DNA of 64,000 nucleotides from the NCBI RefSeq assembly GCF_032918005.1, contig NZ_CP136628.1:1411501-1475500 (forward strand), read 5' to 3'. Below, one piece after another: positions 1 through 64,000 of the stretch. Source of the DNA: Bradyrhizobium sp. NDS-1. Lineage in GTDB: Bacteria; Pseudomonadota; Alphaproteobacteria; Rhizobiales; Xanthobacteraceae. The notes below the pieces were generated by a model that had not been told where the DNA came from, searched no databases, and was given only the letters and a program-made list of their open reading frames with translations. The position numbers and the translations under genes are program-made. Within the stretch, counting starts at the first letter, position 1. The number at the start of each line of letters is the position of its first letter.

Positions 1-54
1 CGCGGCAAGCAGCCGATGGAAGCCGCGCGCATTCCGGATGCGGCGGTGGCGTAG
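1..54 (+). CDS. 3' end of an unidentified gene (partial)
   Basis: From the first base an open frame of 17 codons runs to a TAG stop at 52-54, ending in the residues PDAAVA. The gene begins outside the window. The fragment is too short to assign a family. I call it coding because the frame is open to the window edge, the codon third positions are G/C rich, and repeat DNA starts immediately after the stop. Confidence 0.5.
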   Translation, partial: RGKQPMEAARIPDAAVA

Positions 55-60
55 GAAAGT

Positions 61-198
61 CTCGTGCCCCGGACGCAGCGCAGCGTCACTTCGACGGTGC
101 GCTGCAGAGCCGGGGCCCATCTCTCCGAGCAATCCGTGTTGCGTGGGTCCCGGCTCTGCGCAGCAGCGTTGCATGCTGCAGCGCGTCCGGGACACGAG
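61..198. repeat. Dispersed palindromic repeat, type A, copy 1
   Basis: The element opens with CTCGTGCCCCGGACGCAGCG and closes with GCGTCCGGGACACGAG, so its outer ends are inverted repeats. Inside is a second inverted pair (GCAGAGCCGGGGCCCAT and GGGTCCCGGCTCTGC). A second copy lies at 1048-1185 in the same orientation and matches over nearly its whole length. A half-length relative in the opposite orientation lies near 16534-16617. It looks like a non-coding, structured intergenic repeat. Confidence 0.85.
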
Positions 199-412
199 AG
201 GGCGGTGTGTCGCAAAACGATACGTCGGGCAAAACACCCGCCGCCCCCGTCAACCCCTCTCCACAAAAATATTCCACTTTACCGAAATTCGGAATTGCGG
301 CATAGATCGACGCAGCCCGGCCCGACGAAGAGGGGCGGTTCGCGAGTCGTTCGAAACGCGGGCCGGGTTGCGGTGGACGCGGCAGCGTTGGCACGAGGAG
401 TGCGGGCAGGGC

Positions 413-930
413 GGGTAGTCCCTGTGAGTCCGACACCTGCGTGTAGACGAACGGCGCTGCTAGGCTTCGTCTCGCCTGTAAGTTTCCAGCTCCGTCGACA
501 GGGCTGGAAATACTGCGGCGACATGGCGGGCCGTGCGTACGGCGAAACCGTGTGGTCCTGACCGTCGTTGCTACGGTCAAGCCGTTCGAAGATGCGCGCG
601 AGCCCAACCGGGTGGACGTCATCGTCAATTCGAACGGCGAGGGAGGCCAGAGGAAAGTTCGGCTCCCGGGAGAGCACGGCATAAGCCGTCCGACCATCGC
701 GCAGGGAAGGCCGAGTGTTCGGCAACACCTGTATGCTGCTGTGCGGCTTCTCTGCGTGTGCTTTTCGCGCAGCGGACCGCGGGTGCCAGTCGGCACCCGG
801 TCTTCCCTGCGCCCTCTGATCGAAGAGGGAGCGAGACTGAATCAAAGCTCGGGCGAAACACGCCGCGAGGCTGCGAAGCCGTGTGTGCGATCCAAACTGC
901 GAATGGGAAGAGCGAGTTGTCGCCTCAGAC
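413..930. repeat. Large intergenic repeat-like module with a long hairpin
   Basis: No convincing gene lies between 199 and 933: the open frames on both strands are Arg/Pro/Ser-rich and overlap each other. The stretch contains a long-range inverted repeat, GCGCAGGGAAGGCC at 699-712 against GGTCTTCCCTGCGC at 799-812, with GGGTGCC/GGCACCC pairing inside. I recall this kind of sequence as a recurring intergenic module in Bradyrhizobium genomes, but could not check copy number here. It may be a structured RNA, a decayed mobile element or a passive repeat. Confidence 0.45.
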
Positions 931-933
931 TCC

Positions 934-1019
934 GTCATTGCGAGCGGAGCGAAGCAATCCAGAATCTCTCCGCGGAGGGATTCGGGATTGCTTCGTCGCA
1001 GGGGCTCCTCGCAATGACG
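934..1019. repeat. Palindromic repeat (GTCATTGCGAGCG type)
   Basis: The element starts GTCATTGCGAGCGGAGCGAA and ends GGGCTCCTCGCAATGAC, so its ends are inverted repeats, with a second inverted pair GCAATCC/GGATTGC inside. It would fold as a long cruciform or RNA hairpin. A fragment of the same type (GTCATTGCGAGCGGGC) appears at about 49659-49674. Confidence 0.85.
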
Positions 1020-1047
1020 TGGAGAGAGCCTGCCCCCACACTACGCT

Positions 1048-1185
1048 CTCGTGCCCCGGACGCAGTGCAGCGTCACTTCGACGGTGCGCTGCAGAGCCGG
1101 GGCCCATGTCTCCGCGTCATCCGTGCGGGGTGCGTCCCGGCTCTGCGCAGCAGCGTTGCACGCTGCAGCGCGTCCGGGACATGAG
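1048..1185. repeat. Dispersed palindromic repeat, type A, copy 2
   Basis: This is a direct copy of the element at 61-198, with the same outer ends and only scattered substitutions. It ends 2 bases before the stop codon of the moxR-like gene, which reads toward it, so it may act as the 3' structure of that transcript. The two copies bracket a repeat-rich interval of about 850 bp. Confidence 0.85.
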
Positions 1186-1187
1186 CC

Positions 1188-2030
1188 TCACACTTCCCGT
1201 CGGCTCAAGAACGCCAGCCGCTCGAACAGGTGCACGTCCTGCTCGTTCTTGAGCAGGGCCCCGTGCAGCGGCGGGATCAGCTTTCGCGGATCGCGTTCGC
1301 GCAGCTGCTCGACGCTCATGTCCTCGTTGAGCAGCAGCTTGAGCCAGTCCAGAAGCTCCGAGGTGGAAGGCTTCTTCTTCAGGCCGGGCACCTCGCGCAC
1401 CTCGAAGAAGATGCGCAGCGCTTCCTCGACCAGGCGCTTCTTGATGCCGGGGAAGTGGACGTCGACGATGCGGCCCATCGTGTCGGCGTCCGGGAACTTG
1501 ATGTAGTGGAAGAAGCAGCGGCGCAGGAAGGCGTCCGGCAGCTCCTTCTCGTTGTTGGAGGTGATCATCATGATCGGGCGCTGCTTGGCCTTGATCGTCT
1601 CGCCGGTCTCATAGACATGGAATTCCATGCGGTCGAGCTCGAGCAGCAAGTCGTTCGGGAATTCGATGTCGGCCTTGTCGATCTCGTCGATCAGGAGCAC
1701 CGGGCGCTGCTCGGCGGTGAAGGCCTCCCACAGCTTGCCGCGCTTGATGTAGTTCTTGATGTCGGAGACGCGGCTATCGCCGAGCTGGCTGTCGCGCAAG
1801 CGCGACACCGCGTCATATTCGTAGAGGCCCTGCTGCGCCTTGGTGGTGGACTTGATGTGCCAGGTCAGCAGCGGCGCGTTCAGCGCCTTCGCCACTTCTT
1901 CCGCCAGCACCGTCTTGCCGGTGCCGGGTTCGCCCTTGATGAGCAGCGGGCGCTCGAGCACGATCGAGGCATTGACGGCGACCTTGAGATCGTCGGTCGC
2001 AACATAGTCCTTGGTGCCGGTAAATTTCAT
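1188..2030 (-). CDS. MoxR-family AAA+ ATPase (CoxD-like)
   Basis: A 280-residue AAA+ ATPase of the MoxR class, which act as chaperones in activating or inserting cofactors of partner enzymes together with VWA-domain proteins. Walker A GEPGTGKT is at about residues 33-40, Walker B VLLIDEID at 111-118, and a sensor-1 type MITSNNEKELPDAFLRRC segment follows. The start at 2030 has AAGGA 6 bases upstream; an ATG 18 bases further up is less likely. The probable partner, a CoxE-like VWA protein, lies on the other strand at 2496-3671. Which enzyme the pair serves cannot be told from the window. Confidence 0.93.
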   Translation of the reverse strand: MKFTGTKDYVATDDLKVAVNASIVLERPLLIKGEPGTGKTVLAEEVAKALNAPLLTWHIKSTTKAQQGLYEYDAVSRLRDSQLGDSRVSDIKNYIKRGKLWEAFTAEQRPVLLIDEIDKADIEFPNDLLLELDRMEFHVYETGETIKAKQRPIMMITSNNEKELPDAFLRRCFFHYIKFPDADTMGRIVDVHFPGIKKRLVEEALRIFFEVREVPGLKKKPSTSELLDWLKLLLNEDMSVEQLRERDPRKLIPPLHGALLKNEQDVHLFERLAFLSRREV

Positions 2031-2126
2031 TGCGTGTCCTTGGGTCATCGTCGGCGAGAAGGCTGTCGCCCCGTCGCGACAAGCGAACGGCCGCTCGCGG
2101 CGGCCGTTCCTGGTTCGGTCAGGCTT

Positions 2127-2372
2127 TCAGACCCGTTTTATCAGCGAAAGGATGACCAGCACAATCACCGCGCCGATGGTGGCGTCCACGATCGCGCCGA
2201 TCGTGCCGGTGGCGAGCTGAATGTGCAGCTGGGGCAGCACCCAGCTTGCGACCAGCGCGCCGATGATGCCGACAACGATGTTGCCGATCAGCCCAAATCC
2301 CGCCCCGTGGACAATCTTGCCCGCAAGCCAGCCCGCGATCGCGCCGATGATGAGCGCTGCGACAATTCCCAT
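2127..2372 (-). CDS. YeaQ/YmgE (GlsB) family small membrane protein
   Basis: An 81-residue, very hydrophobic protein beginning [20 protein letters not shown], with three predicted membrane helices and the glycine pattern of the YeaQ/YmgE, or 'transglycosylase-associated', family. These small inner-membrane proteins are often stress-induced, but the biochemical role is unknown. I chose the ATG at 2372 over an upstream TTG because family members start at this point and have about this length (82 residues in E. coli). It sits between the moxR-like gene and the VWA gene, reading with moxR, and may not be functionally linked to them. Confidence 0.88.
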
Positions 2373-2495
2373 TGCAAACGTTCCCAAAACAAACCCCTGA
2401 GGGCGCCAATTCTAGAGCAAAAAGCACCCGGGTCCAGCGCAGAGGGATGGCCTCCGCCCCTTGACGTCAGCCATCCGACGGGCAATCTGTCACCC

Positions 2496-3671
2496 ATGTT
2501 CCTGCAATTCTTCACCTCTCTGCGCGACGCGCAGGTCCCCGTGACGCTGCGCGAATACCTCACATTGGTGGAGGCGCTCGACGCCGACCTTGCGGACTAC
2601 TCGGTCGAGAATTTCTACTATCTGTCGCGCACCGCGCTGGTGAAGGACGAGCGCAACCTCGACAAGTTCGACCGCGTCTTCGGCACGGTGTTCAAGGGGC
2701 TGGAAAACCTGCTCGACGCCATGGAGAAGGCGGAGATCCCCGAGGAGTGGCTGAAGAAGCTCGCCGAGAAATACCTGACCGAAGAAGAGAAGAAGCAGAT
2801 CGAGGCCATGGGCTGGGACAAGCTCATGGAGACCCTGAAGAAGCGCCTCGAGGAGCAGAAGGGCCGCCACCAGGGCGGCAACAAGTGGATCGGCACGGCC
2901 GGCACCTCGCCGTTCGGCGCCCACGGCTACAATCCCGAAGGCGTGCGCATCGGCCAGGAGAAGAACCGCAACAACCGCGCCGTCAAGGTATGGGACAAAC
3001 GCGAATTCAAGGACCTCGACGGCAATGTCGAGCTCGGCATCCGCAACATCAAGGTGGCGCTGCGGCGCCTGCGCAAATTCGCCCGCACCGGCGCGCCGGA
3101 TGAACTCGATCTCGACACCACCATCCGCGAGACCGCCAATCACGGCTATCTCGACGTGCACATGCGGCCCGAGCGGCGCAACGCGGTGAAGCTCCTGGTG
3201 TTCTTCGACATCGGCGGCTCGATGGACGCGCATATCGAGCAGGTCGAGGAGCTGTTCTCGGCGGCGAAGAGCGAGTTCAAGCACATGGAGTATTTCTACT
3301 TCCACAACTGCCTCTATGAAGGCGTGTGGAAGCAGAACAAGCGCCGCTTCACCGACCGCACGCCGACCTGGGACGTGCTGCACAAATACCCGCACGACTA
3401 CAAGGTCGTGTTCGTCGGCGACGCCTCGATGTCGCCTTACGAGATCATGGTGCCCGGCGGCTCGGTCGAGCACGTCAACGAGGAGCCCGGCTCGGTCTGG
3501 CTCGACCGCATCATCCGCACCTATCCGCATTCGGTGTGGCTGAATCCGGTCGCGCAGAAGCATTGGGACTATTCGGAATCGACCACCATCATCAAACGCA
3601 TCTTCGCCAACAGGATGTACCCGATCACGATCGAGGGGCTGGAAGGTGCAATGAAGGAATTGACGCACTGA
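2496..3671 (+). CDS. VWA domain-containing CoxE-like protein
   Basis: A 391-residue protein. The N-terminal part is charged and helical (EEEKKQIEAMGWDKLMETLK), and the C-terminal half is a von Willebrand A domain with the metal-site motif DIGGSM near residue 238, a variant of DxSxS. Proteins of this type work with MoxR ATPases, and the MoxR-like gene is 466 bp away on the opposite strand. An open frame continues far upstream, but the ATG at 2496 is where conserved sequence begins and the upstream part overlaps the moxR-like gene in antisense. No signal peptide, so cytoplasmic. Confidence 0.92.
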   Translation: MFLQFFTSLRDAQVPVTLREYLTLVEALDADLADYSVENFYYLSRTALVKDERNLDKFDRVFGTVFKGLENLLDAMEKAEIPEEWLKKLAEKYLTEEEKKQIEAMGWDKLMETLKKRLEEQKGRHQGGNKWIGTAGTSPFGAHGYNPEGVRIGQEKNRNNRAVKVWDKREFKDLDGNVELGIRNIKVALRRLRKFARTGAPDELDLDTTIRETANHGYLDVHMRPERRNAVKLLVFFDIGGSMDAHIEQVEELFSAAKSEFKHMEYFYFHNCLYEGVWKQNKRRFTDRTPTWDVLHKYPHDYKVVFVGDASMSPYEIMVPGGSVEHVNEEPGSVWLDRIIRTYPHSVWLNPVAQKHWDYSESTTIIKRIFANRMYPITIEGLEGAMKELTH

Positions 3672-3682
3672 TGTCTCCCGTC

Positions 3683-3798
3683 GTCATTCCGGGGCTCGCG
3701 CAGCGAGAACCCGGAATCCATCGGGCGGCAGAGTTGGTGGCGGAATGGATTCTCAATTGCGCACCGTAGCTCGATGCTGCGCATCGCCCCGGAATGAC
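3683..3798. repeat. Palindromic repeat, type B (GTCATTCCGGGGC)
   Basis: The element begins GTCATTCCGGGGCTCGCGCA and ends TGCGCATCGCCCCGGAATGAC, inverted ends of about 13 bp, with an inner inverted pair GGAATCCATCG/GAATGGATTC. Related copies are at 4241-4341, 30210-30291 and 46283-46362, and a half copy at 27090-27127. It lies between two genes read in the same direction and its right end touches the rhodanese gene's ribosome-binding region. Confidence 0.9.
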
Positions 3799-3817
3799 GA
3801 AAGAGAAGGGAATGGAT

Positions 3818-4231
3818 ATGCCCCAGAACATCACCCGCGGCATCAAGGCGCTGATCGACGAGGCCAATGCCGAGATCGAGACGCTCAACGCCAAGGACGC
3901 CATCGAGATCTCCAAGAACGGCGACGTCGTCATCGTCGACATCCGCGACCCCCGCGAGATCGAGCGTGAGGGGCGCATCCCCGGCGCGTTCGCCTGCACC
4001 CGCGGCATGCTCGAATTCTGGATCGATCCGCAGAGCCCGTATGCAAAGCCGATCTTCCAGGAGGACAAGAAGTTCGTCTTCCACTGTGCCGGCGGCCTGC
4101 GCTCCGCGCTCGCGGCCAAGACCGCGCAGGACATGGGATTGAAGCCCGTCGCCCACATCGCCGGCGGCTACGCCGCCTGGCGCGATGCCGGCGGGCCGAC
4201 TGAGCAGTGGGAGCCGAAGAAGAAGGGGTGA
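3818..4231 (+). CDS. Single-domain rhodanese (sulfurtransferase)
   Basis: A 137-residue rhodanese domain, a persulfide carrier or sulfurtransferase. The fold markers are VVIVDIRDPREIEREGRIPGA near residues 37-57 and the active loop CAGGLRS, with catalytic Cys90, followed by AHIAGGYAAW. I chose the ATG at 3818 because AGAAGGGA lies 6 bases upstream; in-frame ATGs at 3794 and 3812 are too close to or ahead of this site. No signal peptide is seen. The next gene is a two-domain sulfurtransferase, so the pair may be functionally related, but a repeat separates them. Confidence 0.93.
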   Translation: MPQNITRGIKALIDEANAEIETLNAKDAIEISKNGDVVIVDIRDPREIEREGRIPGAFACTRGMLEFWIDPQSPYAKPIFQEDKKFVFHCAGGLRSALAAKTAQDMGLKPVAHIAGGYAAWRDAGGPTEQWEPKKKG

Positions 4232-4240
4232 GCCTCTCTC

Positions 4241-4341
4241 GTCATTCCGGGGCACGCGAAGCGTGAACCCGGAATCCATTCATCCACCGACTCTGCCGCA
4301 CGATGGATTCCGGGTTCGTGCTGCGCACGCCCCGGAACGAC
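4241..4341. repeat. Palindromic repeat, type B
   Basis: Begins GTCATTCCGGGGCACGCGAA and ends GCACGCCCCGGAACGAC, with inner inverted pair GAACCCGGAATCCAT / ATGGATTCCGGGTTC. It fills almost the whole gap between the rhodanese gene and the sseA-like gene, so the two genes are probably read through this structure. Confidence 0.9.
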
Positions 4342-4359
4342 CCCTCGGAGACTGATCAC

Positions 4360-5217
4360 ATGACCACCGCCCCCGACCCCCTCGTCTCCACCGAATGGCT
4401 CGCCGCCCATATCAACGGCGCCAACGTCAAGATCCTCGACGCCAGCTTCAAGCTGCCGGGCGTGCTGCCGCTGCCGAAGGACGATTATCTCGCCGCGCAT
4501 CTGCCCGGCGCGGCCTTCTTCGACGTCGATGCGGTGTCGGATCATTCCAACCCGCTGCCGCACATGTATCCGAACGCCCTGCAGTTCGGCCGCGACATCG
4601 GCAATCTCGGCATCTCCAACGCCGATACCGTGGTGCTCTACGATGCCGGCGGCTGGGTCGCGGCGCCCCGCGCGTGGTGGATGTTCCTCGCCTTCGGCCA
4701 CGGCAATGTGCGCATCCTCAACGGCGGCCTGAAGAAGTGGCGCGCCGAAGGACGTCCGGTCGAGAGCGGCGAGGTGAAGCCGAAGCCGCAAACCTTCAAG
4801 GCGAGCTACGATCCAAAGCGCGTTCGCAGCATGCAGCAGCTGATCGCCAACGTCGAAAGCAGGAAGGAGCAGGTGATCGATGCGCGCGCCGCCGAGCGCT
4901 TCGAGGGCCGCGCGCCCGAGCCGCGGCCGGGCATCCGCTCCGGCCACATCCCCGGCGCCCGCAACGTGCCCTACAATCTCCTGTTCGATGCCGCGACCGG
5001 TGAGATGAAGCCGCTCGACGATCTCCGCGCCGCCTTCACGGGCGCCGGCGTCAAGTTCGACGCGCCGATCGTGACGAGCTGCGGCTCCGGCGTGTCGGCC
5101 GGCGTGCTGACGCTCGCGCTCTATCGCCTCGGGATCACCGACACCGCGCTCTATGACGGCTCATGGTCGGAATGGGGCCAGGAGAAGGGCCCGGCCATCG
5201 CGATCGGGCCGGCCTAG
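4360..5217 (+). CDS. sseA: 3-mercaptopyruvate sulfurtransferase
   Basis: A 285-residue protein with two rhodanese domains. The first, inactive domain carries LPGAAFFDVDAVSD and VVLYDAGG; the second carries SGHIPGARNVPYN and the active loop CGSGVSA with catalytic Cys241, the form typical of mercaptopyruvate sulfurtransferases rather than thiosulfate enzymes (CRKGVT). It moves sulfur from 3-mercaptopyruvate to thiophilic acceptors in the cytoplasm. The ATG at 4360 gives the usual family length; the frame is open further upstream only because it reads through the repeat. Confidence 0.95.
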   Translation: MTTAPDPLVSTEWLAAHINGANVKILDASFKLPGVLPLPKDDYLAAHLPGAAFFDVDAVSDHSNPLPHMYPNALQFGRDIGNLGISNADTVVLYDAGGWVAAPRAWWMFLAFGHGNVRILNGGLKKWRAEGRPVESGEVKPKPQTFKASYDPKRVRSMQQLIANVESRKEQVIDARAAERFEGRAPEPRPGIRSGHIPGARNVPYNLLFDAATGEMKPLDDLRAAFTGAGVKFDAPIVTSCGSGVSAGVLTLALYRLGITDTALYDGSWSEWGQEKGPAIAIGPA

Positions 5218-5218
5218 C

Positions 5219-6043
5219 CTACTGGCGGGACCTCGTGGCCGTCGTCGTCGCAAATGTCTGCGGCTGCCCGAACGGATCGAGCTGTTGCTGCAGCTGCTGA
5301 GGCGGCGGACGGCGCACCACCCGGTGCTTCGCCTTCGCCTTGCGCTTGGCCGCCTTATCGTCGGCCTTGCTCACAGCCTTGGCCTTCACCGGCTGATCCT
5401 TCACGGTCGTCGTCGCCGGCTCGTTCAGTGCGGCCAGCTTGGCCGCGGCGACGTCGAGCGCAGAGGAGGCCAGGGCCGCGCTGGAGTCAGCCGGCGCCGG
5501 CTCGCCGGCGGTTGCGACAGCGGCAGGCGCGAGGTCAGGCCTGGCTTCGGGAATGGAGGCCGTGGTGTCGGCGGGCGTGAGCGTGTCAGCGGGCGCCGGT
5601 GCGGTGGCTTCCGTCGCCGTCTCGGCCTTGGCCGGTTCGGTGGTCACGGGATCGCTTGCGGGTGCGGCGGCCTGCGTCGGTACGTCAGCCTCGCTTGTCA
5701 GCGCGGCGATCTGCTCGGGCTCGGTGCCCGGCAATCCGATGGTCGGCACTTGGTCGCGCAATGAAGGCTCGGGCTCGGCCGTCACCTCCGGCTCTACACG
5801 GAGGACCGCGAGCACCGGCGGAGCGGGCTCGGGCGCCTGCGCGAACCTCTGCTCCTGCGGGCCATTCCGCCAGGAGGGGTTGTTGGCATACTGCTCATGG
5901 CTCGCCCGCAGCAGCGCGGCGGCGCCCAGGCCGAACACCAGGAGGGACGTTGACAGCAGGATCGCGGCAAACAGGAAGCGAAAGCCGGGAAGCATCGAGG
6001 GATTGCGAATTTCCGCCCCGGCGGCGAAGGTGCCAGGGCCCAT
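5219..6043 (-). CDS. Membrane-anchored Ala/Pro-rich protein of unknown function
   Basis: A protein of about 274 residues with one membrane helix near its N terminus (FLFAAILLSTSLLVFGLGAA), then a long low-complexity region rich in Ala, Pro, Glu and Thr, and a basic tail (KADDKAAKRKAKAKHRVVRR) before a Gln-rich end. The topology suggests a single-pass anchor with an extended periplasmic tail. No family is recognised. The start is uncertain: an ATG at 6043 is used here; a TTG at 6106 and an ATG at 5998 are alternatives, none with a strong ribosome-binding site. It converges on sseA with one base between stops. Confidence 0.7.
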   Translation of the reverse strand: MGPGTFAAGAEIRNPSMLPGFRFLFAAILLSTSLLVFGLGAAALLRASHEQYANNPSWRNGPQEQRFAQAPEPAPPVLAVLRVEPEVTAEPEPSLRDQVPTIGLPGTEPEQIAALTSEADVPTQAAAPASDPVTTEPAKAETATEATAPAPADTLTPADTTASIPEARPDLAPAAVATAGEPAPADSSAALASSALDVAAAKLAALNEPATTTVKDQPVKAKAVSKADDKAAKRKAKAKHRVVRRPPPQQLQQQLDPFGQPQTFATTTATRSRQ

Positions 6044-6360
6044 GAGCCATCTGAACGCGGTGACGGTACTGTTTGCCGCGTTCGCCACGCGGTGATCGGA
6101 GCTCAAATTGATGGCGAATCAGGCTGATTCGAACATACCGCAACGATTCCGACCCGTTTCCTTAAATTCGGGGCCGTTGTGTCAGGCAATCCACCGCGCG
6201 ATGCGATTTCCGCCCCGTGATGCAACGGGGCAACGGTAGTCTTGCGGATCACAAATCGGCAAATCCGGCGCAAATAAGCCTGATATGTCTTGAATGTGCC
6301 GCTATCTTCGGCCATCTGGCCGTTAACGGTCCGATCGGGCTTGAGGACTATACAAGAGCG

Positions 6361-7566
6361 ATGATGATCAAACATTTTCTGACGATATGCGCTGCCGCAA
6401 CCGTCGCTGCGGCGGGAACCTCGCTCGCGCAGGCTCAGAGCTATCCGATCCAGCAGGTGCCGAGCTACGGCGCCCCGGCTGAATACCGGCCCGGCGATCG
6501 CACACCGAGTTTCGACGCGCTCGAAGATGACGACGACGCGATGCCGCAGGCATCGTTGCCGCCGCCCGGCCCGGGCGACGATCCGCGCTATGGCCGTCCG
6601 CTCGGCGCGCCTCCGGTCTACTCGGCAGGGCCGCCCCAGGGTCCGGTGATGTCGCCGGATGATCCGCGGTATGGCCGCCCGGCGGGCAGCCCGGTCTACT
6701 CGGCCGCCCCGCCGCAGGGCCCGGTGATGTCGCCCGACGATCCCCGCTATGGCCGCCCCGCCGGTCCGCCGCCGGTGATCTATGCCAATCGCCCGGGTCA
6801 GCAGGGCCAGGCACCGGCCAATGACGGCCTGCGTCCGCCGGAGTCCATCGGTGGTCCCGCCGCAACCGGAACGGTCCAGTCCGGCCAGCCGCCCGTCGGC
6901 GCCGATGGCCGGCCGTTGACGTTGGCCGCGCTACCGCCCGAGGAGCAGCCCGATGCTGCGCCGGTGCAGTTGCCGCAGAACCTGCGCCGCCAGGAAGTCG
7001 CGTTCCAGACCAAGGAGCCGGCCGGCACGCTCGTGGTCGATACGCCCAACACCTACCTGTATTACGTGCTCGGCAACGGCCGTGCGATCCGCTACGGCGT
7101 CCGCGTCGGCCGCGACGGCTTCACCTGGACCGGCGTGCAGAAGATCACCCGCAAGGCCGAGTGGCCGGATTGGCATCCGCCGACCGAGATGATCGAGCGC
7201 CAGCCCTATCTGCCGCGCTTCATGGCCGGCGGCCCCGGCAATCCGCTCGGCGCCCGTGCGATGTATCTCGGCGCGACCGTCTACCGCATCCACGGCACCA
7301 ACCAGCCCTCGACCATCGGCAAGTTCGTGTCTTCGGGCTGTATCGGCATGCTGAACGAGGACGTCTCCGACCTGTTCGATCGCGTCAAGGTCGGTACCCG
7401 CGTGGTGGTGATGCCGGGCGGCCCGCCGCCGGGAACGGCGACTGCCTCCGCTGCGCCGACGCCCGGTGCTGCCGGTCCGGCCCCGATGGCCGCGCAGGCC
7501 GGTCCCGTTCCGGGCACGCAGCCGACCGTGGTGCCGCCGCTGCCGGCGCCGGTCACCGTGCGCTAA
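6361..7566 (+). CDS. L,D-transpeptidase (YkuD domain) with proline-rich repeats
   Basis: A 401-residue exported L,D-transpeptidase that would make 3-3 peptidoglycan cross-links or anchor proteins to the wall. A signal peptide is followed by a Pro/Gly-rich linker with three near-identical 26-residue units starting DDPRYGRP (about residues 74-150), then the catalytic YkuD domain with HGTN at His311 and SSGCIGM at Cys327. After the catalytic domain comes a Pro/Ala-rich tail. The start is the first of two adjacent ATGs; the frame is open upstream but the signal peptide fixes the start. A second paralog lies at 42637-43353 without the repeats. Confidence 0.93.
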   Translation: MMIKHFLTICAAATVAAAGTSLAQAQSYPIQQVPSYGAPAEYRPGDRTPSFDALEDDDDAMPQASLPPPGPGDDPRYGRPLGAPPVYSAGPPQGPVMSPDDPRYGRPAGSPVYSAAPPQGPVMSPDDPRYGRPAGPPPVIYANRPGQQGQAPANDGLRPPESIGGPAATGTVQSGQPPVGADGRPLTLAALPPEEQPDAAPVQLPQNLRRQEVAFQTKEPAGTLVVDTPNTYLYYVLGNGRAIRYGVRVGRDGFTWTGVQKITRKAEWPDWHPPTEMIERQPYLPRFMAGGPGNPLGARAMYLGATVYRIHGTNQPSTIGKFVSSGCIGMLNEDVSDLFDRVKVGTRVVVMPGGPPPGTATASAAPTPGAAGPAPMAAQAGPVPGTQPTVVPPLPAPVTVR

Positions 7567-7590
7567 GCTCCGAGAGACAATTCAGTTCGT

Positions 7591-7617
7591 GAAGGGCGTG
7601 CCATTGGCACGCCCTTC
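7591..7617. terminator. Bidirectional terminator hairpin
   Basis: A perfect 12-bp stem, GAAGGGCGTGCC and GGCACGCCCTTC, with an ATT loop, lies between the converging L,D-transpeptidase and dehydrogenase genes. It is placed to end transcription from both sides. Confidence 0.9.
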
Positions 7618-7623
7618 ATCGTT

Positions 7624-8586
7624 TCAGACGAGCCTGCGCGGCAACTCGCCGCCCTTGGTCCAGGCGTCGATCGCCTCGACCATCTGACCGTAATGGATGC
7701 GCAAGCCGTCCTCGGTGGCGTAGCCGAGATGCGGCGTCAGCACGAGATTGTCGAGCTTACGGAAAGGATGGTCGACCGGCAGCGGCTCGACCGCGAACAC
7801 GTCCAGGCCGGCGCCCGCGATCCTGCGCTGCTGCAACGCCTCGAGCAGCGCCTGCTCGTCCACGATCGGCCCGCGCGCGGTGTTGACGAGAAACGCCGTC
7901 GGCTTCATCCGCGCGAGATCGGCAGCGCCGACGAGGCCGCGCGAGCGCTCGCTCAGCACCACATGGATGGTGACGATATCGGCCTTGGCGAACAGCTCCT
8001 CCTTGGAGGCGTAGCCGACGCCGGCCGCCGCACACTTCTCCGGCGTGAGGTTCGGGCTCCAGGCGATCACGTTCATGCCGAACGCCTTGGCGATCCCGGC
8101 CATCTTGCTGCCGAGCTTGCCGAGCCCGACGATCCCGAGCGTCATGCCCTCGATCTCGACGCCGGCAAAGCTCTGCCAGGGCTCGCGGGCATGCATGCGC
8201 GCGTTCTCGCGGCCGATGCCGCGGGTCAGCTCCAGGATCAGGCCCATGGTGAGCGGTGCGGTCGGGTCGCGGGAATATTGCGTGCCGCCGACGGCGACAT
8301 TGCGCGCCTTCGCGGCTTCCATGTCGATCGCGGCGTTGCGCATGCCTGACGTGAGCAGCAGCTTCAGCTTCGGCAAGCTCTCGAACAGGCTCTTGGGGAA
8401 TGCGGTGCGCTCGCGCATCGCGCAGATGATCTCGAAATCGGCCAGCGCGCTGGCCGCCGTCTGTTCGGAGGCGAAGGGATGGCTGAACACGGTGACGTCG
8501 AGGCGGTCGGACAATTTCTGCCAGTCGGCGACGTCGAGCGCGAGGTTGAAATAGTCGTCGAGAATTGCACAGCGCAGCCGGCTCAT
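7624..8586 (-). CDS. D-2-hydroxyacid dehydrogenase family protein
   Basis: A 320-residue NAD(P)-dependent dehydrogenase of the D-isomer 2-hydroxyacid family. The cofactor-binding loop is LGIVGLGKLGSKMAGIAKAFG, and the catalytic set is represented by NTARGPIVDE (Arg), the downstream Glu region and LTPHLGYAT (His). This family reduces 2-keto acids or oxidises D-hydroxy acids; the substrate is not readable here. It stands alone, converging on the L,D-transpeptidase gene across a strong hairpin. Confidence 0.92.
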   Translation of the reverse strand: MSRLRCAILDDYFNLALDVADWQKLSDRLDVTVFSHPFASEQTAASALADFEIICAMRERTAFPKSLFESLPKLKLLLTSGMRNAAIDMEAAKARNVAVGGTQYSRDPTAPLTMGLILELTRGIGRENARMHAREPWQSFAGVEIEGMTLGIVGLGKLGSKMAGIAKAFGMNVIAWSPNLTPEKCAAAGVGYASKEELFAKADIVTIHVVLSERSRGLVGAADLARMKPTAFLVNTARGPIVDEQALLEALQQRRIAGAGLDVFAVEPLPVDHPFRKLDNLVLTPHLGYATEDGLRIHYGQMVEAIDAWTKGGELPRRLV

Positions 8587-8728
8587 CAGCGTTCATCCAG
8601 GGCCAGAGGTGATGGCGAGAGGTGAGGGCGCAAGGCGAGCGCCACCGTCGGAACCAGGCCATGGTTGCGCGCAATCGGACGGCGCGCAAGCCGCCCGCGT
8701 CTTCAAAAATCCGACAGGAGAGAGGCGC

Positions 8729-8944
8729 TTAGAGGTCGCGGGGCTTCAGGCGGAACGGAGCATCCATGCCGTGCTTGGCACGCCAGGCGGGGCCGGGGCC
8801 GCGCATGTAGTGCAGTTCGGGCCGGTAGGGGTTGAAGGCGGTGGCGAAGAAGCGCTTCCAGAAGCCCTTGATCTCCGAGGCGAAGTCGGAGACGTGGCCG
8901 GCTTCTGCCGGAACAGGAAGAGAATGGGTCTCGATCAGAGCCAT
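8729..8944 (-). CDS. Small conserved-looking protein, unknown function
   Basis: A 71-residue protein beginning MALIETHSLPVP. It contains aromatic and basic residues around FWKRFFATAFNPYRPELHYMRG and no signal peptide. Codon use matches neighbouring genes and a GAGG sequence sits 8 bases before the ATG, which supports it as real. The opposite frame is less convincing. I do not recognise a family. Confidence 0.65.
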   Translation of the reverse strand: MALIETHSLPVPAEAGHVSDFASEIKGFWKRFFATAFNPYRPELHYMRGPGPAWRAKHGMDAPFRLKPRDL

Positions 8945-9178
8945 GATGCGGCCTCGCTGTGCTCCCGTTCGTTCTGGGCGGGCGGCGCTGTTTCCGCGCG
9001 AAACCGAGCTTTCGGCCTGATTTATTAAAAGATGGTTTCAATTGTCCGGATCGGTGTCCGGATGGTGTCCATTCCGTATTCGTCCGTGGTGAACGGACGG
9101 AAAACGTTGCCCTTTAGGGACGGGATCGCTACATCGGCGGCGAAGCAAATTTCCTCAAATCGAAGGTTTTCGGGACCG

Positions 9179-10828
<1,650 letters not shown>

Positions 10829-10835
10829 TGGCGGC

Positions 10836-12062
10836 ATGATGCGGCGGGCGCTCATCGCTGCGGTGATCGTGGTCACCTGCGGCTTGTCGTCCGCCCGCGC
10901 CGCCGATGCCGCCTTCACGCAGTTCATCGCCTCGCTCTGGCCGGAGGCACAGGCCGAAGGCGTCTCGCGCAAGACGTTCGACGAGCAGACGCGCGGGCTC
11001 GAACCTGACTACAAGCTGCCCGATCTGCTTCTGCCGGGCCGCCCCGCAACCGGGGCGCCGTCGCAGGCCGAGTTCGTGCAGGTGCCGGCCGACTACGTCA
11101 AGGAAGCCTCGATCGCGCGGCTTGCGGGCGAGGGGCAGCGGCTGCTGCAAAAATACCGTGCCTCGCTGGCTGAGATCGAGAAGAAGTCCGGCGTGCCGGC
11201 GACCGTCATGCTCGCGATCTGGGGCCGCGAGACGGACTATGGCCGCCATACGCTGCCCCATGATCTGCTGCGTGTGCTGGCGACGCAGGCCTATGTCGGA
11301 CGGCGCAAGGATCAGTATCGCAACGAATTCATTGTCGCGCTCAAGATACTCGACGAAGGCGTCGTCACACGCAAGGATATGCGCTCCTCCTGGGCCGGTG
11401 CGACCGGCCTCACCCAGTTCCTTCCATCCGAATATTACAAGCATGGTGTCGATTTCGACGGCGATGGTCGCGTCGACATCTGGCATTCGGTGCCGGATGC
11501 GCTGGCATCAGCCGCGCAGCAGCTCGTCAACAAGGGCTGGCAGAGCGGCGTGCGCTGGGCCTATGAGGTGCAGGCGCCGGCGAAGGTCGATTGCACCACC
11601 GGCGTGCCGGAGGTGACGAAGCCGATCGGACAGTGGCTGCGCGAAGGCTTCGTGCCGGTGCGTGGACAAAAGCTAGGTGCCGCCGAGCAGGCGCAGCCGG
11701 CTTCGCTGCTTCAGCCGGAAGGCATCTACGGTCCGTCGTTCCTGACCACGAAGAACTACTTCGTCATCAAGGAGTACAATTTTTCGGACCTCTATGTGCT
11801 GTTCGTCGGTCATCTCAGCGATCGCATGACGAGCCCGCAGTCATTCGCAACGCCATGGGCGGCCTCCAAGCAGTTGCGCACCAAGGATGTCGAGACGATG
11901 CAGCGCGGGCTGACGCGCGTCGGGCTCTACAAGGACAAGATCGACGGCAAGGCCGGCATGCTGACGCGCGCCGCGCTCGGCGCCTATCAGAAATCGGCCG
12001 GCCTCAAGGTTGATTGCTGGCCGAGCGAAGAGGTGCTCCGCTCGATCCAGGCGGCGCGATAG
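10836..12062 (+). CDS. Lytic murein transglycosylase, MltB type (GH103) with peptidoglycan-binding domain
   Basis: A 408-residue exported enzyme that cleaves the glycan strands of peptidoglycan. A signal peptide ends near AARAAD; the catalytic domain has IWGRETDYGRHTLPHDLL with the catalytic Glu in GRETDYG, followed by ATGLTQFLPSEYY and a DFDGDGRVDIW segment. The last 70 residues form a PG_binding_1 module (TRVGLYKDKIDGKAGMLTR). MltB itself is a lipoprotein; no lipobox is seen here, so it is probably periplasmic and soluble. The gene begins 7 bases after ettA and may be cotranscribed with it. Confidence 0.94.
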   Translation: MMRRALIAAVIVVTCGLSSARAADAAFTQFIASLWPEAQAEGVSRKTFDEQTRGLEPDYKLPDLLLPGRPATGAPSQAEFVQVPADYVKEASIARLAGEGQRLLQKYRASLAEIEKKSGVPATVMLAIWGRETDYGRHTLPHDLLRVLATQAYVGRRKDQYRNEFIVALKILDEGVVTRKDMRSSWAGATGLTQFLPSEYYKHGVDFDGDGRVDIWHSVPDALASAAQQLVNKGWQSGVRWAYEVQAPAKVDCTTGVPEVTKPIGQWLREGFVPVRGQKLGAAEQAQPASLLQPEGIYGPSFLTTKNYFVIKEYNFSDLYVLFVGHLSDRMTSPQSFATPWAASKQLRTKDVETMQRGLTRVGLYKDKIDGKAGMLTRAALGAYQKSAGLKVDCWPSEEVLRSIQAAR

Positions 12063-12076
12063 CGGGCCAAAAGAAA

Positions 12077-12105
12077 AAGCCCGGCCGATGGTCTCGGCCG
12101 GGCTT
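12077..12105. terminator. Terminator hairpin after the transglycosylase gene
   Basis: A perfect 12-bp stem, AAGCCCGGCCGA and TCGGCCGGGCTT, with a TGGTC loop, preceded by an A-run. It lies 14 bases after the stop and between converging genes, so it may work both ways. Confidence 0.88.
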
Positions 12106-12135
12106 CGATCGCGGCGCTGGCGCCGTGCGATCAGA

Positions 12136-12423
12136 TCAGTAGCAGACGCGAACCGGGCGAACGACCCAGCCGAAGCCGTCCCAGTAACGCTGGCGCTGCC
12201 AGTAGCAGGGCGGGGGCGGCGGGCCGGGCTCGGCTACGTAAACCGGACCGCCATAGGCCGGACGGCTCGACGCGATGGCGCCGCCGACGATCGCACCGCC
12301 AATCAGGCCAGCCGCGATGCCGGCGCCGATGCTGCCGTCATGCGCCTTGGCGGACGGAACGGCAGTCACCAGCGAACCGGCGACCGTCGCAACCGTGAGG
12401 GCGGCAACAAGAATCTTCTTCAT
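12136..12423 (-). CDS. Small secreted Gly-rich protein
   Basis: A 95-residue protein with a signal peptide (cleavage near SAKAHD), a glycine-zipper-like stretch GIAAGLIGGAIVGGAIAS and a C-terminal YWDGFGWVVRPVRVCY end. Its neighbour at 12649-12972 has the same layout and a matching end (FWDGYDWRIRRVRVCG), so the two are tandem paralogs. Glycine-zipper segments often insert in or lie on membranes. The function is unknown. Confidence 0.8.
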   Translation of the reverse strand: MKKILVAALTVATVAGSLVTAVPSAKAHDGSIGAGIAAGLIGGAIVGGAIASSRPAYGGPVYVAEPGPPPPPCYWQRQRYWDGFGWVVRPVRVCY

Positions 12424-12648
12424 GCTCAGGACTCTCCTGGGAGATGGGTTCCTCTTGTTAGAGGCGCCCGGGTTTCAAAGGTTCACGCAGGCTCCAATGG
12501 AATTGGCCTTGCAGCTAGGAAGCGCGCAAATGGTCAATCCACGGTAAACGCACACGGAGCTGTGACGAGAAAAAGCGGTCTTTTTCAGGCCCCAAGATGA
12601 ACGGCGAGTCTGGAGTAAATCGGTCGGACGATTCGGCCCGCAGCGCCT

Positions 12649-12972
12649 TCAGCCGCAGACTCTGACGCGGCGGATGCGCCAGTCGTAGCCGTCCCAGAAG
12701 CGCTGCTTCTGCCAGACGCAGCCGCCACCGTAATAGCCGTCGGAGACATAGCCCGGACCCGGCGCGTAGTAGCGGGGCGGGTAATAACCGGGTTGGTAAT
12801 AGCCCGGGCCGGGTCCGTAATAATACGGAGAGGCCAGTGCGCCGCCGACAATTGCGCCGCCGATGATCCCGGCCGCCACACCCGCCGCGACGCCGCGCTG
12901 CGCATTGGCCGGTGTTCCGGCCGCGAGGGCCAGGGAGGCGACGGCAGCGACCGTCAGGAACAGCTTCTTCAT
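12649..12972 (-). CDS. Small secreted Gly/Tyr/Pro-rich protein, paralog of the next gene
   Basis: A 107-residue protein: signal peptide ending near PANAQR, the glycine-zipper segment GVAAGIIGGAIVGGALAS, a Tyr/Pro/Gly-rich middle (YYYGPGPGYYQPGYYPPRYY) and a basic Cys-containing C terminus. The start at 12972 gives a proper signal peptide; a longer upstream frame has none. AAAGG lies about 7 bases upstream. It is a paralog of the gene at 12136-12423. The function is unknown. Confidence 0.8.
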   Translation of the reverse strand: MKKLFLTVAAVASLALAAGTPANAQRGVAAGVAAGIIGGAIVGGALASPYYYGPGPGYYQPGYYPPRYYAPGPGYVSDGYYGGGCVWQKQRFWDGYDWRIRRVRVCG

Positions 12973-13119
12973 CGGGAGGCCTTTCGTAGGACCACGCGGG
13001 AACTCTTTGGGAGCAGAGTTCCACACTTCGCTTGAATGATCAATGAACGGCGCCTTTGGCGGGCGCGACCAATGGATTATCGGGCACCGATGTGCCCGGG
13101 AGGCGAGTTGGACAACGCG

Positions 13120-13413
13120 ATGATAGGTGCATTGATTGCTGCTGGAGTTGTCTTCGCGATCGGCTTCGGCTGGATCGCGCACCTTCAGAACCGGAGCCAG
13201 CGCCGCTCACGGATCGCGGCCGGCGACGGCAATAGTGGCGGCGGCGACACCTATACGAGGACGAACGACGGCTTCTGGCTGGGGAGCTGGTTTTCCGGCG
13301 GCAGTTCGGGGAGCTCGAGCGACGCTGGCGGCTGTTCCAGCAGTGATAGCGGCGGCGGTGGCGGGGATTGCGGAGGCGGCGGTGATGGTGGTGGAGGCGG
13401 CGGCGGCGACTAG
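13120..13413 (+). CDS. Single-pass membrane protein with a poly-Gly/Ser tail
   Basis: A 97-residue protein with one N-terminal membrane helix (MIGALIAAGVVFAIGFGWIA), a short basic segment, and a tail made almost wholly of Gly, Ser and Asp with two cysteines. The tail is low complexity and its length may vary. The ATG at 13120 places the helix at the N terminus; earlier in-frame ATGs at 13036 and 13072 are possible. No family recognised. Confidence 0.65.
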   Translation: MIGALIAAGVVFAIGFGWIAHLQNRSQRRSRIAAGDGNSGGGDTYTRTNDGFWLGSWFSGGSSGSSSDAGGCSSSDSGGGGGDCGGGGDGGGGGGGD

Positions 13414-13449
13414 ATCCCCTCTAATCTTGATTCAGCGCAACGCCCGGTT

Positions 13450-13497
13450 TTGGAGCCGTTCTAGGCTGCTATCGGGCCAGTTTGGAATAGCTTCAAA
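13450..13497. promoter_or_regulatory. Possible degenerate iron control elements before bfd
   Basis: Two 17-base stretches, TTTGGAGCCGTTCTAGG (13450-13466) and TTTGGAATAGCTTCAAA (13481-13497), have the 7-3-7 layout of the Irr box but each match the ideal half-sites at only about 10 of 14 positions. They lie 78-125 bases before the bfd start. This is a weak call. Confidence 0.25.
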
Positions 13498-13574
13498 TAC
13501 TGCTTTTTCCTTTTGCATCCGGCCGGCCCGTTAAATATCGATGGTGACGCATCACCGAAGGGCCTGCCGCTTCC

Positions 13575-13847
13575 ATGATCGTTTGTTCCTGTAACGTGCT
13601 GAGCGATGACGACATCCGCGCCGCCGTCGCCGAGTCCGACGACGCCGTGCGCCATGCCAAGCAGGTCTATGGATGCCTCGGCTGTAGCGCCGAATGTGGC
13701 CGATGTGCCCGGACGATCAAGACCATCATCGACGAAGCGCTTGGCCCCTGCGCCCAGTCCTGCTGCTCAGGCTGCCCGCACAGCCACACCGTGGCCGCGA
13801 ATGACGAGGCGGCCGAGACCCGCCAGTTCGCCCTCGCGGCTTGCTGA
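13575..13847 (+). CDS. bfd: Bacterioferritin-associated ferredoxin with extra cysteines
   Basis: A 90-residue [2Fe-2S] protein that helps release iron from bacterioferritin by passing electrons to its heme. The cluster ligands should be Cys4 and Cys6 (CSC) and Cys41 and Cys44 (ECGRC), matching the family's CxC...CxxC pattern. It also has Cys34 and Cys37 and a C-terminal extension with CAQSCCSGCPHSH (residues 59-71), which E. coli Bfd lacks. The bacterioferritin gene follows in the same direction. Confidence 0.92.
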   Translation: MIVCSCNVLSDDDIRAAVAESDDAVRHAKQVYGCLGCSAECGRCARTIKTIIDEALGPCAQSCCSGCPHSHTVAANDEAAETRQFALAAC

Positions 13848-13919
13848 AATCTTCATCCGATCGGCTGAGCTTTTCCCCGGCTGCATCTCCGTGGCTGGTT
13901 GCCCTCGCCCGCAAACTGA

Positions 13920-13936
13920 TTTAGAAGTATTCTAAA
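13920..13936. promoter_or_regulatory. Iron control element (Irr box) upstream of bfr
   Basis: TTTAGAAGTATTCTAAA is a perfect 7-3-7 inverted repeat and matches the ICE/Irr-box consensus TTTAGAA-N3-TTCTAAA known from Bradyrhizobium. It ends 43 bases before the bfr start. Irr is the iron/heme-responsive Fur-family regulator of rhizobia and commonly represses bfr-type genes under iron limitation; binding here is inferred from the sequence. Confidence 0.85.
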
Positions 13937-13979
13937 TTCGGTTTTGGGCCGATTTGGACTGCAAGAGCTGGAGTGGACC

Positions 13980-14468
13980 ATGCAGGGCGACGCAAAAGTC
14001 ATCGACTATCTCAACAAGGCACTGCGTCACGAACTGACTGCGATCAACCAGTACTGGCTGCACTACCGCTTCCTCGACAATTGGGGTCTCCTCGACATGG
14101 CCAAGGTCTGGCGCAAGGAGTCCATCGAGGAGATGGAGCATGCCGACAAGCTCACCGCGCGCATCCTGTTCTTCGACGGCTTCCCGAATATGCAGGTGCT
14201 CGATCCCCTGCGTATCGGCCAGAACGTCAAGGAGATCATCGAGTGCGATCTCGCCGCCGAGATGAGCGCGCGCGCGCTCTACCAGGAAGCGGCGACCTAC
14301 TGCCACGGCGCCAAGGACTACGTCACGCGAGACCTGTTCGAGAAGCTGATGAGCGACGAGGAGCACCACATCGACTTCCTCGAAACCCAACTCGATTTGA
14401 TCGGCCGCATCGGCCTCGAACTCTACACCCAGAAGCACGTCGGCGGGCTCGAGGGCGAGGGGCATTAA
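13980..14468 (+). CDS. bfr: Bacterioferritin
   Basis: A 162-residue heme-containing ferritin that oxidises Fe(II) and stores iron as a mineral in a 24-subunit shell. All ferroxidase ligands are present: Glu18, Glu51, His54, Glu94, Glu127 and His130, as well as Met52, the heme ligand shared between two subunits. The start at 13980 follows GGAG 6 bases upstream and gives the usual length. A perfect Irr box lies directly upstream and bfd precedes it. Confidence 0.97.
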   Translation: MQGDAKVIDYLNKALRHELTAINQYWLHYRFLDNWGLLDMAKVWRKESIEEMEHADKLTARILFFDGFPNMQVLDPLRIGQNVKEIIECDLAAEMSARALYQEAATYCHGAKDYVTRDLFEKLMSDEEHHIDFLETQLDLIGRIGLELYTQKHVGGLEGEGH

Positions 14469-14492
14469 GCTCCGGCCTTAGCCACGCACCCG

Positions 14493-14657
14493 GTGTCGTC
14501 CCTGCGCAAGCGGGGACCCATCCCACGTGATCTATCTGCAAGTGTCGGTGTTCGTACCGGCGGATAGGTTCTTCACTGCGAGCCTTCGCCAAACCACTCC
14601 CTGTGGTTATGGATCCCGGATCGGCGCACGCTAAGGCGCGCTTGTCCGGGACGACAC
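14493..14657. repeat. Palindromic repeat, type C (GTGTCGTCCC)
   Basis: Begins GTGTCGTCCCTGCGCAAGCG and ends GTCCGGGACGACAC, with the inner landmarks CGTGATCT and CTTCGCCAAAC. A second copy with the same landmarks is at 22741-22867. It fills most of the gap between the convergent bfr and flavoprotein genes. Confidence 0.85.
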
Positions 14658-14674
14658 GGTGATTGCCGCGCCAG

Positions 14675-15283
14675 CTACAGCTGCGACTTGTAGAGCTCCT
14701 CAACGACCTCCTGGCTCTGCCGTTCGCCCAAGCCGGTCTGGTCGTGAATGACCTCGATGATGCTCGGCATCACCGAGCGCTGCACCTTCTCCGGCGACCA
14801 CAGCTTCGAGCGCATCAGTGCCTTGCCGCAGTGGAAATAGACTTCGCTGACCGCGATGTTCAGCACCGCGCGCGGCGGCTTGCCGAATTCCACCATGGAG
14901 GCGAGCAGATCCGGATCGGCCGACAGCGTGCCGCTTCCGCCGACGCGCAGCGTCTCGTCGATCCCGGGCACGAAGAACAGCAGATGCACGAAGCCCGAGC
15001 CTTCGACGACATTGCGAAAACTGTCGATCCGGTTGTTGCCGGATCGGTCAGGCATCAATAGCTGGTTGGGACCTGCGACGTGGACGAAGCCGATGCCGCC
15101 GCCGCGTGGCGAGGCATCGACGCTGCCGTCTGCGCCCGACGTCGCGAGCACGCAGAACGGCGACATCTCGATGAATTTCCTGGCATGCGCATCGATCGCG
15201 GGACGCGCTTTCGCGATCACGCGCGGGCTCGGCTTGGCATAGATGGTGGCGAGGTCTTCGGCGCAAAGATCGGTCAACGGCAT
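14675..15283 (-). CDS. FMN-dependent PPOX-type flavoprotein (MSMEG_1061-like)
   Basis: A 202-residue protein of the pyridoxamine-5'-phosphate-oxidase-like split-barrel group. Family markers are FCVLATSGADGSVDASPRGG, the flavin-binding MPDRSGNNRIDSFRNVV and the C-terminal YFHCGKALMRSKLW. Members bind FMN or F420 and reduce diverse substrates; the substrate here is unknown. Its C terminus (VIHDQTGLGERQSQEVVEEL) is as in close relatives. It is a single gene converging on bfr. Confidence 0.85.
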   Translation of the reverse strand: MPLTDLCAEDLATIYAKPSPRVIAKARPAIDAHARKFIEMSPFCVLATSGADGSVDASPRGGGIGFVHVAGPNQLLMPDRSGNNRIDSFRNVVEGSGFVHLLFFVPGIDETLRVGGSGTLSADPDLLASMVEFGKPPRAVLNIAVSEVYFHCGKALMRSKLWSPEKVQRSVMPSIIEVIHDQTGLGERQSQEVVEELYKSQL

Positions 15284-15348
15284 GCCTCCGCATCAGCTTT
15301 GCGACAAGCTACCCGATCGGGCCGCCTCAGCCAACGAAATCCATCATG

Positions 15349-15702
15349 CTAGACTGCATCCGCCGGCACGAAGCAGCTGATGATGATGGCGCCGCGGTGG
15401 TGAACGTACCAGACCACGGCCTGGCCGACCGGATTGCCCTGGCCGCGGATGATGGCGCGTTCGGGCACCTCCATCCATTGTCCCTCGATCGGCACCCAAT
15501 AGGCGCCGCTCCGCACGTCGTAATCGGTGCGATGGCCGTCGGAGATGTCGCAACAGGGCACGCCGTTCGGCGCGATGACGCTCTTGAACCAGGCCCGGAT
15601 GTCGGGCGGGACGTGATCATATTGCCCGTTGTCGAACGCGAATGCGGCGCTCGTCAGCGCCGTCATCGCGGTCAGCCAAACGCACAGTGCGAGCCTGTGC
15701 AT
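15349..15702 (-). CDS. Secreted protein of unknown function
   Basis: A 117-residue protein with a signal peptide (cleavage near AAFAFD) and two adjacent cysteines in the conserved-looking VPCCDISDGHRTDYDVR, then WVPIEGQWMEVPERAII and a hydrophobic VWYVHHRGAIIISCFVP end. The start ATG at 15702 has GAGGAGG 6 bases upstream. I know similar small periplasmic proteins from Bradyrhizobium genomes but no function. Confidence 0.8.
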   Translation of the reverse strand: MHRLALCVWLTAMTALTSAAFAFDNGQYDHVPPDIRAWFKSVIAPNGVPCCDISDGHRTDYDVRSGAYWVPIEGQWMEVPERAIIRGQGNPVGQAVVWYVHHRGAIIISCFVPADAV

Positions 15703-15945
15703 GCGATCCTCCTCGTCGCGCCGTCCCATTCGCGCGAGTTCTTGCTCGCGTCGATTCCATCGTCGAGGCGATTAAGCCCGAGCTGTCAGCGCATTGCATG
15801 CTCAAATAATATGCGGCGTGAAGGCGTGGCATATGATGCGTTGCGATATCGGGGCGCGACGCCGCGGAACTCAACAGAAGTGTGGGAAGGATGTAGGATT
15901 TCGCTGCCGCCGATCGTCTTTGAGGGAAACATCCGGAGAGACTGC

Positions 15946-16212
15946 ATGTGCCGCAACATCAAGACGCTGTTCAACTTCGATCCGCCGGCGACGGAGGATG
16001 AGATCCACGCCAGCGCGCTCCAGTTCGTGCGAAAACTGTCCGGCTTCAACAAGCCGTCGCAGGCCAACGAGGCGGCGTTCGACCGTGCGGTGGCGGAGGT
16101 CTCGGAGGCCGCGCGGAAACTCCTGACGTCGCTGCACACCCATGCGCCGACGCGCGACCGCGAGGTCGAGGCGGAAAGGGCCAGGGAACGCTCACGGCTG
16201 CGGTTCGGCTAG
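15946..16212 (+). CDS. DUF2277 family protein
   Basis: An 88-residue protein that begins MCRNIKTLFNFDPPAT, the signature start of DUF2277. The family is small, cytoplasmic and of unknown function; the invariant MCRNIK start suggests the N-terminal Cys matters. GGAGAG lies 7 bases upstream of the ATG. The frame is open further upstream but conserved sequence begins here. Confidence 0.9.
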   Translation: MCRNIKTLFNFDPPATEDEIHASALQFVRKLSGFNKPSQANEAAFDRAVAEVSEAARKLLTSLHTHAPTRDREVEAERARERSRLRFG

Positions 16213-16308
16213 CGATCGTCGAAAGCCATTCCGTGATCTGGCTCACGGAAGAAAGCCGCTTGCTGCGTGATGATGTTCGCCGGGGTTTTGACAGCCCGGA
16301 GCAGAGTC

Positions 16309-16530
16309 ATGAGCCGCCCCCTTCTTCCGCTGAAAGCTGGTGCCATCATCTTCACGTTGCTGTGGACGGCGTGGATGATGTGGTGGAGCGGCTCGTTCTC
16401 GAGCGCAAACGTGATCATCCTCGCTCTGTGCGGCGCGGCGGTCGGCTATCTCTGGTATCGCGCCATGCGCTGGCAGTTCGAGCGCATGGGCATGCTGCCG
16501 CGCAAGGACGATGCTTCCGGCACATCTTGA
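16309..16530 (+). CDS. Small two-helix membrane protein
   Basis: A 73-residue protein with two predicted membrane helices (AIIFTLLWTAWMMWWSGSF and VIILALCGAAVGYLWYRAM) and a short charged tail. GGAG sits 7 bases before the ATG at 16309. No family recognised. Confidence 0.78.
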   Translation: MSRPLLPLKAGAIIFTLLWTAWMMWWSGSFSSANVIILALCGAAVGYLWYRAMRWQFERMGMLPRKDDASGTS

Positions 16531-16533
16531 TCT

Positions 16534-16617
16534 GGCGTGTCCCGCAGGTCTCGGAGACATGGGCCCCGGCTCAGCAGCGCAGCATGGCATGCCGCGCTGC
16601 GTCCGGGGGCAGGAGAG
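16534..16617. repeat. Partial type A repeat, inverted
   Basis: Read on the minus strand this stretch contains CCCCGGACGCAGCGCGGCAT and GAGCCGGGGCCCATGTCTCC, the same landmarks as the left half of the elements at 61-198 and 1048-1185. It lies just downstream of the convergent collagen-like gene. Confidence 0.7.
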
Positions 16618-16620
16618 CGG

Positions 16621-17142
16621 TCACTGATCCTTGCCGTGCTTCTTCTTTTTCTTCTTTTTCTTGTGATCATCGCCTTCGCCGGCATCGCTCTCGTCGTCGA
16701 CTATAAGCTCGTCAGTTTCCTGCACGGCGGCCTCCAGCGCTTCGCGTTCGGCGGCTTCGCGCTCGCGTTGGCGGCGACGCTCGTCCCAGGCGTCGAACAG
16801 TTGCTCGAGCCACGGCAGCACCTGTTCTATCGATGGCAACTGACCGGGCGGCCCGGCCTCGCCGCGCGGGCCTTGCGGACCCGCCGGCCCCTGCGGTCCG
16901 GCAGGCCCCTGCGCGCCAATTGCCCCGCGCGGACCCGCCTCGCCCTGCTTGCCTTGCGGACCGGGCTTACCTTGCGGCCCCGCCTTTCCGATCGGCCCCG
17001 GCTTGCCCTGCGGACCAGGCTTGCCGCGCGCGCCGTCCGGCCCGCGTCGGCCGGGATGACCCTGCGGCCCCGGCCGTCCCGGCTCGCCCTGCCGCCCGCG
17101 CGGTCCCTGAGGTCCCTGCCGTCGTCCCTGATCGTCTGCCAC
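16621..17142 (-). CDS. Collagen-like repeat protein without signal peptide
   Basis: A 173-residue protein. Residues 10-102 are 31 unbroken Gly-X-Y triplets rich in Pro, Gln, Arg and Lys ([18 protein letters not shown]), as in collagen triple helices. After this comes a helical, probably coiled-coil segment ([20 protein letters not shown]), an acidic patch ([17 protein letters not shown]) and a run of eight lysines. There is no signal peptide or membrane segment, unlike most bacterial collagen-like surface proteins. The minus-strand frame is clearly real from its regular triplets; the overlapping plus-strand frames are shadows. Confidence 0.85.
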
Positions 17143-17256
17143 GCCGCTGCTCCCTTTAACGGACGCAAGCTACTTAGCGGCGTTTGACGACAGCAGCAAT
17201 TCCGCCCGTGTTTCGCAGGGGATCAGTCAACATCAATCGGCCCGCAACCGCGCGCC

Positions 17257-17505
17257 CTAATCCTGATAGGCGGGCACGTCGATGCCGGAGGCGGCATAGA
17301 TCCTGATCTTGTTGCGCAGCGTGCGGACCGACAACCCGAGCACGCGCGAGGCGCGGGTGCGGTTGCCGTCGCAGCGCGCCAGGGTCTGGAGCACGAGCTC
17401 GCGCTCGACCTCGTCGACGGTCGCACCGATCAGCAACGGAACGATCTGGTTAGGAGCAAGAAATTGTGCGCCCGGCTCGGACGCAGCGACATGAACAGTG
17501 GTCAT
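17257..17505 (-). CDS. Stand-alone Fis-type helix-turn-helix protein
   Basis: An 82-residue protein whose C-terminal half is a Fis-type HTH (LVLQTLARCDGNRTRASRVLGLSVRTLRNKIRIY), the DNA-binding domain that normally ends NtrC-type sigma-54 activators and FlbD. The AAA+ and receiver domains are absent. The ATG at 17505 has GGGGAG 7 bases upstream. It could be a truncated activator retained as a DNA-binding factor. No flagellar gene is visible nearby. Confidence 0.88.
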   Translation of the reverse strand: MTTVHVAASEPGAQFLAPNQIVPLLIGATVDEVERELVLQTLARCDGNRTRASRVLGLSVRTLRNKIRIYAASGIDVPAYQD

Positions 17506-17689
17506 CAACACACTCCCCGATCAACGCCCGCTACCATCGTTGGAAGCGGATCGAGAACAAACGACCCCCAAGCCGTAGATCCACGGTGGTCGGGTTTGGT
17601 TAATGAAAGGTTAACCGCGCACGAACGCACCAGATGACCCCAGGAATGCCGCGAAGCCGCCGCGATTGGCGGAGGACTGAGTGACGTTC

Positions 17690-18457
17690 TCACACCGTTC
17701 GATAGCCGCCATCCACCATCACGATGGTTCCCGTGACATAGGCCGACAGATCCGAGGCCAGGAAGAGTGCAGGGCCGACGATGTCCTCGGGCTTGCCCGT
17801 GCGCGCCAGCGGGGTGTGGTCGACGAAGGCCTGCACCAGCGCCGGATTGGTCGCGCGCACATTGGCGTTGATGTTGGTCTCGATGAAGCCGGGCCCGATC
17901 GCGTTGACGCGCACGCCTTCCTTGCCGAGTTCGACCGCGAGTGCCTTGGTGAAGCCGAGCACGCCGTGCTTCGAGGTCGTATAAGCCGCCGAGCTCGGCG
18001 TACGCAGGTGCACGAAGGACTGGATCGAGCCGATATTGACGATGCGGCCCTTGCTCGCGCGCAAGGGTGCGAGGAAGGCCTGCGTCATGTTGAAGACGCC
18101 GTTGAGGTTGAGCGAGATGATGTCGTTCCAGTCCTTTGCCACCGTCTCCGTCTCTGCGGTGAAGGCGTTGCGGCGGGTGATGCCGGCATTGTTGACGAGG
18201 ATCGAGACCTGCCCGACCTTGTCCGCGACTTGCCTTGCGAGCGCGAAGCAGTCGTCACGCCTGGTCACATCGAGCGCGAAGCTCTCGGCCTTGCCGCCCG
18301 ATTTTCGGATCTCCTGGGCGGCCTCCGCGACGGTGTCGGAATTGACGTCGAGCAGCACGACCTGCGCGCCCTCGCGCGCATAGCCGGCGGCGATCGCGCG
18401 GCCGATGCCGGAACCGGCGCCGGTGACGACGGCGATGTGGTTTGCGAGCAGTGCCAT
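17690..18457 (-). CDS. SDR family oxidoreductase
   Basis: A 255-residue short-chain dehydrogenase/reductase. The cofactor motif is TGAGSGIG at residues 12-19; NNAG, the catalytic Ser in NIGSIQS and YTTSK complete the active site. An Asp after the second strand (LLDVNSDT) suggests NAD(H) rather than NADP(H). It resembles gluconate/ketoreductase-type SDRs, but the substrate is not readable. GGGAGGA is 8 bases before the ATG. Confidence 0.93.
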   Translation of the reverse strand: MALLANHIAVVTGAGSGIGRAIAAGYAREGAQVVLLDVNSDTVAEAAQEIRKSGGKAESFALDVTRRDDCFALARQVADKVGQVSILVNNAGITRRNAFTAETETVAKDWNDIISLNLNGVFNMTQAFLAPLRASKGRIVNIGSIQSFVHLRTPSSAAYTTSKHGVLGFTKALAVELGKEGVRVNAIGPGFIETNINANVRATNPALVQAFVDHTPLARTGKPEDIVGPALFLASDLSAYVTGTIVMVDGGYRTV

Positions 18458-18568
18458 GACATATTCCTCCCGATTTCTTTTCGAAGTTTCACGAAACGCT
18501 AACTCGAAATTAAGGGGTCGGAAACGGCGGCCTTGGCATACTGATCTCGATTGCTAAACGTTGCGCGC

Positions 18569-19066
18569 ATGATGGAACGGCTCGACGCCCGGCTCGACTC
18601 CTGGAAACTGGCCCTTGAACGCCTTCGGTCGGCGCAATCTGCCGACTTCGCCGAGGCGGGCCGGCTCGTGGCCGAGATCGCACGGACGAGCACGGACACC
18701 ATGCTGCGCCAGGCCGCCGAGCAGGCGCTTCCGGTGCTGCGCCAGGCCGCGGGCAATGACGATCACGGCGTCACGCTGGCGGCCCAGCGCCGCCTCGGCG
18801 TGGTGCTCGAGGTCGTCCACGATCTGACCGCGCCGCGCTTCGGCCGCCGCAACGCCATGCCGAAGAAGCTGTCCACCGAAGATCGCGCGCGCAAGATGCT
18901 CGGCCTGCCGCTCGCGGTGCAGCTCACCTGCGAGGACATCAACCAGGCCTATCGCCGCGCCGCCAAGGGCCTGCATCCCGACCACGGCGGCAGCGCGCAA
19001 GCCTTCATCGACCTCGCCGCCGCGCGCGACGTCCTGATCCATCCCGGCGCGCACAAGGACGTGTGA
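18569..19066 (+). CDS. J-domain (DnaJ-like) protein
   Basis: A 165-residue protein with an N-terminal helical region (WKLALERLRSAQSADFAEAG) and a C-terminal J domain: LTCEDINQAYRRAAKGLHPD carries the HPD motif needed to stimulate Hsp70 ATPase. The J domain is short and placed at the very end, unlike classical DnaJ. The preferred start is the ATG at 18569; a TTG at 18551 is also open. The partner DnaK is not in the window. Confidence 0.88.
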   Translation: MMERLDARLDSWKLALERLRSAQSADFAEAGRLVAEIARTSTDTMLRQAAEQALPVLRQAAGNDDHGVTLAAQRRLGVVLEVVHDLTAPRFGRRNAMPKKLSTEDRARKMLGLPLAVQLTCEDINQAYRRAAKGLHPDHGGSAQAFIDLAAARDVLIHPGAHKDV

Positions 19067-19105
19067 GAGCACGTCAACGTTCGTTCACGCGGAGCACAAA
19101 AAAAC

Positions 19106-19135
19106 CGGGCAAGGACGCTGGCGCCCTTGCCCGGC
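19106..19135. terminator. Bidirectional terminator hairpin
   Basis: CCGGGCAAGG and CCTTGCCCGG form a 10-bp stem, preceded by an A-run and followed by CCTTTCG. It lies between the converging J-domain gene and the small secreted protein gene. Confidence 0.88.
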
Positions 19136-19157
19136 CTTTCGTCCGCCGATCGAAATC

Positions 19158-19409
19158 CTACCAGGTGCACTTGCCGGTCTTGAGCGCGGTATCCTTCATC
19201 GCGAGCGCGTCGATGAATGTCGGCACCGAGGCGCTGGCGCGCTGATAACCGGCGGGCCACGGCGTGGTCGGGATGCTCTCGTCCCAGATCTGGCAGAAGC
19301 CGCTGTCCTGCCAGCGGACCAGGTGATACCCGGCCTCGGCGGGGCTCGCGGCGACGAATGCAGTGACGGCAAGGCCTGCGGCAGCGCACAGCACGGAAAT
19401 ACGACGCAT
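19158..19409 (-). CDS. Small secreted protein, CQIW family, copy 1
   Basis: An 83-residue protein with a signal peptide (ASPAEAG) and mature part containing YHLVRWQDSGFCQIWDES. It is a paralog of the neighbour at 19647-19907, which has YYVIRWDNTGICQIWNED in the same place and a matching C-terminal Cys. The cysteines may form a disulfide in the periplasm. GAGGAG is 6 bases before the ATG. Function unknown. Confidence 0.82.
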   Translation of the reverse strand: MRRISVLCAAAGLAVTAFVAASPAEAGYHLVRWQDSGFCQIWDESIPTTPWPAGYQRASASVPTFIDALAMKDTALKTGKCTW

Positions 19410-19593
19410 GATCAGCTCCTCAAAATGAATGATGTGATGCGCCTCCCGGCAATGCGGGGAGGGCTGGTGCCGGACGCTCTGAGAATGCGCCCCGGACAAG
19501 ATGTGAGTAGTTCAGCCTGCCCGTCAGGTTCAATGCGCGCGGGCGGGAAAATGCGTGATTTCGGCCGGAAAACGCCGGGCCGCGGCAAAAGGA

Positions 19594-19623
19594 AAGGGCG
19601 GATCGCTCGCGCGACCCGCCCTT
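19594..19623. terminator. Terminator hairpin between the CQIW paralogs
   Basis: AAGGGCGG and CCGCCCTT form the stem, extended by TCG/CGA pairs. It lies 23 bases downstream of the stop of the gene at 19647-19907 and would end its transcript. Confidence 0.8.
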
Positions 19624-19646
19624 CAAATTCGATCCGTCGCTCGAGC

Positions 19647-19907
19647 TCAGAGCGTGCAGCGGCGCTCGCCGCGCAACTTGATCTGGAGGTCGGAGGCTTG
19701 CTGGAACGTCGGGAAGGACTTGCTGACGACCTTGTAGGTCGACACGCCGAACTGGAACGGCTTGTGCTGAAGGTCCTCGTTCCAGATTTGGCAGATGCCG
19801 GTGTTATCCCAGCGGATCACGTAATAGCCGACCTTGGCCGAGGCCGGCACGGCAAAGACGGAGGTGGCGATGCCGGCAACGGCACAGAGGGCGAGAACGC
19901 GACGCAT
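19647..19907 (-). CDS. Small secreted protein, CQIW family, copy 2
   Basis: An 86-residue protein with signal peptide (VPASAKV) and mature part YYVIRWDNTGICQIWNED followed by FPTFQQASDLQIKLRGERRC. It is the paralog of 19158-19409. AAGGAGAT lies 5 bases before the ATG at 19907. The two genes each have their own terminator, so they are probably separate transcripts. Function unknown. Confidence 0.83.
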   Translation of the reverse strand: MRRVLALCAVAGIATSVFAVPASAKVGYYVIRWDNTGICQIWNEDLQHKPFQFGVSTYKVVSKSFPTFQQASDLQIKLRGERRCTL

Positions 19908-20053
19908 GAAATATCTCCTTGTGGGGAAGTAGGACCTGAAAATTCGTGCGGTAAAAGCAGCTTCTTTGCAAGCCGGGGAGCGGTGTTTCACGGATATGTC
20001 AGTCGCGCCCGCACATTTGGTTTGGCCGCGTGCCCGACAAGTCACAGGCAGGC

Positions 20054-20437
20054 TCACTTCGACAGCGAGGCCACTGCCTCGATCTCGATCAGCATCTTCG
20101 GATCGGGCAGGGCCTGCACCACGCACGTGGTGCGCGCGGGGTAGGGCGGCGGGCCGAAGGCGCCGGCATAGAGCGCGTTCATGGCGGCAACGTCCGTGGC
20201 GCGGGTCAGAAGCACGTTGACCTTGGCGAGGTCGGCCGTGGTGGCTCCGGCCTCGCCCAGCACGCGGCGGATGTTGACGACGACATTGGCGAACTGCGCC
20301 TCGAAACCATCCGGCAGCGCGCCGTTCGCATCGAAGCCGGGAATGCCGGAGACGAACAGGAGATCGCCGACGCGCGTCGCAAAGGACAGCGGCGGCGCCT
20401 TGACGTGTGGCGGGGGCGCGAAATGCTGGATCGGCAT
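20054..20437 (-). CDS. RidA family protein
   Basis: A 127-residue RidA/YjgF/YER057c/UK114 protein. These trimeric enzymes hydrolyse reactive enamine/imine intermediates formed by PLP enzymes. Family markers are LLFVSGIPGFDANG near residues 26-39 and the C-terminal PARTTCVVQALPDPKMLIEI with the substrate-binding Arg. It is a single gene. Confidence 0.93.
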   Translation of the reverse strand: MPIQHFAPPPHVKAPPLSFATRVGDLLFVSGIPGFDANGALPDGFEAQFANVVVNIRRVLGEAGATTADLAKVNVLLTRATDVAAMNALYAGAFGPPPYPARTTCVVQALPDPKMLIEIEAVASLSK

Positions 20438-20891
20438 GGGGTCACCTCGAAAACGGTCGCGGACGCGGCAAACGTAGCGGCAGGCGGAGGCGGCTCAAAC
20501 CAAAAAATGCGAAAACAACCCCATGCACAGTAGGGATGAGGTGGAAATCGTTGGGGTTTTTGAGGTTCGGGAAGGGCGAAAATGATCGTTTGCTTCGCCG
20601 GGCAAAACACGGGCAGGATGGGATGATGCGGTTGCCTGGGCTCCCGCTAAGAGCTCGACTGTCATGCCCCGGCCTTGACCGGGGCATCCAGTACGCTGCA
20701 GCCTCTCGGTTCGATCACTGCTGTCGCGGAGTACTGGATCGCCCGGTCAAGCCGGGCGATGACAGTTGAATGCCTGGCGACGAGCGCGCCCCACGCCTCA
20801 TCCATCATGTTGCCGCCCTGATCCATCAAGTACATTCCCTTCGTCTGATTCGAATCCTTCCCCCAAAGAAAAACAGCCCCCGGAGACACTC
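20438..20891. other. Intergenic stretch without a gene, holding one repeat
   Basis: About 450 bp between the ridA-like gene and the secreted protein gene. I see no gene with consistent codon use. It holds an A-richer patch at about 20499-20610 (including GCGAAAACAACCCCATGCAC) which I believe recurs in other Bradyrhizobium genomes, and the type D repeat at 20659-20765. Confidence 0.5.
20659..20765. repeat. Palindromic repeat, type D (CTGTCATGCCCCGGC)
   Basis: Begins CTGTCATGCCCCGGCCTTGA and ends CGGTCAAGCCGGGCGATGACAG, with an inner inverted pair ATCCAGTACG/AGTACTGGAT. Two more copies lie inside the thiamin operon at 27146-27246 and 28695-28797. Confidence 0.9.
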
Positions 20892-21326
20892 ATGAAGCTC
20901 GCATCCACCTTCCGCGCCGCGCTGGTTGCCATTGCCGCCCTGGCCGGGCTCTCGACTTCGGCGGTGGCCGACGGCGGCACGGTGACGCTGACGATCTACA
21001 AGGCGGGCTGGATCATCGGCGGTTCCGGCGGCTCGGGCGTCCTCAACTTCCGCGGCCGCTCCTACGGGCTGTCCACCGGCGGGCTCGACTACGGCCTCGT
21101 CTTCGGCGGCTCGAAGACCGTGCTGCGCGGCCGCGTCTCCAACATCAACCGTCCCTCCGACGTCGCCGGCGTCTACGGCGCCGCCGGTGCCGGCATCGCC
21201 GTCGGCTCCGGCGCCCGCGCCATCGTGCTGACCAACCAGAAGGGCGCGGTGCTGGAACTGTCGGGCAGGCAGGTCGGCCTGATGGCGAACGCCGATCTCA
21301 GCGGGCTTGCGATCACGATGCGGTAG
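20892..21326 (+). CDS. Secreted Gly-rich protein of unknown function
   Basis: A 144-residue protein with a signal peptide (ending near TSAVADGG), then a regular beta-type sequence: GTVTLTIYKAGWIIGGSGGS, FRGRSYGLSTGGLDYGLVFG, and GAVLELSGRQVGLMANADLS. It resembles a family of small periplasmic proteins of alphaproteobacteria whose name I cannot place. GGAG lies 7 bases before the ATG. It stands alone. Confidence 0.82.
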   Translation: MKLASTFRAALVAIAALAGLSTSAVADGGTVTLTIYKAGWIIGGSGGSGVLNFRGRSYGLSTGGLDYGLVFGGSKTVLRGRVSNINRPSDVAGVYGAAGAGIAVGSGARAIVLTNQKGAVLELSGRQVGLMANADLSGLAITMR

Positions 21327-21428
21327 GGCGCTTTCGCCTCGTCCGTAGTCCGCATCAGTTCACGCCCGAAGGCCTCGAGCGCGCGAAGCCGCTGTTCGAA
21401 AAATTGTTCGAGGAATGAGGCCTCGCCC

Positions 21429-21974
21429 ATGACCCGCGACGAACTGGCCGCCGCCTATGCGGCGCCCGGCCGCCACTATCACAATCTCTCGCATATCGAG
21501 GATTGCCTCGCCGCGCTCGCGCGCGTCGAGGGTCTCTCGGCCGCCGAGCGCGAGACGCTGTCGGAGGCGATCTGGTGGCACGATGTCGTCTACGACCCGA
21601 CCCGGTCGGACAATGAGGAGCGCAGCGCGGAGCTCGCCGAGCAGCACGTCCGCGCCGAGCTTCGTCAGGAGGTCGGCCGCCTGATCCGCCTGACCAGGAC
21701 GCACGACGTTGCCGCCGGCGACCGCCTCGGGGCGATCCTGATCTCGATCGACCTCAGCATTCTCGGCGCCGCCCCCGCGCGCTACGACGCCTATGCCGCC
21801 GCGATCCGCCGCGAATTCATCCATGTCGGCGAGAACGACTATCGCGTCGGCCGTGCCCGCGTGCTCCGCCATTTCGCGGCACGCGAGGTCATCTTTCCCG
21901 ATCCGGACTTCGCCGCGACCTTCGACCGCCAGGCGCGTGCCAACCTCGCGCGCGAGCTGGCGTCGCTGAGCTGA
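21429..21974 (+). CDS. Predicted metal-dependent HD phosphohydrolase
   Basis: A 181-residue HD-superfamily protein of the COG4339 group. Metal ligands should come from RHYHNLSHIEDCL, IWWHDVVYDP and the following DNEERSA helix. Members are often mislabelled as receptor subunits; the substrate, probably a nucleotide or phosphate ester, is unknown. It converges on the GST gene with four bases between stops. Confidence 0.88.
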   Translation: MTRDELAAAYAAPGRHYHNLSHIEDCLAALARVEGLSAAERETLSEAIWWHDVVYDPTRSDNEERSAELAEQHVRAELRQEVGRLIRLTRTHDVAAGDRLGAILISIDLSILGAAPARYDAYAAAIRREFIHVGENDYRVGRARVLRHFAAREVIFPDPDFAATFDRQARANLARELASLS

Positions 21975-21978
21975 GCGG

Positions 21979-22635
21979 CTACTCCGCCTGCGAACGCGAT
22001 GCGGCGTTGAACACCGAAAGCTGCGCCTCGAAGGCACGCTTGAAGGCCGGCCGTGCCTCGCCGCGGGCGACATAGGCGGCGATGGCGGGATGCTCATCGA
22101 GCACGCCGGACGTATTAAGCCGGCGCAGCACCGTCACCATCATGAGATCGCCGGCACTGAACGCGCCGTCGAGCCAGTCGGCACCACTGATGCGAGCGGA
22201 CAATTCGCCGAGCATGGTGCGGACGCGATCCTGCAGCATGGGCAGCCGCTCCGCGTGCCAGCTCTTGTCGCGCTCGAGCAGCATGGCCATCGTGAGCTCG
22301 ACGATCGGCGGCTCGACCGTGCTCAGCGCGGCGAACATCCACGCGATCGCGCGGGCGCGCGCATTGACGTTCTTGGGCAGCAAGCCATCATGGCGTTCGG
22401 CGATATGCAGCACGATCGCGCCGGATTCGAACAGCACGAGATCGCCGTCCTCATAGGTCGGGATCTGCCCGAACGGATGCAGCGTGCGATGCGCGGGCGC
22501 CTTCATCGCGGCGAACGAGACGAGCCGGACGTCATAGGGCTGCCCGACCTCTTCCAGCGCCCAGCGCACCCGCATGTCGCGCGCCTGCCCGCGGCCGCGA
22601 TCGGGCGAGGATTCAAAGGCGGTGATGGTGGGCAT
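21979..22635 (-). CDS. Glutathione S-transferase family protein
   Basis: A 218-residue GST. The thioredoxin-like N-terminal domain (VRWALEEVGQPYDVRLVSF, HPFGQIPTYEDGDLVLFESGAIVLHIAE) holds the cis-Pro in IPTYED and the ES that binds the glutathione gamma-Glu. The helical C-terminal domain has GADWLDGAFSAGDLMMVTVL. GGAG lies 7 bases upstream of the ATG at 22635. Its substrate is unknown. Confidence 0.92.
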   Translation of the reverse strand: MPTITAFESSPDRGRGQARDMRVRWALEEVGQPYDVRLVSFAAMKAPAHRTLHPFGQIPTYEDGDLVLFESGAIVLHIAERHDGLLPKNVNARARAIAWMFAALSTVEPPIVELTMAMLLERDKSWHAERLPMLQDRVRTMLGELSARISGADWLDGAFSAGDLMMVTVLRRLNTSGVLDEHPAIAAYVARGEARPAFKRAFEAQLSVFNAASRSQAE

Positions 22636-22740
22636 GAGGGGCTCCGGGGGACATGCTGTGTGCAGAAGACGAAGGGGCGGTCGGGATTCCGACAACGTCC
22701 GCGCTTCGACTGGGTTGTACCCGGTTGCGCCACCCTCGGT

Positions 22741-22867
22741 GTCGTCCCGGCGAAGGCCGGGACCCATACCGCGTGATCTCTCTATTGCGGACGGTCGCAG
22801 TACCGAACGACGAGTCTTCGCCAAACTACTCCCTGGGGTTATGGGTCCCGGCCTTCGCCGGGACGAC
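22741..22867. repeat. Palindromic repeat, type C
   Basis: Begins GTCGTCCCGGCGAAGGCCGG and ends CCGGCCTTCGCCGGGACGAC; the ends pair over about 17 bases. Inner landmarks CGTGATCT and CTTCGCCAAAC match the element at 14493-14657. Confidence 0.88.
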
Positions 22868-22899
22868 GGCGGAGTACGAGGCGCTATTGTCGGCTGCCC

Positions 22900-23439
22900 C
22901 TATGAATTGATCCATGCCGCAAGCTCTCGCCACGGCTCCAACGTCCAGCTCCCGGACGCCGCACCCGACGGCGAAGGCAGCACGAATATCTCCGGCAAGC
23001 TCGCATCGCGCGGCTGCCGCCCCAGCGCGATCGCAGCCGACGGTCTGCCGTAAAACAAGCTAGCCGCCTTCTTGCTCGTGAACGCGATCGTCCGCGGCCG
23101 ATACTTTTCCATCTTCGCCTTGAAGCCCGGCACGTCGATAGTCTTCGCCGCGATCTGGTGATCCATCCCCGCGCCCGTCTTGGAGAGATCGGTGAAGCCG
23201 ATCCCGAGCTCGATCAGGCCTGCGAACTCGCTCGGCTGATAGCGCCGCCGCGTGATGCCGGCCTCATGGATCGCGCGCCAGAAGCGGTTGCCGGGATGGG
23301 CGTAGTAGTGCCCAAGCTCGGCCGAGCGCGTCGAGGCGGCGGTGCCGACGAAGACGAGGCGGAGATTGGGACGGAGCTGGTCGCGGAGGCGGTGGAGGGT
23401 GGTCTCAAGTGCACAATCGTCGACGTGGTCAGCGCTCAT
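22900..23439 (-). CDS. Uracil-DNA glycosylase superfamily protein (Mug/TDG- or HDG-like)
   Basis: A 179-residue protein of the single-domain uracil-DNA-glycosylase fold, which removes deaminated or mismatched bases. The first motif reads VGTAASTRSAELGHYYAHPG and continues NRFW; GIGFTDL and LPSPSGAASGSW are the other fold markers. Classical Mug has GxNPGxxS in motif 1. Here that Asn is absent and the YYAHPGNRFW segment looks closer to family 6 hypoxanthine-DNA glycosylases, so the substrate is uncertain. It is divergent from the AT-richer pair that begins at 23516. Confidence 0.85.
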   Translation of the reverse strand: MSADHVDDCALETTLHRLRDQLRPNLRLVFVGTAASTRSAELGHYYAHPGNRFWRAIHEAGITRRRYQPSEFAGLIELGIGFTDLSKTGAGMDHQIAAKTIDVPGFKAKMEKYRPRTIAFTSKKAASLFYGRPSAAIALGRQPRDASLPEIFVLPSPSGAASGSWTLEPWRELAAWINS

Positions 23440-23515
23440 CGCCTACGCCGTAAAGGGGTTGCGTGTAAGACTAAATACTCGTTAAAGGAGTGTGTAAGCC
23501 AAGGGGGTTAAGGTC

Positions 23516-24067
23516 ATGGGTGACTTTATCAAGTGGATTGGCGAGAACAAGGATACGGTAACGGGGATCACGGCTATCTTGGCGATAGTCGCATCAACGA
23601 TATCCATTCTCCTCGCGATCATGAACATGAGGTGGCAACGAGTTCACTATCGAAAGACTCTCATGCCTATAGGAAGCATCAGCATGGGAGACTATGAAGA
23701 TAGCATCTTTGTTCGATTGCGCAACGATGGCGCGGGACCAATGATTATGGACGAGATTGTCGTCTTTAGGAACGATGAGAAGGTTGGGGCGGCTTTGATA
23801 GACTTGATGCCGCGAGGGCTGCTCTGGACGACCTTTGTCAAGGACATCTCGGGACGAGCATTCGTATCTGGTAAGGAAATAGATCTTATTTCGATTTCGG
23901 GTGACACAGAAGACCCCGAGTACCTGGAAGCTCATCGTAGCGTTCGTGAAGCGCTATCCACCCTTTCAATCAGGGCGAGCTATCATAGCATCTATGGGGA
24001 CAAGCAGCACTGCCGGCGATCGCTAGACTGGTTTGGCCGTCATGTCAGAGCGGACAAGGGCCCTTGA
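23516..24067 (+). CDS. Membrane-anchored protein, first gene of a candidate defence pair
   Basis: A 183-residue protein with one membrane helix near residues 15-37 (GITAILAIVASTISILLAIM), then a basic flank and a beta-rich domain (IFVRLRNDGAGPMIMDEIVV). No catalytic motif or known family is recognised. The base composition is clearly lower in GC than the flanking genes and the codon use differs (TAT, ATT, AGG), suggesting recent transfer. AAGG lies just upstream of the ATG. The Abi_C-type gene follows 37 bases downstream in the same direction, so they form a probable operon. Confidence 0.78.
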   Translation: MGDFIKWIGENKDTVTGITAILAIVASTISILLAIMNMRWQRVHYRKTLMPIGSISMGDYEDSIFVRLRNDGAGPMIMDEIVVFRNDEKVGAALIDLMPRGLLWTTFVKDISGRAFVSGKEIDLISISGDTEDPEYLEAHRSVREALSTLSIRASYHSIYGDKQHCRRSLDWFGRHVRADKGP

Positions 24068-24104
24068 TCTCACGTCCTTGGTTTAGACCAGCCGGGAGAA
24101 GCTA

Positions 24105-25046
24105 TTGACCGATCAGCCTATTCCAGATTCTAGGGCGCCACTATCGAGATTGATAAACCAGCGGCTTGCCCATTCGCGATATGACGCCATCTACTCCGAT
24201 TGGCAAAAAGCAATTGGTCGATTGGAGGATGATCGCGATGGTGCAGTAACAGCAGCTCGCGCGATGCTCGAAACTATGTGCAAGACTGCGCTAGATGAGC
24301 TTGAGATTCAATATGACGATACATGGGATTTGCCGAAGCTATATTACCTCGTGGCATCGAATCTCGGAATCGCTCCAACTCAGCATACCGACACCTTGTT
24401 TAAGTCAGTTTTTGGGGCAAGCCAGACGATTGTTACCCGCGTAGGCGAGATGCGCAACAAACTGGGAGATGCGCACGGGAAGGCGAACTTGAACCGAGAG
24501 GTGCCACTCCATCATGCTGAGCTGGCGGTAAATCTCTCCGGAGCGATATGCTGCTTTTTGGTCGCCTGCTTGGAAAGTACTGTTGCCGCAAAAAAGCTTC
24601 GAGCACCGGATGGAAGCGTTGTTCTAAAGTTTGATGTTGCAACCGTGTGGCGTCTCGTTGATCACGCCAGAAATGCTCCAACTTCTCTCCCTTGGTATGG
24701 AAGGAAAGGTCCGAAACGAGCGCTTTGGCTTGTGGGAGATGCTGGAATTTATTTGATGAGTAACGGTAGCCCGGCAATGGATCAGAACGGAGCGTTGATC
24801 AAAAAGAAGAAGAATACAGGGGTTCAGCGCTTAGTGGCTCCGGCGCTTGGTTGCGATCCGGCACATAATGCGTTCGAAGATTGGTGGCCGGTCCACAATG
24901 CGGTTGATGATGGGAGCGACTTCAGCATTCCAATAGCGATCAAGCAATTCGAGGTGGTTCTGCCATTGTGCAGGTCACAGATTGTGATTCTGCTAAGTCC
25001 GAAAAAATACACGATACTAAGTGACGCCGAGTATCTGAATCTTTGA
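24105..25046 (+). CDS. Abortive-infection-like protein: Abi_C domain with a C-terminal DUF3085-like domain
   Basis: A 313-residue protein. Residues about 45-165 match the Abi_C pattern: ARAMLETMCKTALDELEIQY, DLPKLYYLVASNLGI, VGEMRNKLGDAHGK and the C-terminal hydrophobic helix. The RNKLGDAHG motif is the hallmark of this family, found in phage-exclusion proteins. The remaining part contains LWLVGDAGIYLMSNGSP and a later WWPVHNAVDDGSDF, which I associate with DUF3085; this assignment is inferred. The start is TTG at 24105 with GGGAGA 5-6 bases upstream. The gene is AT-richer than its neighbours and follows the membrane protein gene. Confidence 0.8.
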   Translation: MTDQPIPDSRAPLSRLINQRLAHSRYDAIYSDWQKAIGRLEDDRDGAVTAARAMLETMCKTALDELEIQYDDTWDLPKLYYLVASNLGIAPTQHTDTLFKSVFGASQTIVTRVGEMRNKLGDAHGKANLNREVPLHHAELAVNLSGAICCFLVACLESTVAAKKLRAPDGSVVLKFDVATVWRLVDHARNAPTSLPWYGRKGPKRALWLVGDAGIYLMSNGSPAMDQNGALIKKKKNTGVQRLVAPALGCDPAHNAFEDWWPVHNAVDDGSDFSIPIAIKQFEVVLPLCRSQIVILLSPKKYTILSDAEYLNL

Positions 25047-25074
25047 TGAGATGATGCCGCGCGTTTCGAATGGT

Positions 25075-25101
25075 GGGTGTCCGGAATTGGTCCGGACACC
25101 C
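25075..25101. terminator. Bidirectional terminator at the end of the insert
   Basis: GGGTGTCCGGA and TCCGGACACCC form a perfect 11-bp stem with an ATTGG loop. It lies 28 bases after the Abi_C-type gene and 14 bases after the converging thiC stop codon, marking the right edge of the AT-richer segment. Confidence 0.88.
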
Positions 25102-25114
25102 TGGAGAAGCCCCA

Positions 25115-27025
<1,911 letters not shown>

Positions 27026-27089
27026 TTACAGGGCGTCGTTCCGGACGGACCGCATTGCGGTCCGATCCGGAACCTCGAGGTTATTGAGC

Positions 27090-27127
27090 GAGATTCCGGG
27101 TTCACGCTTCGCGTGCCCCGGAATGAC
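27090..27127. repeat. Half copy of a type B repeat
   Basis: GAGATTCCGGGTTCACGCTT followed by GCGTGCCCCGGAATGACG matches one arm of the type B elements. It lies in the thiE-thiC gap. Confidence 0.75.
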
Positions 27128-27145
27128 GCCGGTGGGTAGGCTCGC

Positions 27146-27246
27146 TGTCATCCCCGCGAAAGCGGGGATCCAGTATTCCAGAGACCGTAGTGAGCTACGG
27201 AGAAGCCGCGGCGTACTGGATCGCCCGGTCAAGCCGGGCGATGACA
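27146..27246. repeat. Palindromic repeat, type D, in the thiE-thiC gap
   Basis: Begins CTGTCATCCCCGCGAAAGCG and ends CGGTCAAGCCGGGCGATGAC, as at 28695-28797 and 20659-20765. The inner pair CCAGTATTCC/GCGTACTGG is slightly diverged. Confidence 0.9.
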
Positions 27247-27276
27247 TTGGAGGATGGGGTGAGAGCACCGAGTGCA

Positions 27277-27882
27277 TCACGCCTCCTCCTCCAGGCTGAG
27301 CCATTGCCGAACCCGCGCATCGGGGTCGGGGTTTTGCGTGACATCGGAGACCACCGCGATCGAATCCGCCCCAGCCGCAAAAATCTCCGCGGCGTGCTCG
27401 AACTTGATGCCGCCGATCGCGACCAGCGGGATCGATCCGATGCGCTTCTTCCATTCGGTGATCTTCGGAATACCCTGCGGCTCGAAGCGCATCGACTTCA
27501 GCGTGGTGAAGAAGATCGGGCCGAGCGCGACGTAATCGGGCTTCGCGGCCAGCGCGGTCTCAAGCTCGGCATCGTCATGGGTGGAGATGCCGAGGGACAG
27601 GCCGGCCTCGCGGATCGCCTTGAGGTCGGCATCGGCAAGATCCTCCTGGCCGAGATGCAGATATTTGGCGCCGGCGACGATCGCGGCGCGCCAATAGTCG
27701 TTCACGACCAGCTTGGCTTGGGTACCTTCGGTGATCGCCAGCGCATCGGTGACCATCTGCAAGGCCTGCCCGTCGTCGAGCTCCTTGGCGCGCAGCTGAA
27801 TGGTGCCGACGCCGAGCTTGGTCAGGCGCTCGACCCACGCAAGGCTGTCGACGACGGGATAGAAGCGATCAGGATACGGCAT
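27277..27882 (-). CDS. thiE: Thiamine phosphate synthase ThiE
   Basis: A 201-residue TIM-barrel enzyme that joins HMP pyrophosphate and the thiazole phosphate carboxylate into thiamin phosphate. Seen are [38 protein letters not shown] (usually NDxxxxA...GxHLGQxD), [14 protein letters not shown] and [14 protein letters not shown]. The ATG at 27882 overlaps the thiG stop by 14 bases, which suggests translational coupling. A longer TTG start at 27900 is less likely. Confidence 0.94.
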
Positions 27883-28651
27883 GCCAGAACGGGGTCCCAA
27901 CGACAGGGGTGGAGGGGGAGGCGAAGTCGCGGGCGTTCATCAGCCCGGCTTCATAAGCGGTGCGGCCGGCCTCGATACCGAGGCGGAAGGCGTTGGCCAT
28001 TGCGACGGGATCTGCGGCCTTGGCGATCGCGGTGTTGAGCAGCACGGCGTCATAGCCGAGCTCGAGCGCCTGCGCGGCGTGCGAGGGCGCACCGAGGCCG
28101 GCGTCGACCACCAGCGTGATGTCGGGCAGCCGATCGCGCAGTAGCTTCAGCGCATCGCGATTGGTGATGCCTTTCGCGCTGCCGATGGGGGCCGCCCACG
28201 GCATCACCACCTTGCAGCCGGCATCGACCAGGCGGTTCGCGACCGAGAGATCCTCGGTGCAATAGGGGAATACTTCAAAACCGTCCTTGACCAGGATGGT
28301 GGCGGCTTCGACCAGGCCGACCACGTCGGGCTGCAGCGTGTCGTTGTCGGCGATGACTTCGAGCTTGATCCAGGTCGTGCCGAACAATTCGCGGGCGAGC
28401 TTTGCGGTGGTCACGGCTTCGCGCACCGTGCGGCAGCCGGCGGTGTTCGGCAGCACGGTGACGTCGAGCTCGCGGATCAGATTCCAGAACGCATCGCCGG
28501 TCTTGCCGCCGGCGGATTCGCGCCGCAGCGACACCGTGACGATGTTGGCGCCCGAGGCGCGGATCGCGGACTGCATGATCGCAGGCGAAGGATAGAGCGC
28601 GCTGCCGATCAGGAGGCGGGAGGCGAAGGTCTTGCCGTAGAAGGTCACCAT
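27869..28651 (-). CDS. thiG: Thiazole synthase ThiG
   Basis: A 260-residue enzyme that builds the thiazole phosphate carboxylate from deoxyxylulose 5-phosphate, dehydroglycine and ThiS thiocarboxylate. Markers are [58 protein letters not shown] and [20 protein letters not shown]. The ATG at 28651 has AAGGAG upstream and matches the family start; the frame opens earlier within the repeat-containing gap. Confidence 0.97.
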
Positions 28652-28694
28652 GTGGAAGGTGTCTCCTTGAAGAATGGTGTCAGCCAAAACGAAG

Positions 28695-28797
28695 CTGTCA
28701 TCCCCGCGAAGGCGGGGATCCAGTACGCCGGGGCCGTCCGGCTGGAAACGTGAAGCCGCGGCGTACTGGATCGCCCGGTCAAGCCGGGCGATGACAG
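28695..28797. repeat. Palindromic repeat, type D, in the thiS-thiG gap
   Basis: Begins CTGTCATCCCCGCGAAGGCG and ends GGTCAAGCCGGGCGATGACAG, with inner pair CCAGTACGCC/GGCGTACTGG. It fills most of the gap between two genes that are usually tightly coupled. Confidence 0.92.
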
Positions 28798-28823
28798 CGG
28801 AGTGTTTGGTGAAAGCATCCCGC

Positions 28824-29021
28824 TCACCCTCCCTGCCGCGGCGTGATGATCTCGATCTCGTCGCCGGCCTTCAGTGCCGTCTCGGCCCAGCGGCTTTTCG
28901 GCACGACGTCGTAGTTCAGCGCGATGGCGAAATGGGTGCCCTCGTAGTCGAGCTCGGCGAGCAGCGCGTCGACGCTGGCCGCGCTGATCTCCCGCGCCTC
29001 GCCGTTGACGATCACGCGCAT
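28824..29021 (-). CDS. thiS: Sulfur carrier protein ThiS
   Basis: A 65-residue ubiquitin-like protein ending in Gly-Gly (TPRQGG), the site of adenylation and thiocarboxylate formation that delivers sulfur to ThiG. It begins [12 protein letters not shown] and has the family's central [12 protein letters not shown]. It overlaps thiO by 10 bases. ThiF, which activates ThiS, is not in the window. Confidence 0.95.
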
Positions 29022-30034
29022 TGCATCACCTCGTTGTCGATCTGGCCGCGCTCGACATAGGCGAGCGTCAGCTCGGCGAGCGCGGGCGCGATCAGGAAGC
29101 CGTGGCGGTAGAGACCGTTGACGGTGATCCTGCGGCCGCGGATGCCGATGCGCGGCAAATTGTCGGGAAAAGCAGGACGAAGCCCGGAGCCGAATTCGAC
29201 GATGCGGGCCTCGCCGAACGCGGGGTGCACGGTGTAAGCCGCGCCGAGCAGCTCCAGCGCGGAGCGGACGCTGACGCCGGTGTCCTCGGCCTCGATCGAG
29301 GTCGCGCCCAGCATGAACAGATTGTCCTCGCGCGGGATCACGTAGAGCGGCCAGCGCGGATGCATCAGCCGCACCGGGCGTGCAAGCTGCACCTCACTGG
29401 TCTCGATCAGGATCATCTCGCCCTTGACGCCGCGAAGCTCCGGCTGTTCGTCGCGCGCGCCGAGGCCGCGGCAGTCGATCACGATGCCCTCGGAATCCTG
29501 TGCGAGATCGGTGGCTGAAACGTCGCTGCAGAATTTGATGGTGCCGCCGGCGGCGCGGATGCGCTCGTGAAGCTGCGGCAGCACGCGGCGCGGCTCGACA
29601 TGGCCCTCGGCCGGGAAGAACAGCGCGTCGCGGAAGCGGCCCTCCAGCGACGGTTCGAGCTCGGCGAGGCTGGCTGCGTCGAGCCGGCGGTGATCCTCGG
29701 TCATGCGGGCGAAACGCTCGAAATCGCTGCGTTCGCGCGGATGGGCGACCACGAGCGAGCCGTTGAACGGCGTGTCCGGCAGCTCGCGCCGCCAGATGTC
29801 CAGCGAGCGCAGCCCCAGGCGGCTGATGATGGGTTCGGCGACCTCGGCCTCGCAATAGGGCGCGAGCATGCCGCCGGCCCAATGGCTGGTGGCGTCCGTC
29901 ATCGCCTCGTCACCGCGCTCGTGCAAGGTCACGGCATGGCCGGCCTGTGCGAACAGCAGGGCCTGCCAGGCGCCCGCAATGCCTGCGCCGATGATGGATA
30001 CCGGTGAATCCGGCCGCTTGGTCGTCTGCAACAT
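29012..30034 (-). CDS. thiO: Glycine oxidase ThiO
   Basis: A 340-residue FAD-dependent amine oxidase that makes dehydroglycine for thiazole synthesis. The FAD-binding motif VSIIGAGIAGAWQALLFAQAG is near the N terminus, with SHWAGGMLAPYCEAE and GLYRHGFLIAPALAEL further on. It is the first gene after the TPP riboswitch, with GGGACAGGG directly upstream of the ATG. Its stop overlaps thiS. Confidence 0.95.
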   Translation of the reverse strand: MLQTTKRPDSPVSIIGAGIAGAWQALLFAQAGHAVTLHERGDEAMTDATSHWAGGMLAPYCEAEVAEPIISRLGLRSLDIWRRELPDTPFNGSLVVAHPRERSDFERFARMTEDHRRLDAASLAELEPSLEGRFRDALFFPAEGHVEPRRVLPQLHERIRAAGGTIKFCSDVSATDLAQDSEGIVIDCRGLGARDEQPELRGVKGEMILIETSEVQLARPVRLMHPRWPLYVIPREDNLFMLGATSIEAEDTGVSVRSALELLGAAYTVHPAFGEARIVEFGSGLRPAFPDNLPRIGIRGRRITVNGLYRHGFLIAPALAELTLAYVERGQIDNEVMQCA

Positions 30035-30039
30035 CCCTG

Positions 30040-30158
30040 TCCCTTCGCCGGCATGACCCGGATCAGGTTCAAAGGGTCACCGCGGTCCTGGCAAGCCGGT
30101 CGATCGGCATTGCCCATTTAGCGGTATCTCAGCTCCTCCTCGGAGCACCCCTCGGAAC
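30040..30158 (-). promoter_or_regulatory. TPP riboswitch (THI element)
   Basis: Read on the minus strand, the conserved core appears in order: GGGGTGC, then GCTGAGATACCGC, then ACCCTTTGAACCTGATCCGG, then GTCATGCCGGCGAAGGGA. This is the thi-box consensus. It ends just before the ribosome-binding site of thiO, so thiamin pyrophosphate binding should block initiation or cause termination, lowering expression of thiOSGE and probably thiC. Confidence 0.97.
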
Positions 30159-30209
30159 GGCTCTAATGTAGGACAGTGACAGGCCGTGTCAACGCGTCTG
30201 CCACAGGGC

Positions 30210-30291
30210 AGTCATTCCGGGATGGTGCGAAAGCGCCAGCCCCGGAATCTCGAGATTCCGGGTTCGGTCCTGCGGACCGCCCCGGAATGAC
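30210..30291. repeat. Palindromic repeat, type B variant
   Basis: GTCATTCCGGGATGGTGCGA ... CCGGAATCTCGAGATTCCGG ... CCGCCCCGGAATGAC. The centre is a perfect CCGGAATCTCGAGATTCCGG palindrome. A near-identical copy is at 46283-46362. It lies between the start of the thi transcript and the transglycosylase stop. Confidence 0.9.
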
Positions 30292-30296
30292 GTCGG

Positions 30297-30839
30297 TTAG
30301 TGGGGAACCTGCGCCCGCGCATTGCGGACGCGTTGCGCCAGCTTGCGCTGCGGCGGTGCGCCGAACATCGGCTGCGGGTTGCCGTTGGGCTCCAGCCAAG
30401 CCTGCGCGTTCGTCTCGAAGCTGGCCTGCTGCAGCGTCTCCTGCCGCTGCCGCTTGGCTGCGTAGTAATAGCCGCCTGCGAAATAACGCACGGCCCGGGC
30501 GTGGTCGCCATTGGCGGCGCGGTAGGCGCCGGCGAGGTATTTCACGGCATAGGTGAGGTTGGTGTTGGGATCGCGCAGGCCGGCTGCATCGCCGGTGTAG
30601 CCGACCCCGCGGGCGGTCGCGAGCTTGATCTGCATCATCCCGATGGTGCCGCCGCGGCCGACGAGATGGGGCTGATAGCGGCTCTCGCGCATGATCACGC
30701 GGTGCACCAGCGCTTCCGGCACGCCGTTGGCGCGGGCATGGGCCGCGACCATCTCGGCATACTCGGCCTGGCCGGCAAATGCGGCCTGCGGCAATGTCAG
30801 TCCGGCCGCGAGCAGTGCGGCAATGCGTAAAATTTTCAT
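30297..30839 (-). CDS. Lytic transglycosylase, SLT domain
   Basis: A 180-residue exported transglycosylase. Signal peptide ends near AAFAGQ; the SLT domain has LVHRVIMRESRYQPHLVGRG with catalytic Glu in MRESRY, GTIGMMQIKLATARGVGYTG and LTYAVKYLAGAYRAANGD. The Tyr-rich GGYYYAAKRQ follows. The start ATG at 30839 gives a clean signal peptide; an upstream open frame lacks one. It is a compact enzyme that could act in wall remodelling or assembly of envelope complexes. Confidence 0.92.
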   Translation of the reverse strand: MKILRIAALLAAGLTLPQAAFAGQAEYAEMVAAHARANGVPEALVHRVIMRESRYQPHLVGRGGTIGMMQIKLATARGVGYTGDAAGLRDPNTNLTYAVKYLAGAYRAANGDHARAVRYFAGGYYYAAKRQRQETLQQASFETNAQAWLEPNGNPQPMFGAPPQRKLAQRVRNARAQVPH

Positions 30840-31092
30840 CAGATATCCCAGAGGTCGTTGGAAGTGACCTGCACCGGTTGCCGTTAGGCCCCCGGAACGC
30901 GGCGATGATGTGACCAAACGCCGCCATCGTCCGATTTTGCGGTGCCGAGCCGCCATTACGACCCAAAGCCGGCGCAAGAGGCCTCCAAGCGGAAGCTTCG
31001 GGGCCGACGACCCCACTCGCGGCAGCACGCCTGTCTATTCGCGCGTGCCGGCGAAAGCGAGTAGGAAGATGCTGCAAATCGGGAGAGGTGCC

Positions 31093-31293
31093 ATGACAAA
31101 AGCAATCCTCAGCGACATCCCCAGGCAAAACCCCTGCGCCCAATGCGGCACGCCGATTGCGCAGCCCGACTGGATCGAGCCGGGCGAAGGCCGCGTGTCC
31201 TACCTCTGGACCTGCCACGCCTGCAACTATCGCTTCGAGGCGGTGGCGATCTTCGACGAGGTGGCCGTCGAGCACCCGCCGCTCGCGGCCTGA
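31093..31293 (+). CDS. Small zinc-ribbon protein
   Basis: A 66-residue protein with two CxxC pairs, NPCAQCGTPI and WTCHACNYRFE, spaced as in a zinc ribbon. GGGAGAGG lies 4 bases before the ATG. No membrane segment or signal. Probably binds zinc; its partner is unknown. Confidence 0.85.
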   Translation: MTKAILSDIPRQNPCAQCGTPIAQPDWIEPGEGRVSYLWTCHACNYRFEAVAIFDEVAVEHPPLAA

Positions 31294-31525
31294 GGTGCTT
31301 CATAGGGCATGATCGCCGCGCAAATGCGTGCGGTTCTGTCGCGAAGAAGAACCGCGTCACACTTGCGCTATCGCCGCAAAGCCGTGCGCCGCAAAATGTT
31401 CCTGGGTAACGCAGGAACATGCCTCGCGTGCTCGCGCGTTACGCGACGAAATTGCGGCGCGCACGGAACTGCGCTTCATCAGCGCGGTTTTCTCCCCACG
31501 AGTTTTCGATGAAGGAGAGGACAAC

Positions 31526-32062
31526 ATGATGAAGTCGATCGTCGCCGGCCTTGCCGGCACAGCACTGCTCACCACCGTTGCGTTCGCGCAAGCGCCGACC
31601 GCCACCACCGACAAGGCGGCGCCTGCGGCCACGACCTCCACGTCCACCACCGCCACCACTACTGCGAGCGGGCAGTGGCGTACGTCCAAGATGGACGGCC
31701 TCAAGGTCTACAACGAAGCCAACGAGAACATCGGCACGATCAATGATCTGCTGATGGACAAGAACGGCGACATCAAGATCGCAGTGATCGGCGTCGGCGG
31801 CTTCCTCGGCATGGGCGAGCATCTCGTCGCGGTGCCGTATGAGAAGCTGAAGTTCGTCAACGAGGCCGTGGCCTATACCGGTGCCGGCACGAACCCGGGC
31901 GCCAAGCCCGCCGCGAGCACGACGACGGGCGCTGCGACCGGTACCGACAGGCCTGCTGCGACTGCGACGTCGACCACGTCGAAATGGTACCCGGACCACG
32001 CCGTGTTCAATGCGAGCAAGGACGAGCTGAAGAACATGCCGGAGTTCAAGTACTCGGAGTAA
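31526..32062 (+). CDS. PRC-barrel domain protein, exported
   Basis: A 178-residue protein with a signal peptide (TVAFAQAP), a Thr/Ala-rich linker, a PRC-barrel (WRTSKMDGLKVYNEANENIG through VAVPYEKLKFVNEAV) and a second Thr/Ala linker before WYPDHAVFNASKDELKNMP. PRC-barrels bind other proteins or RNA; exported versions are common in rhizobia and tied to stress, but the function is unclear. AAGGAGAGG precedes the first of two adjacent ATGs. It converges on the ABC importer. Confidence 0.9.
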   Translation: MMKSIVAGLAGTALLTTVAFAQAPTATTDKAAPAATTSTSTTATTTASGQWRTSKMDGLKVYNEANENIGTINDLLMDKNGDIKIAVIGVGGFLGMGEHLVAVPYEKLKFVNEAVAYTGAGTNPGAKPAASTTTGAATGTDRPAATATSTTSKWYPDHAVFNASKDELKNMPEFKYSE

Positions 32063-32088
32063 TGCGGCTCGCCTAACCACCTGAACGA

Positions 32089-32116
32089 AGCGCGCCCGGT
32101 TTTCACCGGGCGCGCT
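32089..32116. terminator. Terminator hairpin after the PRC-barrel gene
   Basis: AGCGCGCCCGG and CCGGGCGCGCT form a perfect 11-bp stem with a TTTTCA loop, and T-rich sequence follows. It separates the PRC-barrel gene from the converging permease gene. Confidence 0.9.
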
Positions 32117-32171
32117 GTCGTGTCGTTTTCTGACCTCTCCCCGCAGGCGGCGAGAGGGAGAAGGAAGCCGT

Positions 32172-33002
32172 TCAGCCGCCGCCACCCTTGAGCCGTTCGT
32201 TGCGTCGGCGCAGGCCTTCCATGGTGGCGAGGAGGATGATCGAGACCGTCGTCAGGATCACCGCCGCTGCCGTGATGGTCGGGCTGATGTTCTCGCGGAT
32301 GCCGCTGAACATCTCGCGCGGCAGGGTGCGCTGCTCGGGGCCTGCCATGAACAGCACGATGACCACCTCGTCGAAGCTGGTCGCGAAGGCGAACAGCGCA
32401 CCCGATGCGAGGCCGGGCAGGATCAGCGGCAGGATCACGCGGCGGAACGCATACAGCGGCGAGGCGCCGAGCGAGGCGGCGGCGCGCGCCAGATTGGTGT
32501 CGAAGCTTTGCAGCGTCGCGCCGACCGTGATCACCACGAAGGGCGTCGCCAGCGCGGTGTGGGCCAGGATCAGGCCGAGATAACTGCCGGTGAGGCCAAT
32601 CGGCGCGAAGAAGAAATACAGGCCGACCGCGGTGATGACACCGGGCACCACCACCGGCGACAGCACGAAAGCCAGCACGAGCGGCTTGAAACGGCTCTTC
32701 CACTGCGCCAGCCCCAGCGCGGCCAGCGTGCCGAGCACCATGGACAGCGCCGTCGAGGCGACGCCGATGATCAGGCTGTTTTTCAGCGCATTCATCCAGC
32801 GCGGCGACGTGATGAAGTCGTCGTACCAGCGCAAGGACAGGCCGGGCAGCGGATAGGTGAGGTAGGAGCCCGAACTGAAGGACAGCGGCATGATCGCCAG
32901 GATCGGCGCGATCAGGAAGATGAACACCAGCGTGGAGACAACAATGGTCCCGGTCCACGCGATGCGCTGGCTGGTCGTGCGCAAGGAGGAATTGTCGCTC
33001 AA
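32172..33002 (-). CDS. ABC importer permease, polyamine type (PotC-like)
   Basis: A 276-residue inner-membrane permease of the spermidine/putrescine class, six predicted helices, with the EAA-like loop ARAAASLGASPLYAFRRVIL that contacts the ATPase. The likely start is TTG at 33002, overlapping the previous gene's TGA (TTGA), with AAGAATT upstream and no better ATG; this would couple the two permeases in translation. It is the last gene of the four-gene importer operon. The exact substrate is not known. Confidence 0.93.
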   Translation of the reverse strand: MSDNSSLRTTSQRIAWTGTIVVSTLVFIFLIAPILAIMPLSFSSGSYLTYPLPGLSLRWYDDFITSPRWMNALKNSLIIGVASTALSMVLGTLAALGLAQWKSRFKPLVLAFVLSPVVVPGVITAVGLYFFFAPIGLTGSYLGLILAHTALATPFVVITVGATLQSFDTNLARAAASLGASPLYAFRRVILPLILPGLASGALFAFATSFDEVVIVLFMAGPEQRTLPREMFSGIRENISPTITAAAVILTTVSIILLATMEGLRRRNERLKGGGG

Positions 33003-34261
33003 TTCTTCATGCCTCCGGTGACCTGCTGGCCCTGCACCAGCTTGCCATAGACGAGTGCCAGCAAAAGGGTGGCCAGCAGCAGCACCGCGCCCAACGCCGA
33101 AGCGAGGCCCCAGTTGGCGGTCTCGGTCGTGTACAGCGCGATGAAGTAGCTGATCATCTGATCGGCGGCGCCGCCGACGAGAGCCGGTGTGATGTAGTAG
33201 CCGAGCGCCAGGATGAAGACGAGCAGGCTTCCCGCACTGACGCCGGGCAGCGTTTGCGGCAGGTAGATCCGCAGAAAGGCCGTGACGGGCGCCGCACCGA
33301 GCGAGGCGGCGGCCCGCATGTAAGCGGGCGAGATCGCCTTCATGCTGCTGTACAGCGGCAGGATCATGAAGGGCAGGAGAACGTGGGTCATCGCCACGCA
33401 GACGCCGAAGCGGTTGTAGATCAGGCGCAGCGGCTCGTCGATGACGCCAAGCCAGTGCAGGCTGTCGTTCACGACGCCCTTGCTCTGCAACAGCACGATC
33501 CACGCGCAGGTACGGACCAGAAGCGAGGTCCAGAACGGCAGCAGCACGAAGATCATCAGGAGGTTCGACCGCCCCGGCGGCAGCGTCGCCAGCAGGTAGG
33601 CGACCGGGAAGCCGAGGATCAGGCAGAGGACGGTGACGCTGAGGCTGATGAGGAAGGTGCGGGCGAACAGGCTGCGGTAGATCGCCTGGTCGGGTGGTGC
33701 GGCGACGACCGCGCCGTCCACGTTCCGTGTCAGGTCGAGCGCCGCCAGAAGGTAGAAGCCCGTAACGGGGCCGCCGGCGTCCTTGATCGTCGTCCACGTC
33801 GCGCGTTCGCGCCAGGCCGGATTGATCTTGCCCAGCGTCTCCCTGGCCGTGCCGGGCTCGGGCATCGCCTTCAGATTGCGTGCGGTGCTGGTCAGGATCG
33901 TGCGAAAACCGTTCAGCGCGTAGTTCAGCCGCTTGGCCGCAATCGCAATGGTGCCGGAGGCGCGAGCCGCCTGGATGTCGCTTGCCAGCGCTGCGTACGC
34001 CGTTTCGTCCGGCAGGTCCTTGCCGTCCCAACCGGCGAGAGCCGCGATAGTTTGAGGCAGAACCTGGCGCACCTCGCGGTCGTCGACCGAGCGCCACAGC
34101 ATGCCGGCGATGGGCCCGGCGAAGGTGAAGAGCAGGAACACTAGAAGCGGCGCTACCAGCGCCAATGCCTTGACCTGGCGCGTTCGCTCAGCGCGCCTCA
34201 ATCGGCGCTTGAGCGGCACCTCGGTCGACGCATTGGCGCCGGTCAGCAGCGCATCCGTCAT
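32999..34261 (-). CDS. ABC importer permease, polyamine type (PotB-like) with a long periplasmic loop
   Basis: A 420-residue permease, clearly longer than PotB (about 285). The extra length is a soluble insert of about 130 residues between the first and second membrane helices (about 60-190, including INPAWRERATWTTIKDAGGP). The rest has the usual core and the coupling loop MRAAASLGAAPVTAFLRIYL. Order in the operon is ATPase, binding protein, this permease, then the PotC-like permease. Confidence 0.93.
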   Translation of the reverse strand: MTDALLTGANASTEVPLKRRLRRAERTRQVKALALVAPLLVFLLFTFAGPIAGMLWRSVDDREVRQVLPQTIAALAGWDGKDLPDETAYAALASDIQAARASGTIAIAAKRLNYALNGFRTILTSTARNLKAMPEPGTARETLGKINPAWRERATWTTIKDAGGPVTGFYLLAALDLTRNVDGAVVAAPPDQAIYRSLFARTFLISLSVTVLCLILGFPVAYLLATLPPGRSNLLMIFVLLPFWTSLLVRTCAWIVLLQSKGVVNDSLHWLGVIDEPLRLIYNRFGVCVAMTHVLLPFMILPLYSSMKAISPAYMRAAASLGAAPVTAFLRIYLPQTLPGVSAGSLLVFILALGYYITPALVGGAADQMISYFIALYTTETANWGLASALGAVLLLATLLLALVYGKLVQGQQVTGGMKN

Positions 34262-34286
34262 GGGGCGAGCCTTGCCGATGCGCTGT

Positions 34287-35345
34287 TTATTTCGCCGCCC
34301 ATTTGTTGAAGCGCTCGGTCAGGCGGTCGATGTTCTCGAGCCAGAAGGCAACGTTGATCTCGACCGCGTTCTTGATGTTGTCGGGCGCCGTCGGCAGGTC
34401 CTTCAGAACGGCGGGGGCGAGCCTGCCGGCTGCGTCCTTGTTCGAAGTGCCATAGGCGATGTTCTCCGACAGTTTTGACTGGTTCTCCGCCTTGCCGACG
34501 AAGTCCAGGAACTTGTAAGCGGCATCCTTGTTCGGGCTGCCCTTCAGGATGACCCAGCTGTCGAGCGTGAACAGCGCCCCGTCCCACACCATGCCGAAGT
34601 TCTTCTTCTCGTTCTTGTTCGCGGTGTCGATACGGCCATTGTAGACCGAGGTCATCGCCACCTCGCCGGAGGCGAGCAGTTGCGGCGGCTGGGCGCCGGC
34701 CTTCCACCAGACGATGTCGCCCTTGATGCTGTCCAGCTTCTTGAAGGCGCGCTCGATGCCCTCGTCGGTCGCTAGCACCTTGTAGACGTCCTTCGGCGCG
34801 ACACCGTCGGCCATCAGCGCGATCTCCAGCGTGGTCTTGGGGCCCTGACGCAGGGCGCGCTTGCCCGGAATCTTCTTGGTGTCGAAGAAATCGGCCCAGC
34901 CGCTGGGGGCTTCCTTCAGCTTGTCCTTGTCGTAGCCGAGAACGAAATCGTAGAGGATGGCACCGACGCCGCAGGGATTGACGGACGGCGGGATATAGGC
35001 CGCCTCGCCGCCGATCTTGGAATAGTCCAGCTTCTCGAACAGGCCTTCCTCGCAGCCGACCGCGAGCTCGTCGCTCTCGACCTGGACGACGTCCCAGGTG
35101 GCGGCGCCGCCCTGCACCTTGGCGCGCAACACGCCGACGCCGCCGTCCCAGGACTCGTCGTTCATGGCAATTCCGGCCGCCTTCTTGAACGGTTCGAAGT
35201 AAACCTTCTTCTGTGCATCCTGATAGGCGCCGCCCCACGACACGACGGTGAGGTCACGCGCCTGCGCGACGCTCGCGAGCGCAGCGCTGGCACCGAGCGC
35301 CGCGGCGAAACCCAGAGCAATCCGGCCAATCTTGCACTTCAGCAT
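34287..35345 (-). CDS. ABC importer substrate-binding protein, polyamine type (PotD/PotF-like)
   Basis: A 352-residue periplasmic binding protein. Signal peptide ends near ASVAQARD; the mature start DLTVVSWGGAYQDAQKKVYF is typical of family 1 spermidine/putrescine-binding proteins, as are NPCGVGAILYDFVLGYD and VAMTSVYNGRID. It would deliver a polyamine or a related cationic compound to the two permeases downstream. AAGGA lies upstream of the ATG. Confidence 0.94.
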   Translation of the reverse strand: MLKCKIGRIALGFAAALGASAALASVAQARDLTVVSWGGAYQDAQKKVYFEPFKKAAGIAMNDESWDGGVGVLRAKVQGGAATWDVVQVESDELAVGCEEGLFEKLDYSKIGGEAAYIPPSVNPCGVGAILYDFVLGYDKDKLKEAPSGWADFFDTKKIPGKRALRQGPKTTLEIALMADGVAPKDVYKVLATDEGIERAFKKLDSIKGDIVWWKAGAQPPQLLASGEVAMTSVYNGRIDTANKNEKKNFGMVWDGALFTLDSWVILKGSPNKDAAYKFLDFVGKAENQSKLSENIAYGTSNKDAAGRLAPAVLKDLPTAPDNIKNAVEINVAFWLENIDRLTERFNKWAAK

Positions 35346-35427
35346 GGTCTTGGTTCCTTCTTCATGTCAGTTGCGTCGAGGTTGATTTGTTTCAGGTCGG
35401 CTCGCGCTGGCGAAATCCTGCAATGGG

Positions 35428-36537
35428 TCAGACGGGATCGAGGGCCAGGCAGTCCTCGGGGCGAAATGCGATGAACACGCTTTCACCATGTCTCAGGTTG
35501 TCATGCGCGCCCGGCTGAAGCTTGACCATGAACTCCCCGTTGCCGGCGACATCGAGCACGGCCAGCACATGGTCGCCGAGATAGATCGCGCTCTGCACCT
35601 TGGCCGGCAGCCGGTTCGGTCCGTCGCTGGAAGTGCCGTCGGAGACAATGGAGATCCGCTCCGGCCGTACCGACAGCGAGGTCGACGCGCCCGCGCCCGA
35701 TATGTTGACCGCGCGTGCGGTCACGGTGCCGCCGCCCGCCAGCGCGACGCGGCAATAATCCTTGTCGACCGTCTCGACCGTGCCGGCCAGAACGTTGTTC
35801 TCGCCGATGAAATGGGCGACGAAGCTGTTGACCGGATGCTCATACAGCGCGTCGGGCCTGTCGATCTGCTGCACGACGCCGTCATTGAACACGGCAATGC
35901 GGTCCGACATGGTGAGCGCTTCGCTCTGATCGTGGGTGACGTAGACCACCGTGATGCCCATCCTCTCGTGCAGTTGCTTGATCTCGAGCTGCATCTGCTC
36001 GCGCAGCCGCTTGTCCAGCGCGCCGAGAGGCTCGTCCATCAGCACGAGCTGCGGATTGAAGACCAGCGCACGGGCCAGCGCCACGCGCTGCTGCTGACCG
36101 CCGGACAGTTGTCCGGGCCGCCGGTGCGCGAGGGCTTCCATCTTGATCATGCGCAACGCCGATTTGACGCGCTCCTGCGCTTCCGCCTTGCCCGTCTTGC
36201 GAACGGAGAGCGGGAAGGCGATATTCTCCGCGATCGTCAGGTGCGGAAACAAGGCATAGTTCTGGAATACCATGCCGATGTCCCGCTTGTGCGGTGGCAT
36301 GTTCTTGATCGGCCGGTCCGCGAGGTAGATCTCGCCGTGGGTCGGAACCTCGAAGCCGGCCAGCATCATCAGCGTTGTCGTCTTGCCCGAGCCCGACGGC
36401 CCGAGCAGGGTGACGAACTCGCCCTTCCTGATGTCGAGATCGAGGTTCTTCACCACGAGGTGCTCGCCATCGTAGGTCTTCTGAATGCCGGAAAAGCGCA
36501 CCAGTGCCGGCGCGGGCGTGACCATGCCGGCTTCCAT
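35428..36537 (-). CDS. ABC importer ATPase, polyamine type (PotA-like)
   Basis: A 369-residue ATPase. Walker A GPSGSGKT, Q-loop FQNYALFPH, signature LSGGQQQRVALARALVF, Walker B LVLMDEPLGALD and the H-loop THDQSEAL are all present. The C-terminal third is a TOBE domain (LSVRPERISIV). First gene of the operon; the ATG at 36537 has GAGGA 5 bases upstream. The closest in-frame alternative is the ATG four codons later. Confidence 0.95.
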   Translation of the reverse strand: MEAGMVTPAPALVRFSGIQKTYDGEHLVVKNLDLDIRKGEFVTLLGPSGSGKTTTLMMLAGFEVPTHGEIYLADRPIKNMPPHKRDIGMVFQNYALFPHLTIAENIAFPLSVRKTGKAEAQERVKSALRMIKMEALAHRRPGQLSGGQQQRVALARALVFNPQLVLMDEPLGALDKRLREQMQLEIKQLHERMGITVVYVTHDQSEALTMSDRIAVFNDGVVQQIDRPDALYEHPVNSFVAHFIGENNVLAGTVETVDKDYCRVALAGGGTVTARAVNISGAGASTSLSVRPERISIVSDGTSSDGPNRLPAKVQSAIYLGDHVLAVLDVAGNGEFMVKLQPGAHDNLRHGESVFIAFRPEDCLALDPV

Positions 36538-36652
36538 GTTGTCCTCGGCTTGCCTCTACGATGCTGTCAACACTGCGAGCAACAGCTTAGCACCCTGCGA
36601 TGAGAATGCCAGCGGCGCAAGCGATGAAGGCGTAGGCGGACCCGCGCTACAT

Positions 36653-38215
36653 CTAAGGCAGCTTCGTCACCGACACGTTCAGCGTGCCGCCGGCTTCCGC
36701 GACCACGCGTAGCATCTTGGAATCGAAGGCGATGTCGGCAAGCGTCAGGCTGTCGATCCTGGCGTCGACCTTGAGGCCGTCCTCGCTCTTCTGGTAGTCG
36801 GCGATCGCGGCGGCGATCTTCTCGCGCGCGTTGGCGGCGATCGGCTTCAGGTCGAGCGTCGCCTTCTGCAGCAGCGCCTGCTGCATTTGCGGCACGACGG
36901 CGCGCGCAGCGGCGCCGAGCAGGCCAAAGGCGGCTTCCGATTCCACCGCGAGCTGGATGTCGGTGAGCCGGAGCGTCTGCTGCGCCTGGTCGAGCACCGG
37001 CCGGCCCCAGATGTGCACGGTCGCCTCGGCGCCGAGGCCGAGCCAGCTCTTCTTTTCCTTGGCGCGCACCAGAAGCGAGATCAGCAGGCGCTCGCCCGTC
37101 GGGATCATGTTGGCGCTCTTGACGGTGACGTCGACCGGACCCGAGCCGTCCTCGGGATAGGTGCGGCCGACCATCTGCGCCGTGATCAGCTTGTTGATCT
37201 CGGTGAACGGCACGTCGATGGGAACGCCGATGTTCACGCCGGTGCCGGTCGGCGGCACGATCGAGATCTTGTCGGGGAACGGACAGTCCGGCTTGGTCGG
37301 CGTCGAGGTGACGCGCGTCTCCGCTTCCAGGCCCATCAGCAGCGTCACGGCCTGCGCGTCGACGCGCGGCTGGGCGGCAATGGCGCGGATCGGCTTCATC
37401 TCCAGCCAGAGCGGCGGAAGCCCGGCCGAAGAGCCCGAGCCCTGCAGCGGGATCGAACGGCACGCCTTGGCCCATTGCAGCTTCGCATTCTCGCGCAGGC
37501 TCGGATCGTTGCGGATGCGTTCGGACACGGCATTGATCTGCTCGCCGACATTCTTGTCGATCAGCGGCTTGACCTGCGCCGGTACGTTGACCTTGGCGCC
37601 CGAGACGTTGAGGTTGGTATCGCCGAGATTGACCTGGGCGCCGAGATTGGGCTCGAGGTACCAGTTGGCCGCGAGCTTCGGACGCGAGGTGACGACCACG
37701 TTGCCCTTGATCTCCGCGCTCGCGTTCAGATTCTTGATGTTGACGGCGCCGATCCGTTTCGCGGCGTCACCGCCGAGCACGCTGCCGAGCGCGTCGCCAA
37801 GCGCGCCTGTGGCTTTCGAGGACAGCGAGCCCGTCACGTTCAGCTTGCCGCTGAGCGGCGTCGAGATCGTCAGCACGTCCTTGTCACCGGCGGCTGCCAT
37901 CGGCCCGCGCACCGCGGTCCAGCCGATGTCGGCATTCTCCAGGATCTGCGAGATCGGGTTGTCGGCCTTGCCGGCGAAGTTACGTGGTGCGGCCTTTTCG
38001 GCTTGCTCGCGGATCGCCGATATCGCAATGGCGACCGGGGCGATCACGATCGAGCTCTTCGCGACCGGCGGCAGCGGCGGCAATTGCGCCACCGGCGGCG
38101 CCGAATTCGTCGCGCGCGGCGACAGCAAGTCCATCGCCTTCAAGCTGATGAAGAACGACGCCGCGAGCACCGCGACGGCGATCAGGATGGTCTTCAGATT
38201 CAACGTCAGTCGCAT
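36653..38215 (-). CDS. DUF4403 family protein
   Basis: A 520-residue protein with one N-terminal membrane helix (ILIAVAVLAASFFISL) and a large periplasmic part with two similar halves (PLSGKLNVTGSLSSK ... and VGRTYPEDGSGPVDVTVKSA). This layout fits DUF4403, a lipid-transfer-like fold (related to SMP/BPI-type tubes) in the bacterial envelope. The ATG at 38215 has GGGGG upstream; a TTG immediately before is ignored. Function unknown. Confidence 0.85.
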   Translation of the reverse strand: MRLTLNLKTILIAVAVLAASFFISLKAMDLLSPRATNSAPPVAQLPPLPPVAKSSIVIAPVAIAISAIREQAEKAAPRNFAGKADNPISQILENADIGWTAVRGPMAAAGDKDVLTISTPLSGKLNVTGSLSSKATGALGDALGSVLGGDAAKRIGAVNIKNLNASAEIKGNVVVTSRPKLAANWYLEPNLGAQVNLGDTNLNVSGAKVNVPAQVKPLIDKNVGEQINAVSERIRNDPSLRENAKLQWAKACRSIPLQGSGSSAGLPPLWLEMKPIRAIAAQPRVDAQAVTLLMGLEAETRVTSTPTKPDCPFPDKISIVPPTGTGVNIGVPIDVPFTEINKLITAQMVGRTYPEDGSGPVDVTVKSANMIPTGERLLISLLVRAKEKKSWLGLGAEATVHIWGRPVLDQAQQTLRLTDIQLAVESEAAFGLLGAAARAVVPQMQQALLQKATLDLKPIAANAREKIAAAIADYQKSEDGLKVDARIDSLTLADIAFDSKMLRVVAEAGGTLNVSVTKLP

Positions 38216-38343
38216 CAATCCCCCAAGCCGCCCGACGGGGATTTTACAGGGCGGGCGAGGAGGGCGCTAGAGCGCACCGGTGGGGTGGAATTGCGGCGGA
38301 CAGGTTAATGGCCACAAACCCACATTGTCCCCAATTCAAGCCG

Positions 38344-38994
38344 TTATCCGCCAGCCTGACCGCGCTTCGGACGGCGGATTGCCCGAACATTGCCGCGACC
38401 GCCGCCGCCGCAGAAAAACTGGTCGGCGCCATCGGACTCCAGCCCGGACACGCCCGTGCCGGCGGGCAAGTCGAGCTGCTCGAGCACCTTGCCCGTCTCG
38501 GGGTCGATCCGCCTGATGTCGCTCTCTTCGTTCTCCCAGGTGCCGTGCCAGAGCTCGCCGTCGACCCAGGTCACGCCGGTCACGAAGCGCTTGCTCTCGA
38601 TGGTGCGGAGGACCTTGCCCGTCTCCGGATCGATCTGGTGAATCTTGCGCTCGCGATACTGCCCGACCCAGAGCGAGCCCTCGGCCCAGGCCAATCCGGA
38701 ATCCCCGCCGGCGCCAGGCGACGGGATCGTGCCGAGCACCTTGCCGGTGGCGGCGTCGATCTTCTGGATGCGGTCCTCGGCGATCTGGAACAGGTGCCGG
38801 CCGTCGAACGCCGTTCCCGCATGCGCGGCGACATCGATGGAGCGCGCGATTTTGCCGTCAGCCGGATCGACCGCGTTCAACTTGTCGCCGGACGCGAACC
38901 AGACATGCTTGCCGTCATAGGTGACGCCATGCACGGCTTCGACGCCCGCAAACGGCCCGTATTCCCTGACGATTTCGGCGGCTGAACGCTTCAT
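38344..38994 (-). CDS. Beta-propeller protein (glutamine cyclotransferase/YncE-like)
   Basis: A 216-residue protein made of repeated blade-like units, each carrying a variant of IDPETGKVL: LNAVDPADGKIARSI, IQKIDAATGKVLGTI, IHQIDPETGKVLRTI, IRRIDPETGKVLEQL. No signal peptide, so probably cytoplasmic. Similar proteins are annotated as glutaminyl cyclase-like or SMP-30-like; catalytic residues are not evident. The ATG at 38994 has GAGGGA 9 bases upstream. Confidence 0.8.
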   Translation of the reverse strand: MKRSAAEIVREYGPFAGVEAVHGVTYDGKHVWFASGDKLNAVDPADGKIARSIDVAAHAGTAFDGRHLFQIAEDRIQKIDAATGKVLGTIPSPGAGGDSGLAWAEGSLWVGQYRERKIHQIDPETGKVLRTIESKRFVTGVTWVDGELWHGTWENEESDIRRIDPETGKVLEQLDLPAGTGVSGLESDGADQFFCGGGGRGNVRAIRRPKRGQAGG

Positions 38995-39030
38995 GTGCGC
39001 GATCCCTCGTGGATGTGAACTCATCTCATC

Positions 39031-40251
39031 CTACGTGTTCAGGAGTGGGCCGGGGAGTAACAAGCCTGTCGGGAAACCCGGGACGGGCGGGGTCAACCAG
39101 CGCCGCGCCCGTCCATGTCCGAAGCACTGCACCTTGTTCGATCGCGCCAGCTCTTCGAGCGCGCGCTGGACCGTCCGCGCGCTCGTGCCTAGCGCCAGTG
39201 CGAGAGCCGAGCTCGACCACGGCTCGCCGTCGGAGAGGAAGGCGAGGACGGTGGCGTGCTTCTCCTCGACCGGCCGTGCCAGCACGAGAACGTCGCGCGT
39301 CTTGTGCGGTGTCAGCGCAAAGCCTTGCTTCGTTGCGCTGACATCCGCCAGCGGCCTGAGCTTCGCCCGCAGCCGTCCGATCTCGACCCGCAGCCGGGCG
39401 CGATGCGATTCGTCGGCGTGCCTGGCGTGAAACGCCGCGGTCATCAGTGCTTCCCGGGACACGTCCGCAGGCCAGGCCTGCGCCAGGTGGCGCGCAAGCG
39501 CGAACAGCACCGGCCGCGTTCCGAGCGGCACGACGATGCCATTCCTGCGAACGCTGTGATGGAAGGTGTCCACTACAAGCGCCTTGGACCGCGCCAGCGC
39601 TTCGACCTGGCCCAGCAACAGGGGATGCTCCCTGCCGCGCGTGATCAGGCGCGCCGCGGGCGTGTCGAGCACGAGGTTGGCGCCTTCGACCTCGGATGCG
39701 AGCGCAGCGATGCCGGCGAGGCGCGCCGCACGGGCCGCACGGTCGAGCGCTGCGCGCGCATCCTTCGTTTTGAGCCGCCTGATGGCAATGCCGGCGACCA
39801 CGAGCTCGCGGACGACCTGCGAGGCGGGCGGCAGTGGAGAGGTGACGACCTCGGCCAGTGCATCCTCGGCTTCGTCGTGGCGTCCCAGGAGAAGCAGGCG
39901 GCGTGCCTCGACGTGGCCCGCATGGGCGGCATTGACGAGATCACCGTGCTTCTCGAGCGTCGCGCGCGCCGCCGCGAGCGTTCTCACCGGCCAGTTCAGC
40001 TCGCGCGAGACGAGCGCGATCTCTGCCTCGGCCACGATGCACCTTGCGCGCGGCACCGCCTCGCTCGGACCGAAGGCACGCGCGGCGCCGCGCAGCAGAG
40101 ACTTCGCCTTCGCGAGATCGCCGAGCTGCGCCATCGCGATGCCGCGGAGTGCCAGCGACGGCGCATCGTTACGCAGGGCGACGCGATTCAGCGCGCCGAG
40201 CGGATCGCCGGCCTCCAATGCCCGTGCGGCGGCCGTGATCAGCGACTCCAT
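39031..40251 (-). CDS. Helix-turn-helix regulator with TPR-like N-terminal region
   Basis: A 406-residue protein. The first 230 residues are Ala-rich helical pairs resembling TPR repeats (LALRGIAMAQLGDLAKAKSLL, ARRLLLLGRHDEAEDALAEV); a winged-helix region follows (ADVSREALMTAAFHARHADE, RARLRVEIGRLRAKLRP) and a second HTH near the end (SSSALALALGTSARTVQRAL). It is divergent from the DUF899 gene 157 bases away and may regulate it. GGGA lies 6 bases before the ATG. Confidence 0.85.
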   Translation of the reverse strand: MESLITAAARALEAGDPLGALNRVALRNDAPSLALRGIAMAQLGDLAKAKSLLRGAARAFGPSEAVPRARCIVAEAEIALVSRELNWPVRTLAAARATLEKHGDLVNAAHAGHVEARRLLLLGRHDEAEDALAEVVTSPLPPASQVVRELVVAGIAIRRLKTKDARAALDRAARAARLAGIAALASEVEGANLVLDTPAARLITRGREHPLLLGQVEALARSKALVVDTFHHSVRRNGIVVPLGTRPVLFALARHLAQAWPADVSREALMTAAFHARHADESHRARLRVEIGRLRAKLRPLADVSATKQGFALTPHKTRDVLVLARPVEEKHATVLAFLSDGEPWSSSALALALGTSARTVQRALEELARSNKVQCFGHGRARRWLTPPVPGFPTGLLLPGPLLNT

Positions 40252-40407
40252 GTCAATCCCGTCACACTTGTTACTCCCACCGCGCAACCGCGAGATGCCA
40301 GAAATCGTTGACGGCCGAAGATGTGCGGTGAGTGGGCGCGGGTGGTTCCGCGTCCGCCACGGCGCGGCAAGGAACGGCGGCCGAAGCAAGAGATCTGGAG
40401 AGCCATC

Positions 40408-41199
40408 ATGACATCAGTTCAAAACACAGGGGCGAGCGGACAGCCCGCCATGCTGACACCGCCGGTGGTGTCGCCGCAGGACTGGGAGGCGGCCCGTCAG
40501 CAACTGCTCGTGAAGGAAAAGGCGCATACCCGTGCCCGCGACGCCCTGGCGGCCGAGCGCCGGCGCATGCCGTGGATGGAAGTAACCAAAACTTATGCGT
40601 TCGAGGGGCCCGGCGGCAAGCTCAGTCTGCCCGACCTGTTCCAGGGACGGCGGCAGCTGATCGTCTACCGCGCCTTCTTCGAGCCCGGCGTGTTCGGCTG
40701 GCCCGATCACGCCTGCCGGGGTTGCTCCATGGTGGCCGACCAGGTCGCCCATGTCGCACATTTGAACGCCCGCGACACCACGCTCGTGTTCGCATCGCGC
40801 GCACCTCAGCCCGATATCGTCGGACTGAAGCAGCGGATGGGCTGGACCATGCCGTGGGTCACCGTCACCGACAGTTTCGATGCCGATTTCGGCGTCGACG
40901 AATGGCACGGGACGAACGTGTTCTACCGCGACGGGACGCGCATCTTCCGCACCTATTTCGTCAAGAGCCGCGGCGACGAGCAGATGGGCGGCACCTGGAA
41001 CTATCTCGACATCACGCCGCTCGGCCGGCAGGAGGTCTGGGAGGATTCGCCGCCAGGCTATCCGCAGACACCGACTTACAAATGGTGGAACTGGCACGAC
41101 AGCTACGCGGAAGGCGCGGCGCCGGACCAGCAGTGGGTCGAGATCTCGGATGCCGGCGAGAAGGCGTTTCGCGAGGAGGCGGCGGGAGAACGGAAATGA
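40408..41199 (+). CDS. DUF899 family thioredoxin-like protein
   Basis: A 263-residue protein of the DUF899 group, a thioredoxin-like fold. Markers are ERRRMPWMEVTKTYAFEGPG, LIVYRAFFE, the CRGCS pair within DHACRGCSMVADQV, and GTWNYLDITPLGRQ. The CxxC suggests a redox role. GGAG is 8 bases before the ATG. The stop overlaps the next gene (ATGA), which suggests coupling. The divergent HTH gene may control it. Confidence 0.92.
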   Translation: MTSVQNTGASGQPAMLTPPVVSPQDWEAARQQLLVKEKAHTRARDALAAERRRMPWMEVTKTYAFEGPGGKLSLPDLFQGRRQLIVYRAFFEPGVFGWPDHACRGCSMVADQVAHVAHLNARDTTLVFASRAPQPDIVGLKQRMGWTMPWVTVTDSFDADFGVDEWHGTNVFYRDGTRIFRTYFVKSRGDEQMGGTWNYLDITPLGRQEVWEDSPPGYPQTPTYKWWNWHDSYAEGAAPDQQWVEISDAGEKAFREEAAGERK

Positions 41200-41459
41200 C
41201 TCCCGCTGCGAGCACGGCCACCGGCCGCGATGATGGCGTCGCGGCCGTGCGCCACCTCGCCAGATGGCTTGCTCTGGCGGCCACGCCGACCTTCGCGATC
41301 ATGGCGCTGCTGACGGCCGTGCTCGGCAACGGAACGGCAGACATGCTGTGTGTCACCGGGCATGGTTCTCCGCTCGGCGGGATGGTGCCGATGTATCTCT
41401 TGATGAGCGCGTTTCATTCGGCGGCATGGCTGAGGTGGATCGCGGAGCGGCGGGAATAG
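41196..41459 (+). CDS. Small membrane protein coupled to the DUF899 gene
   Basis: An 87-residue protein with two predicted membrane helices (WLALAATPTFAIMALLTAVL and MVPMYLLMSAFHSAAWL). Its ATG overlaps the DUF899 stop by four bases, so the two proteins are probably made together. No family recognised. Confidence 0.82.
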   Translation: MTPAASTATGRDDGVAAVRHLARWLALAATPTFAIMALLTAVLGNGTADMLCVTGHGSPLGGMVPMYLLMSAFHSAAWLRWIAERRE

Positions 41460-41483
41460 GCAGCATCCGCCGGAGTGACCGCC

Positions 41484-41618
41484 TCGTCCTTCGAGACGCG
41501 CGCAAGGGCGCGCTCCTCAGGATGAGGCTAACCGGCAGTCGTGCCGCAGCCAAAGCGTTACCGCACACTCTGCCCTCATCCTGAGGAGCCCGCCGCAGGC
41601 GGGCGTCTCGAAGGATGA
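41484..41618. repeat. Palindromic repeat, type E, left of the GIY-YIG gene
   Basis: The outer arms are CGTCCTTCGAGACG and CGTCTCGAAGGATG; the inner arms are CTCCTCAGGATGAG and CTCATCCTGAGGAG. Its right arm codes for the last codons of the GIY-YIG protein read on the minus strand. A second copy lies at 41920-42066. Confidence 0.93.
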
Positions 41619-41908
41619 TGTGATCCGCGCTTTGCCAACTCATGCAGCTCGGCAAAATCGTCACGCATGAAGGCTTCCTTCTTGGCGCGGCTCCATTTTT
41701 TGAGCTTGCGCTCGCATTCGATCGCGTCGGTGATACGATCGAACCATTGCGAGAATATCAAAGTCACAGGGCGGCGCGACTTCGTGTAGCCATCGAACGT
41801 GCCGGCGTTGTGCTGCGCGATTCGGATCTCGAGTTCGGTGCGCGTCGTGCCGATGTAGTAGCTGCCGTCGGCGCATCTGAGAATGTAGAGCCACGCGCCT
41901 TCGGTCAT
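41576..41908 (-). CDS. GIY-YIG nuclease domain protein
   Basis: A 110-residue protein with a complete GIY-YIG domain: WLYILRCADGSYYIGTTRTE carries the paired motif, followed by the Arg helix ELEIRIAQHNAG and ECERKLKKWSRAKKEAF with a candidate metal-binding Glu. It resembles the UvrC-type single-domain nucleases. The last 15 residues (SHHPSRRPPAAGSSG) are encoded by the left type E repeat, and the GAGG ribosome-binding site lies at the edge of the right copy. Confidence 0.9.
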   Translation of the reverse strand: MTEGAWLYILRCADGSYYIGTTRTELEIRIAQHNAGTFDGYTKSRRPVTLIFSQWFDRITDAIECERKLKKWSRAKKEAFMRDDFAELHELAKRGSHHPSRRPPAAGSSG

Positions 41909-41919
41909 CGTGAACGCCT

Positions 41920-42066
41920 CGTCCTTCGAGACGACCGCTTCGCGGTCTCCTCAGGATGAGGCTATCTGGCAGTCCCACCTTGGCGCAAGAGCTTCGGATG
42001 GATTGGCAGCCGCGCACTCCGTTCCTCATCCTGAGGGCCCCGCCATAGGCGGGCGTCTCGAAGGAT
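41920..42066. repeat. Palindromic repeat, type E, right of the GIY-YIG gene
   Basis: Outer arms CGTCCTTCGAGACG and CGTCTCGAAGGATG, inner arms TCCTCAGGATGAGGC and CCTCATCCTGAGG, in the same orientation as the left copy. The sequence between the inner arms has diverged more than the arms, which suggests the arms are under constraint. Confidence 0.93.
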
Positions 42067-42109
42067 GCGCCACAATCACCGACACCTCACGAAAGCAGCC
42101 GTGGCGTTG

Positions 42110-42526
42110 TCACTGCGAGGCCGCCTGCAGATACGCCACCACTTTGCCCGCTTCCTCCGTCGAGATGCCGCCATAGGGCTGCATCTTGTGGCCGGACACG
42201 ACTTCGTCGGGCTTGACCAGGAAGCGGGTGAGCTTGTCCTGGTCCCAGTCGAAGCCCGCCTCTTTCATCGAGGACGAATAATTGTAATTCGGCAGCGAGC
42301 CGGCCTTGCGTCCGACGATCTTGTTGAGGTTGGGCCCGAGGCGGTTGTCGCCTTCCTTCACGGAATGGCACGTGCGGCAGGAATTGTTGAAGGCCTGGTG
42401 GGCTGCGTCGCCGCTCGCGGGCTGCTGCGCGAACGATGACGCCGCGGACAGCAGCAGCGTCAGGACTCCGGCGCCGGCGACCGCGCGCAGCCATGGATAC
42501 GGCGAGGATTGCAGGCGTGGTTGCAT
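42110..42526 (-). CDS. c-type cytochrome, class I
   Basis: A 138-residue protein with a signal peptide (ending near SSFAQQ), heme-binding CRTCH, GPNLNKIVGRKAGSLPNYNY and the distal Met in GHKMQPYGG. It is a small soluble periplasmic cytochrome c of the class I/c2 type that carries electrons between membrane complexes. The ATG at 42526 has GGAGG 5 bases upstream; an upstream ATG at 42538 is less good. Confidence 0.94.
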   Translation of the reverse strand: MQPRLQSSPYPWLRAVAGAGVLTLLLSAASSFAQQPASGDAAHQAFNNSCRTCHSVKEGDNRLGPNLNKIVGRKAGSLPNYNYSSSMKEAGFDWDQDKLTRFLVKPDEVVSGHKMQPYGGISTEEAGKVVAYLQAASQ

Positions 42527-42636
42527 TTGCGCCTCCATCGAGATCGCGCCGCAGCAAAGCGCGCGTCGACATGTCGAGGGCAAACGAATCCGGCCCCGGT
42601 GGGTTCCGGGGCCGCTCGCGTCAGAATGTCCTGTGC

Positions 42637-43353
42637 TCAGCGCGTTGCGCCACCGAGTTCCGCCCTGCGCTCCGTCATCGGCAGCACGATCACCTTGGTG
42701 CCGACGTTGACGCGGGAATAGAGGTCGGTGACGTCCTCATTGGTCATGCGGATGCAGCCGGAGGAGACGCGCTTGCCGATGGTCTCGGGCGCATTGGTGC
42801 CGTGGATGCGGTAGATGGTGCCGCCGAGATACATGGCGCGGGCACCGAGCGGATTGCCCGGGCCGCCGGCCATGTGGCGCGGCAGATAGGGCTGGCGGGC
42901 GATCATCTCGGGCGGCGGGGTCCATGCCGGCCACTCGGCCTTGCGGCTCACCGACTGGATGCCGGACCAGGTGAAGCCATCGCGGCCGACGCCGATGCCG
43001 TAGCGCAGCGCCTGGCCGTTGCCGAGCACGTAATAGAGATAGGTGTTGGGCGTATCGATGATGATGGTGCCCGGCGCCTCGCGCGTCGCGTAAGAGACGG
43101 TCTGGCGGCGGAAGCGGGCCGGCATCTCGATCGCGTCCTGATCCTCGGACGGCTCGGTCTGATAGCTCGGCGCCTGATAGGGCTGATAGGGCTGGAACGG
43201 CTGCGGCGCGGCCATCGGCGGCAGCGGCTGGAAGAACGGGAATATCTGCACCGGCGCTGCGTTGGCTGCACCAGCGAACGCGATTGCGGAGATCGCCACT
43301 GCACCGAACGTAACGGCGCGCGAATAGGTCTTGAACATATCCAGATTGAACAT
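42637..43353 (-). CDS. L,D-transpeptidase (YkuD domain)
   Basis: A 238-residue exported L,D-transpeptidase: signal peptide ending near AANAAP, a Pro/Gln-rich linker, and a catalytic domain with HGTNAPETIGKRVSSGCIRM carrying His and Cys. The catalytic domain closely matches the protein at 6361-7566 (IIDTPNTYLYYVLGNGQALR). GGGG lies 7 bases upstream of the ATG at 43353; an open frame further up is not needed. Confidence 0.93.
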   Translation of the reverse strand: MFNLDMFKTYSRAVTFGAVAISAIAFAGAANAAPVQIFPFFQPLPPMAAPQPFQPYQPYQAPSYQTEPSEDQDAIEMPARFRRQTVSYATREAPGTIIIDTPNTYLYYVLGNGQALRYGIGVGRDGFTWSGIQSVSRKAEWPAWTPPPEMIARQPYLPRHMAGGPGNPLGARAMYLGGTIYRIHGTNAPETIGKRVSSGCIRMTNEDVTDLYSRVNVGTKVIVLPMTERRAELGGATR

Positions 43354-43626
43354 TTGATCGCCCCTGTTTGCTCGGTGTCGTTGATCACCGCGGCACCGTT
43401 CGGTGCTCCGTTGCGTCAATCACTAACGGCGAAACGTTTCGGGACATTTGCGCGGAAAACCGAAAACGGTTTCATGGCGGCAAGGATTGTTTCATGACAG
43501 TTTCGTGGCCGCGGGGGTGCGTTAACGAACAAAACGGCCCGCCGACACTTCCATGACGTCACACGCCTGAAATATCCTTCGTTGATGGTCGATGCCTGAG
43601 AATCATCAAACTCTCGGGATTTTCCC

Positions 43627-44679
43627 ATGCGGGTATTAATCGCGACTGACGCCTGGCATCCGCAGGTCAACGGCGTGGTGCGGACGCTGACCTCGCTGGC
43701 GAACGCGGCCAAGGCCCTCGATGTCGAGATCGACTTCCTCACGCCGGACGGCTTTCCGTCCTGGCCGCTGCCGACCTATCCGGGCCTGCGCTTCGCGCTG
43801 CCGAGCAGCAAAGAGATCGCACGGCGGATCGAGAGCGCTGCGCCGGAAGCCCTGCACATCGCAACCGAAGGCCCGATCGGCTGGGCCGCACGCGCCTATT
43901 GCCGGCGCAACCGGCTCGCCTTCACCACCTCCTACACCACGCGTTTTCCGGAGTATGTCTCGGTGCGGACCGGCATCCCCGCGAGCGTCGGCTATGCCGT
44001 GCTGCGCCACTTCCATGACGCCGCCGCCATGACCATGGTGGCGACGCCTTCGCTGCGGCAGGAGTTGTCCGAGCGCGGCTTCAAGCGGCTCGGCTTCTGG
44101 ACCCGCGGCGTCAACACCGAACTGTTCCATCCCGACGCTCCGGCCAGGCTCGACCTGCCGCGCCCGATCTTCATGACGATGGGGCGCGTGGCGGTGGAGA
44201 AGAATCTTGAAGCATTCCTCTCGCTCGACCTGCCCGGCACCAAGGTCGTCGTCGGCGACGGTCCGCAGAAGGCGGCGCTGGAAAAGAAATACCCCGACGC
44301 GGTCTTCCTCGGCGAGAAGAAGGGCGCGGACCTCACCGCGCATCTCGCCGCGGCCGACGTGTTCGTGTTTCCGAGCCTGACCGATACGTTCGGCGTGGTG
44401 CAGCTCGAGGCGCTCGCCTGCGGCACGCCGGTTGCGGCGTTTCCGGTGACGGGTCCGAAAGACGTCATCGCCGATCATCCCATCGGCGCGATCGACCACA
44501 ATTTGCGCACTGCGTGCCTGCGCGCGCTCACCATGTCGCGCGAGACCTGCCGCAACTTCGCGCTGGAGCGCTCCTGGGAGAACAGCGCGCGCCAGTTCGT
44601 CGGCAATCTCACCTCACTTCAGCCCAGTCGCGCCTTGCGCGCCTCGCCTCGGATGGCGCGGCGGCCGGTGCGCGGTTGA
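43627..44679 (+). CDS. Glycosyltransferase family 4 (GT-B)
   Basis: A 350-residue GT-B enzyme. The N-terminal domain begins MRVLIATDAWHPQVNGVVRT; the C-terminal domain has TMGRVAVEKNLEAFL, VVGDGP and the sugar-nucleotide motif FPSLTDTFGVVQLEALACG with the catalytic E-x7-E. It resembles alpha-mannosyl/glycolipid transferases (MgtA-like). It is placed 33 bases before the PmtA-like gene, which suggests a role in membrane lipids, but the acceptor is unknown. Confidence 0.92.
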   Translation: MRVLIATDAWHPQVNGVVRTLTSLANAAKALDVEIDFLTPDGFPSWPLPTYPGLRFALPSSKEIARRIESAAPEALHIATEGPIGWAARAYCRRNRLAFTTSYTTRFPEYVSVRTGIPASVGYAVLRHFHDAAAMTMVATPSLRQELSERGFKRLGFWTRGVNTELFHPDAPARLDLPRPIFMTMGRVAVEKNLEAFLSLDLPGTKVVVGDGPQKAALEKKYPDAVFLGEKKGADLTAHLAAADVFVFPSLTDTFGVVQLEALACGTPVAAFPVTGPKDVIADHPIGAIDHNLRTACLRALTMSRETCRNFALERSWENSARQFVGNLTSLQPSRALRASPRMARRPVRG

Positions 44680-44712
44680 CCTCTTCATTTTGACCACAGC
44701 GAGACCTCACCG

Positions 44713-45402
44713 ATGGCTAAGATCATGAACCTTGATGGCACCCAGCAGCTCGACCTCACCCGTGGCACGGTCGAGCAGGCCTATGACCGCTGGGCGCCGG
44801 TCTACGACCTGGTGTTTGGGGGCGTGTTCGCCAAGGGCCGGCAGGCTGCGATCGCGGCCACCAACAAGATCGGCGGCCGTGTGCTCGAGGTCGGCGTCGG
44901 CACCGGCATCTCCCTGCCGCTCTATGCCCCGAACCTGCGCATCTTCGGCACCGACATTTCGGAAGCAATGCTGGACAAGGCGCGCCAGCGCGTCGCCGAG
45001 GGCGGGCTGAAGAACGTCGAGGGCCTCGCGGTGATGGATGCCGAGAATCTCGAATTCCCCGACAATTCCTTCGACGTCGTGATGGCGCAATATGTCGTCA
45101 CCGCGGTGCCGAATCCCGAAAAGGCGCTCGACGAGTTTGCCCGCGTGCTGCGCCCGGGCGGCGAGCTGATCATCCTCACCCGCGTCAGCGCGGATGCGGG
45201 CATGCGCCGCTTCATCGAGCAGAAGCTGCAGCCGGTGGTGCGTCCGCTCGGCTTCCGCACCGCCGAGTTCGCCTGGTCGCGTTATGCGAAGTGGCTGGCC
45301 GGTGCGCACGGCATCGAGCTCGCCGAGCGCCGCTTGATTCCGCCGCTCGGTCATTTCTCGCTGGTGCGCTTCCGCAAGGTCGACGTCGCCAAGGCGGCGT
45401 GA
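44713..45402 (+). CDS. pmtA: Probable phosphatidylethanolamine N-methyltransferase (PmtA-like)
   Basis: A 229-residue SAM methyltransferase. Markers are YDRWAPVYDLVFGGVFAKGR, the SAM loop VLEVGVGTGISLPLY, GTDISEAMLDKA and MDAENLEFPDNSFDVV. The start and middle match bacterial PmtA proteins that convert phosphatidylethanolamine to phosphatidylcholine by stepwise methylation. The context of lipid-related genes supports it. It could instead methylate a quinone precursor. Confidence 0.8.
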   Translation: MAKIMNLDGTQQLDLTRGTVEQAYDRWAPVYDLVFGGVFAKGRQAAIAATNKIGGRVLEVGVGTGISLPLYAPNLRIFGTDISEAMLDKARQRVAEGGLKNVEGLAVMDAENLEFPDNSFDVVMAQYVVTAVPNPEKALDEFARVLRPGGELIILTRVSADAGMRRFIEQKLQPVVRPLGFRTAEFAWSRYAKWLAGAHGIELAERRLIPPLGHFSLVRFRKVDVAKAA

Positions 45403-45527
45403 CCTGAAGCCGGCGCGTCGCGTGCGTCATCGCGCCTCTGCACGTCGTCACATGACACAATGATGATGTCATACGGCCTACATCGAATCCCTGTAAATCC
45501 CGGACCCGAAAGCATTTGGGGGAGAGC

Positions 45528-46187
45528 ATGATCAAGAATTATCTCGAGCAGCTGCGGATCCAGCGCTGGGACGACCATCGCTACTATCACCACAGCCGCA
45601 TCAATCAGAGCCTGCACTTCGTCAGCGCGCTGAGCTTTCTCTTCGCCTATGTCTGGCTGTTCATCGATCCCGTGGTCTCCGCGCTGGTCGGCTGGCTGGT
45701 CTCGATGACCTCGCGCCAGGCCGGTCACTTCTTCTTCGAGCCGCACACCTACGATCACGTCAACCAGGCGACGCACGAATACAAGGAAGAGATCAAGGTC
45801 GGCTACAACCTTCAGCGCAAGGTGGTGCTGATGTCGATCTGGGCCCTGTCGCCGCTGGTGCTGGTCGTCGATCCCTCGCTGTTCGGCCTGTTCACGCCCT
45901 GGGCGAGCGCGACCGACTTCATGCGGCAGGTTGCCAAGATCTGGCTCGTGGTCGGCGGCGGCGGTCTGCTGTTCCGCACGGTGCACCTGTTCTTCATCCG
46001 CGACGTCGAGACCGGCCTCGTCTGGATGACCAAGATCCTGACGGACCCGTTCCACGATCTGATGCTCTATCGCAAGGCTCCGCTGGCGCTGATGCGCGGC
46101 GAGCTGATGGACCCCGGCCTGCACCTCAATCCCGAGCACACGCTGGGCCTGATCGGCGAGCCCACGCTCGAAGAGCAGCACGCCTGA
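45528..46187 (+). CDS. Mpo1/DUF962-like membrane protein
   Basis: A 219-residue membrane protein beginning with a basic helix and HHSRINQSLHFVSALSFLFAYVWLF, then QAGHFFFEPHTYDHVNQATHEYKEE. The pattern of paired histidines near membrane helices resembles the Mpo1/DUF962 family, whose yeast member oxidises phytosphingosine. Similarity is inferred from motifs, not from an alignment. GGGGGAGAG lies 3 bases before the ATG. Confidence 0.75.
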   Translation: MIKNYLEQLRIQRWDDHRYYHHSRINQSLHFVSALSFLFAYVWLFIDPVVSALVGWLVSMTSRQAGHFFFEPHTYDHVNQATHEYKEEIKVGYNLQRKVVLMSIWALSPLVLVVDPSLFGLFTPWASATDFMRQVAKIWLVVGGGGLLFRTVHLFFIRDVETGLVWMTKILTDPFHDLMLYRKAPLALMRGELMDPGLHLNPEHTLGLIGEPTLEEQHA

Positions 46188-46228
46188 GCGCGCCGCGCAC
46201 ATCAGAAACTCCGATGTCGAACAATTAC

Positions 46229-46262
46229 GTCATGCCCGGGCTTGTCCCGGGCATCCACGTCT
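46229..46262. repeat. Fragment of a type F repeat
   Basis: CGTCATGCCCGGGCTTGTCC followed by CGGGCATCCACGTCTT matches one arm of the element at 51292-51403. It lies directly before the type B variant at 46283-46362. Confidence 0.7.
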
Positions 46263-46282
46263 TGGGGACCCCCGTGAGCATC

Positions 46283-46362
46283 GTCATTCCGGGATGGTCC
46301 GGAGGACCAGACCCGGGATCTCGAGATTCCGGGCTCGGTCCTGCGGACCGCCCCGGAATGAC
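46283..46362. repeat. Palindromic repeat, type B variant
   Basis: GTCATTCCGGGATGGTCCGG ... GGGATCTCGAGATTCCGG ... CCGCCCCGGAATGAC. Near-identical to 30210-30291, with the same CTCGAG-centred palindrome. Confidence 0.9.
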
Positions 46363-46387
46363 TGGACTGATGGGGAAAGAGCAGCCC

Positions 46388-48052
46388 TCAGCGCCCGAAG
46401 CGCTTGGCCAGCATCTCTTTCAAGATCTGCCGCTTGATGTTCTTGTTGGTGAGCACGCCGTCGTGCCACCAGAAGCCGTCGGCCTTCATCTTTTCGGAAG
46501 CACGGACGAAGCGTTCGGCAACCTCGGTGAAGTCGGCGTCGGTGTAGTTGAGGCTGAAGATCAGCCGGCCGGTGCCGACCCAGCTCAGCGCGAGGCCCTC
46601 TGCGCGAAGGTAATATTGCAGCATCCAATTGTAGCGGGACGGGGTGGTGTATTTCACCGTCCAGATCGTCGAGAAATTGGCGAACCGCACCGGCAGCTCG
46701 GCGTCGGTCATCATCTGGTTGAGTTTTTGGACGCGGCCGTTCCAGGTCTCCTCGAGACCGTCATAGACCGCACGAAAATTCGGACTTGCCAGCCGGCTCA
46801 AGAACTCGTCCATCGCCGTCATGACGTAGGGGTGCGAGTTGAAGGTGCCGCGGGCAAAGCAGATGTCGGCGGGACGATCGTCGCGGAAGCGGCGCATCAG
46901 CTCGCGTCTGCCGCAGACCACGCCGACCGGCAGGCCGCCGGCGAGACTCTTGCCGTAGGTCACCATGTCGGCCTTGACGCCGAAATATTCCTGGGCGCCG
47001 CCGGCGGCGAGGCGGAAGCCGACGAACACCTCGTCGAAGATCAGCACGATGCCGCGCTCGGTGCAGACGTCACGAAGCTTCGTCAACCATTCGGTATAGC
47101 CCGCGCGGTCGAAATGGCCGCCGCGGGAGGAATCGACCAGCGAGGAATCGCCGGACGCGTTGGCATTGGGATGCAGGCCCTGCAGCGGGTTGACCAGCAC
47201 GCAGGCGATGTCTTTGCGCGTGCGCAGGACATGCAGCGTCCTCTCCGACACCTCAGCCAGGGTGTAGGTCTCGTGCGCGGCAATGGGATTGCCAACGCCC
47301 GGCTGCACGTCGCCCCACCAGCCGTGATAGGCTCCCGCAAATCGCACAAGATGGCTGCGCTTGGTGTGGTAGCGCGCCAGCCGCACCGCCTGCATCACGG
47401 CCTCGGTGCCGGACATGTGGAAGGACACCTCGTCGAGTCCCGAGATCTGGCGGAGCCGGCTCACGTTGTCGAGAATGACGGGATGGTAGGGGCCGAGCAC
47501 GGGGCCGAGCGCATGCGCGCGCTTCTCCGCGCCCTCGATGCACTCCTTGTAGAAGTCGTTGCCGAAGATGTTGACACCGTAGGATCCCGTGAGATCGTAC
47601 GAGGTGTTGCCGTCGACATCAGTGACGGTGACACCGCGCGAGGATTCCACGAAGGTCGAGGTGCCCAGATGCTCGCGGACGAGGCGCGAGAACTGGAACG
47701 GCACCCGGTAGCTTTCAGTGAAGTTGAGATCGGAGATCGTCTCGGCCGCCTCCTTCGTCATCGCGCGGCCCTTGGGGTACCGCTCGGCGTAGAGGCGTGC
47801 AAGGCGGAAGAAGGCGTCCTTGCGCTGCGCCACGATGTTCGCCGGCGCGCCGTCGCAACCGAAATATTTGTCGCCTTCGAATTCGTAGAACGGCAGCAGC
47901 CGCGCCACCCGGCGCGACATCTTGGAGTGCCCGGCGAGCGAGCGGTGCTTGGCGCGGGACAATTCGACCCGTGCCTTGATCTTCGGGAGGACGGCGGCAG
48001 CGGACGCTGCGGCGGCCACGGACATCGAGAGAATCGGGAGTGTCGTTTCCAT
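46388..48052 (-). CDS. Class III aminotransferase with N-terminal extension
   Basis: A 554-residue PLP enzyme. The core resembles glutamate-1-semialdehyde aminomutases and class III aminotransferases: SFHMSGTEAVMQAVRLARYH, FDEVFVGFRLAAGGAQEYFG and the PLP lysine in VTYGKSLAGGLPVG. About 105 residues precede the core, with basic and aromatic segments (VARLLPFYEFEGDKYFGCDG) I do not recognise. The first 20 residues look like a membrane anchor. It is divergent from the phosphatidylserine decarboxylase gene with 35 bases between starts. Confidence 0.88.
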   Translation of the reverse strand: METTLPILSMSVAAAASAAAVLPKIKARVELSRAKHRSLAGHSKMSRRVARLLPFYEFEGDKYFGCDGAPANIVAQRKDAFFRLARLYAERYPKGRAMTKEAAETISDLNFTESYRVPFQFSRLVREHLGTSTFVESSRGVTVTDVDGNTSYDLTGSYGVNIFGNDFYKECIEGAEKRAHALGPVLGPYHPVILDNVSRLRQISGLDEVSFHMSGTEAVMQAVRLARYHTKRSHLVRFAGAYHGWWGDVQPGVGNPIAAHETYTLAEVSERTLHVLRTRKDIACVLVNPLQGLHPNANASGDSSLVDSSRGGHFDRAGYTEWLTKLRDVCTERGIVLIFDEVFVGFRLAAGGAQEYFGVKADMVTYGKSLAGGLPVGVVCGRRELMRRFRDDRPADICFARGTFNSHPYVMTAMDEFLSRLASPNFRAVYDGLEETWNGRVQKLNQMMTDAELPVRFANFSTIWTVKYTTPSRYNWMLQYYLRAEGLALSWVGTGRLIFSLNYTDADFTEVAERFVRASEKMKADGFWWHDGVLTNKNIKRQILKEMLAKRFGR

Positions 48053-48087
48053 GTCAACAAGCGCTAATACTGTGAGCTAACAGATTC

Positions 48088-48951
48088 ATGACAGTCAAAG
48101 CCCTCATCGCCTCTTTCACCCAGCAGGAAGACCTCAACTTCCTGTTGACCAACCGCATCCCCCGCGCCGCGCTGACCCGATTCATGGGCTGGTTCTCCAA
48201 GATCGAGAACCCGCTCGTGCGGGACTTCTCGATCGCGCTGTGGAAGCTGTTCTCCGATCTCGACCTGTCGGAGGCGCGCAAGACTCATTTCAAGAGCCTG
48301 CACGACTGCTTCACCCGGGAGCTGAAGCCGGGCCTGCGGCCGTTTGATCCGGACCCCTCGGTCGTCGCCAGCCCCTCGGACGGCATCGTTGGCGCCCATG
48401 GCCGGATCGCCGACACCGAGCTGTTCCAGGTCAAGGGCGCGCCCTATTCGCTGCTCGACCTCGTCGGCGATGCCGCGCTGTTGGACCAGCACCGCAATGG
48501 CTCCTTCGTCACGCTGCGGCTGACCTCGAGCATGTATCACCGCTTCCATGCCCCCTACGACGCGCATATCGAGCGGGTCTCGCTGATCCATGGCGATGTC
48601 TGGAACGTCAACCCGATCGCGCTGAAGCGCGTCGAGCGGCTGTTCTGCAAGAACGAGCGCGCGGTGATCCGCACGCATCTTTCGACCGGCGAAGCCGTGA
48701 CGCTGGTACCGGTCGCCGCAATCCTGGTCGCGAGCATCCGCCTGCACTTCCTCGATATGGTGCTGAACGCCCAGACGCGCCGCCCGGTCAACTTTCCCTG
48801 CGACGTCAGCGTGACCAAGGGTGAGGAGCTCGGCTGGTTCGAGCACGGCTCGACCATCATCATCCTGGCGCCCGGCGATTTCGCCTTCTGCGACGGCATC
48901 GCCGAGGGCACGCGCATTCGTGCAGGTCAAGCTCTGTTGAAGAGAAAGTAG
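48088..48951 (+). CDS. psd: Phosphatidylserine decarboxylase
   Basis: A 287-residue membrane-associated enzyme that makes phosphatidylethanolamine from phosphatidylserine. The self-cleavage site that forms the pyruvoyl group is HGST (Ser of GST) near residue 255, and SPSDGIVGAHGRI and YHRFHAPYDAHI are family blocks. The protein is longer than the common rhizobial Psd (about 232), so it may be the second form. It feeds phosphatidylethanolamine, the substrate of the PmtA-like enzyme at 44713-45402. Confidence 0.92.
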   Translation: MTVKALIASFTQQEDLNFLLTNRIPRAALTRFMGWFSKIENPLVRDFSIALWKLFSDLDLSEARKTHFKSLHDCFTRELKPGLRPFDPDPSVVASPSDGIVGAHGRIADTELFQVKGAPYSLLDLVGDAALLDQHRNGSFVTLRLTSSMYHRFHAPYDAHIERVSLIHGDVWNVNPIALKRVERLFCKNERAVIRTHLSTGEAVTLVPVAAILVASIRLHFLDMVLNAQTRRPVNFPCDVSVTKGEELGWFEHGSTIIILAPGDFAFCDGIAEGTRIRAGQALLKRK

Positions 48952-49017
48952 CCTTCAATCCGCCGTGCCCGCGGCCTATATCGTCCGCGGGGTCGATTCT
49001 AGACGACGGATCTGGTG

Positions 49018-49587
49018 ATGGCGCGGGCGCCGGTGATGGCGGCGGGTGGTATTGTGCTGCGGCGGGGCGCTGAGCCGCTGATCGCTATCGTGCGCCAGCG
49101 CAAGCGCAACGAATGGGTTCTGCCCAAGGGCAAGCTCGACGACGGCGAGACGCCGAAGGAAGCTGCGCATCGCGAGGTGCTGGAGGAGACCGGCCACGAC
49201 GTCGCCGTGCACGAATTCCTCGGCACGCTCGTGTACCAATCCGGCGGGCGCTCGAAGGTCGTGCATTTCTGGCGGATGGAGGCCGAGGGCGGCCCGGTCC
49301 GCAAGCTGATGAACGACATCAAGGCGGTCGAGTGGTTGACGCTGGACGATGCGATCGCGCGGCTGTCGCGCGAATATGAACGCGTGTTTCTCACGCAAAT
49401 CGGCCCGATCGCGCTCGCGGCTGCGGGGCTGGTGGCTGCATCGGCGCCGGAGCCCGTGCCAATGGCAGCCCCTGACGATCTCGATGCAGCCTTGCAGACG
49501 CTGACGCCGGCTGAGGCGGCCTCGGTCGACGAGCTGCGGCACGGTCTGTTGCAAAAGGTGAAGGCCTGGCTCCGCGGGGAGGCGTGA
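49018..49587 (+). CDS. Nudix hydrolase
   Basis: A 189-residue Nudix protein. The Nudix box GKLDDGETPKEAAHREVLEE followed by TGHDV fits GX5EX7REUXEEXGU. It begins MARAPVMAAGGIVLRRG, as in NUDT3/NTP pyrophosphohydrolase-type members, and has a C-terminal Ala-rich extension of about 60 residues. It cleaves nucleoside diphosphates linked to some other group; the substrate is not known. Confidence 0.93.
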   Translation: MARAPVMAAGGIVLRRGAEPLIAIVRQRKRNEWVLPKGKLDDGETPKEAAHREVLEETGHDVAVHEFLGTLVYQSGGRSKVVHFWRMEAEGGPVRKLMNDIKAVEWLTLDDAIARLSREYERVFLTQIGPIALAAAGLVAASAPEPVPMAAPDDLDAALQTLTPAEAASVDELRHGLLQKVKAWLRGEA

Positions 49588-49717
49588 GCCCCGCGCTTGC
49601 TGGTCAAATCGGCATCTGCAGGTTGGTGTAGCCGCGGTAACCCAGCTCCTTCCAAGTCGTCATTGCGAGCGGGCGCTCTTTGGCGCTATCGCGCGGATGC
49701 GGCCGCCGCGCCGAGGA

Positions 49718-51151
49718 TCATCGCCGCTCCCTGTCCTTCGGAGTGGGCGGCGGCCTGCGCGGCGCGGCAGGACGTTGCGCGGCAGGGAGGCGCTGCTGGA
49801 ATCCGCCGGGGTGCTGCAGGCCTGGCTGTTGAGCCGCAGGTGGCTGCCCCGGCTGCATGCCGGTGCGTGGCAGCTGCGGCTGTGGACTGGGCTGCGGCGT
49901 CGCGCCCGGCTGCGGCGTAGCTCCGCCAGGCTGAATTTGCCCGCCGCGTTGCGGTTGGGTTTGCGGCGTGCCGTTCGGCAAGGGGCCTCGTCCGGGGCGC
50001 GCTGGACGCCCCACGCCTTGCTGCGGGCCCGGCTGCCTCTCGCCGCGCTCCTCTTGACCGCGCGGCCGTTGACCCTGACCCGCGCGCGGGTTGCCCGGCT
50101 GCATTGTGCCACCTTGTTGTCCCTGTCCCTGTCCCTGCCGCTGGGGCGGCTGGGCGCCTTGCCGGCCCGGCGTGCCCGGTTGCTGCTGACCCGGACGGTT
50201 GTTCAGGCCGGGCTGGCCGTTCGGCCGCAATTGCTGCTGCTGCGGCGGCTGGGCGGGCCGCGGAATGCGGCTGAGCGCGGTCGGATTGGCGCGGCGGAAG
50301 TCGCGCTGCTCGATGACGATCTGGCGGCCCGTGGTTTGCGCCAGATGCACCTGGCCGACGAAGCCGCGGTCGCGCGCGATCTGCTGCGGCGCAATCGTGA
50401 TCGGTACCGCGGCGAAGCGCATGATCCCGGCAGCGGCTGCGCCAGGCCGGATCGCAAAGCCGCTCGATGCCTGCGTCAGCGCGCCGAGCCGCGTGCCGCT
50501 GGCGCGGTCGTCTACGTCGATGTGACCGACGCGGCCGTCGGCGTCGGGATAGAGCTTGATGTTGACGTTGCGCGTGCTGCTCGATGCCGCGTTTTCAGGG
50601 ACGTCGACGACGCCGGTGGTGCCGCGGATGCCGAGCGTCGCCGTCGGCGTCGTGATCTTCATGTTGCCGGTCTTTGCCACCGCCGCCGCGACGAAGGCGA
50701 CCGTGCCCTTGCCGACGTCGAAGATCCCGGAGTTCTGCTTGCCGCCGTCCTCATAGACGTAGTTGTCGATGGTGATCCTGGCGCTGGCCGAAAGATTGAA
50801 CGTGGTCGCGTCGTTGAAGGTGATGCCGAGCGAGGAGTTCGACGACGTCTGCACGACGTCGTTGAGATAGATGTCGTCGCGCACGCGCAGCGGATAGGAA
50901 TTCTTGTCGCGGATCACGGTCGCGATTCCCGTGACGGTCGCGACGTTGCCGATCGGTTCGATGGCGGTGGATTGTGCGTCCGGCGCCGGGGTGGGGGAAG
51001 CCAATGGTGTCGGCGAGGAATCCGGTGTCGGCTGCGCTTGTGGCTGCGCCTGCGCAAGCTCCATCGCGTCGGATGCCACGCTGTTGCCCACCAGCGGCAA
51101 GGCCAGAGCAAACGAGAGGACGAAGCGGCGCCAGGCCACCAATGCAGTCAC
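49718..51151 (-). CDS. FecR-domain protein with long Gln/Pro/Gly-rich tail
   Basis: A 477-residue exported protein: signal peptide, a Pro/Thr linker, a FecR-type domain (about residues 85-185, with LRVRDDIYLNDVVQTSSNSS and ATLGIRGTTGVVDVPE), then a tail of about 180 residues almost wholly Gln, Pro, Gly and Arg. The tail is low complexity and may be prone to length change. The start is GTG at 51151, giving a proper signal peptide. FecR proteins usually sense envelope signals; no sigma factor partner is nearby, so this may be a stand-alone surface protein. Confidence 0.85.
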   Translation of the reverse strand: MTALVAWRRFVLSFALALPLVGNSVASDAMELAQAQPQAQPTPDSSPTPLASPTPAPDAQSTAIEPIGNVATVTGIATVIRDKNSYPLRVRDDIYLNDVVQTSSNSSLGITFNDATTFNLSASARITIDNYVYEDGGKQNSGIFDVGKGTVAFVAAAVAKTGNMKITTPTATLGIRGTTGVVDVPENAASSSTRNVNIKLYPDADGRVGHIDVDDRASGTRLGALTQASSGFAIRPGAAAAGIMRFAAVPITIAPQQIARDRGFVGQVHLAQTTGRQIVIEQRDFRRANPTALSRIPRPAQPPQQQQLRPNGQPGLNNRPGQQQPGTPGRQGAQPPQRQGQGQGQQGGTMQPGNPRAGQGQRPRGQEERGERQPGPQQGVGRPARPGRGPLPNGTPQTQPQRGGQIQPGGATPQPGATPQPSPQPQLPRTGMQPGQPPAAQQPGLQHPGGFQQRLPAAQRPAAPRRPPPTPKDRERR

Positions 51152-51291
51152 GAGGATGTCCCGGTGAGAAATGCGAGGCGAGATGGGGCGATATCAGCCG
51201 GATCAGGCTGAATGGCGGATGAACATAGGTGGCAGGAGGGAGTGTTCAAGGCCAGGCGAGGCTAGCGAGGAGGGGGTGAATGTCTCCACGC

Positions 51292-51403
51292 CGTCATGGA
51301 CGGTTTGTCCCGGCCATCCACGCCTTGTTTTGCGGCACCAAGAACGTGGATGCCCGGGACATCTAGCGCGAAGACCCGCTTCGCGCTTCTGCCCGGGCAT
51401 GAC
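51292..51403. repeat. Palindromic repeat, type F
   Basis: GTCATGGACGGTTTGTCCCG ... CCAAGAACGTGGATGCCCGG ... CGCTTCTGCCCGGGCATGACG. Outer arms pair as GTCATG..CATGAC, and an inner pair ATCCACG/CGTGGAT is present. A fragment occurs at 46229-46262. Confidence 0.85.
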
Positions 51404-51443
51404 GAAGATTTGCGAGCATGTTGGAGATGACGCGCTCCGCTGG

Positions 51444-52226
51444 TCAGCTCACGCGCTTCCAGGTCTGGCCGCCGCAGAACATGCCGCCGAAGGCGCAGCC
51501 CTGCACGCGCATCGCATTCGGGCCCTTCATGGCGATCGTGGAGTCGTAATTGCGGCCGGAGTCGGGATCGTGGATCCGGCCGCTCCACTTCGAGCCCTGG
51601 GGCTTCATGTTGATCAGGATGCGCGCGTTGGTCTTCTCGGCATAGCCGCAGAGATTGGCGCCGCACTGCTCGACGCGGACGTTGCCCTTGTTCTCTTCGG
51701 TCGCCCAGACGCCGATCGGCGAGTTTGGCGCGGCCACGGGCGCAGCGGCCGCCGGAGCCGGAGCAGGCGCGGGAGCAACCGCGATTGGCGCGGGTGCAGG
51801 AGCAGGAACCGCAGCCGGTGCGGGCTGCGTCGCGTTGTCGAAGCTGGCGGACGGCGCGGCCGTTGCGGTCGTCACGGGCGCGGCGGGAGCTGCAGGTGCA
51901 GTCGCCTGGACCGGCGCCTGCTGCACGGGCTGCTGCTGCAGCGGAGCCGGCGCGGGCTGGGCGGTCGTGGGGGGAGCCGGCGTGGTGTCGACGTCGTCGT
52001 CCTTGGAGCCGCCGAGACCCTTGAGGTTGATGTTGTTCAGCTTGATCGGCTTGTCCGACAGGCCCGGCGCGACGATGGTCACGCAGTTGAGCGAGGCGCA
52101 GTTGCGCGGCGTCTCGATGCGGATGTGCTGGCCCTCGATCTGGAACGAGATCGAATTGCCGCCGGCATGGGCTGCGGCGGTCGAAGCGAGGAACAGCGCG
52201 GTGGCGGCGATGGTGAGCTTGTTCAT
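51444..52226 (-). CDS. DUF2147 domain protein with Ala/Pro linker, copy 1
   Basis: A 260-residue exported protein. Signal peptide (AAAHAGG), a short N-terminal beta unit (ISFQIEGQHIRIETPRNC), a Pro/Ala/Gln-rich linker of about 80 residues and a C-terminal DUF2147 domain (IGVWATEENKGNVRVEQCGA, LCGY, GCAFGGMFCGGQTWKRV). GGAGG lies 5 bases before the ATG. It is divergent from its paralog at 52422-53279. Function of the domain is unknown. Confidence 0.88.
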   Translation of the reverse strand: MNKLTIAATALFLASTAAAHAGGNSISFQIEGQHIRIETPRNCASLNCVTIVAPGLSDKPIKLNNINLKGLGGSKDDDVDTTPAPPTTAQPAPAPLQQQPVQQAPVQATAPAAPAAPVTTATAAPSASFDNATQPAPAAVPAPAPAPIAVAPAPAPAPAAAAPVAAPNSPIGVWATEENKGNVRVEQCGANLCGYAEKTNARILINMKPQGSKWSGRIHDPDSGRNYDSTIAMKGPNAMRVQGCAFGGMFCGGQTWKRVS

Positions 52227-52421
52227 GACAACCTCCGAAAATGGCGTAGCCCCGATATGGACCGGAGTCGCTGGTGGATGAAGCGTGGTTCGACCCTACG
52301 CTTCGCCGCTCAGCCTCTCTGTGATGGGCGTCACAAGGGGGCGCCAGCGCCTGGGTGAGGCGGCGCACATTCAGCCGGGGCTCATTCCGTCTAACTTGCC
52401 GCGACACGACAGGAGGCGCCG

Positions 52422-53279
52422 ATGACCCGGCTTGCGACTTCGCTTGGTACATTGATCGCGTTGATGGCGGTCGTGCCCGCGGCCGAGGCCGGCTCTTATT
52501 CCTTCTCGATCGGCGGCCACCGCCTCCGCGTCGAGTCGCCCAGGAGTTGCCGATCCGCGTCCTGCGTTTCAATTTCCTCCAATCGCAGCCTTCGGCCGAC
52601 GGAGGATGTCGCCACCAGGCCCCTTCCGGCGCCGGCGTCCGCGCCGGTCGTCCAGGCCCCGCAGCCGGCCTATCCAATTCCTCCCGTCCGGCTGCCACAG
52701 GCGGCCGTCGTCGCGGCACCGCCGGCAGCTCCAGCCCCCGTTCTTGCCGCGACGACGTCGCAGCCGGTTGTGCCGCCGCCCGCGGCGCCGCCGCGGATCG
52801 AGTTGCCCCGCGTCGATCCGCCGAAGACTATTGCGCTCGATCCGCCGCGCATGGAGCCGCCGGTCGTTGCGCCGAGGCCCGAGATCGAGCAGACGGCACC
52901 GGTCGCACAGCGCAGCGACGACGCGCCGGCCTCTTCGCCGCTCGGCGAATGGGAAAGCCCGGGTGCCAAGGGCACGGTCCGGATCGAACGCTGTGGACCT
53001 GCATTGTGCGGTTTCGCGCTCACCAAGGCGTCGAACAGGGGTGAGAGCGTGCTCGTCAACATGAAGCCGAAAACGCACGACGTCTGGACCGGCAGCATCT
53101 ACAGTCGTTCCAGCGGCAGCACCTATTTCGGAACGATGACGCTGAAGAGCTCCGGCACACTTCATGTCGAGGCCTGCGCGATCGGCCGCTTCTGGTGCTC
53201 GGGCAACGACTGGAGGCGGGTCGAGGCGCCGCGCGAGCAACTGGTCACGACATCGCGGCAGTGGGGCGCAAGGTCGTAG
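52422..53279 (+). CDS. DUF2147 domain protein with Ala/Pro linker, copy 2
   Basis: A 285-residue paralog of the neighbour at 51444-52226 with the same plan: signal peptide (AAEAGS), YSFSIGGHRLRVESPRSCRS, a Pro/Ala linker, and DUF2147 (LGEWESPGAKGTVRIERCGP, LCGFALTKASN, ACAIGRFWCSGNDWRRVE). The duplicated gene pair is divergent, sharing a 195-base spacer with both promoters. Confidence 0.88.
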   Translation: MTRLATSLGTLIALMAVVPAAEAGSYSFSIGGHRLRVESPRSCRSASCVSISSNRSLRPTEDVATRPLPAPASAPVVQAPQPAYPIPPVRLPQAAVVAAPPAAPAPVLAATTSQPVVPPPAAPPRIELPRVDPPKTIALDPPRMEPPVVAPRPEIEQTAPVAQRSDDAPASSPLGEWESPGAKGTVRIERCGPALCGFALTKASNRGESVLVNMKPKTHDVWTGSIYSRSSGSTYFGTMTLKSSGTLHVEACAIGRFWCSGNDWRRVEAPREQLVTTSRQWGARS

Positions 53280-53317
53280 CTCGTTGCGATGGCCCGTCTT
53301 CGACGCGCTCGATGAGT

Positions 53318-53401
53318 CTAGATCATGCCGAGCACGATGGCGCCGACGAAGGCCATGGCGAGGTACGCGGTGACAACGCTCAGTCTCCCGGCGAACGTCA
53401 T
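53318..53401 (-). CDS. 27-residue hydrophobic membrane peptide
   Basis: A 27-codon frame starting MTFAGRLSVVTAYLAMAFVG and ending in three hydrophobic residues plus Met-Ile, with one predicted membrane helix. GGGAGGG lies 6 bases before the ATG, an unusually strong ribosome-binding site for a chance frame. I recall similar tiny peptides in other Bradyrhizobium and Rhodopseudomonas genomes. It sits between the DUF2147 and extensin-like genes. Function unknown. Confidence 0.7.
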   Translation of the reverse strand: MTFAGRLSVVTAYLAMAFVGAIVLGMI

Positions 53402-53591
53402 GAGGTCCCTCCCTCAATGCGCGCTGGCTGACGCGCGATCTCATGGTTAACAGAAAGTGTCTGTCTGAAAAAGTCAGCCTTGCTGTCGCTCGGTTCTGAC
53501 GAGGCTTCGGCGCGCGCCAGCCGGCATGGTTAAAGAACCGTGAAATCAACGTGTTGAAGAGTCTTTAAGTAAATTCACCGAACGTGCGTTC

Positions 53592-54806
53592 ATGACGCGC
53601 GGAGTTCGTTTGTATCTCGTCGGCTCCATCGTCCTTGTTTCGCTAGCGGGTTGCGGACGCGGCTTCTTCCAGGCCGAACGCGAACCGTGGCGGGCCGAGG
53701 CGGAAGCCGCTTGCCTGAAATCGGGCGTGGTGAAGGAGGGGCCGGATCTCGTCCGGATCGACCCCATTTCGGGCCCTGGTCAGTGCGGCGCCGAATTCCC
53801 GCTCAAGGTCGCCGCCATCGGCGAAGCTTCCGGCACTTACGGTTTTGCCGACGAGCAACTGCGCCCGCCCGGCAGCATCGGCAACCAGCCGCGCTGGCCG
53901 GTGACGCAGCCGCGATCGAACTATCCGCAGAGCCAGAATTATCCGTCATCCTCTTATCCGTCGCGGTCGAACTATCCCGAAAGCGCGGTGCGCCAGCCGT
54001 CCGGCTACGGCACCTCAAACGGGCCGATGTCGCTGAACGCGCCCGGCGTCGTGCCGGAGGAAGACGAGATCGATCTGCCGCCCGAGGGCACCGATGCCGC
54101 GGGGGCCTCCCGCTACATGAATGCGCCGAGCTATCCTGCACGGCCGGCAAATCCCGCGCCTTACTCGCAGGCGCCCGCACAGCAGCCGCTGCCGCGCTTT
54201 GGCCCGGCGCAGGGCAATCCCGTCACCGCGGTCGGTCCCGTTGCGATCAAGCCGACGGCGACGCTGGCCTGCCCGATCGTGTCCGAGCTCGACCGCTGGC
54301 TCGCCGACACGGTGCAGCCTTCGGCCATGCGCTGGTTCGGCGTCCGCGTCGCCGAGATCAAGCAGATCTCCGCTTATTCCTGCCGCGGCATGAACGGCAA
54401 CTCGCGCTCCCACATCTCCGAGCACGCCTTCGGCAATGCGCTCGACATCTCGGCCTTCGTGCTCGCCGATGGTCGCCGTGTCACCGTGAAGGACGGCTGG
54501 CGCGGCATGCCGGAAGAGCAGGGATTTTTGCGCGACGTGCAGGCGGGTGCCTGCGCGCATTTCACCACGGTGCTCGCGCCGGGGTCGAACGTCTATCACT
54601 ACGATCACATCCACGTCGATCTGATGCGCCGCGCCAGCCGCCGCCTGATCTGCCAGCCGGCCGCCGTCTCCGGTGACGAGGTCGCCTCGCGCGCGAAATC
54701 GCGCAGCCCCTATGCCAACGCGCGCGATCCCTCCGTCACAGGCTCGCTCGGTGCACGCAAGAGTGCCGCTCAGAAGCGCGAGGAAGACGACTACGCCAAC
54801 GAATAG
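53592..54806 (+). CDS. Extensin-like (DD-peptidase-type) lipoprotein
   Basis: A 404-residue lipoprotein: LVSLAGCGRG is the lipobox. A Pro/Tyr/Ser-rich linker (including a SNYPQSQNYPSSSYPSRSNY segment) leads to a C-terminal extensin-like domain, with SRSHISEHAFGNALDISAF and HYDHIHVDLM giving the His/Asp zinc set of a D-Ala-D-Ala carboxypeptidase-like (M15-type) fold. It probably binds or trims peptidoglycan at the outer membrane. The C terminus is acidic. Confidence 0.92.
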   Translation: MTRGVRLYLVGSIVLVSLAGCGRGFFQAEREPWRAEAEAACLKSGVVKEGPDLVRIDPISGPGQCGAEFPLKVAAIGEASGTYGFADEQLRPPGSIGNQPRWPVTQPRSNYPQSQNYPSSSYPSRSNYPESAVRQPSGYGTSNGPMSLNAPGVVPEEDEIDLPPEGTDAAGASRYMNAPSYPARPANPAPYSQAPAQQPLPRFGPAQGNPVTAVGPVAIKPTATLACPIVSELDRWLADTVQPSAMRWFGVRVAEIKQISAYSCRGMNGNSRSHISEHAFGNALDISAFVLADGRRVTVKDGWRGMPEEQGFLRDVQAGACAHFTTVLAPGSNVYHYDHIHVDLMRRASRRLICQPAAVSGDEVASRAKSRSPYANARDPSVTGSLGARKSAAQKREEDDYANE

Positions 54807-55049
54807 GCGCGTGCGCCGGATCGGAAGCGGCTTCCACGCGCTGCGGCTGGTCTGTCCAGCCGGCGCTGCGTCTTCGGCAAAGCGCAGCTGACGCGCAAAA
54901 ATTTGCGCAGTCGCGATTCTTCTCCAAATCATTGAATAGCAATCAATATTCGCATCCAGGCGGGCTGTCCTGGCGATTGGCACATTCGCTGCAATGAGGG
55001 TGCTGCAACGAAGCGGCGCGGCCGGCGCTGTGAGCCAACGGAACCCGTC

Positions 55050-56348
55050 ATGCAGATGTCTGTCGCCCCGCCTATCTCCGATCTCGAGCAGCGCGTGCTG
55101 TCGCGCATCACGGAGGAACGCTGGCTCGACCTTGCATCCGAATTGATCCGCACCGGTCAGCCGCGTTCCGGTAATCCGCTCGATCCCGATTTGCCGGCCG
55201 CCGAGGAGGAGGCGATCTCGATGCTGGTCGCGGGCAAGCTCGAAGCCCTCGGCATGGAGGTCACCAAGCACAGTGCGCAGCCGCACCGGCCCAACGTGCT
55301 CGGCGTGCTGAAAGGGCGGGAAGGCGCGCCGTCGCTGATCCTCAACGATCATCTCGACACCTATCCGGTGGTCGAGCCCGAGAAATGGCACATGACGGAT
55401 TTCGATCCGTTCAAGGCGACGCGCCATGGCGATCTGCTGTATGCCCGCGGCACCTCCGACACGCGCGGCAATCTTGCGGCATCGCTGCTCGCGGTGCAGG
55501 CCCTGATCGAAGAGGGCGTGAAGTTTGATGGCACCTTGATGTGCTGCTACACCGTCGACGAGGAGCGCAACGGCACCGAGGGCTCGATCTACATGCTCAA
55601 CAAGGTCGGCCTTACTGCCGACTACGAGATCACGGCCGAGCCGACCGCGTGGGGCGATGTTAGTAAAGAATGGGGCATGAACCTCTCGGTGGCCAATTCC
55701 GGCCATTGCCTGATCGAGGTCACGGTCCAGGGCATCAAGTCGCACATCTGGCGGCCCGACATCAGCGTCAACGCCATCATGGAGGCGGCGAAGCTGCTGC
55801 CGAGGCTGGAGGAGATGGCGTTCACGCATGTGCCCAGCAAGTTCATGGGGCATACGCCGCCGTGCTGCTCGGTGGTACGTATCCGTGGCGGACTTCCCGG
55901 CGAGATGCAGTTCTCGCCGGATGCCTGCACCATCACGCTCGCGGTGGTCGGCATCGTGCCGGGCATGACGCTCGCCAGCGTGGTGTCCGACATCGAGCGT
56001 CTCGGGCAGGCGACCTTTGCAGGCGCCAACGACGTCAAGGTCGCAGTGCGCCAGGTGCCCGGCTCGCTGTTCGTCAACGCGACCGAGCCCGTGCCGGTCG
56101 AGGAAGAGCCATGCCGCTCGCTTCGCGCGGTCTATCGACGCCTGATGGGCCGCGAGCCCGGGGTCAATCGCAAGAATGCCTTCAACGACACCATCCGCTT
56201 CCGCGAAGCCGGCATCAACGCGGTGACATTCGGTCCGGGTGAGGACGGCTGGGCCGTCGACAACGAGAACATCTCGATCACCAAATCGGTGATGGCGACG
56301 CGGATCTACGCGCTGACCATCATGCAGATCTTGGGAGTGCGCACGTGA
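55050..56348 (+). CDS. M20 family deacylase (ArgE/DapE type)
   Basis: A 432-residue metallopeptidase-fold hydrolase. Metal ligands should be in LILNDHLDTYP, YARGTSDTRGNLAA and CYTVDEERNGTEGSI, and FGPGEDGWAVDNENISI holds the C-terminal His/Glu region; no C-terminal His is obvious, as SITKSVM replaces the usual HxxxE context. Substrate is an N-acylated amino acid or related amide. It is followed, with a 4-base overlap, by a nitrate/taurine-type permease gene, suggesting uptake and hydrolysis of the same compound. Confidence 0.9.
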   Translation: MQMSVAPPISDLEQRVLSRITEERWLDLASELIRTGQPRSGNPLDPDLPAAEEEAISMLVAGKLEALGMEVTKHSAQPHRPNVLGVLKGREGAPSLILNDHLDTYPVVEPEKWHMTDFDPFKATRHGDLLYARGTSDTRGNLAASLLAVQALIEEGVKFDGTLMCCYTVDEERNGTEGSIYMLNKVGLTADYEITAEPTAWGDVSKEWGMNLSVANSGHCLIEVTVQGIKSHIWRPDISVNAIMEAAKLLPRLEEMAFTHVPSKFMGHTPPCCSVVRIRGGLPGEMQFSPDACTITLAVVGIVPGMTLASVVSDIERLGQATFAGANDVKVAVRQVPGSLFVNATEPVPVEEEPCRSLRAVYRRLMGREPGVNRKNAFNDTIRFREAGINAVTFGPGEDGWAVDNENISITKSVMATRIYALTIMQILGVRT

Positions 56349-57190
56349 GTGTCGAGGCAGGTCCCATGGCCATTCCGATCTCGGCCGATCGTACGCGGCG
56401 GGGCAGTTTGCGGCTGCCAACCGTCTCGCGATCGGTGCTGCTCTCGACGCTCACCGTCGCCGTGCTGTTGGCCGCCTGGGCCATCGTCACGGGGGTGGGC
56501 TGGGCCAACGAGCTGTTCCTGCCGAAGCCGCAGGCGGTCTGGGCCGCGTTCGTCAAGACCATGACGAAGGGTTATCAGGGCGCGACGCTGTACCAGCATC
56601 TCGGCGCGAGCCTCTCCCGCATCCTCACGGCCTTCGCACTGGCGTGCCTCATCGGCATCCCGCTCGGCGTCCTCATGGGGGTCTCGCGCAATGCACGCGC
56701 GCTGCTCAATCCCCTGATCGAATTCTACCGGCCGCTGCCGCCCCTCGGGCTCTACACGCTTCTGGTGATGTGGCTCGGCATCGGCGAGAGCTCGAAGCTG
56801 TCGTTGCTGTTCCTCGCCGGCTTGCCGGGCATCGTGATCTCTACGATCCAGGCCGTTACCAGCGTCGATCCCGTCTTTGTGCGGGCCGCGCAATCCCTCG
56901 GCGCGACCCGGCGCCATCTGCTGTTCCACGTCTATCTACCTGCGGCGGGCCCCTTGATCCTCGCCGGCATGCGCATCTCGCTCGGATTCACCTACACCGT
57001 TCTCGTCGCCGCCGAGATCGTCGCGGCCTCCGCAGGCATCGGCTGGATGATCTGGGATGCTGCAAAATTCCTGCTGTCCGACGTCGTGATCATGGGCCTG
57101 ATCGTGCTTGGCCTGACCGGCGTGGCGCTCGACCTGATGATGCGCGGAATGGCCAGACTGTTGATGCCGTGGGCCCGAAACCAGTCCTGA
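56345..57190 (+). CDS. ABC importer permease, nitrate/sulfonate/taurine type
   Basis: A 281-residue membrane permease with six helices of the SsuC/TauC/NrtB class; the coupling loop is FVRAAQSLGATRRHLLFHVY. It starts with GTG at 56345, overlapping the deacylase stop (GTGA). The substrate-binding protein gene follows, but no ATPase gene is present in this window. Confidence 0.92.
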   Translation: MSVEAGPMAIPISADRTRRGSLRLPTVSRSVLLSTLTVAVLLAAWAIVTGVGWANELFLPKPQAVWAAFVKTMTKGYQGATLYQHLGASLSRILTAFALACLIGIPLGVLMGVSRNARALLNPLIEFYRPLPPLGLYTLLVMWLGIGESSKLSLLFLAGLPGIVISTIQAVTSVDPVFVRAAQSLGATRRHLLFHVYLPAAGPLILAGMRISLGFTYTVLVAAEIVAASAGIGWMIWDAAKFLLSDVVIMGLIVLGLTGVALDLMMRGMARLLMPWARNQS

Positions 57191-57206
57191 TCGAGGAGAG
57201 ATCGAC

Positions 57207-58217
57207 ATGATGAAGAGACTTGTTGCCACGCTCGCACTTGCTACGTTGGTGCTCACGGCTACCGCTCGTGCCGAGGACAAGCCGGCCAAGGTGACCGTCG
57301 GCTATCTGAATCTGGTGAACGCACAACTCGTCACCAAGCATCTCGGCCTGCTCGCCAAGGAGATGCCGGGCGTCGAGATCAAATACGTCAAGGTCGGAGG
57401 CGGCGGCGACATGCTGCGCGCGATCGCAGGCAATGACGTCGACTTCGGCGGTCTCGGCAATCCGCCGACCGCGATCGGCGCGACCCGCGCGCTTCCGATC
57501 AAAGGCATCCTGGTGATCAATCTGCTCGACTATGTCGAGTCGATGGTGGTTCGCAGCGACAAGAACATCTCCTCGCTCAAGGACCTGAAGGGCAAGACCG
57601 TGGCTGCCCCCTTCGGCTCGACGACACATTACCTGCTGCTTCAGGCGCTGAAGGACGAAGGCGTCGATCCCGCCTCGATGAAGATCATCGATCTCGCGCC
57701 CTCCGACATCGCGGCCGCCTGGCTGCGCGGCGACATCGACGCCGCCTGGTTCTGGGAGCCGAACCTCGACAAGGCCGTGAAGAACGGCGGCAAGATCCTC
57801 ATCACGTCGGGCGATATGACCAAGCGCGGCTATCCGACCTGGGACATCGGCGTCGTCATGAACGCATTCGCGCAGAAATATCCATCCTACGTCGAAAAGT
57901 TCATCAAGGCCGAGTGCGAGGGAATCGACTTCTGGCTGAAGAATCCGGAGAAGACGGCCGAAATCATTGCGGAGGAGCTGTCGCTGCCGCTGGCCGACGC
58001 GACGCGGATGATGAAGGGCACCGGCATGGTCCCGTGCAACCAGCAGCTCACCGAGGAGTATTTCGGCACGAGCGCGAAGAAGGGCAAATTCGTCGACACG
58101 CTGGTTGCGACCGCCGACTTTCTGGTGAAGCAGGAGCGCCTGCCGAAGTTGCTGCCGCGTGCCGACTTCGAGGCCTTCATCCAGCCGGCCTATATCGAGA
58201 AGGTGATCGGCCGCTGA
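57207..58217 (+). CDS. ABC importer substrate-binding protein, taurine/aromatic sulfonate type
   Basis: A 336-residue periplasmic binding protein. Signal peptide (ATARAED), VTVGYLNLVNAQLVTKHLG, and GGLGNPPTAIGATRALPIKG are typical of TauA/SsuA. Specificity is unknown; the linked deacylase suggests an amide or N-acyl compound. The gene starts 16 bases after the permease stop. Confidence 0.93.
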   Translation: MMKRLVATLALATLVLTATARAEDKPAKVTVGYLNLVNAQLVTKHLGLLAKEMPGVEIKYVKVGGGGDMLRAIAGNDVDFGGLGNPPTAIGATRALPIKGILVINLLDYVESMVVRSDKNISSLKDLKGKTVAAPFGSTTHYLLLQALKDEGVDPASMKIIDLAPSDIAAAWLRGDIDAAWFWEPNLDKAVKNGGKILITSGDMTKRGYPTWDIGVVMNAFAQKYPSYVEKFIKAECEGIDFWLKNPEKTAEIIAEELSLPLADATRMMKGTGMVPCNQQLTEEYFGTSAKKGKFVDTLVATADFLVKQERLPKLLPRADFEAFIQPAYIEKVIGR

Positions 58218-58330
58218 GGGCCCGTGCCGGCGGGCTCGCGTCGGCGGCGGTGCGTTGAGCATTTGCGCCGCGTTGCAATCCGACCGGAGACCTCCTAGCC
58301 TTCGAGCCGTCACTCGAAGGGAGACTGATC

Positions 58331-59059
58331 GTGGGGCGCGGTCATGCGCACGAGGTGGCCAATCCAGGTGAGCCGTGCGCAGAGGTGCGAAGGGCGGGGA
58401 CCGGACGATACGTGTTGAACGCCCTGGACAAGCCCGATCTGGATCTTGTGATGCGGACCGGCAGGTTGGCGACCTACCAGAACCGCGAATATCTGCTGCG
58501 GGAAGGTGAGCCCGCCAACGGCATCCACGTCATTCTGAGCGGGATCGTCGAAAGCACTCATGCCGGTACGCAGGGGCGTGAGCTGATGCTGGCGACCTGG
58601 GAGGCCGGTGACTTCGTCGGCGCCCCCTACATTCTCGGCGATCACCGGCATAGCTGGTCGGCGCGCGCGCTCGGACGGGTCGAGGCGCTGCATCTCGACC
58701 AGGATGCGATCCGCCGGCTGATCGCGCAGTCGCCCTCGTTCGCCGTCGCGCTGATCGAGTGTCTCGGCTTCAAGGGCGAGACCTATTCGATGCTGGCGCA
58801 GACGCTGGCGGGGCAGAAGGCGGCGGAACGGCTGGTGCTGCTGCTGGTAAAGCTGTCCGAGAATGCGGCGCAGGACGAAGGCGGCTCGATTTCGCTCGGC
58901 CGCATCACGCAGGCCAATCTCGCGCGCATGATCGGCGCGACGCGCCAGTCGATCAGCCTGATCCTCAATCGTCTCCAGGACGACGGCATCATCTCGACCG
59001 GTCCGACCAAGATGGTCGTCAATGATCTCGCGGCGTTGAGGAAACAGGTGACCGAGTAG
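58331..59059 (+). CDS. Crp/Fnr family regulator
   Basis: A 242-residue regulator with a cyclic-nucleotide-like sensor domain (about residues 45-140, YLLREGEPANGIHVILSGIV) and a C-terminal winged helix (SLGRITQANLARMIGATRQS). It has no Fnr-type cysteine cluster, and the ligand is not readable. It starts with GTG at 58331 with AAGGGAGA 6 bases upstream. It may regulate the neighbouring importer genes. Confidence 0.93.
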   Translation: MGRGHAHEVANPGEPCAEVRRAGTGRYVLNALDKPDLDLVMRTGRLATYQNREYLLREGEPANGIHVILSGIVESTHAGTQGRELMLATWEAGDFVGAPYILGDHRHSWSARALGRVEALHLDQDAIRRLIAQSPSFAVALIECLGFKGETYSMLAQTLAGQKAAERLVLLLVKLSENAAQDEGGSISLGRITQANLARMIGATRQSISLILNRLQDDGIISTGPTKMVVNDLAALRKQVTE

Positions 59060-59074
59060 CGCCCGCTGCCGGCG

Positions 59075-59416
59075 TCATGACGAGCCTCGCTTCGACGGTG
59101 CGGGACCCGGCCCCATGCAGAGCTGCACCTCGCCCGGGACGTCGTAGGTGCGCATGATGTGGCGGCTGTCACGCAGGCCCGATGCCTCGCGTTGCACGAC
59201 CAACATCCAGAGTGCCTGGCCGGCTTCCATCACCAGTCTGCGCCTGGCCGGCTGCTGCGATGCCGGCACTTCCGCGGACGCGTGGGCGGCGTCGAACTCG
59301 CGCAAACGCGCCAGCGCCTGTTCGAGTGTGCGGCCCATCCGTCCAAGCGCCGAGACCTGTTCCTGGACGATCTCATAATGGAGGATATCGACTGGCGGGC
59401 GAAGATCACGAGACAT
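59075..59416 (-). CDS. DUF6665-like small protein
   Basis: A 113-residue protein with VDILHYEIVQEQVSALGRMG and ALARLREFDAAHAS, a short helical protein with no signal. I associate this pattern with DUF6665 from alphaproteobacteria, which is of unknown function. The ATG at 59416 is the most likely start; a TTG at 59452 is open. Confidence 0.75.
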   Translation of the reverse strand: MSRDLRPPVDILHYEIVQEQVSALGRMGRTLEQALARLREFDAAHASAEVPASQQPARRRLVMEAGQALWMLVVQREASGLRDSRHIMRTYDVPGEVQLCMGPGPAPSKRGSS

Positions 59417-59470
59417 GAGCGCAATATAGGGCAGCCAGTCAGGCCCGCGCAACGCGCGGACTGCCTGCCG

Positions 59471-60106
59471 CTACTTCGCCTTATACGCCGCCAGGAACAT
59501 CCGCGTCGCGCTGTCGATGACTTCGGTCATGCGCTCTTCCGACGGTGCTGGGGCGGCCTGGAAGACGAAAGGCAGGAAGAGTGAAGCCTTGCACAGTTCC
59601 ATGAACTGCGACGCCGCAAGATCGCAATCGTCAATCCCGAGATCGCCGCAGGCGACACGCGTCTTGAGATAGTCGGAGAGGAGGTTGATGCTCTTGTGCA
59701 GCACCCGCGTATAATAGCGGCGGCCGACATCGGGCATGCGCTCGGCGATCGCCATCACGGTGCGGATCGCCGATCCGCCGCCGGGCCGGCAGAGCAGGTG
59801 GATGTAGGCCCGGCCGAACTCCTTCAGCGTGGTCTCGGCATCACGGGCAGGATCGAAATTGAACACGACCTGGCCGTGCTGGAGCGCCTCCTGCTCCAGG
59901 ATGGCCTCGAACAGCGCGCCTTTGTCGGCGAAGTAGACGTAGAGCGTGCCCTTGGAGACCTGCGCCGCGCGCGCGATCTCGCCCATGCTGGCGCCGTCAA
60001 AGCCGAGATCCATGAACACCTTGCGAGCCCCGTCGAGGATCTGGCGGCGTTTGGCGTTGTCCTCCTCCTGGACGACCTGCAGATGTTCGCTGGCAGCTGC
60101 AACCAT
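59471..60106 (-). CDS. TetR family repressor of the divergent efflux pump
   Basis: A 211-residue TetR regulator. The N-terminal HTH is RKVFMDLGFDGASMGEIARA followed by QVSKGTLYVYFADKGALFEA; the C-terminal ligand domain is TetR_C type. It is divergent from an EmrA-type gene, and the perfect palindrome at 60211-60233 between them is its likely operator. The start is the ATG at 60106; a TTG at 60124 is open but weaker. Confidence 0.93.
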   Translation of the reverse strand: MVAAASEHLQVVQEEDNAKRRQILDGARKVFMDLGFDGASMGEIARAAQVSKGTLYVYFADKGALFEAILEQEALQHGQVVFNFDPARDAETTLKEFGRAYIHLLCRPGGGSAIRTVMAIAERMPDVGRRYYTRVLHKSINLLSDYLKTRVACGDLGIDDCDLAASQFMELCKASLFLPFVFQAAPAPSEERMTEVIDSATRMFLAAYKAK

Positions 60107-60210
60107 TGGTTTAGGGTCTCGCAAGGTTTTTACGTTGAGTGGTGACCATGAAACTCGGATAAAAGAGTCCCGTCCGTAGGATACCGGCCGGGATCATGAT
60201 GTGATGTAAT

Positions 60211-60233
60211 ATTGACCGAACCGTTCGGTCAAT
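60211..60233. promoter_or_regulatory. TetR operator, perfect palindrome
   Basis: Two 11-base arms, ATTGACCGAAC and GTTCGGTCAAT, around one central C. It lies 105 bases upstream of the tetR start and 71 bases upstream of the emrA-like start, in the intergenic space where both promoters should be. This is the typical length and symmetry of a TetR site. Confidence 0.88.
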
Positions 60234-60304
60234 GATATTTGATCATGGGTGGGGAAGGCCGCACGCCTGCCGTCTCCTTGATCGCCTTTTTGGGGGAGGC
60301 CTTT

Positions 60305-61606
60305 ATGGCCGTATCGAGAGACCAGGCCGCGCGCGTCCTTCGCCCGGAAGAGGGGAAGGAGCACGCGGGCGGTGACGCTGCGATCGAGAGCTCAGCACCT
60401 CTGCGCGCGCATGTGTCCGAGGAAGCCAAGCGCCGCGTCGCCGAGGCGCCGGAGAAGCCCGCGACCGACAAGCCGTCCGCACCTGCGCCCGACGCAGAAG
60501 CCGCCGGCGCTCCCAAATCCGGCAAGCGCAAATTCGTCCTGATGGGCGTCGGTCTGGTGCTCGCGCTCGCCGCCGCGAGCTATGCCGGCTATTACACGCT
60601 GGTCGGCCGCTTCTACATCTCAACCGATGACGCCTATGTCCGCGCCAACAACACCATGCTGGGCGCGCGCGTTGCGGGCCACATCTCCTCGATCCTCGCC
60701 GGCGACAACACGCCGGTGAAAGCCGGCGACATCGTCCTCCGCATCGACGAAGGTGATTACAGGATCGCGGTCGACGCCGCCGCGACCAGAATCGCGACCC
60801 AGCAGGCCACCATCGATCGCATCGGCCGCCAGGTTGCCGCGCTCGACAGCCAGGTTGCGCAGGCAAAGGCACAGCTGGTCTCGGCCGAGGCGGGGCTCAA
60901 GCGGGCCGATCTCGATTACGAGCGGCAGCAGGCGCTGAGCACCAAGGGCTTTGCCTCGCGTGCCGTGTTCGAGAGCTCGGAAGCCGGACGCGACCAGGGC
61001 GCCGCCGCGGTCAAGGCCGCACAGGCCGCCTATGAGGTCGCCGTGAGCAACGTCGACGTGGCGAAGGCGCAGCAGGCCGAAGCGCAGGCCCAGCTCGCCG
61101 AGCTCAAGACCACGCTGGCCAAGGCCGAGCGCGACCTGGCCTTCACCGCGGTGCGTGCGCCGGTCAACGGTACGTTCTCCAATCGCCTGGTCAACACCGG
61201 CGACTTTGTCGCGGTCGGCCAGCGCCTCGGCAACGTCGTGCCGCTCGACGACGTCTATATTGACGCCAATTTCAAGGAAACCCAGCTCAAGCGTATCCGT
61301 CCCGGCCAGCCGGTGACGATCAAGGTCGATGCCTACGGCATGCGCAAGTTCTCCGGTATCGTCGACAGCATCGCCGCGGGCGCGGGTTCGGTGTTCACGC
61401 TGCTGCCGCCCGACAATGCCACCGGCAATTTCACCAAGATCGTGCAGCGCGTGCCGGTCCGCATCCGCGTGCCGAAATCGGTGGCGAAGCAGAACCTGCT
61501 TCGTGCCGGCATGTCGGTCTACGCCACCGTGGACACCAACAAGGGCGCGGCCGACGCCGACAGCGAGGTCGACCTCGACGATCCCACCCCGGTCCATCCG
61601 CAGTAG
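60305..61606 (+). CDS. HlyD/EmrA-type periplasmic adaptor
   Basis: A 433-residue membrane-fusion protein. An N-terminal cytoplasmic stretch of about 75 residues rich in Lys, Glu and Pro precedes the membrane helix (FVLMGVGLVLALAAASYAGY), then the biotinyl-lipoyl-like unit (STDDAYVRANNTMLGARVAG), the coiled-coil hairpin and the barrel (VRAPVNGTFSNRLVNTGDFV). It connects the MFS pump to an outer membrane channel. GGGGGAGG lies 5 bases before the ATG at 60305. Confidence 0.94.
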   Translation: MAVSRDQAARVLRPEEGKEHAGGDAAIESSAPLRAHVSEEAKRRVAEAPEKPATDKPSAPAPDAEAAGAPKSGKRKFVLMGVGLVLALAAASYAGYYTLVGRFYISTDDAYVRANNTMLGARVAGHISSILAGDNTPVKAGDIVLRIDEGDYRIAVDAAATRIATQQATIDRIGRQVAALDSQVAQAKAQLVSAEAGLKRADLDYERQQALSTKGFASRAVFESSEAGRDQGAAAVKAAQAAYEVAVSNVDVAKAQQAEAQAQLAELKTTLAKAERDLAFTAVRAPVNGTFSNRLVNTGDFVAVGQRLGNVVPLDDVYIDANFKETQLKRIRPGQPVTIKVDAYGMRKFSGIVDSIAAGAGSVFTLLPPDNATGNFTKIVQRVPVRIRVPKSVAKQNLLRAGMSVYATVDTNKGAADADSEVDLDDPTPVHPQ

Positions 61607-61660
61607 GATTGGCCAGGGATGAGGCCTTCCACCTTCATGCTCCGAGCGCAGGTGCGCTCC

Positions 61661-61680
61661 CTCTCCCGCAAGCGGGAGAG
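61661..61680. terminator. Short hairpin in the emrA-emrB gap
   Basis: CTCTCCCGC and GCGGGAGAG form a 9-bp stem with an AA loop. It is not followed by a T-run, so it may be an attenuator, a processing site or a repeat fragment instead of a terminator. Confidence 0.4.
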
Positions 61681-61720
61681 GTGCATCGCCCCCGCGGCTT
61701 CCTCGAGCCCGGGCTGACAC

Positions 61721-63307
61721 ATGGCCAACGCCACCACGGCGTCACCCGGCATGATGGCGGATCCCGCTTCGGAGCGCATCGCGCCGAAGCGGCTGTTCGC
61801 GTTCATCATCATGGTGTTCGGGATGTTCATGTCGATCCTGGACATCCAGATCGTCTCGGCCTCCTTGAGCGAAATCCAGGCCGGCCTGTCGGCGAGCTCC
61901 AGCGAAGTGGCCTGGGTCCAGACGGCCTATCTGATCGCCGAAGTGATCGCGATCCCGCTGTCGGGATTCCTGTCGCGCGCCTTCGGCACGCGGCTGTTGT
62001 TCGCGATCTCGGCGGCCGGCTTCACCGCCTCGAGCCTGCTCTGCGGCTTTGCCACGACCATCGAAGAGATGATCCTCTGGCGCGCGCTGCAAGGTTTTCT
62101 CGGCGCCGGCATGATCCCGACGGTCTTCGCCTCGGCCTATACCGTCTTCCCGCGAACGAAATTCCACATCGTCGGCCCCATCATCGGGCTGGTCGCGACC
62201 CTGGCGCCCACGATCGGCCCGACCGTCGGCGGCTACATCACTGACCTGATGTCGTGGCACTGGCTGTTCTTCATCAACGTGCTGCCCGGCATCGGCATCA
62301 CCCTGGGCGTTCTGGCGCTGGTCGATTTCGACGAGCCGCATTTCGAATTGCTCGACCGTTTCGACTGGTGGGGCCTGTTGTTCATGGCCGGCTTCCTCGG
62401 CACGCTGGAATATGTGCTGGAGGAGGGTCCGCTGCATGAATGGATGCAGGACACCTCCGTTGCGATCTGCGCGTGGATCTGCGTCATCTCGGCGATCGCG
62501 TTCTTCTGGCGCGTCTTCACGGCGGCCGAGCCGATCGTCAATTTGCGCACCTTCTCCGACCGCAATTTTGCCGTCGGCTGCACTTTGCAGTTCTGCATCG
62601 GTATCGGGCTCTATGGCCTGACCTACATCTATCCGCGCTATCTCGCCGAAGTGCGCGGCTACAGCGCGCTGATGATCGGCGATACCATGTTCGTCTCCGG
62701 CATCACCATGTTCCTGGTCGCGCCGCTGGTCGGCCGGCTCATGGCGAAAGTCGACATGCGCTACATGATCGCATTCGGCCTCGTCGTGTTCGCGCTCGGC
62801 TCCTACCAGATGACCTGGATGACGCGGGACTATGATTTCTATGAACTGCTGGTGCCGCAGATCCTGCGTGGCGTCGGCATGATGTTCGCGATGGTCCCAA
62901 CCAACAACGTCGCACTCGGCACGCTGGCGCCTGACAAGGTGAAGAACGCGAGCGGCGTGTTCAACCTGATGCGCAATCTCGGCGGCGCGCTCGGCCTTGC
63001 CGTCATCAACACCGTGCTCAACGACCGCACCGACCTCCACATCAGCCGCCTGCAGGAGCGCGTGACCTGGGGTAACGCGACCGCGACCGAAACCCTGAAC
63101 ATGTTCATGCAGAAGTTCCAGGGGCTTGGCGATTCCACGCTGATGGCCATGAAGCAGCTTTCCCAGCTGGTTCATCGCCAGGCCGTGGTGATGAGCTTTG
63201 GCGATGCCTTCTTCATCCTGGCGGTGTTCTATCTCGCTCTCAGCTTCCTGGTGCTGCTGCTGAACAGGCCGCCGTCGCCGTTCGGTGCTGGTGGCGACGC
63301 GCACTAG
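61721..63307 (+). CDS. EmrB/QacA family MFS drug efflux transporter (DHA2)
   Basis: A 528-residue inner-membrane proton antiporter with 14 predicted helices. The DHA2 markers are LDIQIVSASLSEIQAGLSAS, WVQTAYLIAEVIAIPLSGFL, and the motif-C-like GPTVGGYITDLMSWHWLFFI. It forms a tripartite pump with the upstream adaptor and is controlled by the divergent TetR gene. Substrates are unknown but probably toxic organic compounds. Confidence 0.95.
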   Translation: MANATTASPGMMADPASERIAPKRLFAFIIMVFGMFMSILDIQIVSASLSEIQAGLSASSSEVAWVQTAYLIAEVIAIPLSGFLSRAFGTRLLFAISAAGFTASSLLCGFATTIEEMILWRALQGFLGAGMIPTVFASAYTVFPRTKFHIVGPIIGLVATLAPTIGPTVGGYITDLMSWHWLFFINVLPGIGITLGVLALVDFDEPHFELLDRFDWWGLLFMAGFLGTLEYVLEEGPLHEWMQDTSVAICAWICVISAIAFFWRVFTAAEPIVNLRTFSDRNFAVGCTLQFCIGIGLYGLTYIYPRYLAEVRGYSALMIGDTMFVSGITMFLVAPLVGRLMAKVDMRYMIAFGLVVFALGSYQMTWMTRDYDFYELLVPQILRGVGMMFAMVPTNNVALGTLAPDKVKNASGVFNLMRNLGGALGLAVINTVLNDRTDLHISRLQERVTWGNATATETLNMFMQKFQGLGDSTLMAMKQLSQLVHRQAVVMSFGDAFFILAVFYLALSFLVLLLNRPPSPFGAGGDAH

Positions 63308-63464
63308 CGCTACGCTCCCGCTGACGTCGCTTGCGCAGGTCGTCGATCGAGGCGGAGGCACCGATTTGCAACACTCGTGCGTGATCTCGCGCGAGCCCCG
63401 TTGCAAAGCGCGAGCGACGCATCTATAAAGCGCACCTCATTCAATCGAACCGGGAGGGATTTGC

Positions 63465-63539
63465 ATGATTTCGTCGCATTCGCAGATCGTACGCCCGCGC
63501 TCGATGATGTTCTGGCTCGGTATGTACGCGGCCTGTTAG
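63465..63539 (+). CDS. Possible 24-residue ORF with strong ribosome-binding site
   Basis: A 24-codon frame beginning MISSHSQIVRPRSMM and ending in WLGMYAAC, with GGGAGGG 6 bases before the ATG. The C-terminal half is hydrophobic. It lies between the emrB-like gene and an ABC exporter gene that starts 161 bases later, so it could be a leader peptide or a small membrane protein. It may also be a chance frame. Confidence 0.45.
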   Translation: MISSHSQIVRPRSMMFWLGMYAAC

Positions 63540-63700
63540 AGGCCTCTTCCGCCAGCTTCGATTGGGCCAAGGTTTCGACCAGGCGTCCCGATCGCCCCGC
63601 TTCCCAAGTCAAAGTCAGTTCTGAGTGACGCCGTTTCGGCCATCGCGGCCGGCCCGCGTCCATCGATGGAGCCGGCCCGCGCGAGCGGCCGGATGATGTC

Positions 63701-64000
63701 ATGACCACTCTGTCCAACAAGCCCGCCGCAATTCGCGTGGTGCTGCCCTTCGTATTCCGGCACTGGCTGAAGCAGCCCGGGCGCGGGCTCGTCGTGGCCG
63801 GCGGCCTGCTGGGTGCGACCGTCGCCGACCTGTTCATGCCGGTCTTCTCGGGACATCTGGTCGATGCGCTGACGCGCGGCCCGTCCGATTCCGACGCGCG
63901 CCACGCGGCGCTCACGGCATTCGGCGCCATCGTGGCGCTCGGCGCCGTCTCGATGGTGCTGCGGCTCATCGGCCTTCAGGCGATCGTGCCGTTCACGCTG
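63701..64000 (+). CDS. ABC transporter, start of transmembrane domain (partial)
   Basis: The first 100 codons of a gene that runs past the window edge. It begins MTTLSNKPAAIRVVLPFVFR and has two predicted membrane helices with VVAGGLLGATVADLFMPVFS and GAIVALGAVSMVLRLIGLQA, as in the N-terminal membrane domain of homodimeric ABC exporters (MsbA/MdlB-like). The ATPase domain is outside the window. The specificity is unknown. Confidence 0.85.
   Translation, partial: MTTLSNKPAAIRVVLPFVFRHWLKQPGRGLVVAGGLLGATVADLFMPVFSGHLVDALTRGPSDSDARHAALTAFGAIVALGAVSMVLRLIGLQAIVPFTL

Follow-up and report, generated by a model that had tools for sequence, protein, structure and literature searches.

A predicted HEPN ribonuclease fused to DUF3085, carried in a variable gene slot beside thiC in Bradyrhizobium

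Two small adjoining genes in the genome of Bradyrhizobium sp. NDS-1 raise the question of whether they form a two-gene defence module, with a soluble protein and a partner acting at the membrane, or whether one of them works by itself. They were analysed within a stretch of 64,000 nucleotides (the window) from a genome, G000, that consists of a single 7.65-Mb contig. A sequence-only reading had described the pair as lying in one orientation between housekeeping genes and as lower in GC than both sides, and this description is confirmed. Both ORFs are on the + strand and 37 bp apart, with a GC content of 0.506 compared to 0.666 and 0.643 for the 3 kb to the left and right and 0.648 for the whole window, and sequence matches identify the flanking genes as a mug-like glycosylase gene and thiC (Table 1). 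The end coordinate given in that reading, 25101, is the 3' end of a 27-base hairpin with a z of -2.1, for which 11 of 200 shuffles folded equally well. A terminator scan of the locus found none; the hairpin has no T run and could possibly serve as a terminator of that kind.

Table 1. Features of the locus, in window positions
Feature	Position	Strand	Basis
Left flank, G/U mismatch-specific DNA glycosylase family gene (mug-like)	22900..23439	-	E 1.6e-33 to 2c2p
183-aa protein, N-terminal membrane helix and Ig-like beta-sandwich, unnamed family	23516..24067	+	ORF list, profile searches, model
313-aa Abi_C/HEPN-DUF3085 fusion protein, TTG start	24105..25046	+	ORF list, Pfam, PADLOC, model
HEPN domain of fusion, residues 23-158	24171..24578	+	
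Predicted catalytic motif R117-N118-x5-H124 of fusion	24453..24476	+	74/74 fused rows; definition PMC3710099
DUF3085 domain of fusion, residues 168-313; model possibly similar to sliding-clamp domain III	24606..25043	+	Pfam, alignment, model
GDAGIYLMSNG, residues 211-221, DUF3085 core common to phage DUF3085	24735..24767	+	alignment
Hairpin of 27 bases, 11-bp stem, 5-base loop, between cargo and thiC	25075..25101	.	folding vs shuffles
Right flank, thiC	25115..27013	-	E 6e-299 to 3epm

The second protein had been interpreted as an Abi_C abortive-infection protein joined to a DUF3085-like domain. Profile searches bear out both domains and their fusion, including the Abi_C match on which that interpretation had been made to depend: Pfam assigns Abi_C (PF14355) to residues 77-153 with 61.3 bits (cut-off 24) and DUF3085 (PF11284) to residues 207-283 with 40.1 bits (cut-off 25). 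The AbiJ model of PADLOC matches the HEPN part only (profile positions 163-275 of 281), PHROG 23253 (function unknown) aligns to residues 9-154, and a search of NCBIfam at the locus gave no match. At an E-value of 1e-3 the fusion has 287 homologues, and 88 among the 120 listed carry both Pfam domains (counted from the table); the few with organism names among the matches listed are alphaproteobacteria. A scan of genome contigs with the single fusion protein as query found no match; with alignment A1 as query, 42 loci were recovered, and the region matched was the DUF3085 side.

The Rx4-6H motif of HEPN domains, with a polar residue after the arginine as defined in PMC3710099, is present in the fusion with N118 as the polar residue, and R117-N118-x5-H124 is found in all 74 fused rows (HEPN plus DUF3085) among the 89 rows of alignment A3. 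The Ex3[KR] motif is present as well, with E56 in 73 of the 74 fused rows and a gap in the other, while position 60 is K in 65 and R in 2. In the model, the N-terminal domain adopts a HEPN fold. Structural comparison gave Z values just above 13, close to the level at which the tool itself advises caution where helical bundles are concerned, and the best match by Foldseek on its own was weak (E 0.016). The structural matches include toxins of the MntA-HepT type and also MtlR; the occurrence of HEPN folds in non-defence proteins such as the latter counts against assigning the protein an effector role. Sequence searches of solved structures with both alignments returned designed proteins or weak matches only. 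A second hydrophobic stretch, from residue 138, was considered as a membrane segment and rejected, as it corresponds to helix 135-164 of the HEPN model.

Like the AbiJ/Abi_C (PF14355) abortive-infection proteins, the fusion combines a HEPN domain with the R-N-x5-H and Ex3K motifs. In contrast to plain Abi_C relatives, where the HEPN part is at the C-terminal end (15 proteins: P0103, P0104, P0106-P0111, P0113 and P0115-P0120), it has HEPN first and DUF3085 behind. Positions 1-162 of the AbiJ profile are unmatched, and the AbiJ order of an N-terminal domain followed by a C-terminal HEPN is not found.

The 183-residue protein has one stretch of strong hydrophobicity, starting near residue 18 within a modelled helix that spans residues 12-48 and is followed by a beta-sandwich that the positive-inside rule would place in the cytosol. 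The protein belongs to no family that PADLOC, NCBIfam or PHROGs could match, its one Pfam match is below cut-off (E 0.02), and a scan of viral contigs gave no match. Surveying its neighbours in other genomes does not support the claim that it forms a module with the fusion. In searches that scored a limited number of first-look candidates per genome, the fusion was full-length in 2 of 265 genomes of the genus (G000 and G162; some match to one or both halves in 41) and the membrane protein was matched in three (G000, G197 and G001, the last at 1.9e-5 only). Among 385 genomes of the class, searched with the same limit on candidates, the fusion was full-length in one, G000, and the membrane protein was found in two, G000 and G450. 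The two genes occur together in G000 alone among the 265 genus and 385 class genomes, and the pairing is not conserved there. In G162, the fusion adjoins thiC in the same slot, with transposase-like ORFs on its other side that presumably belong to an IS66-like element, and no membrane-protein match was found in the 16 kb fetched around it. Indirectly, a comparison by eye of 44 clusters with both domains (longest contig at least 3 kb) and 34 membrane-protein clusters points the same way, with only one of the 44, the window's own, sharing a longest-contig size with a membrane-protein cluster. Nor did tblastn with the fusion (E 0.01) find a match around the relatives of the membrane protein in Ruegeria, on two Persicobacter plasmids, and in G197 and G450 (L168, L169, L170, L136 and L194, some of these stretches being short).

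G197 holds the only other strong match of the membrane protein in the genus. A gene whose HEPN match is weak and below cut-off (E 0.039) precedes this homologue by 111 bp, and genes for McrB, McrC and an HNH protein are nearby, in a stretch (L136:886-8048) that is likely a defence island, which hints that the membrane protein may keep company with RNase-type genes. This neighbourhood, together with the shared strand, the short gap and the same low GC of the pair, would suit a system in which the fusion cannot do without the membrane-anchored beta-sandwich protein as a membrane sensor, inhibitor or effector. Against the genome counts, the solitary fusion of G162, the cluster comparison and the tblastn result, we consider such a system unlikely. 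The membrane protein is probably not a fixed partner, and the part proposed for it is speculative.

Between the window and G162, pS is 0.739 for the fusion and 0.282 for the neighbouring thiC, a gap that probably reflects separate arrival in the slot in two lines, exchange, or faster evolution. The pN of the fusion is 0.136 overall, 0.087 for the HEPN part and 0.154 for the DUF3085 part, with pS of 0.65-0.83, near saturation; the low pN relative to pS indicates purifying selection on both halves. Beyond the transposase-like ORFs of G162 (L134:13312-14118), there is a 268-aa ORF whose RNPRAH motif may be of the HEPN kind.

The mug-thiC interval (23440-25114; L195-L234, L134 and L135) is a cargo hotspot in Bradyrhizobium-group genomes, occupied by small, low-GC and sometimes defence-like genes. 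The thiC end was located in 189 of 195 genus genomes, and the thiC side was read in 40, picked from the top of the list with complete genomes favoured. The mug-like gene was reached in 39 of them, across an interval of 135-3307 bp (median 1146). Median GC is 0.537 for mug-thiC (39 loci); in the adjoining gst-mug interval it is 0.638 (29 loci), although that interval is also variable in length (154-5283 bp, at normal GC), which counts against a hotspot. ORFs of at least 90 aa are present in 36 of the 40 intervals and of at least 150 aa in 31; neither the fusion nor the membrane protein is in any of them. Counted as ORFs rather than proven genes, the cargo amounts to 51, of which 19 are related to an ORF elsewhere among the 40 intervals and 32 are not, so the cargo is not all different. 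G297, called the same species, has another ORF, of 226 aa, in the slot.

Adding the G297 protein gives a set of 52, many without a named family. Of 43 Pfam families for this set, the 25 listed include GmrSD, TIR, HEPN RiboL-PSP, RelA/SpoT, protein kinase and HNH, and no integrase family is among these 25. PADLOC at 1e-6 matched 8 of 20 cargo proteins, from 8 of the 18 intervals scanned singly (NsnA twice, TIR types, a kinase, HNH and three weaker models), versus 1 of 10 control proteins from the window, which matched ATPase-type models; the 20 were picked by us from the 52, mostly the longest, and the contrast is small. Since PADLOC holds generic ATPases and kinases, its matches overstate defence. 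A defence context for the locus is supported by the PADLOC and Pfam matches of the slot across strains, not by the neighbours in G000. The literature searched describes no thiC-side hotspot in Bradyrhizobium (the query 'thic' was weak, also matching 'thick'), and the slot offers a compact place to search for more small defence genes in this group. G251 contains two matches to the beginning of the mug-like gene (L166:1-216 and 863-1087), as if the flank had been duplicated on insertion. Left of the slot, a dispersed repeat lies at window 22726-22891, 57 of the 59 matches of a 2951-base query in G297 falling inside query positions 77-242.

Taken together, we find it moderately likely that the 313-aa protein acts by itself as an effector of the abortive-infection type, a HEPN ribonuclease under DUF3085 control carried as hotspot cargo, with the membrane protein accessory at most. 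The N-terminal HEPN domain would be held in check, or aimed, by the C-terminal DUF3085, which would recognise a factor that an invading phage or plasmid introduces or produces, a sensing role deduced solely from the domain architecture. Once DUF3085 is engaged, HEPN would cut RNA, and the cell and the invader would both be stopped. The beta-sandwich protein may share the transcript of the fusion here. While the HEPN/Abi principle is already known, the reversed architecture, the use of DUF3085 as a putative control domain, its possible clamp fold and the hotspot are new. The MntA-HepT toxins among the structural matches, the two-gene layout and the cargo position would also fit a ribonuclease of a toxin-antitoxin-like or stress-response kind that is not directed primarily at phages and is maintained as selfish cargo, with the membrane protein or DUF3085 as inhibitor. 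Since the genomes searched show no second gene that is conserved, and defence-like families are among the other cargo of the slot, we regard this as less likely still than a two-gene system. Unlike MntA-HepT modules, the fusion has no nucleotidyltransferase antitoxin gene beside it, and control would sit in the same chain.

The literature searched holds almost nothing on DUF3085, and none was found describing a HEPN-DUF3085 fusion or a clamp fold for this family. The fusion resembles the DUF3085 (PF11284) proteins of phages and plasmids in a common core, F, H, V, D-x-G-x-Y-L-M-S-N-G-x-P, A and a late D, present in all 26 rows of alignment A7. The domain of the fusion passes the gathering score and has this core in common with 22 viral-contig proteins (from 22 of the 37 loci found). 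In viral contigs, however, DUF3085 stands as an ORF of its own (129-236 aa in 36 of 37 loci, 65 aa in one), whereas in the fusion it is joined behind HEPN. Among the folds listed in the structural comparison, the modelled domain may resemble domain III of the bacterial beta sliding clamp DnaN, which provides a testable fold for a little-described family. Profile-profile comparison of DUF3085 and DnaN gave no sequence match (hhalign probability at most 1%), the true pair of DnaN domains II-III also reaching just 1.1%, compared to 91% for I-II and 86% for I-III. DnaN has three domains and DUF3085 one, and ring formation by DUF3085 has no support. It is conceivable, if doubtful, that DUF3085 is a single-domain sliding-clamp-like fold and that hosts joined a HEPN ribonuclease to a copy of it, giving a clamp-like decoy or a sensor that co-assembles and fires on meeting the invader's replication or counter-defence partner of free-standing DUF3085 or of clamps.

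According to PMC12826799, DUF3085 is enriched on broad-host-range plasmids, often beside RadC, and is the most enriched factor on such plasmids of an Enterobacterales set. That RadC link is not seen in viral contigs, RadC being missing at E 1e-3 from the 17 Pfam families of the neighbour ORFs of DUF3085 (106 of 146 scanned). Among five plasmid loci read, a subset of nine plasmid records found, four (L235, L237, L238 and L239) have the free-standing DUF3085 gene at most two genes from a gene of roughly 5.1 kb for a helicase or N-6 methylase. Such mobile-element neighbours and the plasmid enrichment could point to a factor for counter-defence or plasmid maintenance that a mobile element left behind, but this is very improbable, as none of 149 matching plasmid records covers 80% of the fused protein, the two matching phage records both match on the HEPN side, and the intact HEPN motif suits a toxin. 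The joining of DUF3085 to a toxin-type RNase in bacterial genomes suggests that the domain serves for recognition where hosts and mobile elements are in conflict. In L235 and L238, the plasmid DUF3085 gene also comes after toprim and DUF1419 genes.
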